A DNA stretch of 64,000 nucleotides, taken from Mariprofundus sp. (lineage in GTDB: Bacteria > Pseudomonadota > Zetaproteobacteria > Mariprofundales > Mariprofundaceae). This document shows, in pieces, positions 1 to 64,000 of the stretch. The translations under genes and the position numbers were made by a program. Positions within the stretch are counted from its first letter, which is position 1. The number at the start of each line of letters is the position of its first letter. The notes beneath the pieces are model-generated. The model worked only from the letters and a program-made list of their open reading frames with translations, was not told the origin of the DNA and made no database searches. The DNA lies in NCBI GenBank assembly GCA_021772775.1, contig JAJFLH010000034.1:1-64000 (forward strand). The letters run 5' to 3'.

Positions 1-1
1 A

Positions 2-382
2 ACACAAAAAATGGTTATGCGCCGCTGTGGCTCATTGCCAGTAGTCACTGATGATGACGAAAGCAAATTGATCGGCATTATTACCATTCGCGATACCATG
101 CTGCCACTTTACCCTAATTTCGGCGAATATATTCACGATGCTAAATCCGCTCGTGATTTCGAAGACATGGAAGAAAACTACAAACGTGTCATGTGCATGA
201 AAGTAACAGACGTTATGACAGCCAATCCAATGTCTGTACCTTCCGACATGCCAGTATTAAAAGCCGCATCGTTTATGGGACTGAAAAACCTACGCCGCAT
301 GCCGGTAGTAGATGATGGAAAGCTAACAGGTATGATTAGTATTGGTGACATCAACCGAGGCCTATTCATTAATCACGGTTAA
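2..382 (+). CDS. CBS-domain protein, 3' part (start lies before the window)
   Basis: This is the C-terminal part of a protein with a pair of CBS domains, small modules that sense adenine nucleotides or similar ligands. The phrase RCGSLPVVTDD followed by LIGIITIRD is the second half of one CBS repeat. VTDVMTANPMSVPSDMPVLKAA, ending with RMPVVDDGKLTGMISIGDI, is a full second repeat. The frame is open to the left edge (codons Thr-Gln-Lys precede the first Met), and CBS repeats normally begin about 25 residues before this point, so I read the gene as cut by the window edge. No catalytic domain is visible. The role of the whole protein cannot be judged. A good hairpin terminator follows the stop. 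Confidence 0.8.
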   Translation, partial: TQKMVMRRCGSLPVVTDDDESKLIGIITIRDTMLPLYPNFGEYIHDAKSARDFEDMEENYKRVMCMKVTDVMTANPMSVPSDMPVLKAASFMGLKNLRRMPVVDDGKLTGMISIGDINRGLFINHG

Positions 383-410
383 CAGATCATTCATCACCTT
401 ATCTACATAT

Positions 411-445
411 ACAGGCTTCGGTTATTCCGGAGCCTGTTTTGTTTT
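411..445 (+). terminator. Rho-independent terminator after the CBS gene
   Basis: ACAGGCTTCGG and CCGGAGCCTGT form an 11-bp stem with one wobble pair around a TTATT loop. TTTTGTTTT follows on the + strand. It ends the CBS-protein transcript. Confidence 0.85.
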
Positions 446-466
446 AATCGCCTGACGAAGCATTAA

Positions 467-721
467 TCACTTCTCCACGACATCATCCCACAACCATTCG
501 CGCAACAATTGCAACTCCAGAGATCTGGGCAAACCATCCAGCCAATCATAAAGAACCTCTTTCTGATCCAGCACGGTCCATAACTGCATTCTCTTTTTTT
601 CAGAGTCAAAACAACGCACCACTGCCAAACCATCTTCACCCTGCAGAATATTTTGAAAACGAATCTGCTGTCGAGCTGGCATACTCACTTCTACGATCAA
701 CGTTTGCGCACTATTTTGCAC
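467..721 (-). CDS. small DUF4911-like protein, function unknown
   Basis: This is a short soluble protein of about 84 residues with no signal peptide or membrane segment. The stretch ILQGEDGLAVVRCFD, followed by a W/L-rich hydrophobic tail, resembles the DUF4911 pattern (L-E-G-x-x-G-L-A-V-V-R-T), but I recall that family only by pattern. It is the last gene of a pabC-mltG operon on the minus strand and overlaps the end of mltG. The start is uncertain. GTG at 721 gives an 11-nt overlap and is used here. TTG at 739 and ATG at 682 are alternatives. No function is proposed. Confidence 0.6.
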   Translation of the reverse strand: MQNSAQTLIVEVSMPARQQIRFQNILQGEDGLAVVRCFDSEKKRMQLWTVLDQKEVLYDWLDGLPRSLELQLLREWLWDDVVEK

Positions 722-1694
722 GGTTCTTTTTCCGTTCAATTTTTATCCAACTTTTCACATTGCTCTGATGATCGGCATAACTGCTGGCAAATTGATGTCC
801 GCCCGTACCATCAGCCACAAAGTATAGATAATCGACATTGGCAGGATTGGCTGCTGCCCGTAAAGAGGCCGCGCCCGGATTACCGATCGGTGTAGGCGGT
901 AGACCACGACGCGTATAGGTATTCCACAGTGTATCCGTAGTCAGATCCTTTCTGTGAATATTACCTGAGAAACTGCCAGTCGTGCGCCAGATTCCATAAA
1001 TAACCGTCGGATCCATCTGCAATGGCATACCTTTCTTCAGACGATTATGAATAGCTGCTGACACCAACGGCCTCTCTCTGTCGAGCATCGTCTCCTTCTC
1101 AATGATTGAGGCCATAATTCTCAGACGGTCCTGCTGACTGACATCGGCACTCAGTTCGGCAAGCAGCTTCTTCTGCGCATTGATCATAGTTTTAAGCAGT
1201 CGTTTCACTTCTACCGGCTTGGAATACTGGTATGTTTCCGGCAATAAGCGCCCTTCATGCTCACCCGGCAAAAGAGCTGTTAAAGCACTCTGCCATTGTT
1301 CCAGATCCACCGCTGTTTTATCAGCCAGTATGGCAAGCATCTCATCAACTCTAAGACCTTCCGGCAACGTCACACTGAAACTCATCACATCCCCGGATTC
1401 CAGCCTCTCGATAATCGAATGAATATTCGCCGGCTTTTCAAAACGATACAGACCACTGCGTAGCCTGGCCCCAGCGCCCTTCACACGTACCGCAAGGCGA
1501 AATGCCAGCGGTGAACTAATCACTCCCTCGGCATGCAACAAGCGCCCAATTTTAATCGTCGACATCCCCTTGGATACAGTAATTTCCACCGGAGCAGTCA
1601 ACGCAAGCAGAGCCGATGCCTGCCAAAATAACCAACCGATTGGCGCCAATAACAACAACAGAGAGACAATCAAAAAAATCATCAGTTTTTTCAT
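711..1694 (-). CDS. mltG: endolytic murein transglycosylase MltG
   Basis: This inner-membrane lytic transglycosylase cuts nascent glycan strands of peptidoglycan inside the chain and is thought to set chain length. It has 327 residues, close to the family norm. An N-terminal membrane anchor spans residues 4-30. A LysM-like region (around 38-100) leads to the YceG domain. The catalytic glutamate is Glu199 in ASIIEKET, followed by the conserved QMDPTVIYG and NTYTRRGLPPTPIGNPG segments. It starts inside the pabC stop (ATGA overlap), the same pabC-mltG order as in E. coli, so the two are probably cotranscribed. Confidence 0.95.
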   Translation of the reverse strand: MKKLMIFLIVSLLLLLAPIGWLFWQASALLALTAPVEITVSKGMSTIKIGRLLHAEGVISSPLAFRLAVRVKGAGARLRSGLYRFEKPANIHSIIERLESGDVMSFSVTLPEGLRVDEMLAILADKTAVDLEQWQSALTALLPGEHEGRLLPETYQYSKPVEVKRLLKTMINAQKKLLAELSADVSQQDRLRIMASIIEKETMLDRERPLVSAAIHNRLKKGMPLQMDPTVIYGIWRTTGSFSGNIHRKDLTTDTLWNTYTRRGLPPTPIGNPGAASLRAAANPANVDYLYFVADGTGGHQFASSYADHQSNVKSWIKIERKKNRAK

Positions 1695-2473
1695 GATAGC
1701 TCTACCCCCTCTTGTTGCTGTAAAGCGTCCATTAACGGCTGAAATGCATGATGATGAATATCCATTGGCTCCACTCTTTCAATATTTGCGACACAGGCTA
1801 ACGGCTGAATAAACAGCCCGCTATTACACACCGCTGCGGCTTCGCAATCTTCCATCCAAGCAACCGGGCACGGTTCTTCGCTCAGCAATGCATTCCGAAT
1901 CAGAAAATCCCGCACCCGTCCAGGCAGCACTCCAACTTCAGCCGGAGGTGTAGACCAGCGCCCATCACGGTAGAGCAGGATATTTGCTGTTGCAGTGGCC
2001 AATAGCAGCCCACTCTGTTCAAACAGCACATTGATATCAGCTACACCACGCAAAACACGCAGCGTTTCAGCGTAGTCAGAGCTGAATTTGGCACACTTCT
2101 GTTTTAATGGAAAAGGCCAGGATTCTAGCCTTAGAGAAGCCGCTGTTGAGCTCTTCTTATAGGGCATACACTGCAGATACAGCTCTGGTTCAGATGCTTT
2201 TACAGCCAGACCCCATGGGGCTTCACCACCGGAGATGGTTAAACGAAGCAATACATCGGAACCAAGCCCGGCAGCTTCGTGAAGAGAGTTAAACAGCAGC
2301 TCCTCACCATAAGCCTGTGGCAAGCGCACACCGTACTCGGCAAGCCCACGCTCCAGGCGCTTCCAGTGACCGGGCCAATCGAAGACCTGTCCGTCAATCA
2401 CCCTGAAAGTTTCAAAACAGGACTCGCCATAAGCCAGACCTCTATCCATTTTTTCAACTAATTTTATCTGCAT
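1691..2473 (-). CDS. pabC: aminodeoxychorismate lyase-like class IV PLP enzyme
   Basis: This is a fold-type IV PLP enzyme. By family and position next to mltG it should split 4-amino-4-deoxychorismate into p-aminobenzoate and pyruvate for folate synthesis. The start motif DRGLAYGESCFETF (10-23) is typical. Lys129 in CAKFSSDYAETL fits the Schiff-base lysine. One oddity is that the Glu that contacts the PLP ring nitrogen (VTE in E. coli PabC, before the C-C-A-A-N segment) aligns with Ala159 in GLLLATATAN. The length of 260 residues is normal. The gene may be a divergent lyase or a related D-amino-acid or branched-chain aminotransferase. Context favours PabC. Confidence 0.8.
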   Translation of the reverse strand: MQIKLVEKMDRGLAYGESCFETFRVIDGQVFDWPGHWKRLERGLAEYGVRLPQAYGEELLFNSLHEAAGLGSDVLLRLTISGGEAPWGLAVKASEPELYLQCMPYKKSSTAASLRLESWPFPLKQKCAKFSSDYAETLRVLRGVADINVLFEQSGLLLATATANILLYRDGRWSTPPAEVGVLPGRVRDFLIRNALLSEEPCPVAWMEDCEAAAVCNSGLFIQPLACVANIERVEPMDIHHHAFQPLMDALQQQEGVELS

Positions 2474-2525
2474 ACTCGAATCGCAAACCTCGAATCCTTT
2501 CCATGTTCATGGTAGCAAGCCGCCC

Positions 2526-4043
2526 ATGAGCGATTTATACCTTCAGGCTATCGAACAAGCACGCGTCTATGACGTAGCGATTGAAACACCCTTGCAATTG
2601 GCCCCTAAACTATCCGGTCGACTGCACAATGAAATACTGCTGAAGCGTGAGGATATGCAACCGGTATTCTCCTTCAAGCTGCGTGGCGCTTACAATAAAA
2701 TTGCCCAGTTGACTGAAGCAGAGCGACTGCGCGGGGTGATCTGCGCATCGGCAGGAAATCATGCTCAGGGCGTGGCGCTATCAAGCCATAAACTGGGCAT
2801 TGAAGCGACCATTGTCATGCCACGCACCACGCCTGAAATTAAAATCAAAGCGGTCCAGCACCTGGGTGGACAAGTGGTGTTATTCGGCGACAGTTATTCT
2901 GACGCCAGTGCTCATGCCTATGAATTATGCGAGCAGAGCAACAAAGTATTCATTCACCCTTACGATGATCCGCAGGTGATCGCAGGCCAGGGCACAATTG
3001 CCGAAGAGATTCTGCGCCAGCTCCCCACCTCCAATCTGGATGCCGTGTTTGTGCCCATTGGTGGCGGCGGCCTGATTGCCGGCATGGCGGTCTATTTAAA
3101 GAAACATTCACCCAACACTAAAATTATCGGTGTTGAGCCGGTCGACTCAGCTGCAATGTTTGATTCCATTCAGGCAAACGAGCGCATCACCCTCAAACAG
3201 GTCGGTATTTTTGCCGATGGTGTAGCCGTAAAGCAGGTCGGCGAACACACCTTTGATCTGGTACGTCGATTTGTCGATGAGATCCTGCTCGTCGATACCG
3301 ATGAGATATGTGCAGCTATCAAAGATATTTATGAGGACAATCGCAGTATTGTAGAACCGGCCGGCGCTCTGGGTGTGGCCGGACTTAAAAAGTATGTACT
3401 CAAAAACAAAATACGTGGCCAGGCATTAGCCGCCATCAATAGCGGCGCCAATATGAATTTTGATCGCATGCGCCATGTTGCTGAACGCACCGAAATGGGT
3501 GAAGGCAGAGAATCCCTGTTCGCTGTCACTATCCCTGAACGACCCGGCTCATTTCTTGATTTCTGTCGCATTATCGGCGACCGCAATATCACTGAATTCA
3601 ATTATCGTATGTCCAGCCGCAGCGAAGCCCATGTCTTTGTCGGCATCAGCATTACCGAAAGCAACGAATCCAAAGCTATATATCAGGCCCTTGAGCTGGC
3701 TCAATTGCCAACGCTGGATCTGCAAGATAACGAGTTATCAAAATTGCATATCCGACATATGGTTGGTGGCCATTGTGGTCTGGCTGAAGATGAAGTCATC
3801 TACCGCTTCGAGTTTCCAGAGCGCCCCGGTGCTCTGCTGGAGTTTCTCAGCCGTGCCGCTGGGCGCTGGAATATCTCATTATTCCATTATCGCAACCATG
3901 CCGCCGCCTTCGGACGCGTCGTTGCAGGCATTGAAGTACCACCTGAAGAGCGCCCTGAATTTGAGGCTTATCTTGATGCGCTGGGTTATCCCTATGTTGA
4001 TGAAACAGAGAACTCGGCCTATGTACTGTTTTTAAAGAGATAA
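2526..4043 (+). CDS. ilvA: threonine ammonia-lyase, biosynthetic
   Basis: This PLP enzyme deaminates threonine to 2-oxobutanoate, the first committed step to isoleucine. It has 505 residues, the length of the biosynthetic two-regulatory-domain form. The PLP lysine is Lys51 in FSFKLRGAYNK, and the phosphate-binding glycine loop is PIGGGGLIAG near 175-185. Two ACT-like regulatory repeats follow (FAVTIPERPGSFLDFC near 330 and YRFEFPERPGALLEFL near 425), the family's site of isoleucine inhibition and valine activation. It is transcribed away from pabC with only 52 bp between them. No strong ribosome-binding site is visible before the ATG. Confidence 0.96.
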   Translation: MSDLYLQAIEQARVYDVAIETPLQLAPKLSGRLHNEILLKREDMQPVFSFKLRGAYNKIAQLTEAERLRGVICASAGNHAQGVALSSHKLGIEATIVMPRTTPEIKIKAVQHLGGQVVLFGDSYSDASAHAYELCEQSNKVFIHPYDDPQVIAGQGTIAEEILRQLPTSNLDAVFVPIGGGGLIAGMAVYLKKHSPNTKIIGVEPVDSAAMFDSIQANERITLKQVGIFADGVAVKQVGEHTFDLVRRFVDEILLVDTDEICAAIKDIYEDNRSIVEPAGALGVAGLKKYVLKNKIRGQALAAINSGANMNFDRMRHVAERTEMGEGRESLFAVTIPERPGSFLDFCRIIGDRNITEFNYRMSSRSEAHVFVGISITESNESKAIYQALELAQLPTLDLQDNELSKLHIRHMVGGHCGLAEDEVIYRFEFPERPGALLEFLSRAAGRWNISLFHYRNHAAAFGRVVAGIEVPPEERPEFEAYLDALGYPYVDETENSAYVLFLKR

Positions 4044-4069
4044 AAAAAGGACCCCGCTAAGCGGAGCCC
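4042..4069 (-). terminator. Rho-independent terminator of the Bor-like gene
   Basis: Read on the minus strand, GGGCTCCGC-TTA-GCGGGGTCC pairs over nine positions (two G-U wobbles) and is followed by seven T. On the plus strand the same bases give mismatches, so it serves the minus-strand lipoprotein gene. Its T-run touches the ilvA stop codon. Confidence 0.75.
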
Positions 4070-4111
4070 ATTAAAATAGCATGACAGACATCTGCCCATC
4101 ATATAAACATG

Positions 4112-4396
4112 TTATTTTTCACAATAAACGCGAGCATCCCTAGGCGTATAAATCCCAAAAGTAACCATACCGAGTACAATATTTAATGGTGTCCACTGCA
4201 CTTCAACCTTAGCTATTTTTTCAGCACCACCACAAACCTTAGCTGCATCCATTTCTTTAGACTGTCCTAAACCACTAATAAAAAATGTTTGCATTTCCTC
4301 TTTAGCCAGTGAGCCCGTGCCATTAATATTAAATGTCTGCTTTGCACATCCTGCCGTTAATGCAATTACCACCACAGCAAAAAGCATCTTCTTCAT
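4112..4396 (-). CDS. Bor/Iss-family outer-membrane lipoprotein
   Basis: This is a small lipoprotein of 94 residues. Signal peptide MKKMLFAVVVIALTAGC has its lipobox cysteine at 17. The mature part (QTFNINGTG, FFISGLGQSKEMDAAKVCGGAEKIAKVE, GIYTPRDARVYC) follows phage lambda Bor and E. coli Iss almost motif for motif. These proteins are surface lipoproteins linked to serum resistance when carried by prophage or plasmid. The start was set at the third in-frame ATG because GAGGGG lies seven bases upstream. No phage genes are nearby. The gene stands alone between two terminator-like or empty regions. Confidence 0.85.
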   Translation of the reverse strand: MKKMLFAVVVIALTAGCAKQTFNINGTGSLAKEEMQTFFISGLGQSKEMDAAKVCGGAEKIAKVEVQWTPLNIVLGMVTFGIYTPRDARVYCEK

Positions 4397-4574
4397 ATTC
4401 ATTCCCCTCATATAATATTGAATTCAAACACTATTAGAACCACAAGCATTACAAACCTCATAGCATCAAACATTTGCGTTGTAACTTCATTTTAGACCAT
4501 TAAATTCTAAATACTACAAGCAGGAGAACACACTCACCGAATCAATCAACACCCCAGTAATTTATTCATAATTA

Positions 4575-5678
4575 TCAAACAGATATAACATTCACCCATT
4601 TTCCACCATGTTTCACTTTCAAGCGTTTTTTCACACTCAAGCCCAATGCCTTTTCACAATCTCTATCCGGCACAATAACCGCCACCTTCCAGCCCTGGAA
4701 ATGTTGTTTAAACTGTTTACCAAGCTGCTTATAAAGCGATGTCACATCGCCCTTAACGCGGTCACCATAAGGTGGATTACATACAATCAAGCCAGTCTTA
4801 TCCACCCCTTCGGGTATAATCAGTTGACGCGCATCCAGCTGTGCAAAGTCAATGCATTCAAACACACCTGCAAGCTTGGCATTTTCTTGTGCCTGATCCA
4901 ACAGTCCTGCAGCCAGATCTGATGCAAAAATTTGTGGCCTGATATCCGAGTTCATCGATTCAACTTTATCCTGTGCCCGCTGCCAGCGTTTCTGTTTCAA
5001 GGATGGCCAGCGAACAAATGGAAAGTCATGTTTCAATCCCGGAGCTTTCTTGCCAGCAATAAGCGCTGCTTCAATAGCAAATGTACCTGAACCGCACATA
5101 GGCGCTAACAAAGGCTGATCAGGTGCCCACTGCATCCAGCGCAACACGCTTGCAGCTATCGTTTCACGCACGGGCGCTAAGCCAGAGAATTTGCGATAAC
5201 CACGCCGATCCAGCCGTTCACCGGATGTATCGATACTTACCGTACAAGTATTATCGTCTATACGCAGCATCACTTGCTGCACTATTTCTCCGGACTCTTT
5301 CACCGAAACATTGTCTGATGCAGCAATCCCATCCAGCACTGCCTGCTCAGCACGACCAGAATGAAGAAGCTTGGAGCGATGACAACTGGCTTTGGCTTCA
5401 ATACAAACATCTTCGGCAAGGTAACCCTGCCAACCAATTTTCCTTACCTGATGATAGAGCTCAGGGAAGGTCAGAGCCTTAGAGCTTGCCAGTCGAACCA
5501 TGACACGTGTAATGCAGCGACTGCGCAAATTAATGCGGAACAGACCATCCATTGTGGTGGTAAATGCAATACCACCATCGCCCATCTGCACATCATGTGC
5601 TGCTAATTCACGCAATTCATCAGCGGCAATACCCTCAAGACCAGGTACAACAACTGCGTAACAATTTAAATTTCTCAT
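4575..5678 (-). CDS. THUMP-domain rRNA methyltransferase, RlmL N-half type
   Basis: This predicted 23S rRNA guanine-N2 methyltransferase belongs to the RlmL/YpsC group and uses S-adenosylmethionine. It has 367 residues with an N-terminal ferredoxin-like region, a THUMP RNA-binding domain (about 45-155), and a Rossmann methyltransferase domain with PMCGSGTFAIEAALIA (motif I, near 195) and the catalytic NPPYGDR (near 302). It is half the length of E. coli RlmL and lacks the second (RlmK) methyltransferase domain, as is common outside Enterobacteria. It is a single gene; no partners are visible. Confidence 0.9.
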   Translation of the reverse strand: MRNLNCYAVVVPGLEGIAADELRELAAHDVQMGDGGIAFTTTMDGLFRINLRSRCITRVMVRLASSKALTFPELYHQVRKIGWQGYLAEDVCIEAKASCHRSKLLHSGRAEQAVLDGIAASDNVSVKESGEIVQQVMLRIDDNTCTVSIDTSGERLDRRGYRKFSGLAPVRETIAASVLRWMQWAPDQPLLAPMCGSGTFAIEAALIAGKKAPGLKHDFPFVRWPSLKQKRWQRAQDKVESMNSDIRPQIFASDLAAGLLDQAQENAKLAGVFECIDFAQLDARQLIIPEGVDKTGLIVCNPPYGDRVKGDVTSLYKQLGKQFKQHFQGWKVAVIVPDRDCEKALGLSVKKRLKVKHGGKWVNVISV

Positions 5679-5721
5679 GGGCAGAGGCTATCACCACATT
5701 CTCTACTGCCCACCATTGGCT

Positions 5722-5750
5722 TTGCCACTAGCTACCGCCTTTGCTAGAAT
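5722..5750 (+). promoter_or_regulatory. sigma-70-type promoter for the flavin monooxygenase gene
   Basis: TTGCCA (5722-5727), a 17-bp spacer and TAGAAT (5745-5750) lie 66 bp before the ATG at 5816. An AAGGA ribosome-binding site precedes the start. Confidence 0.6.
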
Positions 5751-5815
5751 CTCCGACTGTCAGCAAATTAATACAACTCTCTTTCAAGACCCAGGGAACT
5801 AAGGAATAGTTATTC

Positions 5816-7216
5816 ATGTCATTTGAACTTCAACCCATGATGATTTCAGGAAAAGAAGTATTACCCTTGATTGAGGGGGGGAAAGGCGTCGCAGTCTCCA
5901 CTGGTGAAAGCTCAGGTGCATGGGCAGCAGCAGGCGGTATCGGTACTTTTTCTGCAGTCAATGCAGACCGTGTCGATGAGAACGGCGAAGTCATTCGTAC
6001 TGTTTATAAAGGCCGCAGCCGCATGGAACGCTTTGAAGAACTGGTAGAACAGGGTATTGCTGGCGGTATCAAACAGGCTAAAATCGCGCATGAAGTCTCC
6101 GGTGGCAATGGTCGCCTGCACATGAATGTGTTGTGGGAGATGGGCGGTGCTGAACGTGTACTTGAAGGCGTAATGGAGGGTGCCAAAGGCATGATCCATG
6201 GCATCACATGTGGTGCCGGCATGCCATTCAAGCTGGCTACTCTTGCAGCCAAACATAATGTTCACTATTACCCTATCATCTCATCAGGACGTGCTTTTAG
6301 AGCACTATGGTTGCGCTCTTACCGTAAACTACCCGAGCTGCTTGGCGGCGTAGTCTATGAAGACCCATGGTTGGCTGGCGGTCATAATGGCCTCTCCAAC
6401 TCAGAAAGCCCTGATGTGCCAGAAGATCCATACCCGCGTGTTGCCGCACTGCGCAAAACGATGAACGATTTTGGTCTGCAGAATACCCCTATCATTATGG
6501 CAGGTGGAGTCTGGTTTTTACGTGAGTGGTCAAACTGGCTGAACAATCCTGAAATTGGCCCGATCACATTCCAGTTCGGTACTCGTCCACTATTAACACA
6601 AGAGAGCCCTATCTCCGATCTGTGGAAACGTCGCCTGCTGACTTTGAAAGAAGGTGATATCAGCCTCAACCGCTTTTCACCTACAGGCTTTTACTCCTCA
6701 GCTGTTTATAACTCATTTTTGCACGAGCTATATGAACGCTCGGATCGAGAAGCTGCCTTTGTTGATCACCCTGCAGGTGATCATTCTGAAGTGTTCACCT
6801 TCGGTGTACGCAACAAGAAAGTTTATCTTACCAAGACAGACCTCAAACGCGCCAATGCATTCATCGCAGAAGGTTTTACTAAACCGCTGCAGACCCCTGA
6901 CTCCACTTTGATCTTTGTCTCACCGGATAAAGCCAAAGAGATCCGTCAGGATCAACTCGATTGCATGGGTTGCCTATCGATGTGTAAATTCAGCAACTGG
7001 GCTGCTAATGATAAAGGTACGACCGGTCACAAAGCAGACCCACGCAGCTTCTGCATTCAGAATACCCTGCAAAACATTGGTCATGGCGAGAATCCAGACA
7101 ACAACCTGATGTTTGCCGGCCACGCTGCTTACCGTTTCTCTGATGACCCGTTTTATGCCAATGGTTTCATCCCAACAACCAAACAGCTGATCGATCGCAT
7201 CTGCACTGGTGACTGA
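5816..7216 (+). CDS. nitronate monooxygenase-type flavoprotein with C-terminal cysteine cluster
   Basis: This 466-residue TIM-barrel flavoprotein belongs to the nitronate monooxygenase (2-nitropropane dioxygenase) superfamily. Typical pieces are GAGMPFKLATLAAKH, PIISSGRAFRALWLR, GGVVYEDPWLAGGHNG and PIIMAGGVWF. It is longer than the usual 320-360 residues. The extra C-terminal part carries Cys383-x2-Cys386-x3-Cys390 (LDCMGCLSMCKF) and a later cysteine in RSFC, which could hold an iron-sulfur cluster or zinc. The true substrate is unknown; nitronate is only the family label. It is a single-gene unit with its own promoter. GAGGGGGG at 5873-5880, about 20 codons into the gene, is complementary to the C-rich RNA loop near 62.2 kb. 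Confidence 0.8.
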   Translation: MSFELQPMMISGKEVLPLIEGGKGVAVSTGESSGAWAAAGGIGTFSAVNADRVDENGEVIRTVYKGRSRMERFEELVEQGIAGGIKQAKIAHEVSGGNGRLHMNVLWEMGGAERVLEGVMEGAKGMIHGITCGAGMPFKLATLAAKHNVHYYPIISSGRAFRALWLRSYRKLPELLGGVVYEDPWLAGGHNGLSNSESPDVPEDPYPRVAALRKTMNDFGLQNTPIIMAGGVWFLREWSNWLNNPEIGPITFQFGTRPLLTQESPISDLWKRRLLTLKEGDISLNRFSPTGFYSSAVYNSFLHELYERSDREAAFVDHPAGDHSEVFTFGVRNKKVYLTKTDLKRANAFIAEGFTKPLQTPDSTLIFVSPDKAKEIRQDQLDCMGCLSMCKFSNWAANDKGTTGHKADPRSFCIQNTLQNIGHGENPDNNLMFAGHAAYRFSDDPFYANGFIPTTKQLIDRICTGD

Positions 7217-7236
7217 TTAGAAACAAAGCATCTGGA

Positions 7237-7452
7237 AGCACAGATCCCCCAGGGCATCCTCTCTCTCGCAAGCGCGATTCACCTTGTGGACGCAGATGAA
7301 CACAGACATATTCAAAGTCTGAACATCCTTAACATTGTTATCTGGCAATACTTTTTGATGTTTTCTCTGAGCTTTGGAGTCACCGCGAAAAGACCTAATG
7401 ATTGTTTTTATCCGCCTTTATCTGCGTTCATCCGCGTTAATCTGTGGCTAAA
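7237..7452. repeat. dispersed inverted-repeat element, copy 1
   Basis: The left arm starts AGCACAGATC and runs through CGCGATTCACCTTGTGGACGC. The right arm ends ATCTGCGTTCATCCG...ATCTGTGGCTAAA. Related copies lie at 31333-31525, 33368-33556, 41581-41717 and 50468-50652. It has no coding capacity and fills most of the gap after the monooxygenase gene. Confidence 0.75.
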
Positions 7453-7480
7453 TAACTTAACTAGTAACTGATTCAGATTG

Positions 7481-7580
7481 CCATTGATTTGCCTAAGGAC
7501 ACCAACAGTAGGCGCCTTTAGGCGAGACGAAAAGGCGCAGCTTACTCCTTTTTCAACGCCGTAATTAGGCAATTCAAGGG
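7481..7580. repeat. nested inverted repeat of about 100 bp
   Basis: CCATTGATTTGCCTAA (7481-7496) is matched in inverse by 7565-7580 with two mismatches. Inside it sits a second hairpin, GCGCCTTT (7512-7519) with AAAGGCGC (7531-7538). It could end the minus-strand cyclase gene or be a small miniature element. No T-run follows on either strand. Confidence 0.6.
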
Positions 7581-7595
7581 TGAGCTGAACAGTTA

Positions 7596-8996
7596 CTACC
7601 AGCCTTCATCTTCATATAGGTCTTCCGGCTCTGAGCGTTTAAAGGCTTTACCCACCACTTCATCCACCTCCTGATTGACATAAGCTTCGCCCGGCAAGAT
7701 TTCAATACAGCGCATCTCAGTGCCATTCAGCAACGATTGTTGGCCCAAATCTTTTTGTTTAAAGCCATGCCCCAGAGATAACATAGTGCCGTATTGAGCA
7801 GTCAGAGATTGCCCATCCCCCACTCGAGCCAATTCCATGGCCAGTGCCACCGGTGCACCAACAATAGTCAGTTCTTTTCTGCGCCCCACACCAAAATGAC
7901 CAACCACCACTTCACCAATCGCTAAACCGACAGCAAACACCATTTTGTTTTTATCAACACTCTTTTGCAGATCTTCACTGGCCTGAATCAGTGCCAAGCC
8001 AGCTTTAGCAGCTTGGTTCTCATGCGATTTCAGATCAAAGGGGTGATTAAATACTGCAAGCAAACGATTACCGGTAATCTGATCGACATGACCATCAAAC
8101 TCTTGCACGATCTGCTGGAACAGTGCAAAAACACGATTCAAATCAGCAATCACTGATTTCTGGTTACAACCTTGAATGAACGTGTCGAAATTAATCATCT
8201 CAAGCGCCAAAACAGTGACATCACGCTCATTATGGCTATCAAGTTTAGTATTCCGATCATACTCATCCGACACCAGACTCGGGCGCTGATAACGACCATA
8301 GAGGTCAAACACCTTCTCTCTATGCTCAAGTTTAGAGACCATTTTATTAAACTGATGAAAAGATTTACCAAACTCATTGGACGACTGAATCGGAATCTGT
8401 ACCGAAAAATCACCATCACCCACCCGTTTAGAGGCCATGGCCAATAGCCGAAGCTGTTTCACCATGCGCCCACTTAGGCCATACACCAACAACGAGGCTA
8501 TCAGGGCAATAATTGCTGCAGTAATGGTCAAATCCAACTTGATCTGAAGATCGTTATCCCGCCATGATTTACCTGGAAATAAGACCGCTATAGTGCCCAG
8601 TTGAGTATTATTATAGTTGATACCGGTGGCATACCATTTATCCTGGCCTTGAACCTGAATTGCCGTTGCAGGTAATTTGGAGAGAGCTTCGACAGCAGCA
8701 GGGATATTGTTCCCGCCAAATGTCTCGGTCTCACCATTGGCCCAGCGCAAAAATATTGATGAACCAGAAGCCTGCTTCATAAACATCCGAATCAAGCTAT
8801 TCACTTCAGGATTTGATACCGCAACCATAGGCATTTTCAGCTCATCCGATAACAACGTCAGTAATAGCTTGGCCTGCTGATCTTCGCTTTCATTCCATGC
8901 TTTCTTTTCAATATGAGCGATACTGACCATCATGACTACGGCCACCATCGCGACCAGAAAAACCGTCAATATACTCCAAAGCATACGCAGCGACAT
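7596..8996 (-). CDS. membrane receptor with HAMP and degenerate class III cyclase domain
   Basis: This 466-residue inner-membrane protein has a TM helix at 5-26, a periplasmic sensor region (about 30-150), a second TM (about 155-175), HAMP (about 176-228) and a class III nucleotide-cyclase fold (about 255-430). Two metal-binding aspartates seem to be missing. The first is Glu266 (VLALEMINFD) and the second is Asn310 (ITGNRLLAVF where GD is usual). It may therefore sense or bind a partner rather than make cAMP. The start was moved to the ATG just after GAGAGGGGGG. It faces away from motA/motB, which begin 185 bp away, so a link to motility is possible but unproven. Confidence 0.8.
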   Translation of the reverse strand: MSLRMLWSILTVFLVAMVAVVMMVSIAHIEKKAWNESEDQQAKLLLTLLSDELKMPMVAVSNPEVNSLIRMFMKQASGSSIFLRWANGETETFGGNNIPAAVEALSKLPATAIQVQGQDKWYATGINYNNTQLGTIAVLFPGKSWRDNDLQIKLDLTITAAIIALIASLLVYGLSGRMVKQLRLLAMASKRVGDGDFSVQIPIQSSNEFGKSFHQFNKMVSKLEHREKVFDLYGRYQRPSLVSDEYDRNTKLDSHNERDVTVLALEMINFDTFIQGCNQKSVIADLNRVFALFQQIVQEFDGHVDQITGNRLLAVFNHPFDLKSHENQAAKAGLALIQASEDLQKSVDKNKMVFAVGLAIGEVVVGHFGVGRRKELTIVGAPVALAMELARVGDGQSLTAQYGTMLSLGHGFKQKDLGQQSLLNGTEMRCIEILPGEAYVNQEVDEVVGKAFKRSEPEDLYEDEGW

Positions 8997-9181
8997 ACAA
9001 CCCCCCTCTCTTTTCAATCCTATCGGATTCCCAAAAAAACATTATTACCAATAGAGTGATTGATGTCAGCAAATTATCTGCCAAACCCATTAAAAGCAGC
9101 TCGACATTGGCCGCATTATTGCTAATTTATTTCAAATCATTAAGCATTACTACATACAACTTCATGTTCAGGGGGAACAAG

Positions 9182-10033
9182 ATGGATCTATCGACTATTG
9201 CAGGCATCATGGCAGGACTTGGACTGATTGTAGTCTCGATATTCCTTTCTGCCGTTGAACCCGGTGTTTATGTCAACCTTCCCGGTTTACTGATTGTTAT
9301 TGGCGGCACCATCGCAGCCACTCTGGTCAGTTTTCCAACAAGCGAGTTAGCCAAGGTCTGGCGTGTGCTAGGTTATGTATTTCGCAATAACGAATATTCA
9401 GTCCGTGACGATATCGCCGAAATAGCTCATGCAGCCCGTCTGCGCAGACATGGTGACCTGGCCCGCATTGAAGACCAGCTCAATCGCATTGCCAATCCTT
9501 TCTTAAAGACTTCCATCCAACTAGTTATTGATAACACAGCGCCTGATGAAATCGTCAATATTCTGCAGTGGCGCATCAAACGCCTACGTGAACAGGAACG
9601 TGCTGAAGCACATATTTTCCACACCATGAGTGTCTACGCTCCAGCTTTTGGTATGTTCGGAACACTCGTCGGTATGGTAAATATGCTTTATGGCATGAAT
9701 GGCCCTGATCTGCTCAATGTCGGTCATAACATGGCTGTCGCACTGATGACCACGCTGTATGGCCTGGTACTCGCCAACCTCATATTCAAACCTATCGCCA
9801 TCAAAATTGAACGCCGCACTGAAAAACGCGCCATGATCATGCGTATGATTGTTGAAGGCACCATCCTTCTAGCCGGTAACCGCAGCCCGGTATTCATTCG
9901 TGAAACCCTTCAATCCTTCTCCGCACAACATGATGACGAGCTACGGGGTGAAAGCAGCTCATTCACCGATGAGTTGCGATCCAGCGAAAAGAAATCCAGT
10001 AAAAAACGCAACAACCTGGATGATGATTTTTAA
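9182..10033 (+). CDS. motA: flagellar stator subunit MotA/PomA
   Basis: This ion-channel subunit of the flagellar motor has 283 residues and four membrane segments (about 5-22, 28-50, 150-170, 183-205) in the MotA/PomA pattern. The conserved [17 protein letters not shown] and [18 protein letters not shown] segments line the channel. The cytoplasmic loop has [12 protein letters not shown]. Its ATG follows CAGGGGGAACAAG, a good ribosome-binding site, so the longer upstream frame is not used. The stop overlaps the next start (TAATG), which points to translational coupling with motB. Proton or sodium preference cannot be decided here. The C-terminal tail is charged and low in complexity. Confidence 0.93.
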
Positions 10034-10797
10034 TGAGCACAGCTAACGAAAAACCCGCCTCATTATCGAACAAATCAAGCATGGAGACTATTCGTAGTCA
10101 TATCCTTGCTGACCCAGATGGCGATCACCACGAACGCGACAATGGCAACGCCCAAGAGGGGTGGATGGTTGCCTACCTCGATCTCATGACCCTGTTATTG
10201 GCGCTGTTCATTATCATGGGAGCCGTCAGCCATTCAAAAGCAGGCATGAAAATGGAGGCCCCTACTTCTCCACAAAAATCGGCCACCGAAGGTGCTCCTG
10301 TTTCTGACAACGCTACGGTTCAACGTCAGGGCCAGAAAAAAGGTCAGGAAAACAGTGTCGAACGCATCCTGGGCAGCAATTCACTCGGCGGTGTGATGGA
10401 TTATAAACTGTCACCGGGACAAGTGCGTTTGCAGATGCATGCGAGCATGTTGTTTGATGCCGCAGATACAAACCTGGATAAAAAATCCCTGAAAATGATC
10501 AAAAACATTGCCGAGGTATTGAGGAACTATCGAGGTAAAGTTGAAGTAGCTGGACACACTGATGACATTCCACTCAAACGTGGTCGCTTCAGATCCAACT
10601 GGGAACTCTCCAGCGCCCGTGCTGCTGCTGTCGTTGAAGCACTGATCAACTTAGGCATTGCTCAGAACAGGCTCCATGCCACAGGCTATGCGGACACCAT
10701 GCCGCTGGCATCGAATGCAACACCTCAGGGCCGAGCCAAAAATCGAAGGGTAGAGTTTATTGTTGAGATGGGGCCGGAGTTCCTCTACGAACGATAA
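10033..10797 (+). CDS. motB: flagellar stator subunit MotB/PomB (OmpA-like)
   Basis: This partner of MotA anchors the stator to peptidoglycan. It has 254 residues. A single TM helix (about 44-65) holds the ion-binding Asp50 in [14 protein letters not shown] linker rich in Gly, Gln and Lys follows, then an OmpA/MotB peptidoglycan-binding domain (about 130-250) with [12 protein letters not shown] and [13 protein letters not shown]. It is translated from the overlapping TAATG. No other flagellar genes lie in the window. Confidence 0.93.
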
Positions 10798-10810
10798 TCA
10801 TTAGCTTTTA

Positions 10811-10914
10811 CCACAGAGGTACCCCAAGGCTCTCTCTCTGTCGCAGAGCTACACAGAAAAAGGCAGGTCAGCTTTCATTCGCATGTCTGCCTCGTACTCT
10901 GCGGAAAACAGGTT
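10811..10914. repeat. degenerate relative of the dispersed repeat
   Basis: CCACAGAGGTACCCCAAGG resembles the left arm of the dispersed family (CCACAGATACCCCAGG). CGCAGAG and CTCTGCG can fold back. It sits between the converging motB and aminotransferase genes, where it may end transcription. Confidence 0.4.
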
Positions 10915-10917
10915 TAA

Positions 10918-12066
10918 CTACTCGATAATGTTTTGAGCCTGAATGACTTCACTCCAGCGTTTATTCAGACCACTTAGATCTGAATAGAAGTGTGGAGCAA
11001 AACGAATGCCGCCGGCACGATGAGCACAGATCAGGCCAGCTTTCATCAAAGCCTTATATAATGCGGCATGACCGGAGTGATCAAGATAGCGATGTCTGAA
11101 TGTCACAATACCGGCATAAGAGCCTGCCTGATTAGGTGTGATGAGAGAGAGATCATCATCTGCCTCCACCCACTCCACCAGCTCTCTGGCAAGGCCTAAC
11201 AGCTTCGCCTCAACCCCTGCCATGCCAACATCTTCAAACAGTGAGAGACTAGCATTCAAAGCCTGAACTCCGAGCATATTCGGGCTACCCGGCTCAAAAC
11301 GACGGGCTGAACGGGTCGCAGTCCAATCGGACGCATCAAAGTCCCCTACCCGCTCCACCATATGCCAACCATATTGCGACAAACTCACACACTCGCGTGC
11401 TTGCGGAGTGGAGTAGAATAGTGCCAGCCCTTCCGGACCCAGTAACCATTTATGCCCATCAGCCACCACAAAATCAGCCTGACAAGCCTGCCCATCAAAC
11501 TGTAAGGCCCCCAGACTCTGAATCGCATCAACACAGAACAGGATATTATTGTCGCGGCAAAAAGCGCCCAGACGATCCAAATCCATGCGCAGGCCAGTGC
11601 CATATTGAACCGAACTGACCGTCATCAAACGGGTAGACTCATCACACAACGCAATGATAGCCGCTTCGGGATCATCACCGGAAAGATCCGCCTCCCGAAA
11701 ACTCACACCCTTCGAGTCTAACGACTCCCACACGATACGATTGGATGGAAACTCCTGATTGGTTGAAACAACATTGTCGCCGGCTTGCCATTCAAGCCCA
11801 TAAGCAATCAGAGATAGAGCTTCCGAAGTATTCTTCACCAACGCGATATCATCGGTAGACGCTGCATTGACCAAGCGCTTCAGCCTGACTCTTAGCTCAC
11901 GCTCTGTTTTCATCCACAAAAGATAATCCGCCGCCCCCCGCCTCATATTCTCATCCGCAAAGGCTTTCACAGCATCAGCCGTCCGGCGCGGCCACACCCC
12001 CACCGCCGCATGATTCAAATAGATCAAATCCGGTTCTAAGGGGAATTCTTCATTCAAAGTATACAT
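10918..12066 (-). CDS. class V PLP aminotransferase (NifS/epimerase-like)
   Basis: This 382-residue fold-type I PLP enzyme is of the class V group, which includes cysteine desulfurases, isopenicillin-N-epimerase-like proteins and serine-pyruvate transaminases. It starts YLNHAAVGVWP. The PLP aspartate lies in LFCVDAIQSLGAL (Asp180) and the Schiff-base lysine is Lys206 in ADGHKWLLGPEG. The FEPGSPN motif follows near 278. No cysteine-loop typical of SufS/IscS stands out, so desulfurase activity is not assured. It is a single gene with no Fe-S genes beside it, and its substrate is unknown. Confidence 0.85.
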   Translation of the reverse strand: MYTLNEEFPLEPDLIYLNHAAVGVWPRRTADAVKAFADENMRRGAADYLLWMKTERELRVRLKRLVNAASTDDIALVKNTSEALSLIAYGLEWQAGDNVVSTNQEFPSNRIVWESLDSKGVSFREADLSGDDPEAAIIALCDESTRLMTVSSVQYGTGLRMDLDRLGAFCRDNNILFCVDAIQSLGALQFDGQACQADFVVADGHKWLLGPEGLALFYSTPQARECVSLSQYGWHMVERVGDFDASDWTATRSARRFEPGSPNMLGVQALNASLSLFEDVGMAGVEAKLLGLARELVEWVEADDDLSLITPNQAGSYAGIVTFRHRYLDHSGHAALYKALMKAGLICAHRAGGIRFAPHFYSDLSGLNKRWSEVIQAQNIIE

Positions 12067-12190
12067 CTCCCAACTACACCCCTGTTGTATCTATTCTGCA
12101 AGCCTAGCAGCTCAGAAAACAAACGATGTCTCCAAAATTTAAGTTTTCCAATAAAAATAAATCATTATCTCTCAGAATAAATGAAGAAAA

Positions 12191-12219
12191 GTGCATTTTA
12201 TCATCAATACTGATGATGA
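12191..12219. repeat. palindrome, first copy (ATCATCAATACTGATGAT)
   Basis: TTTTATCATCAATACTGATGATG at 12197-12219 is an imperfect palindrome that recurs at 27761-27783 with the same GTG(C/T) lead-in. It lies in the 320-bp gap upstream of the aminotransferase gene, which otherwise shows nothing I can name. It could be an operator or the core of a small repeat. Confidence 0.45.
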
Positions 12220-12388
12220 ACGGATGTGTGCTTGCTGTAGGATAGTGCGCTTGAATGGGAAGGAGGGGATGAAATGATGTAAGAATTAAGGCATTAATCC
12301 CAAATGCTTTTTAGAGGAATGGGGTTCTACCCAGCTTTTACGGACACATCTAAAAAGAGGCATAAAATGCCGATAAGGAGTGTTCCGA

Positions 12389-12590
12389 ATGACCCAACGA
12401 AGAAAGTACAGTGCCTATTCAAGCGCGAAGCTGTTGCGCTTAGCTACCAACTAGGTGTTAGCTGCCGACAGATTGCTCTGGAGATCGGTGTTAATCCGAA
12501 CCTGCTATCACGCTGGAAAAGAGAGTCTGTGGCGGTATCGAATAAGGCCTTTTCAGGCAGCGGTAGCCCGCGAGATAAGGAGTTAGCGTT
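12389..12590 (+). pseudogene. IS3-family transposase orfA remnant, frameshifted
   Basis: ATG at 12389 begins MTQRRKYSA. One base is then missing and the frame moves on to FKREAVALSYQLGVSCRQIALEIGVNPNLLSRWKRE, a helix-turn-helix typical of IS3-family OrfA. Reading SPRDKELA, the protein should continue into a leucine-zipper region, but it is cut off near 12586 where the RAYT element and its tandem repeat begin. No orfB is present, so this insertion sequence is dead. Confidence 0.75.
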
Positions 12591-12615
12591 TAGGGGTCAA
12601 GCGTTTAGGGGTCAG
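12586..12615 (+). repeat. tandem 15-mer at the RAYT left end
   Basis: GCGTTTAGGGGTCA occurs twice head to tail (12586-12599 and 12601-12614). The second copy contains the terminal inverted repeat of the RAYT element. It may mark the joining point with the IS3 remnant or an earlier insertion. Confidence 0.7.
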
Positions 12616-13506
12616 GACTTGTTTCGCGGATTATATTGAGTAGAGTGCGAGTATGGCAAGACCGTTACGAATTGAATATGAAGGCGCTCTTTATCATGTG
12701 ACCTCGCGTGGCAATGCTCAGGCCGATATTTATTTGTCAGATCTTGACCGGGAGATGTTTCTCGACGTGCTTGGCCATGTGGTAGACCGTTTCGGATGGG
12801 TTTGTCATGCCTATTGCCTGATGACGAACCATTTCCACTTGATGATTGAAACACCACAGGCGAACCTGAGTCGGGGAATGCGCCAACTGAATGGTGTATA
12901 TACCCAGCGCTTTAACCGTAGCCATGGCCGCGTTGGGCATGTGTTTCAAGGTCGGTTCAAGTCCATTGTTGTGGATAAGGATGCCTACCTACTTGAATTG
13001 AGCCGCTACATTGTTCGTAACCCGGTTGCTGCCGGTATGGTGGAAGATGTTAGTGGCTGGCAATGGAGCAGCTATCAAGCAACAGTTGGCGATACCTCTG
13101 TCCCTGATTTTTTGTCGGTTGACTGGCTGTTATCCCAGTTCGGCTCGAACAGAGGCAGGGCGAGAGAAGCCTATGCGGGTTTTGTTCGGAATGATGTTGA
13201 TGCTTCACCTTGGAAGTCGTTGAACGGGCCAGATATTTTGGGTGATGATACGTTTCGATGTCAGTTGCAGGGGGAAACGGGCAAGATTCCAGTTGGCATT
13301 ACGAAGCGCAAAGCAATACTGAGGCACCTGCCCCTTTCGGATATCGCGTGCAAAGGGAGAGGACGGAGTGACTGGATGCGAGAGGCCTATCGGGAACATG
13401 GATATACAATGCAGGAGATCGCCACTTTTGCCGGCCTACATCACTCTACAGTGAGTCGGTTGATTAAAACGGAAGATGAAAATGCGCGAAAAGAGTCCTG
13501 ACCCCT
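12607..13506 (+). mobile_element. RAYT transposon with terminal inverted repeats
   Basis: AGGGGTCAGGACT (12607-12619) and AGTCCTGACCCCT (13494-13506) are a perfect 13-bp inverted pair flanking one Y1-type transposase gene. The right arm contains the gene's stop codon. It landed in, or beside, an IS3 orfA remnant. Confidence 0.8.
12653..13501 (+). CDS. REP-associated tyrosine transposase (RAYT)
   Basis: This single-strand DNA transposase of the IS200/Y1 HUH class has 282 residues. The HUH motif is His60-Phe-His62 in MTNHFHLMIE. The nucleophile should be the tyrosine of KDAYLLELSRYIVRNPV (Tyr112 or Tyr119). The opening PRPLRIEYEGALYHVTSRGN-like phrase and HVFQGRFKSIVVD are hallmarks. The C-terminal half carries a DnaA-like helix-turn-helix (YTMQEIATFAGLHHSTVSRLIK), known in the longer RAYT forms. 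Start and stop fit snugly inside the terminal repeats, and the frame is intact, so it may be active. Confidence 0.92.
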   Translation: MARPLRIEYEGALYHVTSRGNAQADIYLSDLDREMFLDVLGHVVDRFGWVCHAYCLMTNHFHLMIETPQANLSRGMRQLNGVYTQRFNRSHGRVGHVFQGRFKSIVVDKDAYLLELSRYIVRNPVAAGMVEDVSGWQWSSYQATVGDTSVPDFLSVDWLLSQFGSNRGRAREAYAGFVRNDVDASPWKSLNGPDILGDDTFRCQLQGETGKIPVGITKRKAILRHLPLSDIACKGRGRSDWMREAYREHGYTMQEIATFAGLHHSTVSRLIKTEDENARKES

Positions 13507-13583
13507 TCGTCTCACGCTGTCAAATTGAATAAACCTTTTCTATTCCCCCATTCACTCTATCTTCTCTCATAGCGGGGTTTGAT

Positions 13584-14198
13584 ATGAACAAACAGATTAT
13601 GGAGCTGATAGATAAGATTAGAACACTAGAGGATGAGCTAGAAGTAGAGCTGGTCAAACGACGTGAGGAGCTACGATTTGAACTGATCGGTCGCAAGGTT
13701 CGTTTCGAGCAGGAGATTCTGGAACGGCACAGAGAACTAAAAACCAGCCTTACCCGTTATATTGTTAAAGCTCGCCCACTGGTCGCGCTGACAGCTCCTT
13801 TTATTTACATCATCATTATCCCATTTGCCCTGCTTGATCTGTTTGTATCTCTCTTCCAATTCATCTGTTTTCCTGTCTATGGTATTCCAAAAGTCCAACG
13901 TCGGGATCATTTCGTTTTTGATCGTCATAAGCTGGGTTACCTCAATCTGCTAGAGAAGTTCAACTGCTTCTACTGCTCCTACGGCAATGGATTAATCTCA
14001 TACGTGCGCGAAATCGCAGCCCGCACAGAGCAGTACTGGTGCCCGATCAAACATGCCCGACGTATCAGTGGCACTCACCCCCACTACAGCCGCTTTCTCG
14101 ATTATGGTGACGCTGATGCCTGGCATGAAAACATGAAGGATCTACGATGCGATTTCGACAGCGATAAAAAAGAGAACAAAAAACAGGACAATGAATAA
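13584..14198 (+). CDS. conserved membrane protein with cysteine motifs, unknown function
   Basis: This 204-residue protein has an N-terminal charged coiled coil (about 1-50), one or two membrane segments (about 65-98, ALTAPFIYIIIIPFALLDLF) and a soluble C-terminal part. That part has CFYCSYGNGLISYVREIA and YWCPIKHARR, spacing that could bind a metal or form disulfides, and a very charged tail (SDKKENKKQ). I recognise no family name. It starts 80 bp after the RAYT element with GGGG six bases before the ATG. Confidence 0.7.
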   Translation: MNKQIMELIDKIRTLEDELEVELVKRREELRFELIGRKVRFEQEILERHRELKTSLTRYIVKARPLVALTAPFIYIIIIPFALLDLFVSLFQFICFPVYGIPKVQRRDHFVFDRHKLGYLNLLEKFNCFYCSYGNGLISYVREIAARTEQYWCPIKHARRISGTHPHYSRFLDYGDADAWHENMKDLRCDFDSDKKENKKQDNE

Positions 14199-14287
14199 AC
14201 TATTTTCCTCGATAAGATGTTGTACGACCTCCCCACCTCACTTCGACTCAAAGCAAAAGAGCCGAAAGATGTCCATTGCGATCTAAC

Positions 14288-15472
14288 ATGAACCGCATGC
14301 CTCATCACACGCGTTTAAAACAGCTGGATGCACTGCTCGTTGAGACTCAATCCCTCTGGCAACCACAGCCATTCAAAAAAGCTCGCCCTGAATGGTGTAA
14401 TCTCTATCCTAAATTAAATCAGGCGCTACTGGATTTGGATGAGTCATCACTTGCCCACTATGCTGCCAATAACGAAGCGCTCATCACTTTTATTTCCAGC
14501 TATATTCCACAACTAGCCGAGATCCCTTCACTGATTGAGTTGCCTGCAACAACGCAAAAACAACAGCGTGAAATAGATTCTCGCCTCAATGCAGGCATTC
14601 CCGGCAGAAAGTGGCAGCAGATCACATCGCTCTATCAATCCATAGAAAACCCTGGATGCGCTATCACCGAATGGTGTGGTGGCAAAGGTTATCTGGGACG
14701 TTTACTGTGCAAGCAGTGGCAACAGCCGGTTACTACACTTGAATATCAACAGTCGCTGGTAGAAGCCGGCGCGGCACTAGCCGAGAAATATCAGCTCAAG
14801 CAGCAATTCAAAAAGGTAGATGTATTAAACGCCCCAGTAGTGAAACAGCTTAGCAATCACCACACCATCGCGCTGCATGCCTGTGGAGACCTGCATCGTG
14901 AACTGATCAGGCAAATCATCGACACAAAGATGCCAAGCTTTAGCATCGTGCCATGTTGTTACCACCTTGGTCGTGAAAATAACTACACCGTATTTAACCC
15001 AGATCTGAAACTAAACCTAAGCAGAGAGGAACTGCGCCTGGCTGTGAATGAAACTGTCACCGCGCACAGTCATGAGATTCAAAAGCGTGATCAGGACATG
15101 GCCTGGAAACTGGGGTTTCAACAAATTTGGCAAGAGCTTAGCGGCAGCTCTGATTATCACTGCATCAAACCGGTGACTAAAACATGGTTAAAGGATGGCT
15201 TTAAAAGCTACTGCCAAAAACTATCTCAAAGAGAACAACTACCACTCACTGATGATATGGATTGGGATTATTGGGAAAATAGAGCTTACCAACGCCAACA
15301 TGACGTCATGCGTCTGCAGCTGCTGCGCCAATGCTTTAAACGGGTGCTAGAGGTGTGGTTGATTATGGACATGGCGGTTTATCTGGAAAGCCATGCTTAT
15401 AGCGTAGACATTCATCAGTTTTGTGAACGCAGCCTAACACCACGAAATATTTTAATTGAAGGAAAAATATAA
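14288..15472 (+). CDS. SAM-dependent methyltransferase (METTL25-like fold)
   Basis: This is a predicted methyltransferase of about 394 residues. ITEWCGGKGYLGRLL is the SAM-binding motif I. IALHACGDLHRELI and SIVPCCYHLG are the further signatures of the Methyltransf_32 family, which includes eukaryotic METTL25 and GSTCD. Substrate is unknown; RNA or protein have been suggested for relatives. The start was taken at ATG 14288 because the upstream TTG has no ribosome-binding site. It follows the cysteine-motif membrane protein by 89 bp and may share its transcript. Confidence 0.8.
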   Translation: MNRMPHHTRLKQLDALLVETQSLWQPQPFKKARPEWCNLYPKLNQALLDLDESSLAHYAANNEALITFISSYIPQLAEIPSLIELPATTQKQQREIDSRLNAGIPGRKWQQITSLYQSIENPGCAITEWCGGKGYLGRLLCKQWQQPVTTLEYQQSLVEAGAALAEKYQLKQQFKKVDVLNAPVVKQLSNHHTIALHACGDLHRELIRQIIDTKMPSFSIVPCCYHLGRENNYTVFNPDLKLNLSREELRLAVNETVTAHSHEIQKRDQDMAWKLGFQQIWQELSGSSDYHCIKPVTKTWLKDGFKSYCQKLSQREQLPLTDDMDWDYWENRAYQRQHDVMRLQLLRQCFKRVLEVWLIMDMAVYLESHAYSVDIHQFCERSLTPRNILIEGKI

Positions 15473-15510
15473 CTATTCAGCTCGCTACTAATTTATGAGA
15501 TATTTCCATT

Positions 15511-15604
15511 TCATTCGTCATTCTCGAATGTTTGGATCGAGGATCCATTGATAAACAGGCTTCCGATAATGGATTCCCAATACAAGCACTTGGGAATGAC
15601 GCTT
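15511..15604. repeat. MITE-like inverted repeat (CGTCATTC ends)
   Basis: CGTCATTC near 15517 and GAATGACG near 15595-15602 are inverted ends. The interior holds GGATCCATTG and ATGGATTCCCAA arms. It belongs to the common 'cgtcattc...ggaatccat' type of non-coding repeat; a shorter relative lies at 46963-46995. Confidence 0.6.
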
Positions 15605-15629
15605 TTTTAAAGGTCTGTAGGGGTGTCTT

Positions 15630-15761
15630 ATGAGCATACTGAATAGTTACAGAAAAGTAACATCAGCTAAAGCTCAAAGATTTGCATGGCAGCAACCTGA
15701 TGCACTGAAGAAATGGTTTAAACCCAAAAGAGAGGAATTTGATGCTTCACCTGAGCTTTAA
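15630..15761 (+). CDS. short ORF, 43 residues, unknown
   Basis: The ORF begins MSILNSYRK and ends DASPEL. It is basic, with a W-rich centre (FAWQQPDALKKWFKPKREE). AGGGGT lies five bases before the ATG. It sits between the repeat and the TfoX-C gene. It could be a real small protein or the tail of a lost gene; I recognise no family. Confidence 0.35.
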   Translation: MSILNSYRKVTSAKAQRFAWQQPDALKKWFKPKREEFDASPEL

Positions 15762-15796
15762 AAACATAAAAAGATGAGCGCACTAGAGAGAGATGT

Positions 15797-16090
15797 ATGA
15801 GAGAATTAAGCAAGCTCAAAGGGCTTGGCCCAAAGTCTGAGAAGAGCTTGAACGACATTGGTATTTATACCTTGCCGGATCTCAAGGTAGTTGGGCCAGT
15901 CCAAGCATTTATAAAATTGCAAACAACATGCAATATAAAGCCCAGCCTGAATTTTCTTTATGCCATGATTAGCGCTATTGAAAACGTGCATTGGACTAAG
16001 ATCGCAAAAACAGAGAAGGCAAAACTGTTGATGGAACTGGAAGATTACAAAGAGCTACAAGACTTTCTCGACGTTGAGAAAACGAATTGA
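15797..16090 (+). CDS. TfoX C-terminal-domain protein
   Basis: This 97-residue protein matches the TfoX/Sxy C-terminal domain. It has LSKLKGLGPKSEKSLNDIGIYTLPDL (a helix-hairpin-helix-like start) and then PSLNFLYAMISAIENVHW. In Haemophilus and E. coli the full TfoX/Sxy protein promotes competence-gene expression together with CRP. Stand-alone C-terminal versions are common and of unknown role. The N-terminal TfoX domain is absent here. It precedes a methyltransferase gene by 29 bp, so the two may be cotranscribed. Confidence 0.8.
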   Translation: MRELSKLKGLGPKSEKSLNDIGIYTLPDLKVVGPVQAFIKLQTTCNIKPSLNFLYAMISAIENVHWTKIAKTEKAKLLMELEDYKELQDFLDVEKTN

Positions 16091-16119
16091 AGCAACAGAG
16101 GCTTAGAGGTAAATAACAG

Positions 16120-16965
16120 ATGAACAAATCCGAATTAAAACAACGCGAACGCAATAACTGGTCATCAGCTGCCGATGGGTGGCGGCGACGCGATGAACTC
16201 TTGAAAAAGGGTGCGGCTCCTGTCTCAGAACGCATGTTGGAGCTTTCCGGTATTCGTTCAGGTTCCCGGCTGCTTGATATTGCTTCAGGCACTGGCGAAC
16301 CCGCAATTTCGGCTGCACACAAAGTTGGTGAATCTGGTCAGGTGATTGGTACAGATCTAGTCGATGAAATGCTTGCGGTTGCGCGTGATAAAAGTGTAAG
16401 GGTCGGTCTAAATAATATCGATTTTCACTGCATGGATGCTGAAACACTCAACTTTCCTGCCAATGCTTTTGACGCCGTAAGCTGCCGTTGGGGGCTGATG
16501 TTCATGCCCGATCCCCTCGCCTGCCTTGCTGCTGCTCACAGCACATTGAAACCAGGTGGCTTCATCACCCTGGCTTGTTGGGCAGCACCGGATAAGAATC
16601 CATTTGTAGGTGTGCTGATGAAGGTATTAAGCAAATACATGGAGATCCCTACTCCACCACCTCATGCTCCCGGTATTTTCTCGTTTGCAAACCCGGATCG
16701 TCTGCATGACTGCCTCGCCTCAGCTGGTTTCAAAAATATTGAAATCGAAGAGATGGTCATCGATGTGGTTGAAATTGATGATGGCCAGGCCTACTGGGAG
16801 GCGATGTCAGATTTGGCGGCTCCAATAATGGCTCTAGTCAGGCAACTCGATGGCTCGGCCCGATCAAATTACATTGATGAGGTCATTACAACCGCAGATG
16901 CACTCAAACAGGGTGATACCCTGCGCATGAAAGGCACAACATGGATAGCCAAAGCCGAGAAGTAA
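16120..16965 (+). CDS. class I SAM methyltransferase (UbiE-like)
   Basis: This 281-residue methyltransferase has motif I LLDIASGTGEPAISAA (near 50-65), acidic post-I segment VIGTDLVDEMLAVA, motif II VSCRWGLMFMPD and motif III LKPGGFITLACWA. The overall look is of the UbiE/COQ5 and small-molecule methyltransferase group. The quinone-specific signatures of true UbiE are not evident, so the substrate is left open. It follows the TfoX-C gene and precedes a broken cupin gene by 30 bp with an AAGGAAAT ribosome-binding site, suggesting a former three-gene unit. Confidence 0.85.
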   Translation: MNKSELKQRERNNWSSAADGWRRRDELLKKGAAPVSERMLELSGIRSGSRLLDIASGTGEPAISAAHKVGESGQVIGTDLVDEMLAVARDKSVRVGLNNIDFHCMDAETLNFPANAFDAVSCRWGLMFMPDPLACLAAAHSTLKPGGFITLACWAAPDKNPFVGVLMKVLSKYMEIPTPPPHAPGIFSFANPDRLHDCLASAGFKNIEIEEMVIDVVEIDDGQAYWEAMSDLAAPIMALVRQLDGSARSNYIDEVITTADALKQGDTLRMKGTTWIAKAEK

Positions 16966-16995
16966 TTTGCTGTGTAGCTATAAAGGAAATACAAG

Positions 16996-17383
16996 ATGCC
17001 TAAATCAACGATGACTTACTGGAACCCCTTAAATCCTGACAACCGGGGTGAATGGAGACCTATTGAAGGACTGGAAGATATGGCCGAAGAACTTACCCTG
17101 AGCATGGGTCATGAATTGGGTGAATACACTCGCTTAACCCGTTTTTTAGCCGGAGCAGACACCATACCATTTGGTGGTAAAAGCCACACATACCCTGAAG
17201 AGATATTTATAGTCAGTTATATGATCGTGCTTTTGAGATGTGGCTCGAAACTGGGCACTAGCGAGCAGACCACCGGGCAAAGTTCACGGCCCTTTCACAA
17301 CAGAAACTGGCTGTGTTCTGCTTGAAATATCATTTCCTAATAGAACAAAGAGTGATTGGACAGGTTTATTCGCATACAGATAA
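16996..17383 (+). pseudogene. cupin-domain protein, two frameshifts
   Basis: The frame from 16996 reads TRLTRFLAGADTIPFGGKSHTYPEEIFIVS, a ChrR-like cupin. At about 17215 the frame breaks. The continuation is LYDRAFEMWLETGHY in another frame, and at about 17263 it breaks again before RPPGKVHGPFTTETGCVLLEISFPNRT, ending at TAA 17381-17383. The first gap fits loss of 7 bp between two GTCAG copies. The second fits loss of one base in TACGCG. Both are deletions, and the gene is almost certainly not functional. Confidence 0.8.
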
Positions 17384-17457
17384 TAGATTGAATATTGCCA
17401 TCAGTATAAAAGTACTCCATCCTACGTTTAATAACCTGACCCAAAAAGGGAGGGATT

Positions 17458-18282
17458 ATGCAGGCATCAAGATCAAATATTGTACGTCACCCGGCCGTTG
17501 CTGACATGTTTTATCCGGGTGCAAGCGACGAGCTATGCTCCTTTGTTAATCATGCGCTGGAGTCAGCTTCGGCTGAGCTGCCTGAAGATCTATCCTCTCC
17601 CAAAGCGATCATTGTTCCACACGCCGGCTACATCTATTCCGGCCTGACTGCTGCATTTGCTTATGCGAGCATCAAACATGCTGCGATTAAACGCGTAGTG
17701 CTGCTAGGACCTGCGCATCAGGTCTCTTTTTATGGCATCGCCCTACCTGATTGTAACATTTTTGAAACACCACTGGGGCTGGTTCGACTCGATTCAGAGG
17801 CTGTGCAGATAGCACTGCAGCAGTCCGGTGTGCAGCTCAATAAGTCAGCCCATGCACAAGAGCACTCATTGGAAGTACAACTGCCGTTTTTACAAACCGT
17901 GCTGGATGATTTCGAACTATTACCGCTATGTATCGGTTCGGTAGAGCCTGATGCCGTAGCCCAAGTGATCGAATCACTGTGGGGCTATGGGGAGACACTA
18001 TTTGTGATCAGCTCTGATCTGTCCCATTTCCATACTTACGATGAAGCACGCAGATTGGATCTACAAAGCATTGAAACAATACTCAGCAGACGAACTTATT
18101 TAAACCATGACCAGGCCTGTGGTGGCACCGGCATCAATGCACTAATGAAGGTCGCTCAACGGCGTGGATTGAAAACTCAGCTGCTGGATTATCGAAATTC
18201 AGGGGATACAGCCGGAGACCGAAACAGAGTGGTCGGTTATGCATCCATTGCACTCTTTGAGAATGGGGGCTGCAATGCCTGA
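17458..18282 (+). CDS. amrB: AmmeMemoRadiSam system protein B (MEMO1 family)
   Basis: This 274-residue MEMO-family protein is structurally related to class III extradiol dioxygenases. The pattern is plain: IVPHAGYIYSGLTAAFAY near the start, LLGPAHQVSFYGIAL, then HAQEHSLEVQLPFLQ and ISSDLSHFHTYDEA. Histidines at PHAGY, PAHQ and SDLSHFH are the conserved cluster, seen in human MEMO1 as an iron or copper site. It is the first gene of the AmmeMemoRadiSam triad. The next gene begins inside it. Bacterial function is not known. Confidence 0.92.
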   Translation: MQASRSNIVRHPAVADMFYPGASDELCSFVNHALESASAELPEDLSSPKAIIVPHAGYIYSGLTAAFAYASIKHAAIKRVVLLGPAHQVSFYGIALPDCNIFETPLGLVRLDSEAVQIALQQSGVQLNKSAHAQEHSLEVQLPFLQTVLDDFELLPLCIGSVEPDAVAQVIESLWGYGETLFVISSDLSHFHTYDEARRLDLQSIETILSRRTYLNHDQACGGTGINALMKVAQRRGLKTQLLDYRNSGDTAGDRNRVVGYASIALFENGGCNA

Positions 18283-18829
18283 TGCGTTGATCAATGGAAA
18301 CATGCTGATTGCTCTGGCGCGAGGCGCAATTACTGCAAAACTCGACATTCATATGCAGGAGATTGATTGCACTGGAGCCGACTGGTTAGAAAGTTCTGCT
18401 GCAACATTTGTCACACTCACCAAACATGGAGAACTGCGCGGCTGCATCGGTACACTGGAAGCTTATCGTCCACTTATTGAAGATCTGCAGGCTAATGCTG
18501 TCGCTGCTGCATTTCATGATCCCCGCTTTCCACCACTAAACAGAGAGGAGTATGCATCCCTACAAGTAGAGGTTTCCCTGCTATCGAACATGCAGGCTTT
18601 AGATGCAGAGAGCGAACAGATTGCCCTCTCAAATATCCGACCTTTCATCGATGGCGTGGTATTCAAATATGGTTCTTATCGATCAACATTTTTGCCACAA
18701 GTATGGGAGCAACTACCTGATCCGGTTCAATTCATTACACATCTGAAACAGAAGGCCGGACTCTCTGCGGGCTTCTGGCATCCAGACGTGATCATCGACA
18801 TATATCAGGTCAACAAATACCGAGAATAG
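18275..18829 (+). CDS. amrA: AmmeMemoRadiSam system protein A (AMMECR1 domain)
   Basis: This 184-residue AMMECR1-domain protein carries the signature LRGCIGTLEAYRPLIEDLQANAVAAAFHDPRFPPL, with the invariant RGCIG hexad-like segment. Its ATG at 18275 lies inside the MEMO gene's end (8-bp overlap), which implies coupled translation. A longer frame from 18239 is less likely. No enzymatic role is established for this domain; it travels with MEMO and a radical SAM enzyme. Confidence 0.92.
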   Translation: MPDALINGNMLIALARGAITAKLDIHMQEIDCTGADWLESSAATFVTLTKHGELRGCIGTLEAYRPLIEDLQANAVAAAFHDPRFPPLNREEYASLQVEVSLLSNMQALDAESEQIALSNIRPFIDGVVFKYGSYRSTFLPQVWEQLPDPVQFITHLKQKAGLSAGFWHPDVIIDIYQVNKYRE

Positions 18830-18883
18830 GACAGCAATGAGGACGATACTGAATCAATCAGCACGTTCCTATGGGGAGTAGCT

Positions 18884-19954
18884 ATGGCAAACTCACATTA
18901 TCCCGGCCGCTACTGGCACAAGCTGGCAGATGGCCGCATCCAGTGCGATATCTGTCCACGCGACTGTCGCCTGCACGATGGACAACGTGGCCTCTGTTTT
19001 GTGCGCAAGTGTGAAAATGAACAGATCGTACTTACCACTTATGGTCGCTCATCCGGCTTTTGCATCGATCCTATTGAGAAAAAGCCGTTGAATCATTTTC
19101 ACCCTGGCTCCAGCGTACTCTCGTTCGGAACTGCAGGCTGCAATCTGGCCTGTCGATTTTGCCAGAACTGGGACATCTCCAAATCACGCGAGTTTGATCG
19201 CCTGTGCAATCAGGCTGAACCCGATAGCATTGCAAAGGCGGCAGCAGAACACGGATGTAAAAGTGTGGCGTTTACCTATAACGATCCAATCATTTTTCTC
19301 GAATATGCCATAGATGTCGCCAAAGCCTGCCATGGACAGGATATTAAGACGGTAGCGGTCACATCCGGTTATATACACCAACAGGCGGGTTCCGAACTCT
19401 TCTCCCACATGAATGCCGCCAATATCGATCTAAAAGCATTTACAGATAATTTTTATCACAAACTATGTTCTGGTCACCTTCAACCGGTATTAGACACGTT
19501 GATCTATCTGAAACATGAAACATATGTCTGGTTTGAAATCACCACACTGTTAATTCCCGGCCAGAATGACAGCGATGAAGGGATCACAGCCATGTGCGAC
19601 TGGATAGCAGAGAAGCTTGGCCCCGATGTGCCCTTACATTTCACCGCCTTTCATCCAGATTGGAAGATGACAGACCTGCCAACCACACCATCGAGCAGCT
19701 TGAAACGGGCTCGGGCCATCGCTTTGAAAGCAGGTCTACTTTATGTCTACACAGGCAATGTTCACGACAGAGCCGGAGGTACGACTTTATGCCCTGGCTG
19801 CAATTCGAGGCTTATTGTGCGCGATTGGTATGAAATTTTAGAGCACAGATTATCTGATGAAGGCCACTGCATCATCTGCGATGCAGTTCTGCCCGGCCAC
19901 TATAGCCCATTCAATGGCGCTTTCGGGCCTCGGCGGATACCTGTTGTTGTATAG
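18884..19954 (+). CDS. amrS: AmmeMemoRadiSam system radical SAM enzyme
   Basis: This 356-residue radical SAM enzyme has its 4Fe-4S site at Cys86-x3-Cys90-x2-Cys93 in GTAGCNLACRFCQNW, as in PflA-like activases. Additional cysteines form possible accessory sites. N-terminal ones are CDICPRDC and GLC (21-38), and C-terminal ones are LCPGC and CIIC near 300-330. It is third in the triad after a 54-bp gap. The substrate is unknown; activation of a glycyl radical or modification of a small molecule have been suggested only by family analogy. Confidence 0.92.
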   Translation: MANSHYPGRYWHKLADGRIQCDICPRDCRLHDGQRGLCFVRKCENEQIVLTTYGRSSGFCIDPIEKKPLNHFHPGSSVLSFGTAGCNLACRFCQNWDISKSREFDRLCNQAEPDSIAKAAAEHGCKSVAFTYNDPIIFLEYAIDVAKACHGQDIKTVAVTSGYIHQQAGSELFSHMNAANIDLKAFTDNFYHKLCSGHLQPVLDTLIYLKHETYVWFEITTLLIPGQNDSDEGITAMCDWIAEKLGPDVPLHFTAFHPDWKMTDLPTTPSSSLKRARAIALKAGLLYVYTGNVHDRAGGTTLCPGCNSRLIVRDWYEILEHRLSDEGHCIICDAVLPGHYSPFNGAFGPRRIPVVV

Positions 19955-20009
19955 TTAAGAGAAAGAGATTGTTTGATCGATCAACTACACGAGCTGAAAT
20001 AACATTCAG

Positions 20010-20417
20010 TTAAGTTCTTCTATCCTTATTTGCCCGCCTATCTTCAGCCCTTCGATTGCCGCCCAATAGATAGCGTTCGCCTTCCGGCTGAACATCATCA
20101 CCTTCATCTTTCTTTGTCTCTACAACTCTGGATGACTTCAGTTGATTCAACGCCTCGGTTTCTAGCTTAGGTTCTGGCTTAGGGTTGGCTGTCGGAGCAA
20201 CAGCAGCATGAGGTTTATTTCTTTTCTTCGTTTGTCGCTCTTTTATCTTCTGGACATGCTCTTTGCTGAAATGATCATGCTGGGGGTCATAATCATCGCC
20301 CAAATCAACATGATGCGGATCGTAGATCTGTTTTTGCCCTCCTCCCTTCAGGAGAATAAGCGCTGCAACCACAGCAATAGCGATAATTAAAAGGATAATC
20401 ATTAAATCAATACTCAT
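20010..20417 (-). CDS. small membrane-anchored charged protein, unknown
   Basis: This 135-residue protein has one N-terminal TM helix (4-24, LMIILLIIAIAVVAALILL) and then a very hydrophilic, Pro/Lys/Glu-rich region with no fold I recognise. It ends in an Arg/Asp-rich tail (RAEDRRANKDRR). AGGAGG six bases before the ATG is an excellent ribosome-binding site, so I take it as a real gene. The tail would sit in the cytoplasm or periplasm depending on orientation. Partners are not visible. Confidence 0.65.
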   Translation of the reverse strand: MSIDLMIILLIIAIAVVAALILLKGGGQKQIYDPHHVDLGDDYDPQHDHFSKEHVQKIKERQTKKRNKPHAAVAPTANPKPEPKLETEALNQLKSSRVVETKKDEGDDVQPEGERYLLGGNRRAEDRRANKDRRT

Positions 20418-20716
20418 AATATCCCTCCTTTTGAAGCTATATTTTATTGCCAGTAGTCATCAATGTAATAAGGTATTACTGATTCGTAAACTGTTTTATA
20501 AAGTAATGATAGCACACAATAGAACGAATTAATCTGTTAGAGCGCATTCTCCTTATTGATAATCGTTAACAAGTGACCAAAACACCACATAAACCTGATC
20601 AAAAGCTGGGGCAGAACAATGAAACCTTAATGAGTACAAGTCGTCATATCTAACGCATTTCGAAATATGCATCATTCACTCATTGTCCCGCCCGTACATG
20701 AACGGTTACAAGCTTA
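20418..20716. other. intergenic gap, no element recognised
   Basis: This 299-bp AT-rich stretch lies between two minus-strand genes. I see no ORF, clear hairpin or repeat in it. Confidence 0.5.
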
Positions 20717-21202
20717 TCAATCTCTAAAGTTGGTGAATGACAATGGCCTGTCGGTATCCATGCCACGTACCAGTGACATAACAGCCTGTAAATCATCGCG
20801 TTTTTTACCGCTGACACGTACTTGATCACCTTGAATGGATGCTTGAACTTTCATCTTTTCCTGTTTGATCAGCTTCACAATCTTCTTCGCCAGTTCAATA
20901 CTCACACCCTGTTTGATCAAGATCTCCTGACGTTTGCAGTCGCCACTCGCATTCTCTGCATCTTTATATTCCAGACACGATGGTTCCAGCTTACGGCGTA
21001 CCAGTTTGGCTCGTAAAATTTCTGTTATTGTATTGAGTTTATTGATGTCATCACCCACAGCTGTGATGTTATTATCACCCAACTCGATACTTGATTTACT
21101 TCCTTTAAAGTCGAAACGGGTGGTTATTTCCTTGTGCACCTGATTGACTGCATTGCTCATCTCTTGCATATCCGTTTCACTGACAATATCCAAACTCGGC
21201 AT
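20717..21202 (-). CDS. YajQ-family nucleotide-binding protein
   Basis: This 161-residue YajQ/DUF520 protein consists of two ferredoxin-like halves: N-terminal DIVSETDMQEMSNAVNQVHKEITTRFDFKGS, and the second beginning near LIKQGVSIELAKKIVKLIKQ. The C-terminal VRGMDTDRPLSFTNFRD is diagnostic. In Xanthomonas the homolog binds c-di-GMP and acts with a transcription factor. In E. coli it binds tRNA and nucleotides. AAGGGGAG lies before the ATG. In a window rich in c-di-GMP genes, a signalling role is attractive but unproven. Confidence 0.93.
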   Translation of the reverse strand: MPSLDIVSETDMQEMSNAVNQVHKEITTRFDFKGSKSSIELGDNNITAVGDDINKLNTITEILRAKLVRRKLEPSCLEYKDAENASGDCKRQEILIKQGVSIELAKKIVKLIKQEKMKVQASIQGDQVRVSGKKRDDLQAVMSLVRGMDTDRPLSFTNFRD

Positions 21203-21301
21203 GATTCACTCCCCTTATGATGCTGATAATGCCAAAATTCTGCCGCTTCAATCTTTGACAAGCAATGCATCGCACTTAGATTCGCGTCAGCAAGGAGATA
21301 T

Positions 21302-22666
21302 TTGTTGTCCAACGCGTTCAAACATGACTTTTCTGACCAGGTACCGGCTAGCAAGCCGCGCATACGGCTGCCTAAAGTGAAACCCATAAAAGCGCCCAAG
21401 TTTAATCTGCTTTCAGCACGCTGGTATCCTCTGTTGGGGGCACTGGCTGGTTTCTTCTTCATTCTCCTATTCATTGGTGGAGCTGGCCAAGATGCGCGTG
21501 CCAGAATGAGTGTTGAGCATACCGAATGGCTGCCTGTAGAGATGAATACCCTCGAAGCCGATGGCCCACAAGAACTCATTGTACACGTACAGGCCGGTGA
21601 CAGTGCAGGCGCTGCACTGATGCGACTCGGTTTCAACCGAACAACCAGCCACCGTATCATTCAAGCCGCAAAACCTTCTTATAAATTAAAAAACATCCAT
21701 GTTGGCCATGCATTTAAACGCATTGATAGCACTGCTGGCGTAGAGGTCATGTACAATATTGATGCAAAAAAACGACTTCATCTGTTGCAAAAAGAGGGGC
21801 AAAAGTCGTGGCTGGCCAGCATTCAGAAACGTAAAATCCTTAGCCGTCACCGTCTCGCATCAGGCACGATTGACGGCAGCCTGTTTGCCTCTGCTGAACG
21901 CACAGGTATGGATCAGCGTACCACCATGAATCTGGTAGATATTTTTGCATGGGATATCGACTTTGCCCGCGACATGCGAAGTGGTGACACCTTTCGTTTA
22001 GTCTATGAAGAACGTTTTGATGATGAGGGTAATTTACTCGAGAGTAGCATTTTTGCCGCAGAATTCGTCAATCAAGGTAAAAAGTTTCAATCGGTCCGCT
22101 ATCAAAAGCCCAATGGAAAAGTGGATTATTTCACCCCAAGTGGCAAGGGCATGCAAAAAACCTATCTTAAAGCACCAGTGAAATTTTCGCGCATATCTTC
22201 CCGTTTCCGCAGCAAACGCAAACACCCTGTGCTGGGTTATACCCGTGCTCACCGCGGTGTCGATTACGCCGCCCGCAGCGGTACCCCGATCCATGCGCTT
22301 GGTAATGGTAAGGTGGTTTTCAAAGGCTGGAAAAGCGGTTACGGCCGATTTATTCAGATTCAACATAATACACGCGAACATTCAACCGCTTACGCCCATA
22401 TGCGTAGCTTTGCAAAAGGCATCAAGAAGGGAACTCGCGTTAAACAGGGACAAACCATTGGTTATGTCGGTATGTCAGGACTAGCTACAGGACCTCATCT
22501 GCATTTTGAGTTTCGTTCACGTGGCCGGGCCGTCAATCCCTTGACAGTAAAACTCAAACATCAATCAGCTCCAGTGCCCAGATCACAAATCAAACATTTC
22601 AAACAACAAACGGCCCCACTCATGGGCCAGCTACAGCAAGAAAAAAGCGACAGTCTCTGGGGCTGA
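21302..22666 (+). CDS. M23 peptidase with LysM-like domain, MepM-like
   Basis: This predicted peptidoglycan DD-endopeptidase has 454 residues and an N-terminal membrane anchor (about 45-63, LLGALAGFFFILLFIGGAG). An OapA/LysM-like domain (about 95-145) precedes the zinc peptidase domain. The M23 metal sites are present: His317-x3-Asp321 in HRGVDY and His399-Leu-His401 in HLHFEF. It starts at TTG (21302 or 21305) with AAGGAGA about seven bases ahead; no ATG fits. It is divergent from yajQ with a short 99-bp gap. Confidence 0.88.
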   Translation: MLSNAFKHDFSDQVPASKPRIRLPKVKPIKAPKFNLLSARWYPLLGALAGFFFILLFIGGAGQDARARMSVEHTEWLPVEMNTLEADGPQELIVHVQAGDSAGAALMRLGFNRTTSHRIIQAAKPSYKLKNIHVGHAFKRIDSTAGVEVMYNIDAKKRLHLLQKEGQKSWLASIQKRKILSRHRLASGTIDGSLFASAERTGMDQRTTMNLVDIFAWDIDFARDMRSGDTFRLVYEERFDDEGNLLESSIFAAEFVNQGKKFQSVRYQKPNGKVDYFTPSGKGMQKTYLKAPVKFSRISSRFRSKRKHPVLGYTRAHRGVDYAARSGTPIHALGNGKVVFKGWKSGYGRFIQIQHNTREHSTAYAHMRSFAKGIKKGTRVKQGQTIGYVGMSGLATGPHLHFEFRSRGRAVNPLTVKLKHQSAPVPRSQIKHFKQQTAPLMGQLQQEKSDSLWG

Positions 22667-22706
22667 TCATGAGCACATATGCAAAAAACAATCTAGGAAT
22701 GATCAT

Positions 22707-23678
22707 ATGACATCAAAGCAACAAGCTTGGCTGGATAAAGCTCATCGTGTACTGGATATCGAAATAGCCGCCATCCAGGCTCAGCATGACGTGCTGGGCA
22801 GTGAGTTTATACAGGCCGTAGAAACTATACTTGGTTTAGAGGGTAGGCTGGTTGTCGTTGGCATGGGAAAATCAGGTATTATTGCTAAGAAGATCGCTGC
22901 CACCTTTGCCTCTACCGGGACACCGGCGTTCTTTGTACATGCTGCTGAAGCCCAGCATGGTGACCTCGGTATGATCACCGGCCACGATGCAGTTCTAGCA
23001 CTGTCACATAGTGGCGAAACAGCTGAAGTCTGCGGTTTGTTACCTGAAATCCGCCGCCGAGGTGCCACTGTCATTGCCATCACCGGCAGCACCTCATCCA
23101 CCTTAGCTAAACATACAGATATCGTATTGCATATCCCGATTGATAAAGAGGCCTGCCCGCTTAATCTCGCCCCTACCGCATCCACCACAGCTACTTTAGC
23201 GCTTGGAGATGCATTAGCTGTTGTCATACTCAAAGAGCGTGGTTTCAAAGAGGAAGACTTTGCCCGTGTACATCCAGCCGGAAGTCTGGGGCGCAAACTG
23301 CTTCGCGTCGCCGATGTCATGCATGATGCAGATGAACTGCCGCTGGTAAATGCTGATGCTCCACTGCGTGATGCGATCATGATGATGAGCAGTCATCGTA
23401 TGGGTATCACAGGTATTATTGAAGCAGGAAAACTGACCGGTTGCCTGACCGACGGTGATCTGCGACGCATTTTAGAGACCGGGCACATTGATATTAATCT
23501 ACCCGTCCATGAGCTTATGCACCCCAACCCCACCACCATTACAGCCGACAAATTGGCTAGTGAAGCGTTGCATTTTATGGAAGCACAAAAAATCACCGTG
23601 CTATTCGTCTGTGATGGACAACAACAAGCCATTGGTATTATTCATATTCACGATATTCTACAGGAGGGCATTGCATGA
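22707..23678 (+). CDS. kdsD: arabinose-5-phosphate isomerase
   Basis: This first Kdo enzyme interconverts ribulose-5-phosphate and arabinose-5-phosphate. It has 323 residues. A SIS sugar-isomerase domain (about 30-185) contains RLVVVGMGKSGIIAKKIAATFASTGTPAFFVHAAEAQHGDLGM. Two CBS domains follow (about 205-320). It starts the block kdsD-kdsC-lptC-lptA-lptB, whose genes abut or overlap and are surely cotranscribed. The kdsC start overlaps its stop. Confidence 0.95.
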   Translation: MTSKQQAWLDKAHRVLDIEIAAIQAQHDVLGSEFIQAVETILGLEGRLVVVGMGKSGIIAKKIAATFASTGTPAFFVHAAEAQHGDLGMITGHDAVLALSHSGETAEVCGLLPEIRRRGATVIAITGSTSSTLAKHTDIVLHIPIDKEACPLNLAPTASTTATLALGDALAVVILKERGFKEEDFARVHPAGSLGRKLLRVADVMHDADELPLVNADAPLRDAIMMMSSHRMGITGIIEAGKLTGCLTDGDLRRILETGHIDINLPVHELMHPNPTTITADKLASEALHFMEAQKITVLFVCDGQQQAIGIIHIHDILQEGIA

Positions 23679-24274
23679 ATGATCATGTTGATCAACACAC
23701 CTTAACTCAAAGCTCAGGATTCAATTTTCCTTTCGAACAGGCTGCTGACATTCGCATGCTTATTCTGGATGTCGATGGTGTCATGACCGATGGTTCCATC
23801 ATCATGGATCAGCATGGTGATGAGTTAAAAGCCTTCAATGTACGTGATGGCCACGGTATCAAAATGTTACAACGTGCTGGCATCAGTATCGGCATTATCA
23901 CCGGACGTAACTCTGCTGTTGTTGCTGCCCGCGCTAGTGATCTCGGTATCGAATATGTGATCCAGGGCTGTTTAAATAAAGCAGAAGGGCTGCTGCAGAT
24001 GGAACAACAAACTGGCATCCCTGCCAAGCAGTGCGCCATGATGGGGGATGATGTACTTGATCTGCCGCCAATGTATCAGTGCAAATTAAGCTTGGCTCCT
24101 GCCGATGCTCATCAAGCAGTACTCTCTTATGTGGACTGGGTATCTGATTCTACAGGCGGGCGTGGTGCAATCCGCCAAGCGGCAGAAGCGCTCATTATAG
24201 CGGTGAGCAAATGGGATGAGAGCGTAAAATCCCGCTATGAGATCACACCAGCTGCATGTGGCTGGAATCTCTAA
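23675..24274 (+). CDS. kdsC: KDO 8-phosphate phosphatase
   Basis: This HAD-family phosphatase removes phosphate from Kdo-8-phosphate. It has 199 residues, a little longer than average at the N-terminus. The catalytic loop is LILDVDGVMTDG, with the nucleophile at the first Asp. IITGRNSAVVAARASDLGI and MMGDDVLDLPPM are HAD motifs II and IV. ATGA overlap couples it to kdsD. The lptC gene begins just after. Confidence 0.95.
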   Translation: MNDHVDQHTLTQSSGFNFPFEQAADIRMLILDVDGVMTDGSIIMDQHGDELKAFNVRDGHGIKMLQRAGISIGIITGRNSAVVAARASDLGIEYVIQGCLNKAEGLLQMEQQTGIPAKQCAMMGDDVLDLPPMYQCKLSLAPADAHQAVLSYVDWVSDSTGGRGAIRQAAEALIIAVSKWDESVKSRYEITPAACGWNL

Positions 24275-24290
24275 AACACGCTTACAGCTG

Positions 24291-24866
24291 ATGCAACAAA
24301 ATATATGGGGCAGCATCAAATGGCTTAGCCTCGGTGTTTCAATTTGCAGCATCGTATTGGCCGTTGTATTGATGTCCATGTCCGGACCAGAACAGATCAC
24401 TTCAACAACAGAAGAAACGGACGAACAGAATACCCAGGTTGAAAGCCCGGTGATCGTCGAACGAAAAGATGGCGATGTTGTTTGGACCTTACGTGCTCAA
24501 GAAGCCAATCAACAACTCGATGGCAATATGCAACTTAGTCACCCTACTCTCGTGCTGTTCACAGAAAACCAGCAAGAAGTCACCATTGTCAGTCAAAAGG
24601 CTTGGTTTAATCCGTTAACGCGTAATTTACGTTTCGAGGATCAGGTGCTGGTGCAATATAAAGTTTGGTCCGTATCCTCAGAGTTGCTGTTATATAATAG
24701 CGCTACGGATGAACTAAGCATTCCTGGAGCTTTTAAATTATGGGGCAATAGCATTAAAGCGCACGGAAAGAACATGCTTGCACACCGCAATACCGAACAG
24801 GTCATTGTAGATGATGGAATCTGGATAGAAGATACTGACCCACAATGGCAAGGAGTAACTCAATAA
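24291..24866 (+). CDS. lptC: LPS transport periplasmic protein LptC
   Basis: This inner-membrane bitopic protein passes LPS from LptBFG to LptA. It has about 191 residues with one TM helix (about 8-30, IKWLSLGVSICSIVLAVVLM) and a periplasmic beta-jellyroll that recalls LptC (VWTLRAQEANQQL, SQKAWFNPLTRNLRFEDQVLVQ). The ORF extends back to 24237, but that would run into kdsC. ATG 24291 is taken, without a clear ribosome-binding site. GTG at 24258 is an alternative. The stop overlaps the lptA start (TAATG). Confidence 0.85.
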   Translation: MQQNIWGSIKWLSLGVSICSIVLAVVLMSMSGPEQITSTTEETDEQNTQVESPVIVERKDGDVVWTLRAQEANQQLDGNMQLSHPTLVLFTENQQEVTIVSQKAWFNPLTRNLRFEDQVLVQYKVWSVSSELLLYNSATDELSIPGAFKLWGNSIKAHGKNMLAHRNTEQVIVDDGIWIEDTDPQWQGVTQ

Positions 24867-25399
24867 TGTTTCGACAGACAAACTATAGTTGTAGCCGAAT
24901 TCTCATATTTTTTATTTTCGCCATGCTCGGACTACCCATGCAGACGTGGGCTGGAACAATACAAATTGAATCTGTAAAAATGGTCATATTCCACAAAAGC
25001 AATCAGGTGGAATTCACTGATGCAGTGCATTTAACACGCGATAATTTCCAACTTTATTCCGACCGCCTGGTGGCCTATTATAATGACAGTGATCTCGAAC
25101 GGGCTGAAGCCTTTGGTAACGTCAAACTGCGTCAGGGCAAAGTAAGGGGTACAGCCGAAAAAGCTGTACTGAATCAAAAGAGTAATACACTTACACTCAC
25201 GGGTAATGCCGTGCTTGAACAGGATGGTAATATCCTTGAAGGTGAAAAGATAATTCATGACCTTAGTCTGGAAAAAACACACGTATTTCCAGCCAAAGGT
25301 GGCCGAACACATATGACAATTGAGTCCAGTGATGATGGCACCGGAATTCTCCCTATAGGGGCTCCCAAGGAGAAATCTGATGCGAGCAGTAACAAATGA
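24866..25399 (+). CDS. lptA: LPS transport periplasmic protein LptA
   Basis: This periplasmic bridge protein has a jellyroll (OstA-like) fold and carries LPS across to the outer membrane. Signal peptide residues 1-30 end in TWA-G. Repeating strands include MVIFHKSNQVEFTDAVHLT and AEAFGNVKLRQGKVRGTAEKAVLNQ. AAGGAG lies ten bases before the ATG at 24866, which itself overlaps the lptC stop. It overlaps lptB by four bases. The length of 177 residues is normal. Confidence 0.92.
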   Translation: MFRQTNYSCSRILIFFIFAMLGLPMQTWAGTIQIESVKMVIFHKSNQVEFTDAVHLTRDNFQLYSDRLVAYYNDSDLERAEAFGNVKLRQGKVRGTAEKAVLNQKSNTLTLTGNAVLEQDGNILEGEKIIHDLSLEKTHVFPAKGGRTHMTIESSDDGTGILPIGAPKEKSDASSNK

Positions 25400-26127
25400 G
25401 TACCATTCATCATCTCTCAGCCCGTGGTCTGAATAAGAGCTACCGTAGTAAACAGGTCGTTTCAGATGTTAATATTGATGTCATGTCCGGTGAATGTATT
25501 GGCCTACTGGGGCCCAATGGAGCTGGAAAAACGACCAGTTTTTATATGGTCTGTGGCCTGATTCAAGCAGATTCGGGAGACATTGCGCTCGATGATATGG
25601 ATATCACCCACCATCCTATGCATATTCGTGCCCGCAAAGGCATTGGCTATCTACCGCAGGAAGCCAGCATCTTCCGTAAACTCAGTGTACGCGATAATCT
25701 ATTAGCTATTTTTGAAACTCTGGATCTGCCTGATATTCAAGTCGAAGAGGAGATTGAATCGCTGTTACACGATTTTGGCATTGAAGGTGTACAACATCAA
25801 AAAGCTTATACGCTCTCTGGTGGCCAACGGCGGCGCGTTGAAATTGCCCGTGCACTGGTCACCAAACCTAAGTTTTTATTGCTCGATGAACCCTTTGCAG
25901 GTGTTGATCCCATTGCAGTGGAAGATATTCAAACTATTATTGCCGACCTGCGCCATAAAGGTATTGGCATTTTGATTACCGATCACAATGTACGTGACAC
26001 CCTATCGATCTGTGACCGAGCTTATCTCATGTGTGAAGGTAAAATTTTTATTCAGGGTAAACCTGACGAGATCATTGATAACCCCGATGCACGGCGCCTC
26101 TATCTTGGTGAAAGTTTTTCGATGTAA
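25396..26127 (+). CDS. lptB: LPS export ABC transporter ATPase LptB
   Basis: This cytoplasmic ATPase powers LPS extraction with LptFG, which are not in this window. It has 243 residues. Walker A is GPNGAGKTTSFYMVCGL, Q-loop in LPQEASIFRKLSV, signature LSGGQRRRVEIARAL, Walker B LLLDEPFAGVDPIAV and switch His in LITDHNVRDT. ATGA overlap with lptA. The gene ends the kds/lpt block; a palindrome (TTCCTCATGAGGAA, 26150-26163) follows but has no T-run. Confidence 0.96.
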   Translation: MSTIHHLSARGLNKSYRSKQVVSDVNIDVMSGECIGLLGPNGAGKTTSFYMVCGLIQADSGDIALDDMDITHHPMHIRARKGIGYLPQEASIFRKLSVRDNLLAIFETLDLPDIQVEEEIESLLHDFGIEGVQHQKAYTLSGGQRRRVEIARALVTKPKFLLLDEPFAGVDPIAVEDIQTIIADLRHKGIGILITDHNVRDTLSICDRAYLMCEGKIFIQGKPDEIIDNPDARRLYLGESFSM

Positions 26128-26214
26128 ACAGCGTGACTGACCCCTTTATTTCCTCATGAGGAACAAATGAGTAGCATTCTCGCCCTCTAAACAGTTAGGA
26201 GTTAAACGAACACC

Positions 26215-26835
26215 GTGAGCAAACAAACACCAGCAGAACAATCTATCGTGGTCGCCGTCACTGGCGCATCCGGCTCTGCTTATGCCTTACGGCTTATTCA
26301 ACGCCTCTCCCAAGCTGGAGTCAAACAGCATATCCTGCTCTCCGATGCCGCTCGCGTCGTATTCAAACAGGAAGTCGATCTGGTTTTGCCAATGGAGACT
26401 GATGGCACGGCCCAAGCTCTGGCTCAGCACCTCAATATAGCTGCTGACTTATTGCACTGTTATAGTTTAAATGACTGGTTTTCGCCAACGGCATCGGGTT
26501 CAGCCGGTATCAAAAAAATGGTCGTCGTACCCTGCTCGATGGGCACCTTGGCACGCATTGCCTGCGGAGCTTCAGATAACCTGATTGAACGAGCTGCTGA
26601 TGTAATGCTGAAAGAACGTCGCCAATTGATTTTGGTACCGCGCGAAACCCCTCTCTCCAGCATACATCTGGAAAACATGCTCAAACTTTCCCAGCTGGGA
26701 GCCCATATCATTCCGGCCATGCCTGGCTTCTACCATAAGCCACAATCACTGGATGACATCATTAATTTTCTTGTTGATCGTATTCTTGATCACCTTGATC
26801 TTAGTAACCCTGAGGCTAAAAAATGGGGCAGTTAA
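26215..26835 (+). CDS. ubiX: flavin prenyltransferase UbiX
   Basis: This enzyme prenylates FMN to make the cofactor used by the UbiD decarboxylase in ubiquinone synthesis. It has 206 residues, with the FMN-binding VAVTGASGSAYALRLIQRL at the N-terminus, the central VVPCSMGTLARIACGASDNLIERAADVMLKERRQLILVPRETPLS and a conserved tail AMPGFYHKP. The start is GTG with TAGGAG upstream. The next gene overlaps it by 13 bp. Confidence 0.95.
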   Translation: MSKQTPAEQSIVVAVTGASGSAYALRLIQRLSQAGVKQHILLSDAARVVFKQEVDLVLPMETDGTAQALAQHLNIAADLLHCYSLNDWFSPTASGSAGIKKMVVVPCSMGTLARIACGASDNLIERAADVMLKERRQLILVPRETPLSSIHLENMLKLSQLGAHIIPAMPGFYHKPQSLDDIINFLVDRILDHLDLSNPEAKKWGS

Positions 26836-27440
26836 AGCATCCTTATGCCCATAAATTCATCGCAGCCTCCATACTGCTATCAACAAGCCTGCTCTCCGGC
26901 TGTGCTGCTGTCACTGCAATATCCGCCATTCCAGGGGCACTTTATGGCGTCGTATCGGATCAATTCTCCAGCATCGAGGTAAGTTTTCCACATAGTATGC
27001 GCGCCACTCTCGCTGCAGTGCAACATAGCCTGCAAACCATGCGCCTTGATATCGATATCCTGGAGATTCAAGAAAGTGGTGGATATGGCATCGCATTTAA
27101 TGATCAAAAGCTCAGTGGTGAAATCACTCTGCGCAAACAGACAGAAAGGCTGACTACTGTCTCGATCCAGGCAAAATTCATGACACGTGAAGAGTCTGTT
27201 GAACAAGCCATCATCAAATTGATGGAAACCACATTGAAAAAACAGCCCACAGTGGCCAGCTTTGAATTAAATGCCTATCATGACCTGCGCGCCAAACCAA
27301 CAAACAAGTCCAAACACCTCGGCTGGTTTCGTCCCGGTGCCATGCTTGATGCAAAGATGAGCAACACAGCAGGTTGGTTAGCCATAAAGCTGCCATCGGG
27401 CTCTAAAGCCTTCCTGAAAGGCGAAATCACCTCACAATAG
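26823..27440 (+). CDS. DUF3568-type lipoprotein
   Basis: This predicted lipoprotein has 205 residues and a lipobox cysteine at 27 (LLSGC) after a hydrophobic signal. The mature region looks like the DUF3568 family of small periplasmic lipoproteins. IEVSFPHSMRATLAAVQHSLQTMRLDIDI is followed by a beta-rich stretch. A C-terminal half without obvious domains (WFRPGAMLDAKMS) follows. It overlaps ubiX by 13 bp and precedes ubiK. The role is unknown. Confidence 0.7.
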   Translation: MGQLKHPYAHKFIAASILLSTSLLSGCAAVTAISAIPGALYGVVSDQFSSIEVSFPHSMRATLAAVQHSLQTMRLDIDILEIQESGGYGIAFNDQKLSGEITLRKQTERLTTVSIQAKFMTREESVEQAIIKLMETTLKKQPTVASFELNAYHDLRAKPTNKSKHLGWFRPGAMLDAKMSNTAGWLAIKLPSGSKAFLKGEITSQ

Positions 27441-27479
27441 AATAAAGAAATAGGTTTAATGACCACGTAGGAGTAACAG

Positions 27480-27740
27480 ATGACAGCAAACAATCAATCC
27501 ATGGATGACATCGCAGAAAAGATCGCTACAGGTCTCCGCATGCTTGGCGGATTCAAACAGGGAGCAGAAGCACAGGTTCGCACTGTTGTCGAAGGTGCAC
27601 TATCCCAATTCGATGTCGTTACTCATGAACGTATGCAGGTTCAGGAAGCCATGCTTGGCAAAGCAAGAACCGAACTCACAGCACTGGAAACGCGCGTAAA
27701 AGAGCTGGAAAACAAAATCAAACAAATGACTCAATCATAA
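27480..27740 (+). CDS. ubiK: ubiquinone biosynthesis accessory factor UbiK
   Basis: This small helical protein of 86 residues belongs to the BMFP/YqiC family. DDIAEKIATGLRMLGGFKQGAEAQVRTVVEGALSQFDVV is followed by a C-terminal coiled coil (LTALETRVKELENKIKQM). In E. coli UbiK helps the aerobic ubiquinone-synthesis complex. AGGAG six bases upstream sets the start. Its location after ubiX fits the same pathway. Confidence 0.9.
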   Translation: MTANNQSMDDIAEKIATGLRMLGGFKQGAEAQVRTVVEGALSQFDVVTHERMQVQEAMLGKARTELTALETRVKELENKIKQMTQS

Positions 27741-27758
27741 ATATTCGTAAATTAAATG

Positions 27759-27785
27759 TGTTTTATCATCAATATTGATGATGCG
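27759..27785. repeat. palindrome, second copy (ATCATCAATATTGATGAT)
   Basis: GTGTTTTATCATCAATATTGATGATG repeats the motif at 12191-12219. It lies just after ubiK in a 390-bp gap (27741-28130) that otherwise has no gene I can support, only AT-rich sequence. A hairpin or operator role is possible. Confidence 0.45.
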
Positions 27786-28130
27786 GCATCATTTTTTTAC
27801 TGTCAGCATTGGCCGCGCGACAAGCTTAGGCACTTTCAGAACAATAGTTACAACATCTGAAGACAATCTTCTTTAGCTGTCAAAATAAGTTTATTTTTTA
27901 ACTTCACATGAGATTGATGGAGAAATGTTCAACTAACACTTCGCTAATCATCTCTCTGAAGGGCTAAAATCCCATGGAGAAGTATTGATTCAACATTTAA
28001 AACCTGTCGCCTTACCCCCTACAACCATGTTCATTCATAGTGAATGGGGGGCTGTCGATCATGGCAGTATGATCATTCTGCAAAAGTCATCATCATTGAT
28101 GAGCACAATAAGCAACTGTCGGTGCATCCT

Positions 28131-28385
28131 ATGACACTGGAAACCATCATGATTCTGCTGCTATTGATGTTCATGAATAGTTCTTGCGGCTTCTATATAT
28201 ATTTACGTTTCGGCCCGAAGAAAATCATCATGATTGAAGTATCTGAAGAGAAATATAAACAATATGAAGAGTCCTTTCCTCCGATAGCTCTGCTCAACAG
28301 CTTCGGTAGAAAGCTTGTTCTGCTTGCCAGTGCATGTGTTGCGCTCTCTGCACTCATACTCTCCGAACTGCTTTTGGCCCTTTAA
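28131..28385 (+). CDS. small two-helix membrane protein, unknown
   Basis: This protein of about 84 residues has TM1 near 6-25 (IMILLLLMFMNSSCGFYIYL) and TM2 near 62-82 (LLASACVALSALILSELLL), with a charged hairpin between them. ATG 28131 has no clear ribosome-binding site, and an upstream start at 28044 is also possible. The real start and the reality of the gene are unsure. Confidence 0.4.
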   Translation: MTLETIMILLLLMFMNSSCGFYIYLRFGPKKIIMIEVSEEKYKQYEESFPPIALLNSFGRKLVLLASACVALSALILSELLLAL

Positions 28386-28595
28386 AACTGTCTCGGTTTG
28401 AATCCGTTTTAACACGTTTATCAAACTTTACTGTTCATTCACAGCTGTGCCATGTGTGAACTATATCTTAAATCCATCCATATCTGCTCAATTCACATAA
28501 CGTGATCTCTGACACATTTCTATTTTGTATGCGTCATAAACTTAGCCCACTGGAAGGCGGGAGATTTATGATAGAAATCAAGATAAGGAGTTCAC

Positions 28596-29051
28596 ATGAA
28601 AAACTTTCGCCATACACCAGCAAACAAAAAAGCATTCACCCAAAAACTCTTACATCTCTTCGCAACATCAATCTTCTCAGCCGTTGCATTTCTCCTCACT
28701 CCCATGACAGCTCAAGCAATCACTACAACAGAACAGGAGAATGAAAGATTAATGCTAGGTTCTCTTTGCGAATGTGTTGTTGCGGCAGATGATACTATTT
28801 GCCATATCCCACTCGGCAATATCGAAAAAAAACACACCATTCACGTTACCGCTCCAGCTGTCCGCGCCCACCTTGCTCACGGAGACACTCTAGGCGCATG
28901 CCCTCGAGGTATTGAAGAGATCACTGCATCAACAATAGTAGATGATCTTGATGGAAGCTGTACTTGTGCCGATGGAAGCGTTGGAAACTGGTATCACAGC
29001 TCACCTATTTTATCACAAGACAGCTCTCTCAGGCAGGCCTATGCCCGTTAA
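28596..29051 (+). CDS. secreted cysteine-containing protein (C-H-I-P/ HLAHGD motif)
   Basis: This exported protein has 151 residues and a signal peptide ending AQA-I (about 1-41). The mature part has ICHIPLGNIEKKHTIHVTAPAVRAHLAHGDTLGACP, a motif that recurs in many bacterial secreted proteins and includes paired cysteines. A second CTC pair follows near 127. AAGGAGT before the ATG is good. A hairpin terminator follows the stop. The function of the motif is not known to me. Confidence 0.7.
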   Translation: MKNFRHTPANKKAFTQKLLHLFATSIFSAVAFLLTPMTAQAITTTEQENERLMLGSLCECVVAADDTICHIPLGNIEKKHTIHVTAPAVRAHLAHGDTLGACPRGIEEITASTIVDDLDGSCTCADGSVGNWYHSSPILSQDSSLRQAYAR

Positions 29052-29080
29052 ACGGCTTCATCGCATCTGACACAGTTACG

Positions 29081-29125
29081 GCTGTCCTGCCCACTCCCCC
29101 CTCCTCTGGCAGGACAGCTGTATTA
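29081..29125 (+). terminator. hairpin terminator after the secreted protein gene
   Basis: GGCTGTCCTGCC (29080-29092) and GGCAGGACAGCT (29109-29120) form an 11-bp stem. Only a weak T-rich stretch follows, so efficiency is uncertain. Confidence 0.55.
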
Positions 29126-29239
29126 CTATTCATAGCTATTTCAACTCATAGCCATAAATGCGATAGCGCATTGGCCTAAGCTTTATTACTCTACGCTGAT
29201 TAGATGGTCAGAATGATATAACAAGAAGAGTTGAGCCAG

Positions 29240-29557
29240 ATGGCTACAAACGTCGCACCAGGTGCTGAGATGAAGTTTAAGAACAAAGTTTTTCCTGAAA
29301 ATCCATTTTTATACACCTATGCCATCATTATGATAGCCGCTGGGCTGGTCATGCTTGTAGCGATAGCTTTATCGATCTGGCAAGAGAGTTGGTGGTATTT
29401 TGCTGCGGGCCTGATCATATCCATTGTCGTCTTCGTAGTTCTAAATAAAAAATGTTTGCGCGAACTGACTTGTCCCAAATGCAGTGAGCATATCGAGTTT
29501 GAACCCGGTGAAGGCATCGTCTGCAAAAAATGTAAAATTGCCTGGTCACTAAATTAG
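29240..29557 (+). CDS. membrane protein with zinc ribbon, unknown
   Basis: This protein of about 105 residues has two TM segments (about 24-45 and 51-68). The C-terminal part has CPKC near 80 and CKKC near 98, a classic zinc-ribbon spacing. ATG 29240 is used; a TTG nine bases before it is possible. It is a single gene. Its last 15 bases (TGCCTGGTCACTAAA) occur again at 29575-29589, 36 bp downstream, as a small direct repeat. Confidence 0.6.
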   Translation: MATNVAPGAEMKFKNKVFPENPFLYTYAIIMIAAGLVMLVAIALSIWQESWWYFAAGLIISIVVFVVLNKKCLRELTCPKCSEHIEFEPGEGIVCKKCKIAWSLN

Positions 29558-29589
29558 GCTACAAGAATGTATTGTGCCTGGTCACTAAA
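29539..29589 (+). repeat. short direct repeat at the zinc-ribbon gene end
   Basis: TGCCTGGTCACTAAA at 29540-29554 (end of the ORF) and again at 29575-29589. It is 36 bp from copy to copy. Confidence 0.6.
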
Positions 29590-29755
29590 CTGAAGTTGTT
29601 AATCACCCTAGGTCACCTTATCCAGCTCAACAGCGCTACAAAAACTTAAAACGTACATGGATATGGCTTAGCTATTTCAGAGCAACCATTACTCACTTTC
29701 TCCGCCAGAGTTCAGCCCTTTCATATTCTTGGTTTCAACAACAAACATGCCCCAT

Positions 29756-30229
29756 TCAAGCAACAGCCCACTGGCTAAGCGATGCGTGAGCATTCCCCCC
29801 ATTGATATCCGGAGTAATAATTAACTCCAACGCGGTAACACCATGAAGATCAACAGTGTAATTCTCCAGCTCACGAGTTGAATCGGGGGAACTAAAATTG
29901 TACTGCTGACGAGTGATATCATGATAGCTCTCTCCTGCATCAGAAGAGTAGCGCAACACAAACTCCTGCGTACGCTCTTGAGCTTCTTCCTCAAACAACA
30001 GCCGAATCAATCTGAGTGACTGCGGTTCATCGAAGCGTAAGCGAATAGTCTGCTCTTCCGCTGAAGCAGCTCGCCAATAGGCATCAGACGGCAATGCCAA
30101 AGCCGATTCAATCGTAAAACCTTCAAGCTCCGATGTAATCTCTACCTGCGCAATCACTTCCAGGTTTAACCATGACTGATCAATCTCTTCAGTTATTTGT
30201 TTGCTCGGTTCAATGATTCGTTTGCGCAT
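29756..30229 (-). CDS. conserved discoidin-like protein
   Basis: This soluble 157-residue protein has the feel of an F5/8-type C (discoidin or carbohydrate-binding) jellyroll. Examples are IRLRFDEPQSLRLIRLLFEEEAQERTQEFVLRYSSDAGESYHDITRQQYNFSSP and YTVDLHGVTALELIITPDINGGNAHASL. The whole pattern recurs in proteobacterial hypothetical proteins. There is no signal peptide, so it likely works in the cytoplasm. The start was set at the ATG after GGGGAT rather than the upstream frame at 30268. No function is assigned. Confidence 0.65.
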   Translation of the reverse strand: MRKRIIEPSKQITEEIDQSWLNLEVIAQVEITSELEGFTIESALALPSDAYWRAASAEEQTIRLRFDEPQSLRLIRLLFEEEAQERTQEFVLRYSSDAGESYHDITRQQYNFSSPDSTRELENYTVDLHGVTALELIITPDINGGNAHASLSQWAVA

Positions 30230-30354
30230 CGTTATCCCCTTTTTTTGCTTCTTCGGAGTATATATCAAACCCTCACAAATACCCTCAAACTATTAACGTT
30301 GAATTACACACATATGCAACCAGAATAGCCGTGAATCTCAGTTTTGGAGCACCT

Positions 30355-31314
30355 ATGCCGACTATTACCTATCAGGGAAAAACCTACGAATGCAATAATG
30401 AAGAGCGTCTGCTTTATCAGCTCAATCAGCAGGGAGCCAATCTTGCCAGCGGTTGCCAAGGTGGCCACTGCCATGTCTGCATGATTAAAGTTATAAAAGG
30501 GGAAGTACCTGATCAACCCCAAAGCGACGTCAAAGCTGAAATGAAGGAGAAGGGGTATTTCCTACCCTGCCTCTGCAAACCAGAATCCGATTTTGAAATT
30601 GCTCCGCCGGAAAGAAGAGATAGCTTCATATCTGCCAACATCACTGGTCTCGACTTCATTAACCCTGGCATCATTCGCCTACGCACAAATCTACCCACTA
30701 ACTTTGACTATCAAGCGGGCCAGTTCATTAATCTGGTCAGAGCAAAAGATGGACTAGCGCGCAGCTATTCGCTTGCCAGCCTTCCAAGTGACAAGCAACT
30801 TGAATTTCATATTCGCCTATTCGCCAACGGCAAAATGAGCGGCTGGATTGCCAATGACCTGCAATGTGGTGATGAGATACTGATGAGCGAGGCAAAGGGC
30901 AAATGCTGTTACCAAAAAGCCTATGCAGATCGTCCACTTCTACTGGCTGGCACCGGCACTGGTTTGGCTCCGCTTTATGGTATCTTGCGTGATGCACTCA
31001 CATCAGCTCACCAGAGTAAAATCACTCTATTACAGGGTGGTAGAAACAGCGATGAGCTCTATTACACAGAAGAGCTTCGCCAGTTGGCTCATCAGTATGA
31101 GAACTTCAGCTATATGCCCTGCGTATTAGACGGTGATGCACCCGAAGGTGGTTTTAGTGGCCCTATTGATGAACTTATCCCCCAGCAACTTGCAGCGGAT
31201 AGCAACTGGGCAGCTTATCTGTGTGGCGATTCAAGCGTTGTAGGGCTCATGCGCAGATCCTGCTTCACCCATGCTGTCGAAGCAGACGACATCCATTGTG
31301 ATGCATTTGTTTAA
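30355..31314 (+). CDS. 2Fe-2S ferredoxin/FAD-NAD reductase fusion
   Basis: This 319-residue electron-transfer protein of the oxygenase-reductase type has an N-terminal plant-type 2Fe-2S domain with CQGGHCHVC and LPCLC, an FAD-binding domain (ARSYSLASLPSD), and an NAD-binding domain (LLAGTGTGLAPLYGILRDAL and CGDSSVVGLMRR). It resembles reductases of aromatic or alkane oxygenases and ascD-like proteins, but no oxygenase lies nearby. ATG 30355 is preceded by GGAG. The partner is unknown. Confidence 0.88.
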   Translation: MPTITYQGKTYECNNEERLLYQLNQQGANLASGCQGGHCHVCMIKVIKGEVPDQPQSDVKAEMKEKGYFLPCLCKPESDFEIAPPERRDSFISANITGLDFINPGIIRLRTNLPTNFDYQAGQFINLVRAKDGLARSYSLASLPSDKQLEFHIRLFANGKMSGWIANDLQCGDEILMSEAKGKCCYQKAYADRPLLLAGTGTGLAPLYGILRDALTSAHQSKITLLQGGRNSDELYYTEELRQLAHQYENFSYMPCVLDGDAPEGGFSGPIDELIPQQLAADSNWAAYLCGDSSVVGLMRRSCFTHAVEADDIHCDAFV

Positions 31315-31332
31315 ACAGTCTGAAGATAAGCA

Positions 31333-31525
31333 TTTAGCCACAGAGGAACGCAGATACACATAGATAAATTCAAAGGCGATTAAGTTGGGTGTCTTGGGTT
31401 AGGCGAGGGAATATTTTTTCGCCAGAGTGTTCATTAACAACAAAGGCCCAGTGTGATGCTATAAGCCGCTCTTTCAGAATGTATCGTGATTAGACTTATA
31501 TCTGCGTACATCTGTGTCAAAATAT
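31333..31525. repeat. dispersed inverted-repeat element, copy 2
   Basis: TTTAGCCACAGAGGAACGCAGATACACATAG at the left and ATCTGCGTACATCTGTGTCAAA at the right are the family's arms. The right end has drifted. It fills the gap before the AAA ATPase pseudogene. Confidence 0.65.
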
Positions 31526-31621
31526 ATTTCACAATGATGTCAGGGTTAAAATATCTATGGATTACGTTGATTTCTCAAATCATGAGCTAGACACGGATCC
31601 ATAACTGCCCATGCGCCATCA

Positions 31622-32754
31622 TCATTTTTTATAGACCAAATCCTTGTTCTGTAATTGTCTAAATCCATCTTTAATGGTTGTCGTCGGTAACAGCAATTTC
31701 GTGATAAATCCTATGCTGGTAATCTGCTTTTCCGGCTCGTCAGCGAGATTGTTAAGTATCGCTTTCTGGCTAGCAGAAAGTTGAGAAAATTCAGCTCTGA
31801 TAGGTGAAACTCTCTCTTCAACAACACAACCCCATGCATTCAACACATCATCACTTTGCACTGGCAACTTCTTCTGTTTCCATAATTCATGGCAAAGACT
31901 ATTTACATAGAATGGATGCCTTTCCGTCAACGAAAGGATCAAATCAAGTAATCCCCTGTCCAACTCTTTATTCCAATTAACGCGCCATGCATCACCAATA
32001 TGTTTCAGATAATCAGTAGCCTCAATTCGATTAAGGCAAATGGTGTGACACATGCTGAAGAGAGGCCTGGAACTATCCGTAAACTTCTATTCCAACATAT
32101 GCCGGTTAGAACCCAGAAAGATATAGCTCGTTGCAACCGAAAACTATACCGCATCCCGAACTTGGGCTTCAATAGACTTACCAAGCTTGAGAGATGCAAT
32201 CTCCTGAAATTCATCCATTTCAAACATGACTTTCCAGCCAAGTGAATTGGCCAGCTCATCCATTTTAGTGAGAATTATTCCAATTGATGTGATATCGAGA
32301 GGCTTGGTACTCTTTCCTTCAAGATCAAACTTGATAGCAAAACCTAAACCATCGGTTTTAGTACTGGTTTCAAATCCCAAGCCAGAAAATGACTTGAGAA
32401 AGTTTTGTCTGGATTTCATATCTGGCATCAATGGCATCATCTCATTGATCGCCTTTTGAGCACTTGCCACGATCAGTTGCACTGCTGCTGATTCATCATA
32501 AGCAGAGTAAAGTGAAATCCCCATGCCCATTCTCTTTTTTTCAGGGCTGACCCAACGTTCCACAACCTGATGAGACAGGCTACTTTTCCCATAACGGCGT
32601 GGTGCAATGAGCACAACGAGGTTAGCACTATTGATATAATATAGCCCAGTAGGCTTTCCTGTTCATCAGTGCGATTACAGAAAGAGTAACCATCCGTGAT
32701 GGTGCGCGGAAATATCTCTTTAGCCATATGTCCACTAAACCATATTCGCTTCAT
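31622..32754 (-). pseudogene. broken AAA-type ATPase (PRRYGKSS family)
   Basis: Read on the minus strand, MKRIWFSGHMAKEIFPRTITDGYSFCNRTDEQESLLGYI starts at 32754. Near 32640 the frame shifts by one and continues as INSANLVVLIAPRRYGKSSLSHQVVERW, a Walker-A-like segment. FEMDEFQEI follows. Two in-frame TAG stops (about 32144 and 32080) both occur where relatives have Gln (RDAV-Q-FSVATSYIFLGSNRHMLE-Q-KFTDSSRP). The C-terminal half runs intact to 31622. At least one frameshift and two nonsense mutations mean it makes no full protein. Confidence 0.8.
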
Positions 32755-32823
32755 ATAATGTTTATTACACTAACTGCATATGAAAGCTTATGGAAAGAGT
32801 AATACTCTTTCCTGGATGCACCG

Positions 32824-33354
32824 CTACTTCTTCTTGGGACGGAATACTTTACACTGCTCTGGATCGGTCACTAAAAACGGGCCCTCAACAAGATCGATGC
32901 AATACGGTACAGCCGGAAAGACAGCATTCAGGCAATCATCTATGGCAGACGGTTTTCCCGGCAGATTAATGATCAATGACTTGCCGCGAATACCAGCGGT
33001 CTGACGAGAGAGAATGGCAGTCGGGACGAACTTGAGCGACTCCTGACGCATCAACTCACCAAAGCCCGGCATCATCTTTTCACATACGTTTTCGGTTGCT
33101 TCAGGTGTGACATCCCGCACCGCAGGGCCGGTACCACCCGTGGTCACAATCAGGCAACACCCTTCATCATCTGCCAGTGCTTTGATGGTAGATTCAATAC
33201 CAGCCTGATCATCCGGGATCACGCGACTCACTGCCTGCCATTCTGATGTTAAGACACGCTCAAACCATGCGACCATGGCTGGCCCACCAAGATCTTCATA
33301 CTCACCACGACTGGCGCGATCCGAAACTGTGATAAATCCAATTTTTGCTTTCAT
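32824..33354 (-). CDS. mogA: molybdopterin adenylyltransferase MogA
   Basis: This enzyme adenylates molybdopterin before molybdate insertion by MoeA. It has 176 residues with the MoCF-family phrases IGFITVSDRASRGEYEDLGGPA, LIVTTGGTGPAVRDVTPEATE and IINLPGKPSAIDDCL, where TTGGTGP and the GKP loop bind the substrate. It stands apart from the main moa/moe cluster, about 8 kb away. A repeat copy starts 14 bp before its ATG, so promoter sequence may come from that repeat. Confidence 0.95.
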   Translation of the reverse strand: MKAKIGFITVSDRASRGEYEDLGGPAMVAWFERVLTSEWQAVSRVIPDDQAGIESTIKALADDEGCCLIVTTGGTGPAVRDVTPEATENVCEKMMPGFGELMRQESLKFVPTAILSRQTAGIRGKSLIINLPGKPSAIDDCLNAVFPAVPYCIDLVEGPFLVTDPEQCKVFRPKKK

Positions 33355-33367
33355 TTAAAATCCTTTG

Positions 33368-33556
33368 TTAGCCACAGATACCCCAGGCAGCCTCTCGCGC
33401 GCAAGCGCGATTCACCTTGTGGACGTAGATACACACAGATAAAAGGTTTACTGCAATCTGTTAGTATTTACATAGTAATGAATTCAGAGCCTCACGCAAA
33501 TCATACAGTAAGAAAGATTCCTATCTGCGTTTATCCGTGTGTATCTGTGGCTAAAC
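33368..33556. repeat. dispersed inverted-repeat element, copy 3
   Basis: TTAGCCACAGATACCCCAGG and CGCGATTCACCTTGTGGACG form the left arm. ATCTGCGTTTATCCGTGT and ATCTGTGGCTAAA form the right arm. It is the best-preserved copy, shared with 7237-7452 and 50468-50652. Confidence 0.8.
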
Positions 33557-33604
33557 ATTTTGTCTTATATGCCAAGCCTATAGAGAGGGTATAGATAATC
33601 CCGC

Positions 33605-33619
33605 TTCACAAATCTTTAC
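33605..33619 (-). promoter_or_regulatory. possible CpxR box
   Basis: On the minus strand GTAAA-GATTT-GTGAA fits the CpxR consensus GTAAA-N5-GTAAA with one change. It lies about 90 bp before the Spy-like gene, which is followed by a response regulator and kinase. Confidence 0.35.
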
Positions 33620-33706
33620 ATAAGGGAAAACTTCAGGAAACAGAGTCGCTCTAACATTCGTCCTGTGGTTCGGGCAAACGAACTAACACCATAGGAGATC
33701 ATGATT

Positions 33707-34282
33707 ATGTCAGAACATACTGAGAAAAAAATCGAAACAAATGACAATAAAAACAGCAGTGGAGACAGATGCTGTAAACGTCACCACTGCAGTGGTAAAC
33801 ATAAATGCAGCTGGTTTGGTAGGGCCTTCTTTGGCATTTTGGCCATCGTCGGTATTGTTACAGTAGCTGGCGCACTGCTTGGACCATCATGCGGTTACGC
33901 CGGTTGGCATCATGGCGGTCATCACTGGAAACAGACCGATATCACAAAACGCATAGATAAAATGGCAGATCGACTCATTGATCATGTCAATGCCAGTGAC
34001 GCACAGGAGCAGCAGATCAAAGCCATCGCCAGTAGCTATCTGCCCCGCATCCAGAGCATGAAAAGTGCACACCTGAGCAGCCGCAGTGAACTAACTCAAC
34101 TGCTCACTCAGACAGAGATCGACAGAACCAAGTTGGATCGAGTGAGAAAGAATGCTGTGGGTACGCTGGATCAAAATAGTGCTGTTCTGGCAGATATGAT
34201 TGCCGACATTGCTGATGTACTGACTGTAGAACAGCGTCAAAAACTGGCTGGTGAAATAGCTGAACTTCACCATTACCGTTGA
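33707..34282 (+). CDS. Spy/CpxP-like periplasmic stress protein
   Basis: This 191-residue membrane-anchored protein has a Cys- and His-rich N-terminus (CCKRHHCSGKHKC, 22-34), one TM helix (about 40-58) and a periplasmic all-helical domain. That domain is typical of the Spy/CpxP/heavy-metal-sensor family (KRIDKMADRLIDHVNASDAQEQQIKAIASSYLPRI; LTVEQRQKLAGEI is the LTxxQ motif). Such proteins bind metals or unfolded proteins and damp CpxA-like kinases. A two-component pair follows directly. ATG 33707 is preferred over 33701 for spacing to AGGAG. Confidence 0.8.
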   Translation: MSEHTEKKIETNDNKNSSGDRCCKRHHCSGKHKCSWFGRAFFGILAIVGIVTVAGALLGPSCGYAGWHHGGHHWKQTDITKRIDKMADRLIDHVNASDAQEQQIKAIASSYLPRIQSMKSAHLSSRSELTQLLTQTEIDRTKLDRVRKNAVGTLDQNSAVLADMIADIADVLTVEQRQKLAGEIAELHHYR

Positions 34283-34292
34283 AACCCCATAG

Positions 34293-34328
34293 TCATGCTG
34301 CCAGTGCAAAGCTAGGCTGGCAGCATGA
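34293..34328. repeat. perfect 12-bp inverted repeat
   Basis: TCATGCTGCCAG (34293-34304) and CTGGCAGCATGA (34317-34328) form a perfect stem with a 12-nt loop, 20 bp before the response-regulator start. No T-run follows. It could be an attenuator, RNA structure or operator. Confidence 0.7.
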
Positions 34329-34347
34329 TCATACGTATCATAGAACT

Positions 34348-35031
34348 ATGCCAAGAATTCTGATTATCGAAGACGATTTGCAGCAATCGAGCATGCTCTC
34401 CGACTATCTCTCCAGTGAACATATGCAGATTACCACCTGCGCGCTGGGCAGTGATGGATTGGCATTACTTCAAAAGGAACATATTGATGCTCTAATTCTA
34501 GATGTCGGCCTACCCGATATGGATGGCTTTGAAGTATGCCGCCAGGTCAGAACATTCTCACAACTGCCTATCCTGATGCTGACTGCTCGCGGTGATGAGA
34601 TGGATCGCATTATCGGACTGGAAATTGGTGCTGATGATTATCTGCCCAAACCGTTTAATCCGCGTGAACTGCTGGCGCGTCTACGCGCCATTCTACGTCG
34701 AGCTCAGCATAACACCCCTGACACTATCCTCCGTTTTGGTCGCTTGGAGATCAATGAAGCCGCGCACACAGCCTTGATTGATGGTGAGAACATCAATCTG
34801 ACCGGATATCAGTTCGATCTGCTATCCGTATTGGTGAAACATGCAGGCCGGGTGATGTCCCGCGATCAACTGATGGATGAGCTCAAAGGCCATGATCTGG
34901 AAGCGTTCGACCGTAGCATTGATGTCCATATTTCGCGTATCCGCTCTCAGATCGAAGATGATCCAAAAAAACCACGCCGCATCCTCACCATTCGTGGCAC
35001 AGGTTACCTCTTCGCCCGGCAGCAAGATTAG
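34348..35031 (+). CDS. OmpR-family response regulator (CpxR-like)
   Basis: This 227-residue regulator has a receiver with phospho-acceptor Asp52 (LILDVGLPDMDGFE), the signalling Thr/Ala and Lys (LMLTARGDEMDRI, DYLPKPFNPRELLARL) and a winged-helix DNA-binding domain (about 130-225, ending IRGTGYLFA). It lies between the Spy-like gene and a kinase, so probably all three form one stress operon. The start is set at ATG 34348, though no clear ribosome-binding site is seen. An inverted repeat lies just upstream. Confidence 0.92.
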   Translation: MPRILIIEDDLQQSSMLSDYLSSEHMQITTCALGSDGLALLQKEHIDALILDVGLPDMDGFEVCRQVRTFSQLPILMLTARGDEMDRIIGLEIGADDYLPKPFNPRELLARLRAILRRAQHNTPDTILRFGRLEINEAAHTALIDGENINLTGYQFDLLSVLVKHAGRVMSRDQLMDELKGHDLEAFDRSIDVHISRIRSQIEDDPKKPRRILTIRGTGYLFARQQD

Positions 35032-35032
35032 C

Positions 35033-36271
35033 ATGCGCCATAAACTCTATCTGCAAATCTACTTCGCCTTTCTTGGTGGCCTACTGTTGTTTGCGCTACT
35101 GGCCGCTATCAGCTGGAAAGTTTTGGGGGATGGTGATGAAAAAACACGTTTTGAGTCTGCCTTTGCTCTATTGCTGACTGAAGCACTACCAGAACATTCA
35201 CCCATCGAAAAATCAAAACAGACCATGCTCAAACTTGCAAAACAGTTTAAGGTAAGACTCAGTCTGTATGGCCGCGACAGTTCACATCTGGTTTCAACTG
35301 CAACCCCGCTGCCGCTGCCCAAACAGCAATTTAAAAGCGGTTGGTCTCACAGCCACGATGGTGATCTGTTTATCTTACGTCTAAGTGATGGACGTTGGTT
35401 GGTAGCCTCACATGGGGAGAGAAAGTTCCCCAGTGCACTACTGGTGATTCTACTGCTGCTTGGCGTACTGGCCCTAGCCGCCTACCCGATTTCCAAGCGG
35501 CTGACATGTCGTCTGGAGCAGCTGCAGAGACAGGTTGATGCATTCGGTCAGGGTGACCTCAAAGCCCGTGCAAAAGTGAAAGGAAAAGATGAGATCGCTT
35601 CGCTGGCAACACGTTTCAACCACACCGCCGACCGCATTGAAAAGCTGATCGAGGCTCAAAAACATATGTTGAGTGGTGCCTCGCACGAGCTCAGATCTCC
35701 CTTAACACGCATGCGTATGGCCATTGAGCTGATGCAACAGGAGTCTATTAGCGAAACCAAAACTAAACTCGAAGCAGATATTCTGGAGTTGGATGATCTG
35801 GTCGATGAACTCCTGCTGAGCAGTAAACTCGATGCAGGTAACACGGTGAGACCCTTTGAACAGGTTGATCTGCTTGCACTGGCTGCTGAAGTTTCAGCCC
35901 ACTACCACGCCGATGTCACTGGTGAGTCCATCATCATATCTGGTGATGAACAGATGCTGCGCCGCATGCTGCGCAATCTATTAGAAAATGCCGCGCGTTA
36001 TGCTGTCAAAAGCCCTGTCTCGGTTTCGGTTAGTGGCAGTTCTGACTGCGCCATAGTTTGTGTATGTGATGATGGCCCTGGCATTCCAGAAGCTGAACAG
36101 CAGCAGATCTTTGAACCCTTCTATCAAGCCCGTAGCGGCACACAGTCACACGGCAGCATCGGCCTTGGTCTCTCTCTGGTGCGTAAAATAGCCCATCAAC
36201 ATCACGGCGATATCCGGTATGTCTCAGAAAACAGACAAGGTGCCTGTTTTGAAGTCTCGATTAAGAACTAA
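35033..36271 (+). CDS. sensor histidine kinase (CpxA-like)
   Basis: This 412-residue inner-membrane kinase has TM helices near 9-30 and 135-153 with a periplasmic sensor between them. HAMP spans about 150-205. The HisKA site is His218 in GASHELRSPLTRM. The ATPase domain has LRNLLENAARYA (N box), VCDDGPGIPE (G1) and GSIGLGLSLVRKI (G2). It begins two bases after the response-regulator stop, so the pair is cotranscribed. With the Spy-like gene it makes a complete envelope-stress system. Confidence 0.93.
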   Translation: MRHKLYLQIYFAFLGGLLLFALLAAISWKVLGDGDEKTRFESAFALLLTEALPEHSPIEKSKQTMLKLAKQFKVRLSLYGRDSSHLVSTATPLPLPKQQFKSGWSHSHDGDLFILRLSDGRWLVASHGERKFPSALLVILLLLGVLALAAYPISKRLTCRLEQLQRQVDAFGQGDLKARAKVKGKDEIASLATRFNHTADRIEKLIEAQKHMLSGASHELRSPLTRMRMAIELMQQESISETKTKLEADILELDDLVDELLLSSKLDAGNTVRPFEQVDLLALAAEVSAHYHADVTGESIIISGDEQMLRRMLRNLLENAARYAVKSPVSVSVSGSSDCAIVCVCDDGPGIPEAEQQQIFEPFYQARSGTQSHGSIGLGLSLVRKIAHQHHGDIRYVSENRQGACFEVSIKN

Positions 36272-36288
36272 TCGAAAGGGCTACCGCC

Positions 36289-36570
36289 CTACTGCCGGTA
36301 TACCTCATCATGCGTCCCCACATTCACTGGTACGATTTCATCCGCTTCAATGATAAATTCCATTGTTATGCGATAACTGATATTGATTGATACCGACTGT
36401 AGCCCCACCAATCGTCCACTTAGTGCATGTAAACGCAGTGACGGGTGGTAGGGATTTAATTCAAGCAGTTGCAGCGTTTTCAGATATTGTTTTTTGAGTT
36501 CAGGATGTTTCTTCAGGAATTTAGCCGCTCGTTTATTATACGCCGCAGTAAAGACCAGCGCATAACTCAC
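36289..36570 (-). CDS. RelE/ParE-type toxin
   Basis: This 93-residue mRNA-interferase-type toxin shows the RelE/YafQ pattern: YNKRAAKFLKKHPELKKQYLKTLQLLELNPYHPSLRLHALSG, then YRITMEFI and VNVGTHDEVYR. It overlaps the antitoxin's stop by four bases (ATGA), so the pair is coupled. The exact subtype is not decided. Confidence 0.85.
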   Translation of the reverse strand: MSYALVFTAAYNKRAAKFLKKHPELKKQYLKTLQLLELNPYHPSLRLHALSGRLVGLQSVSINISYRITMEFIIEADEIVPVNVGTHDEVYRQ

Positions 36571-36821
36571 TGACTCGTAAGCCTGTTCACATGTGCCTCG
36601 GCAGACTCACGAATCACATTGCCATCGGCCAGGTCCTGACGCGCTTCCAACAATGCAGCTTCCAACTCCATCTCACGCAGATAGTGATAATGATCCACAC
36701 GCATCACCACATATTTTTCTTTCCCACGCACAGTGATTATCGCTTCATTCTCTCTCTGCAGCCCCTCTTCAAGAGCAGAGACACCACGTGTTTTCAAATC
36801 ATTCGCCACAATCGCATGCAT
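36567..36821 (-). CDS. Phd/YefM-type antitoxin
   Basis: This 84-residue protein starts MHAIVANDLKTRGVSALEEGL, the N-terminal DNA-binding part of Phd/YefM proteins. The C-terminal helix (EMELEAALLEARQDLADGNV) would wrap the toxin. AAGGAGT precedes the ATG at 36821; the longer frame from 36860 is not used. Two short palindromes in the promoter region fit autoregulation. Confidence 0.85.
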   Translation of the reverse strand: MHAIVANDLKTRGVSALEEGLQRENEAIITVRGKEKYVVMRVDHYHYLREMELEAALLEARQDLADGNVIRESAEAHVNRLTSQ

Positions 36822-36835
36822 AAGAGACTCCTTAA

Positions 36836-36862
36836 TAACATTGTTAATAGTATGATTCATAC
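36836..36862. promoter_or_regulatory. two palindromes upstream of the Phd/RelE operon
   Basis: TAACA-T-TGTTA (36836-36846) and GTATG-ATT-CATAC (36850-36862) lie directly before the antitoxin's ribosome-binding site. They are the likely operators for autoregulation. The rest of the gap to hipA (to 37079) shows only the direct repeat at 37023. Confidence 0.55.
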
Positions 36863-37022
36863 AGCATAAGTGTCAACTCACCCTCAGAATCAAAACTCAA
36901 TGCCTACCTTTCTGAGCTCAGAATGCACTTAACAATATATAAATACAAAAATTTGCACCATTCAATTTAAAGTAACGATTATACCCTAATAAACCACGAA
37001 TCAAGAACTAGTACGCTCTACA

Positions 37023-37047
37023 TGCACGATGCAAGACCAGGCAGCGC
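37023..37047 (+). repeat. 25-bp direct repeat flanking hipBA, copy A
   Basis: TGCACGATGCAAGACCAGGC and its extension to 37047 match 38833-38857 with two differences. The copies flank hipB and hipA on each side. Confidence 0.7.
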
Positions 37048-37079
37048 CCCCCCGATTAAATCCTAAAAAAACAAACAAT

Positions 37080-38333
37080 TTAAACTGTAAGACCAAGGTT
37101 CATACTAACTTTTCTGACCCTCTTCTCGATCACATAAATAACTTTATCAACACCTTCATTCGCCTCCGCCTCTTTGCTATATTGATTTCTCAAAGCGTTA
37201 GCCCCAGCAGTTATCTTACTGCTCATCGTCTTTATGGTTTGATGAACAATCTTATAGTTAACATCAATTTCCTCGGCAAACCTTCTCCAATGACGATCTG
37301 CAACCCAATCAGGTCTATATTCTCCACCAATCTTCATAGCTGCCTTACTACTTAAGTCTGGATAAATCACTGTACTTAACAGATCATAAAAAGGTGCCAG
37401 CTCAGGGCCTTGTTCAGTGAACAAAAACGATAGATTTTTACCGTGGGCATCCGTATTACCAATAAGATAATTAAAAATGGTCCACTGCAATAAAGCCTTA
37501 ACATCGGCAATGGGATGAACACTATGATTCCGAATTAACTGAAAGCATCTCCGTAAAGATGGACCGCCCTCATTTTCATATTTCATCTCCGGCCCTATAC
37601 CAAGAGACTGGCAAAAATCCTCTTGATGCAAGCGAAGAAGTTCCGCTCCGGCACCTAGCCTACGATCATAGCGTTCAATCAAATAAAGTGATTTTTCTTT
37701 CTGTAACAGCGTAACTTCAGGCACATGGAGGCCCATCTTTTTCGCCAACCGCATACAGAACATCTCATTTTCCACTGTATCTGAGAAGTGCAGCATGGGA
37801 GGCTTAAGAATATGAGAGCTGGGCAGCTGGCCTGTCGGTAGACTTACCACCCCCTGATCATAGAAAACAGGTAGTTTATTCTGAGCCCCAGCCAGAGAAA
37901 GACGCATATCGCCTTCACCTACAAGCATGGGCCTCTGAGGCATTTTCTTTACCAGTTCATTCAGTTCATCATCATTGAGTGGCTGATATCTGCCAGTATC
38001 ACGCCAACACTCTCCTTCAGCCAGAAGCGAAACAGCGCCTGCACACTCTCCCCCAACAGCTTCCAATAGCGCAAAATCATTCCCTTCAGAAACACGCAGC
38101 TTGAGGCTAATCACCTTACGCAACTCTGATTCAGGCAACAGGTTTGCAAAAAATGGGCGCGCATCATCATCTTCAAAAACAGCGCTTTGCAATGGTAGTG
38201 AAAGCGATAGAGGCAAGGCATGATCAGACTCAAGCCATGTTTTCTCATATTGAAATAGAAACTTACGCTTCTTATCCAGGCTTAAGCACCCCACATGCTG
38301 TTTCAGTAAATAGACATTCAGAGTGTCACCCAC
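37080..38333 (-). CDS. hipA: HipA-type serine/threonine kinase toxin
   Basis: This HipA-family kinase (417 residues) phosphorylates GltX or other targets in characterised members and causes dormancy. It contains MRLSLAGAQNKLPVF, the serine-loop and ATP-binding segment, VPEVTLLQKEKSLYLIERYDR, and the catalytic YLIGNTDAHGKNLS with FAPFYDLLS-like metal loop. The gene sits after hipB with a 20-bp gap. The length is typical. Nothing obviously disables it. Confidence 0.9.
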   Translation of the reverse strand: MGDTLNVYLLKQHVGCLSLDKKRKFLFQYEKTWLESDHALPLSLSLPLQSAVFEDDDARPFFANLLPESELRKVISLKLRVSEGNDFALLEAVGGECAGAVSLLAEGECWRDTGRYQPLNDDELNELVKKMPQRPMLVGEGDMRLSLAGAQNKLPVFYDQGVVSLPTGQLPSSHILKPPMLHFSDTVENEMFCMRLAKKMGLHVPEVTLLQKEKSLYLIERYDRRLGAGAELLRLHQEDFCQSLGIGPEMKYENEGGPSLRRCFQLIRNHSVHPIADVKALLQWTIFNYLIGNTDAHGKNLSFLFTEQGPELAPFYDLLSTVIYPDLSSKAAMKIGGEYRPDWVADRHWRRFAEEIDVNYKIVHQTIKTMSSKITAGANALRNQYSKEAEANEGVDKVIYVIEKRVRKVSMNLGLTV

Positions 38334-38353
38334 TTTTGGGCACCTTTAGCTGT

Positions 38354-38629
38354 TTAAGCATCTGATTTCCTATTGAGGTTATTGGCCCAGTTCCGAGGTG
38401 AAATAACAAGTTCCAAACCTAAACATGTCATAACATGGAGAACCTTGCCCAACTCTAAAGTCGGCTTTCCATTCTCCAGGTTGGAAACAAAACGCACCCC
38501 CACACCACAAAGTGCAGCAAGCTCTGCCTGTGTTACCGACTGTTCCTTTCTGCGCACACGAACCAACTGACCAATCTGCTCAGTCGACTGAATATTACCG
38601 TACGGTTCTTTATCAGCACTATTTTTCAT
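38354..38629 (-). CDS. hipB: HipB-type antitoxin, HTH repressor
   Basis: This 91-residue helix-turn-helix protein of the XRE type has QLVRVRRKEQSVTQAELAALCGVGVRFVSNLENGKPTLELGKVLHVMTCLGL. It neutralises HipA and represses its own operon. Three palindromic sites of the form (A)CCGTACGG(T) lie within and before its start, matching the multi-operator layout of HipB. Confidence 0.9.
   Translation of the reverse strand: MKNSADKEPYGNIQSTEQIGQLVRVRRKEQSVTQAELAALCGVGVRFVSNLENGKPTLELGKVLHVMTCLGLELVISPRNWANNLNRKSDA
38597..38606. promoter_or_regulatory. hip operator 1 (ACCGTACGGT)
   Basis: A perfect 10-bp palindrome inside the first codons of hipB. It shares the CCGTACGG core with operator 2. Confidence 0.6.
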
Positions 38630-38643
38630 AACACACCCTATTC

Positions 38644-38659
38644 ATTCCCGTACGGGAAT
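38644..38659. promoter_or_regulatory. hip operator 2 (ATTCCCGTACGGGAAT)
   Basis: A perfect 16-bp palindrome 15 bp before the hipB ATG, the strongest of the three sites. Confidence 0.75.
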
Positions 38660-38692
38660 CATAGCTGGTGACAAGCATGATAACAACAAAAG

Positions 38693-38708
38693 ATTACCGT
38701 TCGGGAAT
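38693..38708. promoter_or_regulatory. hip operator 3 (ATTACCGTTCGGGAAT)
   Basis: This is an imperfect copy of operator 2, 48 bp further upstream. The spacing of roughly 48 bp between sites puts them on similar faces of the helix. Confidence 0.55.
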
Positions 38709-38832
38709 ATACATTTGAATAGCACACTGAAAATAGAGTAACCGGAAGCTTAGACTTCCTCGCAATTGAAAAATTTACTATCCTCAGAACACTTTAAAGT
38801 GCAGCTCTCCAATAACAGTCTCAAAACGAGAT

Positions 38833-38857
38833 TGCACAATGCAAGACCAGGCACCGC
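38833..38857 (+). repeat. 25-bp direct repeat flanking hipBA, copy B
   Basis: TGCACAATGCAAGACCAGGC and its extension match 37023-37047 at 23 of 25 bases. It sits near the end of the FIST-linked kinase gene, close to a CCGTACGG core (38861-38868). Confidence 0.7.
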
Positions 38858-38874
38858 AAGCCGTACGGAAACAT

Positions 38875-40185
38875 TCATGACTGTTTCATATTTTCATGAT
38901 TGAGCGGGATCATGATGGAAATATGCATGCCCTTTCCGGGGGACGTATTAAAAATACAAGTTCCATCCAGAGCTCCAACGCGTTCACGCATACCATTTAT
39001 ACCTAAGCCAGTAATGTTATCTGTCACTTCCAGAACATCCCCCTGGCCATCATCATCTATATCAAGCTGAACTGTATTCCCGGTTTGTTCGCCCTCTTTT
39101 CTCCGCGTCACTGAAAGCTTTATCTCTACCTGACTGGCATTGGCATGCTTTGACACATTGGTCAGGGCTTCCTGTACTACACGATAAATTACAATATTCA
39201 CAATATCTGAGAGTTGATCCAGCTCACCTGAACATTTAAAAACAGATTCGACTTCAGAACTTTTACTCCAGCGCTCTATGAGCTTTTCAAGTGCAATCAA
39301 CAGGCCAAATGTATCAATCCAGTGGGGGCTTATTTTATTTAGGATATTGCGAAAACCATCAAAAATACTTTTCACATCTTTACTTATACCTGCTGCATAG
39401 CCGATGGTTCTCTTCTCTTCTGAGTGCCTCGATATTAATGAAGCAGTGGTATTAATAACTGTAAGTGTTTGACTCAATTCATCGTGCAGTTCATGCGAGA
39501 TGAAACGGCGTTCTTCTTCCAGAGATTGTATCAACTTCCGAGATAACTTTCGATTGTCCGCGAGTAACTGCGTATCATATAGAGCCTTCTCGATCTCCAA
39601 GCGTTTAGTGATATCACGAACGGCAGCCACGACCAGTGTTTTATCACCCTCCTCGATCAGAAAAGCAGATATATCTGCAAAGCGTTTTTCTCCTGATTTG
39701 GTTTTACAGCTTAGTTTATCCCTACGTCCCTGCCCGTTCTGCATAACATCGAAGAAGAAGCTCATCAATTCAGCGCTTTCATCGGTGAACAAACCGATCA
39801 TCGAACGGCCTTTTAACTCATCGACCGTGTAACCCAGCATCGCTTCCACCCTATTGTTCAGATCGACTATCTCTCCCTTTTCCGGATCAAGTATGAAAAG
39901 AACATCGTGCGAGTTTTCGTAAAGTTCCCGGTAGCGCTTATTACTACGCCAGAGTTCAATCTGTTTTTCCTCTATATGATGCAGGTACTCCTGGATTTCT
40001 CTTGATGAGATTTCAAGAGCATTATCTAATATGGAAACTTCTTTCTTTTTCTCACGGTAACTTTTTTCAATATAGGTCAATAGCTTCAACATTTTTTCTT
40101 GTGGTATATCACTGGAATCATCCAGATTGATGCCTGAATTTCTAAGGTACCTTTTAAGCTGTAAACTTAAATCCTCTTCAGGCAC
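38875..40185 (-). CDS. PAS-domain histidine kinase (NarX/DegS-like)
   Basis: This soluble kinase of about 436 residues has no TM. A coiled region is followed by a PAS domain (about 95-210, LYENSHDVLFILDPEKGEIVDLNNRVEAMLGY...VRDITKRLE), a HisKA_3 dimerisation segment with phospho-His in ERRFISHELHDELSQTL, and an HATPase (VQEALTNVSKHANA, DDDGQGDV, GLGINGMRERV). GTG at 40185 overlaps the FIST gene's TAG, with GGAGAG five bases ahead, so translation is coupled. The upstream ATG at 40239 would overlap FIST by 55 bp. No response regulator is nearby. Confidence 0.88.
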   Translation of the reverse strand: MPEEDLSLQLKRYLRNSGINLDDSSDIPQEKMLKLLTYIEKSYREKKKEVSILDNALEISSREIQEYLHHIEEKQIELWRSNKRYRELYENSHDVLFILDPEKGEIVDLNNRVEAMLGYTVDELKGRSMIGLFTDESAELMSFFFDVMQNGQGRRDKLSCKTKSGEKRFADISAFLIEEGDKTLVVAAVRDITKRLEIEKALYDTQLLADNRKLSRKLIQSLEEERRFISHELHDELSQTLTVINTTASLISRHSEEKRTIGYAAGISKDVKSIFDGFRNILNKISPHWIDTFGLLIALEKLIERWSKSSEVESVFKCSGELDQLSDIVNIVIYRVVQEALTNVSKHANASQVEIKLSVTRRKEGEQTGNTVQLDIDDDGQGDVLEVTDNITGLGINGMRERVGALDGTCIFNTSPGKGMHISIMIPLNHENMKQS

Positions 40186-41324
40186 TACAGCTCTCCAATG
40201 ACCAGAATAACGATGGTTTGCGTATGCATAAGGCTGCAACCGGATCGGTTATGGCATAACTCTCCAAAAGAGTAGTGGGTGCCGACACTTTTAATATTCA
40301 AGATACTATTGATAGAAGCCGCCTCATCTTCAAGGGCTTCGCCAACGGTGGCTCTGCGTGCTTCACAGTTGATGATGAGAGACCTGAAACCGGTGGTGTC
40401 GATGGGTCTGCCATCAGAAAAAACCTCATGCGCTGCTTTTTCAGCGCCATCAAGAAAACGATCAGATGTTGCTCGCATCAAGCGGATCGTCGAACCCTCT
40501 TTTATCTCACCAGCCAGAATGATTCCCAATCCATCTTCAGTTAAACCTACTGGCGTTCGAACATATTCCTCTTTTAACTCCAGATCTTTTGTAACCGCAA
40601 TCGGGAACTGATAGGCAATCACATCGAATTGTTCTCGCACCTCTTCATAATCATTGCTTAAGTATTTTTGGTAAAGATCAAAGGCCGGGGCATTATCAAT
40701 TTCATATAAGATGTTTTTATCACATTTTGTTGCTATTCGCTCTATGCCAAATGCCTTGGCTCCTGAACCAATTGAAGATGAAAAGAACAACGCATCACCA
40801 TAGAAACCAACTGCCATAGCACCATGTTTTTCAGCACCCTTACGTGTATATATCCATGTATTCTGGATGTCTTTGCCTGAAGCGAGACTACCTGCGAGAG
40901 GAACATCTCTGTTATTCTGGAATTTCAGACCTCTTGAAAACTGGGTGCCACTCATCATCACAGCATCGGAAAAAGTCAAAACACCTTTTAGATTTTGATA
41001 CTGGTCCAGCTCCTTTACTATCTCTTTGCCAGTATCCAGTGAGTTCTCGTAATCTTTAATATTAGAATAAGCAGCTCTAAGGGTGGTTTTTTCAAATCTC
41101 ATGATCGTTACAACAAGCGCATCATTTAAATGCTGACTGTTTGGAGCAAGGTTGGTTACCGTAGATACCCCTGCGATAACAGCTCTCTTATAATGACGAA
41201 TAAGCTTTAACGCTTCTTCTACATCATTTCCAAATATTAAAACCAAACTGTTTTCTGAATCAGGGCATTCAAAAGGGCTGCTGTTCCATTTACTGTTTTG
41301 AAAGATATAAGTATTTGTAATCAT
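40185..41324 (-). CDS. FIST-domain sensor protein
   Basis: This 379-residue protein has FIST_N and FIST_C domains, proposed to bind small ligands such as amino acids or peptides. Supporting phrases are VIAGVSTVTNLAPNS, TFSDAVMMSGTQFSRGL, PLAGSLASGKD, AMAVGFYGDALFFSSSIGSGAKAFG and RTPVGLTEDGLGIILAGEIKEGSTIRLMRA. The C-terminal FIST_C ends GVGTHYSFGELCHN-like. The kinase gene begins on its stop codon, so the FIST protein probably gates that kinase. AAGGA precedes the ATG. Confidence 0.9.
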   Translation of the reverse strand: MITNTYIFQNSKWNSSPFECPDSENSLVLIFGNDVEEALKLIRHYKRAVIAGVSTVTNLAPNSQHLNDALVVTIMRFEKTTLRAAYSNIKDYENSLDTGKEIVKELDQYQNLKGVLTFSDAVMMSGTQFSRGLKFQNNRDVPLAGSLASGKDIQNTWIYTRKGAEKHGAMAVGFYGDALFFSSSIGSGAKAFGIERIATKCDKNILYEIDNAPAFDLYQKYLSNDYEEVREQFDVIAYQFPIAVTKDLELKEEYVRTPVGLTEDGLGIILAGEIKEGSTIRLMRATSDRFLDGAEKAAHEVFSDGRPIDTTGFRSLIINCEARRATVGEALEDEAASINSILNIKSVGTHYSFGELCHNRSGCSLMHTQTIVILVIGEL

Positions 41325-41580
41325 TATAAATCCTTTAGAAACATCCTATGGTTTCTCTATCGCCATTGCCCAGGCATACGGCTGCGATTTCAGAGAATAT
41401 CCGCATGCTCCTTATCAACTTGGATCATATCGTAGACGGAGACCTTGTCGATCTTGAGATGAGATGTGATGGAATGGCCTGGCTTGAATTATTATTGTTA
41501 GTAGTCAATCATCGTATTTCTATAAAGCTCTTTCGAAATTTAATTTTGAGTTCAATAAGCTTAAATAGAATTTAAAGGGG

Positions 41581-41717
41581 CAAGAGATGAACGCAGATTA
41601 GAGCCTTTTCTTTCAGCACCTTTTAAATAATTATCTGAAACTCATTGTCAGATAACTACTCACACATTACTAATTAAGTCTTTTATCTGCGTTCATCCCT
41701 GTCCATCTGTGGCTAAA
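41581..41717. repeat. dispersed inverted-repeat element, copy 4 (short)
   Basis: GATGAACGCAGATTAG at the left and ATCTGCGTTCATCCCTGTCC...ATCTGTGGCTAAA at the right. The left TTTAGCC end is lost. The rest of the gap from 41325 holds no gene I can support. Confidence 0.65.
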
Positions 41718-41734
41718 CATATTGTCTGTTGTTT

Positions 41735-42979
41735 CTATAAATCTGCTTCAGATTGGCAATCCATGCCTTGCAGTAGCTGCACGGTAACCATGTGACCTGC
41801 TTTCAGGGTGCCGCTATCAGCAGGTACAATCATTAGCCCTTCGGCCAGGGCCATCGACATTAAGACCCCACTCCCCTGTGCGCCGGTCAAGGATACAAAA
41901 TAGCCTTCGTCATCGGACTCCAGGGTAACGCGGATAAAAAGGGTGCGGCTGCCAGCCCCTTTCACATCATGTTGCAGACGGGCCTGAACAGTGCGCAGAA
42001 ATAGTTTGTCATGGCCCATTGCCGATCTTAGTGCCGGCCCAACGAACTGTTCAAAACAGACCATACTGGCAACGGGATTACCAGGTAGACCGAATACTGC
42101 TGTACCACTTTCTGTTGTACCGAAGGCCAGCGGATGGCCGGGACGCATTGCTATGCGCCAGAAATGGAAGGTGATACCCAGCTCATCGAGAATCGGACGT
42201 ACGAAGTCGTGATGGCCTACCGACACACCACCAGATGCCAACAGCACGTCGTAGTTCAGCCCCTCTGCCAGTTTAGCCCGTAGATCTTCCGTTTCATCTT
42301 TGGCAATGCCCAACAGGGTCGCTTCAATACCAAGTGCTTTGCACTGGGCATAGAGCGCATGCGAGTTGGCATTGGGGATTTTGTTTTCATCAATCGGATC
42401 ATCAATAGCTTCCAGTTCATCACCGGTCGAGAGAATCGCTACTGATGGTCTGGCAAACACAGGCACCTGTTTCTGTTTCACCATAGCCAGAATGGCCAAT
42501 ACACCCGGTGTAATCAGTGTGCCTTTAGTCAGCACAACATGACCTGTTTTCAGGTTCTCACCCATTGGACGAATGTTCGCCCCTTGCTTGGGCGCGGCCA
42601 GAATAGAAACCACATCACCGCTTAACGCCGTATCTTCAACACGAATCACTGTATCAATACCAGCAGGCGTTGGAGCACCTGTCATAATGCGTGCCGCTTC
42701 GCCCTGCCCGATGCTGATCTGAGGTATCTGTCCTGCCCGTATATCATCGACTACGTTTAAACTCACCGGACTATCTGGAGTAGCCAATTCAATGTTTGCA
42801 AATGTTACAGCATAACCATCCATGGCCGACACATCATATGGCGGATGGTTACGGTTGGCGGACACATCTTCTGCCAGCACCCGCCCTAATGAATCATGCA
42901 GAGGCACAGCTTCAATCGCTGATCTCTCCATCTGTGCCAAAATTGACGTCAGTGCTTCAGTTACCGAAAAATCACTCAT
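41735..42979 (-). CDS. moeA: molybdopterin molybdenumtransferase MoeA
   Basis: This enzyme inserts molybdate into adenylated molybdopterin. It has 414 residues in four domains. DVSAMDGYAVTF (near 45) and DENKIPNANSHALYAQCKALG are typical. SGGVSVGHHDFV and AFGLPGNPVASMVCFEQFV (near 305) form the active-site loops. It follows mobA with the ATG directly after the stop. It is the last gene of the operon moaD-moaE-mobB-(PNPOx)-mobA-moeA on the minus strand. A repeat copy lies just after it and may end the transcript. Confidence 0.95.
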   Translation of the reverse strand: MSDFSVTEALTSILAQMERSAIEAVPLHDSLGRVLAEDVSANRNHPPYDVSAMDGYAVTFANIELATPDSPVSLNVVDDIRAGQIPQISIGQGEAARIMTGAPTPAGIDTVIRVEDTALSGDVVSILAAPKQGANIRPMGENLKTGHVVLTKGTLITPGVLAILAMVKQKQVPVFARPSVAILSTGDELEAIDDPIDENKIPNANSHALYAQCKALGIEATLLGIAKDETEDLRAKLAEGLNYDVLLASGGVSVGHHDFVRPILDELGITFHFWRIAMRPGHPLAFGTTESGTAVFGLPGNPVASMVCFEQFVGPALRSAMGHDKLFLRTVQARLQHDVKGAGSRTLFIRVTLESDDEGYFVSLTGAQGSGVLMSMALAEGLMIVPADSGTLKAGHMVTVQLLQGMDCQSEADL

Positions 42980-43585
42980 TCATAGCTCCATCTTTTTCAC
43001 ATCTTCAATGCTGTCTAAACTCATCAGACTTTTTAACTGGGGATCAATCTTTTTGACTTGCGCTTCAGACAAAAGACAAACATCCAGCTTATCAATCAGC
43101 CGCATCATACTGCGTTGCCCCTCAGCGATTCTAGCCTGCATAAGTGACAGAGATGATTTGGCATAAAAGCTGAACAGTGGCTGTGGTCGGTCACTAACAT
43201 AAGTTAGTACGGCATCGTTGTCTGCCCGGTGGGAGGCAAGCTCCTGAATCAATGCGGTTGATACAAACGGCATATCGCAGGCAATCACAAAAATCCAATC
43301 ACTCTCTGCCGCTTCCAGTGCGCTTTTGATGCCCACCATGGGGCCACGCCCTTTTGATGTAGAGCAGCCAGAACCAGCAGAGTCATCCTTAATCTGAGGC
43401 AGGGTCACATCAGTACGGTACTCGCGCACACTGATCAAAATGTCAGAGAACAAAGGATCAATCATCTCAACAATATGAGCCGCCATTGGCTTGCCAGCGA
43501 GCTCTACCATCGCTTTGTCCGAACCCATACGTTTGGATTCTCCGCCAGCCAGTACTACGGCGGTACAGTTTTCAATCTGCTTCAA
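42980..43585 (-). CDS. mobA: molybdenum cofactor guanylyltransferase MobA
   Basis: This enzyme attaches GMP to molybdopterin to make the bis-MGD cofactor needed by NapA. It has 201 residues. The nucleotide-binding signature LAGGESKRMGSDKAMVELAGKPM is present, with ACDMPFVSTALIQ as the metal-binding segment. It overlaps nothing but touches moeA (TGA then ATG). The gene supplies the guanine form of the cofactor to NapA. Confidence 0.95.
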   Translation of the reverse strand: MKQIENCTAVVLAGGESKRMGSDKAMVELAGKPMAAHIVEMIDPLFSDILISVREYRTDVTLPQIKDDSAGSGCSTSKGRGPMVGIKSALEAAESDWIFVIACDMPFVSTALIQELASHRADNDAVLTYVSDRPQPLFSFYAKSSLSLMQARIAEGQRSMMRLIDKLDVCLLSEAQVKKIDPQLKSLMSLDSIEDVKKMEL

Positions 43586-43588
43586 TGT

Positions 43589-44140
43589 TTATGCTTTCTC
43601 AGCCGAGATTTGAACAGGCTTACCATCCAGACTGATCGCGTTCCTGTTCTTCCAATAATCCGAAATACCAGCCTCACCTTTTTTCAAAGCCCACGCATTG
43701 AGCATCTCGCGCTGGCCCATGAAATCATACAGCGGTACACCAAAACCGCATGAGGTATGCACCAGATCAACATGTATATCAAATATCTGTCTGGCACCCG
43801 GCAAGGGATCAAACAAGTCATATAGCTCATTCCACTGCTCATCATCAGCATGAATCGTTTTGGCTGTGCCATAGAGGCGCAGGATCTTCGGTTTGCCTTC
43901 AAATGCACAGAACATAATCGTCATGCGATCATCATCCTGCATATGGGCTGCAGTCTCATTGCCACTACCGGTCACATTGAGCCAAACGATACGGTTTTTA
44001 TCAATCACTCGAAAAGAGTCCATGCCCTTGGGCGAAATATTGATGCGGCTATCAGCCGTCGCTGTGCCAACAAAGAACATCTGCTGTTTTTTAATAAACT
44101 CGATCTGTTTCTCTTCGATCTCTGGAAACTTTTTACCCAT
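43589..44140 (-). CDS. pyridoxamine 5'-phosphate oxidase-fold flavoprotein
   Basis: This FMN-binding split-barrel protein has 183 residues. VGTATADSRINISPKGMDSFRVIDKNRIVWLNVTGSGNETAAHMQDDDRMTIMFCAFEGKPKILRLYGTAK is the usual PNPOx-like core. The ATG sits just after the mobB stop, with GGCGAGG a few bases ahead. It interrupts an otherwise Moco-only operon. A role in cofactor chemistry or a stress function is conceivable, but the substrate is unknown. The upstream frame overlapping mobB is not used. Confidence 0.8.
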   Translation of the reverse strand: MGKKFPEIEEKQIEFIKKQQMFFVGTATADSRINISPKGMDSFRVIDKNRIVWLNVTGSGNETAAHMQDDDRMTIMFCAFEGKPKILRLYGTAKTIHADDEQWNELYDLFDPLPGARQIFDIHVDLVHTSCGFGVPLYDFMGQREMLNAWALKKGEAGISDYWKNRNAISLDGKPVQISAEKA

Positions 44141-44141
44141 C

Positions 44142-44651
44142 TCAGATACCCTCGCCAGCTCTGCTCTTCCATTGAAGAATGAAATCGATGATCGCTGTCG
44201 TATCATTCAAATCAAGCAGAGGAACAGCCAGATCCAGATCGGCCATATCTGTTGCGACAGCAATCAACTCATCGGATGTACAGCGTAGCGTTTGTGAGCG
44301 TTCAGAGCGCAGCACCTCTATCTTAGGCCCCGGCACCGATGCATAGCCTTCCACCAGAACCAGATCATAATCGGCAAACAGACGCTCAGTTAAAAGTTGC
44401 GGATTCAGAGACTCATCGACATCACTCACCATCAGCATCTTCTCAGGCCCAACCAGTAGGGAAGTTGATGCACCTGCCTGTTTGTGACGCCAGCTATCTT
44501 TACCCGGTCTGTCCATTTCAGGCTGATGATGGCTGTGTTTGATGGTGGCGATACGCAGACCTTTCGCGGTCAGGCCAGACACCAGTTTTTCCATCAATGT
44601 TGTTTTGCCGGAATTGGAGTAACCGACCAGTGATAAAACGGGAGTCGTCAT
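44142..44651 (-). CDS. mobB: molybdopterin-guanine dinucleotide biosynthesis protein MobB
   Basis: This P-loop GTPase helps MobA deliver the cofactor. It has 169 residues. Walker A is VGYSNSGKTTLMEKL, with ATIKHSHHQPEMDRPGKDSWRHKQAGAS and LVLVEGYASVPGPKIEVL as family motifs. The ATG overlaps the moaE stop by four bases. The PNPOx gene follows. Confidence 0.94.
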   Translation of the reverse strand: MTTPVLSLVGYSNSGKTTLMEKLVSGLTAKGLRIATIKHSHHQPEMDRPGKDSWRHKQAGASTSLLVGPEKMLMVSDVDESLNPQLLTERLFADYDLVLVEGYASVPGPKIEVLRSERSQTLRCTSDELIAVATDMADLDLAVPLLDLNDTTAIIDFILQWKSRAGEGI

Positions 44652-45094
44652 GGATGCTCAGTGACCCAGCTATCACCATCGGGTGTCACTTCCTTTTTCC
44701 AGATCGGCACACGCTGTTTCAGGCTATCAATGATCCATTCACAGGCTTCAAATGCAGGGCCACGATGTTCTGCACCCACCACAATCAATACAATTTTATC
44801 GCCGGCATGTACGGTTGTCACACGGTGTACGATACGCAGATCAATGATCTCGAATTTCTCCAATGCTTCATCACGTAGGCTCAACATGGCCCTTGTGGCC
44901 ATGCCCGCATATTGCTCAAAGTTGATCGAAAAGACATCACGCCCTTCGGAGAAATCACGTGCACACCCCAGAAACGTGGTTATGCCTCCGATGCGCTTGG
45001 ACGTTGCACGCAGCGCATCTACCTCTGCTTCAATCGAAAAATCAGCCTCTTGAATACGTACTGCATCCTGTTGCTTATTCATATCACTGTTCAT
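44648..45094 (-). CDS. moaE: molybdopterin synthase large subunit MoaE
   Basis: This subunit with MoaD converts precursor Z to molybdopterin. It has 148 residues. GGITTFLGCARDFSEGRDV, EKFEIIDLRIVHRVTTVHAGDKIVLIVVGAEHRGPAFEACEWIIDSLKQRVPIWKKEV is a strong match, with the lysine region near the end forming the active site. It directly follows moaD (TGA then ATG). Confidence 0.95.
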   Translation of the reverse strand: MNSDMNKQQDAVRIQEADFSIEAEVDALRATSKRIGGITTFLGCARDFSEGRDVFSINFEQYAGMATRAMLSLRDEALEKFEIIDLRIVHRVTTVHAGDKIVLIVVGAEHRGPAFEACEWIIDSLKQRVPIWKKEVTPDGDSWVTEHP

Positions 45095-45319
45095 TCAGCC
45101 TCCCGCAAACGGCGGCATCATCGCCACTTCATCACCATCTTGAATCAGGATATTTAAATCGTGTTCCTGCTGCTGATTCACAGCAACAAGCAGTGGTTTG
45201 AAGGTTTCAAGTCCAGCTTCTTTCACCACATCGGCCAATGTTAAACCACAACGATCTATCATCATTTCACGTCGCCCTATTTTCGCGGCAATCGAACCAA
45301 AAAAGAGTATTTTAATCAT
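45095..45319 (-). CDS. moaD: molybdopterin synthase sulfur carrier MoaD
   Basis: This ubiquitin-like sulfur carrier of 74 residues ends in the essential Gly-Gly (PPFAGG) that becomes a thiocarboxylate. Typical segments are KILFFGSIAAKIGR, LLVAVNQQQEHDL and DGDEVAMMPPFAGG. ATG 45319 is chosen because AAGGTG lies eight bases ahead; a longer frame to 45379 is unlikely. It heads the Moco operon. Confidence 0.93.
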   Translation of the reverse strand: MIKILFFGSIAAKIGRREMMIDRCGLTLADVVKEAGLETFKPLLVAVNQQQEHDLNILIQDGDEVAMMPPFAGG

Positions 45320-45463
45320 GAGTGCTTCACCTTGCAGATGACTATCTGAGATTTCATCGATGGTTATTCTTCGGGGCAAGCTAACATACAGCTGTTCGAT
45401 ATGTGATGCCTAAATAAACAGGCTAAAAACTACAGTAATAAAAGATGATCATTGAGTCTCCGT

Positions 45464-45492
45464 TTGACAAAATTGTCCACAATTTAAAGTAT
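45464..45492 (+). promoter_or_regulatory. promoter with internal palindrome before the PilZ gene
   Basis: TTGACA at 45464-45469 is a perfect -35. A plausible but weak -10 (AAGTAT, 45487-45492) follows a 17-bp spacer. AAATTGT-CC-ACAATTT (45470-45485) is a perfect palindrome filling that spacer, a likely repressor site. Confidence 0.5.
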
Positions 45493-45536
45493 GTAGCTAC
45501 ACCGTTCCCGTTTTACGTTTTTACTGGAGGCCTGCC

Positions 45537-45950
45537 ATGCAAGTAGATCAAAACAGAGAACATATTCGATCAAATATCTCTTTAGCCGCACAAGTCATCC
45601 CAGAGGGTGGTGAATGCATCGATGTCATGGTCAAAGATTTAAGTCTTCATGGTATTCAAGTTGGTGCTCAACACGGACTGGAAGTTGGACAGAAATGTCG
45701 TATTCACATCCAGTTTGGTCATCTCAATGATGAACTACCAATCGTTGCCGATGGTATCATCGTAAGAACTTTGGATGATTGTTTTGCTATACAGTTTGAA
45801 ACTGTCGGCTTTGAATCGCACGAGGAACTGGAGAGTATGATTCTAGCCCATTCCCATGATCAAAAGCAGTGCCTGAAAGAGTTCACCAAAGAGTCATTCT
45901 TTTTTGACCCGCTATCCGCTTTCGACTTTGATCCTACCAAACCTCGCTAA
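45537..45950 (+). CDS. PilZ-domain c-di-GMP receptor
   Basis: This 137-residue single-domain protein binds c-di-GMP through the PilZ fold. Arg7-x3-Arg11 (NREHIR) and DLSLHGIQVGA give the canonical RxxxR and (D/N)xSxxG motifs. A long C-terminal tail (SFFFDPLSAFDFDPTKPR) is unusual and could contact a partner. GGAGG upstream sets the start. It has its own promoter with a palindromic operator. The partner may be motility or the nearby diguanylate cyclase pathway. Confidence 0.88.
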   Translation: MQVDQNREHIRSNISLAAQVIPEGGECIDVMVKDLSLHGIQVGAQHGLEVGQKCRIHIQFGHLNDELPIVADGIIVRTLDDCFAIQFETVGFESHEELESMILAHSHDQKQCLKEFTKESFFFDPLSAFDFDPTKPR

Positions 45951-45982
45951 AACCGATCCTAATATTCGATAGCCCCTCATTC

Positions 45983-46831
45983 TTAATGAAACATATTGCG
46001 TAGACGCGTAAACATACTCGACTCTAAGCCCATATTTTTCGGTGACACTTCATACAGTGTGCTTATGCCCACACCTTTAAGCGTCATATTTTTGGGGGAA
46101 CCAATTAGAATATCACCGGAATAGTCACGAATTTTTGTATGAATCAAGCCATAGACAATTTCATCAATTAGCACCTGATTGCGCAAGGCATGGGTCTGAA
46201 TACGCGCCCCCTTGTCCATAGCATGACCAATGTAGTCCTTTGGTCGACCGGGAATCTCCTTCACATAACCACAAGTTATACCAATGCGATAATTCATCGG
46301 GCCAACCAGTTTCTTCAACTTTTTACGGTTTTCAGCAATCGTGCGTTTAATCAATAACGATGTAAGCAACGCATCAATCGCATTCTCAAATACCACCATC
46401 ACACCATCACCAAGTCGCTTCACAACCTGCCCGTTATGCTGCTTTACCGCATTCTCGCAAATATCGCAGAACAGACGGTTACGCATATAACCTTTGGTAT
46501 GGCCCATATCACGTTTGTATTCGGTTGAGCTCTCAAGATCAGTAAACATGATGCATTTGTATTTATCTTCATTGGTCGCAATCGCATGCTCTACTTCATC
46601 AATAATACTGTCGATCTCTAATATCGTTGAATCAACACGACTGGCTGGCCTGGAAGCAGTCATGCGAGGAACAACTGCCAACTCTACTACACTATCTGAT
46701 GGCACTTTTCTGGTGCGCGAACGTGGAGCTGTTTTACTCGCAGTAGATTTGGATGCTGCAGGCTTAGGCAGTGCGAGCACCTGCACCTCACCTTTTTCCT
46801 TTACCTCATTCAATTTAGCTGCAGCTGCCAT
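45983..46831 (-). CDS. class III adenylate/guanylate cyclase
   Basis: This 282-residue soluble protein has a Pro/Ser/Lys-rich N-terminus (1-65) and a class III cyclase domain. The two metal-binding aspartates are present: Asp98 in IMFTDLESST and Asp142 in VVKRLGDGVMVVF. GHAMDKGARIQTHA gives the RNA/purine-stabilising region, with Asn replaced by Asp. Unlike the receptor at 7.6 kb this one looks catalytic. TTGGAGGAATC before the ATG is a good ribosome-binding site. There is no other signalling domain, so its input is unclear. Confidence 0.85.
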   Translation of the reverse strand: MAAAAKLNEVKEKGEVQVLALPKPAASKSTASKTAPRSRTRKVPSDSVVELAVVPRMTASRPASRVDSTILEIDSIIDEVEHAIATNEDKYKCIMFTDLESSTEYKRDMGHTKGYMRNRLFCDICENAVKQHNGQVVKRLGDGVMVVFENAIDALLTSLLIKRTIAENRKKLKKLVGPMNYRIGITCGYVKEIPGRPKDYIGHAMDKGARIQTHALRNQVLIDEIVYGLIHTKIRDYSGDILIGSPKNMTLKGVGISTLYEVSPKNMGLESSMFTRLRNMFH

Positions 46832-46962
46832 GATTCCTCCAATAAAAACCCATCATTAGTGGGCCAAACCTGAGAAAAATCCTATATCTAATATGTGACG
46901 TAGATCGCAAACATCCACGCAGCTCTGTTTATTGCTCACGGAGTTTCGCTGTTACGCATCAT

Positions 46963-46995
46963 CGTCATTCCGGAATGGTTCTAGCCGGAATCCAT
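46963..46995. repeat. short hairpin repeat (CGTCATTCCGG...CCGGAATCCAT)
   Basis: ATTCCGG and CCGGAAT pair over 7 bp around a 10-nt loop. It is related to the repeat at 15511-15604. It lies in the cyclase-gloA gap, in which nothing else is seen. Confidence 0.6.
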
Positions 46996-47092
46996 CATGC
47001 AATGAAATTCACGCCATAGCCGTTGAGTTTGAATAATACAGTTTAGCACCTATGCTCGGCCCTCTCCTATTCCTATACCATGAGGTTTTGAT

Positions 47093-47476
47093 ATGCGCTT
47101 GTTACACACCATGATCCGCGTGAATGATCTGCAAGAGTCGATCACGTTTTACACAGACCTGTTGGGCATGCGCTTGCTGCGCCAGAAAGAGTATCCCAAA
47201 GGTCGTTTCACATTGGCATTTGTTGGTTATGAGGATGAAGCCGATGGTGCTGTGATTGAGCTAACCCATAACTGGGACTGTGACAGCTATGAGTTAGGTA
47301 ACGCTTTTGGCCATCTGGCAGTCGGTGTTGAAGATATCTACTCTGTTTGTGATGGCATAAAGCAGCGCGGTGGCATTATCAGTCGGGAACCGGGGCCGAT
47401 GAAACATAGCGCTTCAGTGATTGCCTTTGTAAAAGATCCCAATGGATATGCGATAGAGTTGATCGAGCGGAAATAG
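47093..47476 (+). CDS. gloA: lactoylglutathione lyase (glyoxalase I)
   Basis: This metalloenzyme converts the methylglyoxal-glutathione hemithioacetal to lactoylglutathione. It has 127 residues. The metal ligands align exactly with E. coli GloA: His5 (LLHTMIRV), Glu56 (AVIELTHN), His74 (GHLAVG) and Glu122 (AIELIE). ATGAGG upstream is the likely ribosome-binding site. It is a single gene, convergent with the next minus-strand gene. Confidence 0.95.
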   Translation: MRLLHTMIRVNDLQESITFYTDLLGMRLLRQKEYPKGRFTLAFVGYEDEADGAVIELTHNWDCDSYELGNAFGHLAVGVEDIYSVCDGIKQRGGIISREPGPMKHSASVIAFVKDPNGYAIELIERK

Positions 47477-47533
47477 TACCTTTTATTTTCAGGCGAAAAA
47501 GAGAGCCTGCAATGGTTAAATAGCCGAGAGTAT

Positions 47534-47824
47534 TCAGGCCATCATACTGATTCTATTACTACCACCTGCAGCTCTCTCGCCTTCAATCACCTGAGTCGCT
47601 TCAGACTCCATCGCTTCAGCTGCACTGCTTTCATTAACTTCACTGCGCGCTAATTTTTGCGCCTCTGCTGAAATAGAGATGGTGTCACTATTTTTCGCAG
47701 CACTGTTTTGATAACCATTTTGAACATTATTTGATTCCGTATTCTGAATTGGCTGGCTTTTAGCTATATTCTGAGGAGCTGCAATATTATTATATTGCGC
47801 GAGCTGCACCGGATTAATTTGCAT
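47534..47824 (-). CDS. small hypothetical protein with SISxEA motif
   Basis: This 96-residue hydrophilic protein has no signal peptide or TM. It is rich in Gln, Asn, Ala and Ser, with DTISISAEAQKLA near 46 and a C-terminal alanine- and glutamate-rich helix. The phrase 'SISxEAxxLA' is common near flagellar-axial proteins, but I would not assign a role. AAGGAAG lies seven bases before the ATG. A second small protein with the same motif lies at 58733. Confidence 0.55.
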   Translation of the reverse strand: MQINPVQLAQYNNIAAPQNIAKSQPIQNTESNNVQNGYQNSAAKNSDTISISAEAQKLARSEVNESSAAEAMESEATQVIEGERAAGGSNRISMMA

Positions 47825-47998
47825 TGTTGAACTTCCTTTTATAGCAACGGTCTAAAGACAATCGAAATATCTCCAAGCATCATCATCTGCATAACAATGG
47901 TCTTGAGCGTCGAAATCATAGTGTTCATTAGCTTAAATACAACAAATCTAGGAATGAACCATATTATTATAGTTCCATAAACATTGGTCAGAAAAAGA

Positions 47999-48478
47999 TC
48001 AGCTTTCCCTCAACCAGACGCCTGATTTCCCGCCGCGTTTTTCATCGAGTTGAATGGCTGTGATTCGCATACCTTTATCAACGGCTTTGCACATATCGTA
48101 GATGGTAAGCAGTGCAGTAGTGACTGCGGTTAGCGCTTCCATCTCCACACCTGTTTTGCCGTTGCATTTGACCGACACTTCCACTTTTAGGCCACAAATT
48201 TCGTCCAGCTCGGTGAACGCCACATCAATACCAGATAGCATCAAAGGATGACACATCGGAATCAGATCAGGGGTTTTCTTAGCACCCATCACTGCAGCCA
48301 CATCGGCGACCGCCAATACATCACCTTTTTTCAATTTACCCTGTTGAATATGCTGCAAGGTTTCCGGCAGCATATGAATTTCACCGCTGGCAATGGCAAT
48401 GCGGGTAGTTACATCTTTGCCCGATACATCCACCATTCGAGCTCGGCCGCTGGCATCAAAATGGGTTAGTTCACTCAT
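47999..48478 (-). CDS. moaC: cyclic pyranopterin monophosphate synthase MoaC
   Basis: This second Moco enzyme makes cyclic pyranopterin monophosphate after MoaA. It has 159 residues. Conserved parts are LTHFDASGRARMVDVSGK, IPMCHPLMLSGIDVAF and GKTGVEMEALTAVTTALLTIYDMCKAVDKGMRI, the last with the catalytic Lys/His environment. It follows modC at a short gap and belongs to the moaA-modABC-moaC block. Confidence 0.95.
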   Translation of the reverse strand: MSELTHFDASGRARMVDVSGKDVTTRIAIASGEIHMLPETLQHIQQGKLKKGDVLAVADVAAVMGAKKTPDLIPMCHPLMLSGIDVAFTELDEICGLKVEVSVKCNGKTGVEMEALTAVTTALLTIYDMCKAVDKGMRITAIQLDEKRGGKSGVWLRES

Positions 48479-48481
48479 AGT

Positions 48482-49147
48482 TCATTCCTCTGCTCTCAGC
48501 AGTTCTGATATTGGTTTTACCTCAGCCAACAAACGTCCTTCTCGCATATGCCAGTGTGAGTCCGCTAACAATTTCGCATCTTCCACATCATGGCTGACCA
48601 TCACAACAGCTATCTTTAACTCTTCTACCACCGCTTTCAATACCACACGCAACCGTTGTCGAATAGCGGGAGCCTGAGCTGAAAAAGGTTCATCCAGCAA
48701 TAGTAGTGCTGGCCGTTTAAATATAGCTCTAGCTAAAGCTACCCGCTGTGCCTCACCGGTTGAAAGCATGTGCGGTTTGCGCTGCATCAATGGGCTGATT
48801 TCCAATAACTCGGCCAGCTTCATCAAATCACCATGATCGCTATCCTCTGAACCCAGTTTGATATTCCGCTCAACACTGAGCCAGGGTAGTAGAGCCGTAT
48901 CCGTCCACAGGCAGCCAACATTGCGCTGTTCTACAGGCAGACTAAACCCGGCACTGCTATCAAGCCACACCTGCCCTGTGACATGGATCTGACCACCAGC
49001 CATCTCTAAACCGGCCAGACAACGCAGCAAAGTACTTTTTCCTGCTCCATTTTCACCTGAAATCAGCGTGATACCGACTGAGATGGAAGACTCCACCAGC
49101 AGACTTAATGAACCCAATTGGGCTGAGATATGAATAGAGGAGCTCAT
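48482..49147 (-). CDS. modC: molybdate ABC transporter ATPase ModC
   Basis: This ATPase of the molybdate importer has 221 residues. Walker A is SGENGAGKSTLLRCLAGL, the signature LSTGEAQRVALARAI and Walker B LLLLDEPFSA. It lacks the C-terminal MOP (molybdate-binding) domain of full ModC, which makes it a short form. ATG 49147 overlaps the modB stop by four bases. ModC here clearly belongs with modB and modA. Confidence 0.88.
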   Translation of the reverse strand: MSSSIHISAQLGSLSLLVESSISVGITLISGENGAGKSTLLRCLAGLEMAGGQIHVTGQVWLDSSAGFSLPVEQRNVGCLWTDTALLPWLSVERNIKLGSEDSDHGDLMKLAELLEISPLMQRKPHMLSTGEAQRVALARAIFKRPALLLLDEPFSAQAPAIRQRLRVVLKAVVEELKIAVVMVSHDVEDAKLLADSHWHMREGRLLAEVKPISELLRAEE

Positions 49148-49815
49148 TTCACAGTCACCATATGCATACCGTTGCGATTGATGGCATAAACCAGAGATAA
49201 CATAGCGAAACATACTGCCATCAGAATCAGCGCCAGCATCAACGCTTCCGACTGTTGCTGCATTTCAACAAACTCAAACAGGGCAATGCTCGCCACTTTG
49301 GTTTCACCCGGAATCGAACCACCTACCATCAACACCACACCAAATTCACCCATGGTATGAGCAAAAGAGAGTACAGCCGCAACCAACACTCCACCCTTAG
49401 CTGCTGGTAAAATCACCTGCCATAAAGCTTGTCTTACATTCAAACTTTGAGTTTTTGCCATCTCCAACCAGCTGACCGGGATTGCGCGTAGTGCCTGTTG
49501 CATCGGCTGTACTGCAAACGGCAGTGAATATAATACTGATGCAACCACCATGCCTGAAAATGAGAATGCTAAAGAGCTATCAAACAGCGCTTGCCAAGCA
49601 CGACCCAGTGTTGAATCAGGTGCGATCATCAACAGCACAAAATAACCCAATACGGTTGGAGGTAAAACCAGCGGCATCGCCACCACCACCTCCAGCAGGG
49701 TACGGCCTAAAAACTGTTTAAAGGCCAGTAGATAGGCAAGGGGAAATGCTAACACTAACAGTATCAGTGTGGTTACCAGTGCCAGTTGTAGAGAAATCAA
49801 CAGCGACTCTAGCAT
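49144..49815 (-). CDS. modB: molybdate ABC transporter permease ModB
   Basis: This inner-membrane permease has 223 residues and about five TM helices. The permease motif is near EMAKTQSLNVRQALWQVILPAAKGGVL (the EAA loop). The ATG at 49815 is three bases after the modA stop (TGA), and modC overlaps at its end. Frame extension into modA is not used. Confidence 0.9.
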   Translation of the reverse strand: MLESLLISLQLALVTTLILLVLAFPLAYLLAFKQFLGRTLLEVVVAMPLVLPPTVLGYFVLLMIAPDSTLGRAWQALFDSSLAFSFSGMVVASVLYSLPFAVQPMQQALRAIPVSWLEMAKTQSLNVRQALWQVILPAAKGGVLVAAVLSFAHTMGEFGVVLMVGGSIPGETKVASIALFEFVEMQQQSEALMLALILMAVCFAMLSLVYAINRNGMHMVTVK

Positions 49816-49817
49816 AA

Positions 49818-50570
49818 TCAGCGCATCACCAGCTGTTGATCCGAGCTCTTGTATCTGAGCACCATATTTTCCAACCACTGATTTACTGCCTTTTTATCGA
49901 TCAATGAGACAGCATGATATTGAATCGAAGCGATATGTGGCTGCACCGAACTCACCGGTATAAAACCGGCATCAACCACACCCCGGTTAACCATCATACT
50001 TGCTTGCATGGCATTCTGCGCATAAACCATTTTAGGTTTGAGCAACTGCCATAATCCTTTCTCTTCCAAGACCTGTTTACTGACCTGACCAAAGGGTGCG
50101 ACATCAGGATTGGCGATCGCAATATGTCGAATAGAAGAATCCAATAACAGAGCTGGATCAGCCTGCACTTTCATCCCTATCTTCACACCCAGATAAGCCC
50201 GACCCACTTGCAAGTGAGAGACCACTTTACCCTGTTTTTCCAAGAGAGCCGGACGCTGTTGATCGGCTGCAATAAAGGCATCAAAAGGTGCCCCCTGCAT
50301 GATCTGATTGTACAAACGCCCTGTTGAACCCGATACCAAACGCACAGTAATACCATGCTCTGTTTCAAATGCTTTAGCCTGCTGCTGGGCCATGGGATAC
50401 AAGCTCGATGCCACAGCAATCGTGATTGTTTCTTGTGCATGAGCAGAGACAGGGATAAAACCAAGCATTAGCCACAGATACCCCAGGGCACCCACTTTAG
50501 CGCAGGCGCGATTCACCTTGTTAACGCAGATATACGCAGATAAGGCCTTCAATCGAATGACTGAATTCAT
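49818..50570 (-). CDS. modA: molybdate-binding periplasmic protein ModA
   Basis: This periplasmic binding protein captures molybdate. The mature part begins QETITIAVASSLYPMAQQQAKAFE and includes VSGSTGRLYNQIMQGAPFDAFIAADQQRP and VAPFGQVSKQVLEEKG, all ModA-like. The first 33 codons come from a dispersed repeat (50468-50652) that runs into the gene: its GTGGCTAA end lies directly before the codon Met35. The reading frame passes into the repeat and gives a plausible signal peptide (KVGALGYLWLMLGF...AHA-Q). The start could be GTG 50516, ATG 50570 or the Met35 codon. Expression may depend on which is used. Confidence 0.88.
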   Translation of the reverse strand: MNSVIRLKALSAYICVNKVNRACAKVGALGYLWLMLGFIPVSAHAQETITIAVASSLYPMAQQQAKAFETEHGITVRLVSGSTGRLYNQIMQGAPFDAFIAADQQRPALLEKQGKVVSHLQVGRAYLGVKIGMKVQADPALLLDSSIRHIAIANPDVAPFGQVSKQVLEEKGLWQLLKPKMVYAQNAMQASMMVNRGVVDAGFIPVSSVQPHIASIQYHAVSLIDKKAVNQWLENMVLRYKSSDQQLVMR

Positions 50571-50652
50571 TGTTTCATTCCGCTTAACAATGGCTGGTAG
50601 GAGTTCTTTATTCCCGCCTTACATCTGTGTGCATCTCTGTTTATCTGTGGTT
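50468..50652. repeat. dispersed inverted-repeat element, copy 5 (in the modA start)
   Basis: TTAGCCACAGATACCCCAGG (50468 on) and the right end ATCTGTGTGCATC...ATCTGTGG form the arms. It overlaps the 5' end of modA and fills the gap to moaA. Confidence 0.75.
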
Positions 50653-50663
50653 CATTCATCATT

Positions 50664-51707
50664 TTAACCACCGATTGAAATCATAGAGCGTTTTTCATCA
50701 TCGGCATCAAATTTATAGGTACCGACCTCCGGTTTGATCAGTGCTGAACGAAAAAAAACTGCTCGGATATCATGATCACTACCACCACTGCGTATCACAT
50801 CTCGCAGATTCAGTTGATCATCATCAGGCAGACAGGAGCGTAAACCACCATCAGCTGTCAAACGCAGACGATTACAACCTTCACAAAAGCGTTCGGACAT
50901 TGGCATAATAAAACCAACTTCACCCTGCCCATTTTTTAGTGAAAGATAACGCGCTGCCGAATTACCAGTCTGTAAAGCTGACTCAACTTTGACCCGTTGC
51001 GCCACATCATCTCGACTCAACACTTCATCAATACCGATATAATGCTTGTCCCAATCCATGCCCTGCTTCATTGGCATAAGCTCAATAAAACGAATCGTAG
51101 CCTGCTCTGCAATGGCAAAATCAATCAATTCAGCCACTTCACTATGTTCATCACCGGCATTAATACCACGCATCAAAACCGTATTAATTTTAATTGGCCC
51201 AAGACCGGCATCACGAGCAGCTTGAATACCAGCCAGAACAGGAGCCAGCTCACCACCAGTCAATTTACGAAAGCGTAGTGGATTCAGGCTATCCAGACTG
51301 ACATTGATACGATCTAGACCTGCATCGGCCAGAGTTTGAGCATATTTGCCCAATAGCGTGGCATTGGTGGTCATTGAAATATCTTTAATACCATCAATAG
51401 AGGCGAGCTTTTCAATCAAATCGGGCAGATCACGACGCACCAGTGGCTCTCCACCGGTGATACGCAACTTGGATACCCCCATCTGCGCAGCAATACGGGC
51501 AATACGTTCAATCTCTTCATAACGTATCACCTGATCATGCGCTTCAGCTTTATAGGAATCAGATGCAGGTCTGCAATAGTCGCAGCGCATATTACAGCGA
51601 TCTGTCACCGAAATACGCAGATAGGTGAGCTGACGATCAAAACGATCCATCAGCACCCCGTCATCTGGCCTCGATTCAAAAAAACGAATAGGCGTTGCTT
51701 CAACCAT
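50664..51707 (-). CDS. moaA: GTP 3',8-cyclase MoaA
   Basis: This radical SAM enzyme starts Moco synthesis from GTP. It has 347 residues. The N-terminal 4Fe-4S is at Cys38-x3-Cys42-x2-Cys45 (DRCNMRCDYC). The C-terminal cluster is FCEGCNRLRLTADGGLRSCL, and the protein ends in the conserved Gly-Gly (SIGG). It is the first gene upstream of the repeat and modA on the same strand. It follows the nap/porin genes. Confidence 0.95.
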   Translation of the reverse strand: MVEATPIRFFESRPDDGVLMDRFDRQLTYLRISVTDRCNMRCDYCRPASDSYKAEAHDQVIRYEEIERIARIAAQMGVSKLRITGGEPLVRRDLPDLIEKLASIDGIKDISMTTNATLLGKYAQTLADAGLDRINVSLDSLNPLRFRKLTGGELAPVLAGIQAARDAGLGPIKINTVLMRGINAGDEHSEVAELIDFAIAEQATIRFIELMPMKQGMDWDKHYIGIDEVLSRDDVAQRVKVESALQTGNSAARYLSLKNGQGEVGFIMPMSERFCEGCNRLRLTADGGLRSCLPDDDQLNLRDVIRSGGSDHDIRAVFFRSALIKPEVGTYKFDADDEKRSMISIGG

Positions 51708-51736
51708 GAATATCCTCTCTGCTAATACTCACGTCC

Positions 51737-53014
51737 TCAGAATGCATATTGAGCTAAAGCATAGCCAAACTTGGCCGAATCAGCTTTGCCACCATTACGT
51801 TCAGATACAGCGGAACCCGCATTGAAAACACCATAGAGAGCAACCAGTTTTAAGCCTTTCACAGCAGCCACTTTATAGACAACTTTAACATCAATTTCAG
51901 TACCCACTCTGGTTTGCGTATAAGCCGCATTACCAGCAAAGACATTGCCTGCACCGACAACATTCAGCCAATCACCCTGTGCTTTATCCAGCGATAGGAA
52001 GTGCACATTACCCATAATGGCTAAGCCTTTGAGCGGGGATGTCTTCAAAGATAGACGGATATCTTTCATATTCGCCCATGAGAAGAAATCCATTTCACCA
52101 TAGTGAGCGTGATTGGTATGAAATGGAAATACAAAATCCTTATGTGTTGCTGCATTCTTTTTATCATCGCCTGGACTGAAATCATACTCCACACCAAGGC
52201 GTGTTTTCCAGAAGTCGAATGTATAACCCAATTTTGCGGCATAAGCTGATGCTTTCTGTGACACATTCGTAGCCCAAGTACCCGACTGGATTACCGCTTC
52301 CGCACTACCGTCAAAGCCGTTGTACTTACCAAATAGACGTGCGCCATAGGTGTGCATATTACGACCCTTACCAATCGCGGCCTGCTGGTTGTGACGCCAG
52401 TTGATGAAATAGGTATCAATACCACTCTTCGGAGCCAGTGTGTAAGTCGCATAAGCACCAATTAAACGGCGATCTTCCCAAGTTACCAATGACTGCCCCT
52501 GCGGAGCTGCCGCTGTAGGTGTCATCGCACCAATATCCGATGGGTGAACTGCAAATGCATCAAAGGAGATGGCATCTGTTTTATACATCGCTTTCACACC
52601 ATCAAAGGTACGTGCCACATCTTTCCAACCCAAATGCCCCAATAGACGCTGCTCACCGTAGACCAACTGCTGACGACCAAGACGCACACCGAAATCTGAC
52701 ACATTGTATTGCAGATAAGCTTGCAACAGATCTGCCTGGCTCAAGTTTTGTGTACCGACACCGGTTGTATTATTCTGAATCAATACCGCCTGCGGCTGAA
52801 TGAATACCGTCAATCCATTGCCAAAATCACCTTTTGCTTTCAGATAGAGACGGGAATCGAACTCCCAGCGATCATTATTAACGGCTGAATTAAAATTAGA
52901 ATTATTAAACGATTGATAACGCTCGCGCAGATCCGCTGACACAGTCCAATCAGCCGCCTGAGCCAAGCTAGAAAAGCTTAATGCCATCACTAATAAAGCT
53001 ATTTTTTTAAACAT
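51737..53014 (-). CDS. outer-membrane porin, alginate-export-like
   Basis: This predicted outer-membrane beta-barrel has 425 residues. A signal peptide ends LAQAADWTV. The mature part has the alternating strands of the alginate-export/OprB-type porins (WTVSADLRERYQSFNN, RLGRQQLVYGEQRLLGHLGWKDVARTFDGVKAMY) and ends in Phe (LAQYAF), the outer-membrane targeting residue. AAAGGAG before the ATG at 53014 is strong. Its place next to napB suggests a nitrate or nitrite pore, but the actual substrate is not known. Confidence 0.8.
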   Translation of the reverse strand: MFKKIALLVMALSFSSLAQAADWTVSADLRERYQSFNNSNFNSAVNNDRWEFDSRLYLKAKGDFGNGLTVFIQPQAVLIQNNTTGVGTQNLSQADLLQAYLQYNVSDFGVRLGRQQLVYGEQRLLGHLGWKDVARTFDGVKAMYKTDAISFDAFAVHPSDIGAMTPTAAAPQGQSLVTWEDRRLIGAYATYTLAPKSGIDTYFINWRHNQQAAIGKGRNMHTYGARLFGKYNGFDGSAEAVIQSGTWATNVSQKASAYAAKLGYTFDFWKTRLGVEYDFSPGDDKKNAATHKDFVFPFHTNHAHYGEMDFFSWANMKDIRLSLKTSPLKGLAIMGNVHFLSLDKAQGDWLNVVGAGNVFAGNAAYTQTRVGTEIDVKVVYKVAAVKGLKLVALYGVFNAGSAVSERNGGKADSAKFGYALAQYAF

Positions 53015-53094
53015 TTCAAAACTCCTTTTAGTAGTTCCACGGCGTAACAGAACCTTGATAGGTATCTGCCAGCCTTCATCATGGAACAATCTGT

Positions 53095-53523
53095 TTATTC
53101 TTCAGACAGTGATTTAAACGAATTAAACACCAATGGTTTTGTGTTCTTCTGAGGCACATGGCATTGGGTGCAGAAATAACGACGTGGAGAGATCTTTGCT
53201 AGCGCCTCGTTATTGCGGTTTTCAAAGTGTGAGGTACCCACTTTGGTTGCGCCCTCCACCGTCGAATCCCAGTTATGGCAAGATAAACAGTCGTTTCCAT
53301 CACGATTGACACTGAAGTCTTCAATATCGTGCGGTACCAGTGGAGGCTGTTGAGCATAGTTACGCTGGATTTTCCCTTCACCATCCTGCCATTGCTTATC
53401 CGGCACAGCGATTGAAGCTGAATCAAGTGGTTTATCTCCACGTAAAGAGTGAACACTGTCTGCACCGGCCCAAGCCATCGAAGAACAAGCTAGTAATCCA
53501 GCAATTATGACAATTTTTTTCAT
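53095..53523 (-). CDS. napB: periplasmic nitrate reductase small subunit NapB
   Basis: This dihaem cytochrome c passes electrons to NapA. It has 142 residues and a signal peptide ending AWAG. Haem sites are Cys79-x2-Cys82-His83 (CLSCH) and Cys118-x2-Cys121-His122 (CTQCH). His65 and His99 are likely distal ligands. AGAAG precedes the ATG at 53523. It follows napA closely. Confidence 0.95.
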   Translation of the reverse strand: MKKIVIIAGLLACSSMAWAGADSVHSLRGDKPLDSASIAVPDKQWQDGEGKIQRNYAQQPPLVPHDIEDFSVNRDGNDCLSCHNWDSTVEGATKVGTSHFENRNNEALAKISPRRYFCTQCHVPQKNTKPLVFNSFKSLSEE

Positions 53524-53534
53524 CGTCTTCTCCC

Positions 53535-56051
53535 CTATGCCTTGATGATGCGCACAGCGCATTTCTTATAATCGGTCTGTTTGGACAGTGGATCAGTTGC
53601 ATCCAGTGTGACCTTATTGATCAAGCGGCGAGCATCAAACCATGGCACAAAAATCAGCCCTTCAGGTGGTTTATTACGCCCACGCGTTTCTATCATGGCC
53701 ATGATCTCACCACGTCTGCTCTGCACTTTCGCCATTTGACCACGTTCAAGGCCGCGTTTTTTAGCATCAGCAGGATGCATAAAGATCTGTGCATCCGGCA
53801 TCGCTTTGTAGAGCTCAGGCACACGTTGCGTCATGGTTCCTGAATGCCAGTGCTCAATTACACGCCCTGTACACAACCACATATCGTATTCTGCATCCGG
53901 CATTTCAGGTGGCTGTTCATATGGCGCAAAAATGATATTGGCCCGGCCATCTTTCTTACCATAAAAGTAGACCTCTTTTCCAACGGGAACAAAAGGATCA
54001 GAACCTTCGCGGTAACGCCATTTTGTCTCTTTACCGTTAACCACCGGCCAACGCAGACCACGCACTGTATGTAAATGATCGTATGCAGCCAGATTATGCC
54101 CCTTCTTAGGCCCTTCCAAACCAAAGCGGCGATACTCTTCAAACAGACCTTTCTGCACATAGAATCCGAAATAATCCATCTCATCATTGGCGTAGACATT
54201 GCCAGCAGAATCTGTGATTTTTTGAGCTGGAAACTTATCCACACTACCGTTTTTATAGAGCACTTCGTAGAGGGTTTTATTACGCAGTTCCGGTTGTTTG
54301 GCAATCAGATCCTCTGGCCAAATATCTTTCACTTTAAAACGTTTGGAGAACTCCAACAGCTGCCACACATCAGACTTTGCACCTTCCGGCGCATCCACTT
54401 GCTGACGCCACGCTTGAGTCCGACGCTCAGAGTTACCGTAAGCGCCCTCTTTTTCCACCCACATGGCCGTTGGTAAAATCAGATCGGCCGCCATAGCTGA
54501 AACGGTAGGATATGGATCAGATACCACAATAAAATTATCTGGATTACGATAGCCCGGCAGTGTCTCTTCATTCATATTGGCGGCAGCCTGTACATTGTTA
54601 ACGCACAAGGTCCAATATGCATTAATAACACCGTCTTTTAACATACGGTTATGCTGCACCGCATGATAACCGGGTTTGGCTGGAATCGTGCCTTCAGGCA
54701 ATTGCCATATTTTTTCAGAAAAGTCGCGATGACTCTTCTTCTTCACAACTAAATCAGCCGGCAGACGATGTGAGAATGTACCTACTTCACGCGCTGTACC
54801 ACAAGCAGATGGCTGTCCAGTCAAAGAGAACGGGCTGTTACCCGGTTCTGAAATCTTACCCATCATCAGATGGATATTATAAAGCAGACTATTGGTCCAA
54901 ACACCGCGTGTATGCTGGTTGAAACCCATCGTCCACAATGAAGTAATTTTTTTCTTCGGATTGGCGTAGAGCTTGGCCAAACGCAGTAGGTTTTCTTTCG
55001 GTACTGATGACAGTTTGGACGCATGCTCCAAAGTATAAGGCTTCACCAGTTCGGCATACTCTTCAAAGGTACTTTTAGACAGCTTACCTTTACCTGCATT
55101 TTTGGCTTTTTGCTCCAGTGCATGTTCTGGTCTAAGCCCATATCCAATATCCGTTGGTGTTGTCTTGAAATTCACATGTTTCAGCATGAATTTTGCATCA
55201 TACGATTTGGTTTCAATAATATAATTGGCAATATAGTTCAAAATCACCATATCAGTCTGCGGTGTAAACACCATGCCGTTATCCGCCAGGTCAAAACAAC
55301 GATGTTCGTAGGTGGATAGTACATGTACTTCAGAATCAGGTTTGCTCAAACGGGTATCGGTAATCCGTGTCCACAAAATTGGATGCATCTCGGCCATGTT
55401 CGAGCCCCACAATACAAAGGCATCAGCATGTTCGAGATCATCATAACAACCCATCGGTTCATCTGAACCAAAGGTGCGCATAAAAGCACCCACTGCCGAA
55501 GCCATGCAGTGACGCGCATTAGGGTCAAGGTTATTAGAACGAAAACCGCCCTTCATTAACTTGGAAGCAGCATACCCTTCCAGAATTGTCCATTGACCGG
55601 AGCCAAACATGCCAATGGCTTCAGGACCTTTTTCCTTCAGCGTTTTTTTCCACTTCTCTTCCATCACATCGAAAGCTTTTTCCCACGAGACCGGCGTAAA
55701 TTCACCCTCTTTATGGTATTTTCCACCTTTCATGCGCAATAGCGGACTGGTCAACCTGTCTTTGCCATACATGATTTTGGATAGGAAATAACCCTTGATA
55801 CAGTTGATGCCCTTATTCACTTCAGATTTAGGATCAGCCTGCGTAGCAACAATACGATTGTCTTTTGTACCCACCAAAACGCTACAACCCACACCACAAA
55901 AACGACAAGGCGCTTTATCCCAACGAATTTTATTCTTCTCTGCATCAAACATATCCATGCCATGTACCGCCGTCGGTATACTGACATTGATGGACGCAGC
56001 CGCCGCAGCTGCCGCACTTGATTTAATGAATGTTCTGCGTGTTAGCGCCAT
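53535..56051 (-). CDS. napA: periplasmic nitrate reductase catalytic subunit NapA
   Basis: This molybdoenzyme reduces nitrate to nitrite in the periplasm with bis-MGD. It has 838 residues. The twin-arginine signal is [10 protein letters not shown]. The 4Fe-4S ligands are Cys49, Cys52, Cys56 (CRFCGVGC) and Cys84. The Mo ligand is Cys182 in [12 protein letters not shown]. Later domains hold molybdopterin ([43 protein letters not shown]). AGGAGG before ATG 56051 supports that start. It overlaps napD. Confidence 0.96.
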
Positions 56052-56347
56052 TTCCAACCTCCTGGTTGCTCTTCCTGTCTATGATCTTCGCTATGTTGGT
56101 ATACCGGTGTCACCTGCAAGACCCCGTCAAAATTTTGAATTGCCTCAGTTAGTTTCAACACAGCCTTGCTTGTCGCGGCTTCCATGGTGATAACCAGACG
56201 CGATTGTTCATCTTCAGCATGAATCTCTACACCTTCACATTTACCCAGTTGCTGGCGCACTTCGTCACTGCTTTTCTGCGTTTTCAGTTGAACCACTGCT
56301 CCTACGATGCAACCAATCGGCTCTTCTTCAATACTGTTATCCTGCAT
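56042..56347 (-). CDS. napD: NapA maturation chaperone NapD
   Basis: This cytoplasmic Tat-signal chaperone guards NapA before export. It has 101 residues. [47 protein letters not shown] fits the ferredoxin-like NapD fold. The ATG overlaps the napF stop by 11 bp, and its 3' end overlaps napA. The full order is napF-napD-napA-napB. Confidence 0.92.
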
Positions 56348-56831
56348 ATTTAACCTCGATCGCCTGCGCCGGGCACGGTGCTACACAAGCACCACAACCA
56401 CTACAGGCATCTAAATTTATTTCCGGTTGAGCGACTGCGCCGATCACCGGTCTGAAACGAATAGCCCGGGCTTCACACTGCTCACCGCAAGTCGTGCAAA
56501 TCACCTGCTGTGCAGCCAGACATGCATCATTAACAACCGCTTTGATTATCCACGCTAAAGGCTGAGAACGAGTCAGAGCAGCGCTTGGGCAGCTTTCCAC
56601 ACAATCACCACAAAAGCTGCATTCGCCACATCTGAAGTCGACGATGGGGTAACCATTCACACCTTCGCGAATTAATATTTTCTCAGGACAGGCGGTGATG
56701 CAATCACCACAACGCGTACAGGAATCTTGAAAATCTATTTCATCTAAAGCCCAGGGAGGGCGAACAGGGTAAGTCGTATTCTTTCGATTAAAACTTAGAA
56801 ACTGCCGACGATTTAATTGGCTAGGAAACAT
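56337..56831 (-). CDS. napF: ferredoxin-type protein NapF
   Basis: This accessory Fe-S protein of nitrate reduction has 164 residues. Four cysteine clusters are seen: CTRCGDCITACP, CGECSFCGDCVESCP, a looser C...CTTCGEQC, and CSGCGACVAPCP, the usual NapF set. AGAAGGA sits just before ATG 56831. It heads the nap operon; a likely promoter lies 34 bp upstream of the start. Confidence 0.92.
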   Translation of the reverse strand: MFPSQLNRRQFLSFNRKNTTYPVRPPWALDEIDFQDSCTRCGDCITACPEKILIREGVNGYPIVDFRCGECSFCGDCVESCPSAALTRSQPLAWIIKAVVNDACLAAQQVICTTCGEQCEARAIRFRPVIGAVAQPEINLDACSGCGACVAPCPAQAIEVKYAG

Positions 56832-56864
56832 ATATCCTTCTGTACCGATTTTGAAAACAAATGC

Positions 56865-56893
56865 ATTGTAATAATCTGATTTTAGCGCAACAA
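56865..56893 (-). promoter_or_regulatory. possible promoter of the nap operon
   Basis: On the minus strand TTGTTG, a 17-bp spacer and TACAAT lie just before napF. The -10 is good, the -35 moderate. No clear FNR or NarL site is visible. Confidence 0.4.
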
Positions 56894-57077
56894 CCATCTG
56901 TTTTACTCATATATTAAAAGCATTTTAGTCGGGTACTGAACCCACTTTTCAATCTGTTCATGCCCTCAATAGATCATGTTACTGGACTCATCATCAACAC
57001 GCATTTCATAAGCAAGTCGCCTGCCAATAATCTCACCTTCTCAAGATCATTATTCAGTTATATTAGAAAATAAACGC

Positions 57078-57839
57078 CTAACTCAGTCGACAGCACGAGC
57101 TTCTCCCCTCCTTGACTGAATTATTCACTCTATATTCAGTCACACTATAAAATGAAAAAAAGATCTGATGATGAGAAATGATCTCAATACGTTTATCAAA
57201 AGGAGCCGCTACTTCGTTCAACAGAGTCTCAATATCTTCACACCAAAAACTATCCAGAAAGGGTTCCAGCCGGGTAATAATCCAACGACTTAGTGGAAAA
57301 CGGTATAAACAATGCCTTGTAGGCAATGGCCCATACTCTGTAATTAGTAATGAACCACCTGTTTTTAATGTACGCACGCACTCCTTGAGCGTATGGCAAC
57401 GCGCTTGATGCGGCATCTCATGCAGCAAAAAGAACAACACAATAGTAGAGAAACTATCAGACTTATAAGCCAGACATTCAGCATTCATGCGTGTCGCTAG
57501 TAGTTTCGTTTCCTCCACCATCTTCTGTTTCGCCAAATTCAACTGAACCGTGGCAACATCAGTAATATGCAATTTTGAAGGGTTAAGCTCTTTGATCAGA
57601 TTTGGAGTAAGTGATCCGTATACACAGGTGAGTTGCAATACACGCTCCAACGGAGCCTTCTTCAAACATGCCAGTGTGATGTTCATCAACTTTTGATACT
57701 GACCAAACAAAATAGCACTTATGATCATTTGGTGATCAAAAAACCACACAGCTCTGGGCCAGAGGTAGGCCCACCAATAGTGATGCGCCAAATATTCAGG
57801 TATACCATCACGAAAATAGCGGTAAAATTTAAACATCAT
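57078..57839 (-). CDS. rquA: rhodoquinone biosynthesis protein RquA-like
   Basis: This 253-residue class I methyltransferase-fold protein matches RquA, which turns ubiquinone into rhodoquinone by transferring an amino group from SAM. The match rests on YLAHHYWWAYLWPRAVWFFDHQMIISAILFGQY (17-49), the odd SAM-loop LQLTCVYGSLTPNL (near 68-80, in place of the usual DxGxGxG) and LFFLLHEMPHQAR. I recall these from the family and did not search. It lies at the end of the nap block, so it may support low-potential respiration. No quinone partner genes are next to it; ubiX and ubiK lie 30 kb away. Confidence 0.8.
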   Translation of the reverse strand: MMFKFYRYFRDGIPEYLAHHYWWAYLWPRAVWFFDHQMIISAILFGQYQKLMNITLACLKKAPLERVLQLTCVYGSLTPNLIKELNPSKLHITDVATVQLNLAKQKMVEETKLLATRMNAECLAYKSDSFSTIVLFFLLHEMPHQARCHTLKECVRTLKTGGSLLITEYGPLPTRHCLYRFPLSRWIITRLEPFLDSFWCEDIETLLNEVAAPFDKRIEIISHHQIFFSFYSVTEYRVNNSVKEGRSSCCRLS

Positions 57840-57903
57840 TTTTTAAGATGGACAAGCTATGTGGTATGACGATGGAAGCACATAGGAAACCTCTGTTCAT
57901 GAA

Positions 57904-57999
57904 TTAGAACGTTTGATTAGAAAGCAGATAAACAACAAATGCATCAATTTCGTCTGCAGAAGAGTTCTTGCCATAGGCTTTCGTCATGCCTCCTTCAAT
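57904..57999 (-). pseudogene. c-type cytochrome C-terminal fragment
   Basis: On the minus strand IEGGMTKAYGKNSSADEIDAFVVYLLSNQTF resembles the end of a small cytochrome c (GGM...YG...EI..VV.YL). The upstream frame is closed by stops and no CxxCH is found. It looks like a remnant. The rest of the 57840-58121 gap shows nothing else. Confidence 0.4.
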
Positions 58000-58121
58000 A
58001 GAGTGTTAAAACGCTACGCTCTGTATGATCCTCTGGTCAAATGATTGAGCCACCAGATACGGACAAATAACAATCACAGGATGTCATGTTAAATATTGAA
58101 TTAGTGTCAAAAACAGATCGA

Positions 58122-58502
58122 TTAACTGTTTGTCGCTCTTTTGCTGCTTTCCCAGCTTTTTTTGGACTTTTCAGCCGTCCATTTGGCCGCTTTTCTGCCA
58201 CCTTCTTTGCTTGCTCTCCAAACCTTTTTGGATTGCTCAACCGTCCATTTGGCCGCATTGGCAACACCATCTTTGCTTGCCTGCCAAGCCATTTGCGATC
58301 TCTCAGCGGTCCAGTCTACTGCATTGGTACTACTCTGTTTGCCAGCTTGCCACCCCTGTTTGGACTTCTCAACTGACCATTCAAGCAGGCTATTTGCACC
58401 CACTTTAGTTTTTTTCCACAAAACATTCTCTTCAGCTATCGCCTGAGAAGAGATACTCATCAGAGCAATGAGTGAAAATAAAATCATCACTATATTTTTC
58501 AT
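58122..58502 (-). CDS. secreted protein with 22-residue tryptophan repeats
   Basis: This exported 126-residue protein has a signal peptide ending SQAIAEE. The mature part is built of 22-residue repeats with Trp at 42, 51, 64, 73, 86, 95, 108 and 117, alternating gaps of 9 and 13. Each unit reads like W(T/S)xE(K/R)SK-xxW-xASK. This is the period of an 11-mer amphipathic helix, as in LEA-like or apolipoprotein-like proteins, and it would be strongly basic. I do not recognise a named family. The DNA repeats too, so unequal recombination may vary the copy number. Confidence 0.65.
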   Translation of the reverse strand: MKNIVMILFSLIALMSISSQAIAEENVLWKKTKVGANSLLEWSVEKSKQGWQAGKQSSTNAVDWTAERSQMAWQASKDGVANAAKWTVEQSKKVWRASKEGGRKAAKWTAEKSKKSWESSKRATNS

Positions 58503-58732
58503 AGGTCATTTACCTCCAGATCATATTGAATTGCCAATTCAAATCACTCAAAGCAATCATAGAAGTGTCTGACATCACAAAAGTGATGATATAGGATGAG
58601 AAGATTATCGTTATCTGACCCACTATAAAAAATAATAATCTTTTTTCTAAAGTCCGGCAGCTGACAACCGATGTATACTCTTGTAGAAGTTTAACGAATA
58701 GAATTTTAAACAAATAACAAAAGGAGATAGTT

Positions 58733-58972
58733 GTGGCGCTTAGTATTTCACCCGCTGATGGTTTCATTTCACGACTGCTTCAGCAGTCACAAAACACCCC
58801 CACCAGCAAAGCTCCAGCCAGTAGTACCCCTCAAACCAGCAACAAGCAGGATCAAAGCTCTATTTCTCAAGAAGCACGTCAGGCAGGCCAGACAAGTCAG
58901 GCTGCCAACAATCAGCAATTAGAATCCAAACTGATCGATTTATATAATCAAAAAGGTAATAAAGCGGGTTAA
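58733..58972 (+). CDS. small hypothetical protein with SISxEA motif
   Basis: This 79-residue protein is hydrophilic and rich in Ser, Gln, Asn and Thr. It contains SISQEARQAGQ and a C-terminal helix LESKLIDLYNQKG. The motif 'SISxEA' matches the small protein at 47534. GTG start with AAGGAGAT ahead is convincing. There is no signal peptide. The function is unknown. Confidence 0.55.
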   Translation: MALSISPADGFISRLLQQSQNTPTSKAPASSTPQTSNKQDQSSISQEARQAGQTSQAANNQQLESKLIDLYNQKGNKAG

Positions 58973-59043
58973 TCCCGACACAAGGCAGGCACGTCCTGCT
59001 CAAATCATCATGAACAACTCAAACTTAGCAGTCTATAGATAGC

Positions 59044-60480
59044 TTATTCGTCATCATCCAGATGAAAACAATAACGGTTTTTCCCACTGTTCTTTGCCCT
59101 GTACATCGCATTATCGGCCGCAGTAATCAAAACATCTCTATTGATACTATCATCAGGATAGAGCGCAACGCCCATACTCATCGTCACCTGGTGTTTTTCC
59201 CCGACATGTGAATAAGGAGCTGAAACAGCTTCGACAAGTTTATTGGCAATCAGCCTGACTGTTTCATGTGAGCTAACATCATCTAAAATAATGGTGAATT
59301 CATCACCACCCATACGCGCTACAGTATCCACTTCACGCACATGACTTTTCAAGCGACTGGCTGTTTCTACCAGAAGATCATCACCAGCCTGATGTCCTAA
59401 ATCGTCATTTACAGCCTTAAAACCATCAAGATCCAGATATAACACTGCAAATTTCTGTTGATGACGCTTTGAATGTGCCACAACCTGATCAAGACGGTCA
59501 TTGAATAACACACGATTCGCCAAACCGGTCAATTGATCAAAATGGGCCATTCTCATCAACTGTTTTTCCGACTCCTTGCGCTCGCTGATATCATGCACAA
59601 CACCCTGCAGATAGAGGTCCTGTTCATGGTCTATCACTTTCGACGCAGCATCTTTTACCCAAATATATCTACCGCCTTTTGAACATATACGGTATTCGGA
59701 ATGGAAAGGAATATTCTCTTCCAAACTCTGATGCACTTCTGAAAGCACCCGATCACGATCATCATCATGGATCTGTTGTGACCAGATCTCCTGATTGGCG
59801 AGAAAGTCATCCTGACAATATCCTAAAATCCCCTCAATTTGAGGACTAACAAATAGAATACGACTTCGATCCAGCGTCGCGATATAGGTAATCGCAGGAA
59901 TCTGTTCTACCAGAGTACGATATGTGGCCACCGACTTTTCCAGATCAACCTCAACCTGACGACTTTCAGCCAGCTGAATACTGTTCTCAATAGCAACCGA
60001 CATCATCGATGCTAAACTTTCCAACAGCTCTCTATCCTGCTCATCAAAATCACTGCCATCCACATCAAAAATAAGTAAACAGGCTAGCAGGTTTTCTTCT
60101 TTACCAATCACTGGCACGGCAATCAAATGATCTGAGGCAGGCATGTTTTGCCCCATATGCGAGTCAAATTTTTCCACTTCATCCGCACCTGAAAAAATTA
60201 ACGATGCATGCGAATGAATCAGATCATCAACCCACTCTTCTTCCAACGCAAAACGGCACTGAAACCCTGTCCAGTTTTCACCATCACTAAATTCAGAAAA
60301 CGCCAGCGTATTATCAATCAACAGTCCTGATGTAGCAGCTTTGGCATGAACCAGCTGCATAGCTGACAGAACAGCAATACGAGTGATTTCAGCAACATCT
60401 AAAGAGGCATGCATGCGGTTGCTTGCATCAGCAAATATTGATACCGCTGATTTCAACCGATTTTGCTTCCCCTTTGGCAT
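59044..60480 (-). CDS. GAF-PAS diguanylate cyclase
   Basis: This soluble c-di-GMP synthase has 478 residues. It has a GAF-like domain (about 15-175), a PAS domain (about 185-305, YRTLVEQIPAITYIATLDRSRILFVSPQIEGILGY...VHDISERKE) and a GGDEF domain (about 310-475). The active site is RMGGDEFTII, and the inhibitory I-site RxxD (REVD) sits five residues ahead, so product inhibition is expected. There are no TM segments. It is likely part of the same network as PilZ and YajQ. Confidence 0.93.
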   Translation of the reverse strand: MPKGKQNRLKSAVSIFADASNRMHASLDVAEITRIAVLSAMQLVHAKAATSGLLIDNTLAFSEFSDGENWTGFQCRFALEEEWVDDLIHSHASLIFSGADEVEKFDSHMGQNMPASDHLIAVPVIGKEENLLACLLIFDVDGSDFDEQDRELLESLASMMSVAIENSIQLAESRQVEVDLEKSVATYRTLVEQIPAITYIATLDRSRILFVSPQIEGILGYCQDDFLANQEIWSQQIHDDDRDRVLSEVHQSLEENIPFHSEYRICSKGGRYIWVKDAASKVIDHEQDLYLQGVVHDISERKESEKQLMRMAHFDQLTGLANRVLFNDRLDQVVAHSKRHQQKFAVLYLDLDGFKAVNDDLGHQAGDDLLVETASRLKSHVREVDTVARMGGDEFTIILDDVSSHETVRLIANKLVEAVSAPYSHVGEKHQVTMSMGVALYPDDSINRDVLITAADNAMYRAKNSGKNRYCFHLDDDE

Positions 60481-60658
60481 GCATTGACTCCCGTTCCCAT
60501 CAAATCATTTGAACTATTTAGACTTTGATAGCAATTATCATTCCAAAATAGTAACGCGATACAAATTCATATTATTTCTCCCTGTTTCATCAGTTGATTG
60601 ACTAACAAAACTGCGCACACAACAGCCCTAACTACGACTTCGCCACATAAAGTAGCAT

Positions 60659-61408
60659 CTAAAGCTCTGCCAGAAAACGTTGATAATCTTTTGCCAAAGA
60701 TTCAACAGCTAGATGGTAAAATTTTTCTCCATGCTCGATACTTGCCAGCTGAGGGCTCGATCCAATACGACCATCGGGAAATTTCATGCGAAAGTCAGCT
60801 GCATCATAAATGTTACCGCCAGGCGGAATGCTCGCAGCAACTTCAGGGCTCATGCTTACATCTTTAACCGCTTCTGGGTGGGCATAATAACTCAACGCCA
60901 CTTCACTCACCGTGGCATGATGGCCCTCAGCCCCATGGTACAGCTGCCCGGCAAGCTGAGTGATCGCATCATTGCGCCACCAGTTGGCCAAGTGACAACG
61001 TGGAGCGCTGATTTTGGCTTTGCTCGCAGCATGATAAAGTTCACAAAAGGCAGTCGTGACAGCAGGAATATTACCGCCATGACCATTGATGAAATAAAAA
61101 TGGCTGAAACCATGTTGCTGTAACGACGCCACCACATCACAGATCAACTTGATCAGAGTAGAAGGCTGCAGTGTCACCGTACCGGCAAAGGCCATGTGAT
61201 GCTGCGCCATGCCATAATTGATGCTCGGTGCAATGAGCACATCGACTTCCGCTTCAATACCTGCCGCAATTTTGATGGGGCAAATGGCATCGGTACCGAT
61301 CAATCCATTGGGGCCATGCTGTTCAGTCGAACCAATCGGAATAATGATACCCGTAGAGCGATCAAGATAGGCTTCTACTTCCTGCCAGGTACTAAGTGAG
61401 AGTTGCAA
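60659..61408 (-). CDS. creatininase-family amidohydrolase
   Basis: This 249-residue metal-dependent hydrolase of the creatininase group has GSTEQHGPNGLIGTDAI (metal-binding), FYFINGHGGN and EGHHATVSEVAL. Relatives include creatinine amidohydrolases, FAPy deformylases and the mycofactocin peptidase MftE. No mycofactocin genes are here, so the substrate is open. It ends 32 bp before lspA on the same strand. Confidence 0.85.
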   Translation of the reverse strand: MQLSLSTWQEVEAYLDRSTGIIIPIGSTEQHGPNGLIGTDAICPIKIAAGIEAEVDVLIAPSINYGMAQHHMAFAGTVTLQPSTLIKLICDVVASLQQHGFSHFYFINGHGGNIPAVTTAFCELYHAASKAKISAPRCHLANWWRNDAITQLAGQLYHGAEGHHATVSEVALSYYAHPEAVKDVSMSPEVAASIPPGGNIYDAADFRMKFPDGRIGSSPQLASIEHGEKFYHLAVESLAKDYQRFLAEL

Positions 61409-61440
61409 GATAAGCTCCCTTTAATTCGAAATGTCGTTAA

Positions 61441-61917
61441 TTAGCTTTTCTTAAAACTGCTAATCAGTAAAATGACAACGGCAGTCGAAATACATGCATC
61501 CGCAACATTAAAAGCAGGCCAATGGTATTCAGTACCGCCAATACGCACGTACCAATCAATAAAATCAACCACATAACCCAACTGCATGCGATCCCAGATA
61601 TTGCCAACTGCACCAGCTAGGATAAGTACCAGCAACCATGAGGTGATACCCGCACGCAAACGTTCCTGCCACCACCAAAACAGTACCGCGATACCAATAC
61701 CAATAGTGACACCCAGCAATAACCAGACCCGAACTGAATCTGGCAAATCAGCAAACATGGAAAAAGCCACCCCCGGATTGTAAGCGCGTATCATATTGAA
61801 AAAGCCATCAATAACAGAGAAAGCATGGAAATCTGCTCTCTGAATCCACCATTTGGAGAGTTGATCCGCAGCAACAAGTAGCGCGAACAGTCCGATCTGT
61901 TTTTGGCTGCGAGTCAT
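61441..61917 (-). CDS. lspA: lipoprotein signal peptidase LspA
   Basis: This aspartic protease cleaves prolipoprotein signal peptides. It has 158 residues and four TM helices. The catalytic pair is Asp118 (YVVDFIDW) and Asp140 (FNVADACIS). GNIWDRM and NPGVAFSMF are the conserved surrounds. The window has at least two lipoproteins it would process. The start follows a long gap containing the candidate small RNA. Confidence 0.95.
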   Translation of the reverse strand: MTRSQKQIGLFALLVAADQLSKWWIQRADFHAFSVIDGFFNMIRAYNPGVAFSMFADLPDSVRVWLLLGVTIGIGIAVLFWWWQERLRAGITSWLLVLILAGAVGNIWDRMQLGYVVDFIDWYVRIGGTEYHWPAFNVADACISTAVVILLISSFKKS

Positions 61918-62147
61918 CGTTGAGTCCTAATCATATACATACATAGCTCCTGTTCCTGCTGGCAAAACTCTGCGGCTGAGCAAACTTAAGTCAATCGGCA
62001 TAGCATCAATCTTTTTTCCATTTTTATGACCTGGATCACATTTTCAGCCCTAAAGCCCCCTATACTTAGCCCATCTGAAACTACTTAGCAGCAAAGAGCT
62101 AAAGTAAAAACGTCATCTACCGATAAATATAGATAACGAAACAGACT

Positions 62148-62229
62148 GGCCCGGATGAATATGCTATCTCCCCTCCCCCCTCCCTGATGCATGTTCTCCG
62201 GGCCTAAGTGTTTCAAATCAACACTTTTT
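62148..62229 (+). ncRNA. candidate small RNA with C/T-only loop and terminator
   Basis: GGCCCGGATGAATATGC (62148-62164) pairs with 62189-62204 over about 16 positions with one bulge and a wobble. ATC (62166-62168) pairs with GAT (62186-62188). The remaining loop TCCCCTCCCCCCTCCCT (62169-62185) is 17 nt and contains only C and T. Directly after, AAGTGTT-tcaaatc-AACACTT (62206-62226) plus a T-run makes an intrinsic terminator. A -10-like TATACT at 62061 could give a transcript of about 160 nt, though the -35 is weak. It could be a free RNA or an attenuator before mutS. I know no family name for it. Confidence 0.6.
62206..62229 (+). terminator. intrinsic terminator of the candidate RNA
   Basis: AAGTGTT and AACACTT form a perfect 7-bp stem with a 7-nt loop, and TTTTT overlaps the stem's end. 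It lies 78 bp before the mutS ATG, so it would also block read-through into mutS. Confidence 0.75.
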
Positions 62230-62306
62230 CATTAGCTTCCACCACCTTTAAACAATAAATGTAATTCACCCTTAAGCATCCCAGACCAGCGTGTTACATT
62301 GCGCCC

Positions 62307-64000
62307 ATGGCAAAGAAGACGGCTAAAAACGCACACACCCCCATGATGCAACAGTATTTAAAGATCAAGTCCGAGTATTCGGATTGCCTGCTATTTTATC
62401 GCATGGGCGATTTTTATGAAATGTTTTTCGAGGATGCTGTTGAAGCATCAAAAATCCTTGATATCACACTGACCAAACGCGGCAAAGCTAACGGAGATGA
62501 TATTCCTATGGCAGGTGTACCCTGGCATCAAGCCGAGAACTATTTAGCTCGTTTGGTCGCTGCAGGCAAACGCGTGGCTGTATGTGAACAGATGGAAGCA
62601 CCCGATACTGCCTCCAAAGGGCCAGTGCGTCGTGATGTGGTGCGTGTTGTCACGGCAGGAACCATCACTGAGTCGGAACTGCTCGACCAGTCCAGCTCTG
62701 CTTCACTGGTCGCCTGTTATAAAAAGCATGAGCGCTGGGGACTGGCATCAGTTGACCTCTCCTGCGGACACTGGCATCTGCTCGAAGGAAGCGGTGATAC
62801 ATCATTAGAAGAGCAACTGACCGTATTGAATCCTGCTGAACTGCTGTTGATTAGTGGACAAGAGACAGTGACAGAGACCGCCGTAACACGGCCGGGCGAC
62901 TGGAGTTTCTCGGCCTCCGTAGCGCGCGAACAACTGGAACAAAATTTCGGCGTTTCAGACTGGCAATCGTTGAATTTAGAAAATCATGAGCAGGCTGCTG
63001 CCGCAGTTGGAGCCGTACTGGTCTATCTGGGGCAAACACAGAAATGTACACTACAGCATCTCTCTCTGCCCGTGTTCATCGAACAGGCTGAGGGCATGTC
63101 CATTGATATGCGTTCGCGACGCAATCTAGAGCTTTATAGTTCACTTAGTGGTGATCCAAAAGCCGGCATGATTGCTGTACTGGATGAAACATCTACCCCT
63201 ATGGGAGCTCGCTTACTGCGCAACTGGATGACCGTCCATTGACCAATCTGAATGAGTTGCTTGAACGTCAGAATGCCGTAAAAAGTCTATTTAACGACAA
63301 CAAAACATTGGATACCTTGCGTAAACATCTGCACGGTGTTCGTGATATGGAACGCATGCTCACCCGCATCGTTTTGGGCCGCGCTTTGCCACGTGACTAT
63401 AAAGGTTTGGCAGATGCCCTGTTGGCTCTTCCCGAACTGTCGCAGGTGCTCGGTGATCGCAGTGGTCTGTTTGCCAATATGATCGTGGCATTGCATGGAC
63501 TGGAAACACTGGCTGATACATTATCGCGATCTATCGTGGATATGCCTCCGCAGGCATTTCGTGATGGCGGCATCATTCGTGAAGGTTTTGATGCTGAACT
63601 TGATCGTTTACGAGCTCTGGCCAAAGATGCGAACGACTGGCTGCGCGATTATGAGAGTCGCGAACGTGAACGCACCGGATTGGCCAACCTTCGTGTCAAA
63701 TATAACAAGGTTTTTGGTTATTTTATCGAAATTTCCAAAGCACAGGCTAAAGATGCGCCGGTTGATTATGTACGCAAACAGACACTGGTGAATGCTGAAC
63801 GTTTTATCACCGATGAGTTGCATAGTTTCGAATCTGAAATTCTCGGCGCAAAAGATGCAGCCATGCAACGTGAAGAGGAGTTAATCGAAACTCTGCGCCA
63901 ACAACTGTGTCAGCAGGCTACGGCTATTCAACTGGCCGCACGTGCAGTCGCAGGACTCGATGTGCTGGCCTGTTTTGCTTATCTGGCGCGTACACATCAT
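62307..64000 (+). pseudogene. mutS: DNA mismatch repair protein MutS, frameshifted, runs off the window
   Basis: MutS recognises mismatched bases. The N-terminus is normal: [32 protein letters not shown] contains the mismatch-reading Phe36-x-Glu38. The reading frame ends at 63242 after LLRNWMTVH. The protein carries on, one frame over, from about 63232 as [19 protein letters not shown] and stays open to 64000 (lever and clamp domains). One missing base after ATG 63228-63230 would explain it; in relatives the sequence here is W-x-x-x-P. The ATPase end lies beyond the window. Either mutS is broken or the sequence has an error. Confidence 0.85.

Follow-up and report, generated by a model that had tools for sequence, protein, structure and literature searches.

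A divergent sister clade of RquA in Mariprofundus and other neutrophilic iron oxidizers

The DNA analyzed here (the window) is a stretch of 64,000 nucleotides from a Mariprofundus contig. An open reading frame encoding a protein of 253 amino acids, identified below as an rquA-like gene, occupies positions 57078..57839. It lies on the minus strand, a point left unstated in the first-pass annotation; the plus-strand reading of the same interval contains 12 stop codons. In minus-strand order the gene is followed, after a gap of 180 bp (earlier given as 250 bp), by napF (56337..56897; TIGR00402, 121 bits), napD (56042..56347; NapD chaperone model), napA (53535..56057; TIGR01706, 1459 bits) and napB (53095..53562; cytochrome c-type nitrate reductase subunit model), all on the minus strand, and then by an alginate-export porin and moaA, with molybdenum-transport-like genes and moaC after these. 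The upstream neighbor (58122..58502, minus strand) encodes a small exported protein with no Pfam match and no assigned function. This protein has a repeated W(T/S)xE(R/Q)SK-like motif (WT..SK type), and relatives of it are found near rquA in two other genomes. The host assembly is 3.1 Mb in size and 99.96% complete, and it contains one copy of the rquA-like gene; its class, the Zetaproteobacteria, was analyzed as a set of 78 genomes.

RquA, acting with SAM and Mn2+, converts ubiquinone to rhodoquinone, which is a low-potential electron carrier. The NCBIfam equivalog model for RquA, NF038261, matched the protein encoded at 57078..57839 with 180.4 bits (E=4e-53), 5 bits over its curated cut-off of 175 bits. 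UbiE-type models gave 22 to 37 bits, with TIGR01934 (UbiE) at 37 bits against a cut-off of 158, and the best competing model in the NCBIfam scan reached 38 bits. The Pfam matches consisted of generic methyltransferase and Ubie_methyltran domains alone.

In the phylogenetic tree that had been proposed as a check, the protein is placed with RquA and far from UbiE, the outgroup, which is more distant from it than canonical RquA is; assignment to UbiE or UbiG is dismissed on the tree, the bit scores and the motifs. It does not, however, fall within the canonical RquA clade (groups A and B), from which it and its relatives are separated by a long branch with 100/100 support. Identity is 62-73% to the nearest relatives and 31-33% to canonical RquA, and bit scores with NF038261 are 155-197 for the one clade versus 225-317 for the other. 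Judged by its sequence, the protein is a member of the RquA superfamily, yet of a divergent sister clade, here called type Z, and not of canonical RquA. The earlier identification as RquA thus stands as to kinship, to which both the bit score and the motifs attest, and has to be given up as to the canonical clade, in view of the sister position and the diagnostic substitutions described below. With the protein alone forced onto canonical RquA, an AU test returned p=0.078; the point at which canonical RquA attaches with respect to type Z is therefore not secure. Pairs of relatives of the gene have a dN/dS of about 0.06, which is strong purifying selection and indicates that the type-Z gene is in use. 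We found no discussion of the type-Z clade as such in the literature, including the available text of PMC13386864, whose supplementary tables may already list rquA genes of Zetaproteobacteria.

Residues were compared across 105 type-Z and 22 canonical RquA rows. The RquA-type start (YWWAYLWP) and the LTCVYGSLT loop reported in the first pass are both present in the protein. The loop contains an altered SAM motif I, C72-V73-Y74-G75-S76 (57612..57626, minus strand), in which Y74 and G75 do not vary across either clade; the UbiE sequence here is CGxG. A disrupted motif I is a described feature of RquA (PMC5953543), and in the protein studied the remaining class I motifs are kept. D94 (57558..57560, minus strand) is the equivalent of R. 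rubrum RquA D118, a residue with a role at the SAM site (PMC9814641) where it contacts the ribose, and it is invariant in all intact rows of both clades. The D143 position, counted from D118 accordingly, is occupied by N119 (57483..57485, minus strand), so that the second SAM aspartate is missing; asparagine is found here in 94 of 105 type-Z rows and aspartate in 20 of 22 canonical rows, the other two having asparagine. Of the corresponding R. rubrum mutants, only the D118A/D143A double mutant was assayed (PMC9814641). E. coli UbiE also has the equivalents of N119 and E168, and these residues by themselves are therefore no argument against SAM binding by type Z. The HE pair of the RquA superfamily, H140-E141 (57417..57422, minus strand), is present in all rows (105/105 and 22/22) and missing from UbiE, and is a candidate metal or quinone site; the surrounding FFLLHE motif of RquA is kept in the protein. 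Together with CVYG and this pair, the RquA-only features common to type Z and canonical RquA are P14, Y16, YWWAY, F33-F34, I43-L44, Q69, Q99, F137-L138, P143, Y169, LEPF (LEPF..W), W199 and Y231. Near-fixed in type Z are six replacements of canonical residues, namely N119 for D, E168 for D, L195 for A, R232 for Q, H36 for R and W27 for H, and type Z has an additional C-terminal segment around K216.

An AlphaFold model of the protein has a mean pLDDT of 93.5, and a Foldseek search with it returned SAM-bound yeast Coq5 (4obw) among the top matches, with a TM-score of 0.63. The protein is thus predicted with high confidence to adopt a class I SAM-methyltransferase fold of the Coq5/UbiE type. This fold, the Pfam Ubie_methyltran match and the N119 and E168 shared with E. 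coli UbiE could all belong to an ordinary quinone or small-molecule methyltransferase, UbiE- or UbiG-like, that has been miscalled as RquA. We regard this as very unlikely, given 180 bits for RquA versus no more than 38 for any other model, UbiE-type ones included, the tree position described above, a motif I (CVYG) that is no methyltransferase motif, and the presence in the host of UbiE as a separate gene beside ubiB.

An RquA-like gene, full or partial, was found in 31 of the 78 Zetaproteobacteria, in 19 of 39 good-quality genomes and in 13 of 23 genomes of the genus. In the Gallionellaceae, the family of Sideroxydans, it is present in 57 of 158 genomes; two of these genes are canonical (266 and 287 bits) and about 55 are type Z. 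The description of the gene as rare in the first-pass annotation therefore does not apply to its own group. Some 320 other Pseudomonadota genomes sampled yielded no type Z, bar one uninformative fragment, and their RquA sequences scored 225-317 bits. A scan of named genomes located type Z in Mariprofundus (including the cultivated Mariprofundus micogutta), Ghiorsea, Gallionella, Sideroxydans, Ca. Ferrigenium and other Gallionellaceae, and also in several vent or subsurface Gammaproteobacteria MAGs, in Rhodospirillales MAGs and in one Deltaproteobacteria MAG. Type Z is strongly enriched in the Zetaproteobacteria and Gallionellaceae, the two main lineages of neutrophilic iron oxidizers, kinship among genomes being ignored in this comparison. 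Although about 30 genomes of the class hold the gene, copies above 175 bits are present in 15 of the 78; intact copies score 155-186 bits, so the NCBI cut-off runs through a single clade and labels only part of it RquA.

The Gallionellaceae genes nest beside those of the groundwater Zetaproteobacteria L027 and L030 (support 98/95 and 96/80), which suggests transfer between the two groups of iron oxidizers. This nesting, together with the variation of rquA loci between genomes, makes the spread by transfer that had been proposed earlier likely. One Rhodospirillales MAG (G403) has both RquA types, canonical at 290 bits and type Z at 171 bits, though in a MAG this may reflect mis-binning. The closest relative of the protein (73% identity) is encoded on a 4.2 kb contig of an Emcibacter MAG (L099), and this Mariprofundus-like gene in an alphaproteobacterial bin suggests mis-binning or recent transfer. 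The type-Z gene of one Zetaproteobacteria MAG (L028/L123, G041) contains an in-frame TAG stop, which points to gene decay or to a mistake in assembly. A remoter RquA-like family (L224 and L225, from G590 and G610; 137-146 bits) has CAFGD replacing CVYG, and its N-terminal part includes a long hydrophobic stretch.

The first-pass annotation had proposed that the organism may switch quinone pools between nitrate use and fermentation or fumarate reduction. According to this proposal, the gene would carry out canonical rhodoquinone synthesis as part of the nap block, and the co-directional arrangement with napFDAB across a gap of 180 bp is in keeping with it. The gene is also commoner in Zetaproteobacteria that carry nap: napA is present in 11 of the 78 genomes, and rquA in 8 of these 11 versus 23 of the 67 without nap (p=0.02, kinship ignored). 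However, no conserved neighbors of rquA were found across about 30 Zetaproteobacteria loci. Nap is adjacent to rquA in the host genome alone, the nearest parallel being a genome (G063) in which they lie about 5 kb apart, and the other nap loci of the class are without rquA. The host genome yielded no NapC-type quinol dehydrogenase, and the window yielded no NapGH; no FNR-like site was detected between rquA and nap or upstream of rquA, and no promoter or terminator tying rquA to nap was found near rquA. With neither a conserved neighborhood nor an FNR-like site, the switch rests on the gene order of one genome; the host moreover has no FrdABCD, and we consider the proposal very unlikely. The region 48000-56900 of the window, with napFDAB, moaA, molybdenum-transport-like genes and moaC, has counterparts in most of the nap-bearing Zetaproteobacteria loci that were read, often with an alginate-export-type porin, and resembles a self-contained nitrate/molybdenum island; in some Zetaproteobacteria it is flanked by nasA- and nirD-like genes of the nitrate-assimilation type. 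Half-sites with the spacing of an FNR box (TTGAT-N4-ATCAA, up to 2 mismatches) number 79 in the whole window where 57 would be expected, a count that none of 100 shuffles reached; the excess is probably due to coding bias.

Both ubiE and ubiB of the ubiquinone pathway are present in the host genome, and no MenD was found above cut-off in the 78 genomes of the class. The host can thus draw on ubiquinone, and its class appears to lack the Men route to menaquinone; menaquinone made by this route was rejected as the other low-potential quinone on the same MenD result. UbiV, which belongs to the O2-independent ubiquinone pathway, was not found in the host genome and is present in 4 of the 78 Zetaproteobacteria. 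Canonical rquA is accompanied by that pathway in 73 of 84 genomes (PMC11707229). A search of the host genome for fumarate reductase, as suggested in the first pass, located one ordinary SdhCDAB of the forward type (sdhA_forward) plus NadB, and no FrdABCD or FrdA; fumarate reductase is a usual, though not strictly defining, partner of RquA. We found no published report of rhodoquinone in Zetaproteobacteria, Gallionella or iron oxidizers, and no quinone measurements for isolates of the Zetaproteobacteria in the literature.

Outside the Pseudomonadota, ubiquinone is well supported only in class GWC2-55-46 of the Desulfobacterota, according to PMC13386864, which also extends rhodoquinone to 24 orders. 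Given this restriction, the class of L113 in our set (63 genomes, 50 with UbiV) is very probably GWC2-55-46. Its 63 genomes contain no canonical RquA; the four strong RquA-like matches are two of type Z (L222 and L223, genomes G401 and G600) and two of the CAFGD type. In PMC13386864, rquA of one GWC2-55-46 genome, GCA_001595385.3, is reported to have given no rhodoquinone in E. coli (data not shown there), while the other GWC2-55-46 genes assayed in this host worked, except ubiK. Since the class of L113 has no canonical RquA, the gene assayed was probably non-canonical and perhaps type Z.

The gene context of relatives is the best functional evidence for type Z. The Lysobacterales MAG L178 has an operon rquA-frdA-frdB-frdC-frdD, in which the rquA is type-Z-like and shares four bases with frdA; the FrdA scores 934 bits against a cut-off of 854. 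The L178 protein forms a long, deep branch, is 43% identical to the Mariprofundus protein and has type-Z residues; an AU test did not reject its joining to canonical RquA (p=0.41), so this operon supports type Z only if the type-Z residues are decisive. At 7-8 gammaproteobacterial loci, type Z is found beside genes for pyruvate:ferredoxin oxidoreductase and often also malate dehydrogenase; a glutamate-synthase-like oxidoreductase, a small cytochrome c and a CxxCH membrane protein are often present as well. In two members of L113's class, type Z is near genes for nitrate/nitrite or other molybdopterin oxidoreductases. The frdABCD and pyruvate/malate settings, and not those with molybdopterin oxidoreductases, would be expected for a low-potential quinone. 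At 11 gammaproteobacterial loci the gene for this membrane protein, which has a CxxCH heme motif, is about 255 aa long and belongs to no NCBIfam family, adjoins type-Z rquA or lies close to it, and the protein recurs near both type-Z copies of G408; L134, L145, L152, L166, L238 and L239 are among all these loci.

Our preferred explanation is that type Z is a SAM-dependent, membrane-associated enzyme that modifies ubiquinone and represents a sister subfamily of RquA. It would catalyze the RquA reaction, in which the amino group of SAM replaces a methoxy group of ubiquinone to give rhodoquinone. In a microaerophilic iron oxidizer at the oxic-anoxic edge, this rhodoquinone would join the ubiquinone pool as a low-potential quinone, and could be used by complex II run as fumarate reductase or in other low-potential steps. 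On the evidence of sequence, type Z probably makes rhodoquinone or a close aminoquinone, and rhodoquinone synthesis appears, with modest confidence, to be its most likely activity. As type Z is a separate branch, rhodoquinone is its likely rather than its proven product. Several observations count against this explanation: the asparagine at the second SAM aspartate and the replacement of canonical D and Q by E168 and R232, the co-occurrence of both RquA types in one Rhodospirillales MAG, the lack of detectable FrdABCD and UbiV in the host genome with UbiV scarce in its class, and the negative E. coli test of the probably non-canonical GWC2-55-46 gene in PMC13386864.

A neofunctionalized RquA paralog might instead use SAM to turn ubiquinone, or an intermediate, into another aminoquinone, an isomer or an alkyl derivative suited to iron oxidizers. 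Such a change of function would agree with the clade-specific invariant swaps near the SAM site and the C-terminus (E168, L195, R232, H36 and W27), the long and fully supported split from canonical RquA, the presence of both types in one MAG, the enrichment in Zetaproteobacteria and Gallionellaceae, and the negative assay of the probably related GWC2-55-46 gene in PMC13386864. Yet every RquA-only motif is kept, the neighbors of relatives (frdABCD, or pyruvate/malate genes) are those expected with rhodoquinone, and the occurrence of N119 and E168 in E. coli UbiE means that SAM binding need not change; we consider this alternative possible but doubtful.

Iron oxidizers must push electrons uphill to obtain NADH, and to our knowledge their quinone chemistry has hardly been studied. 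A third RquA lineage in neutrophilic iron oxidizers of two unrelated classes might form part of an undescribed low-potential quinone system tied to iron oxidation, with a quinone other than rhodoquinone or with rhodoquinone used for something else than fumarate reduction, for example to drive electrons backward from Fe(II) to NAD+; this idea is speculative and we think it unlikely. Should rhodoquinone be the product of type Z, these lineages would commonly have low-potential quinones while lacking the anaerobic ubiquinone pathway that is their usual companion. If the product is something else, the NCBI RquA model mislabels part of a clade with another function. The cultivated carrier, M. micogutta, puts the question within direct reach of lipid extraction.

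Three known systems can be compared with type Z. The GWC2-55-46 rquA of PMC13386864 resembles it in that the RquA-like genes of L113's class, very probably GWC2-55-46, are non-canonical; the gene assayed there gave no rhodoquinone in E. coli. UbiE/COQ5 proteins share with type Z the class I SAM fold, N119 and E168 (as in E. coli UbiE) and probably a quinone-type substrate, whereas type Z lacks their GxGxG SAM motif and has the RquA-only N-terminus and the HE and LEPF motifs. Canonical RquA (NF038261; Rhodospirillum rubrum, Magnetococcus marinus) differs from type Z in sequence (about 32% identity), by D rather than N at position 143, at E168, L195 and R232, by the K216 segment and by higher scores, and type Z is without a UbiV partner in most Zetaproteobacteria. 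Canonical RquA and type Z nevertheless have in common their fold and length, the N-terminal YWWAY, CVYG replacing the SAM glycine motif, the D118 equivalent, and the HE and LEPF motifs.
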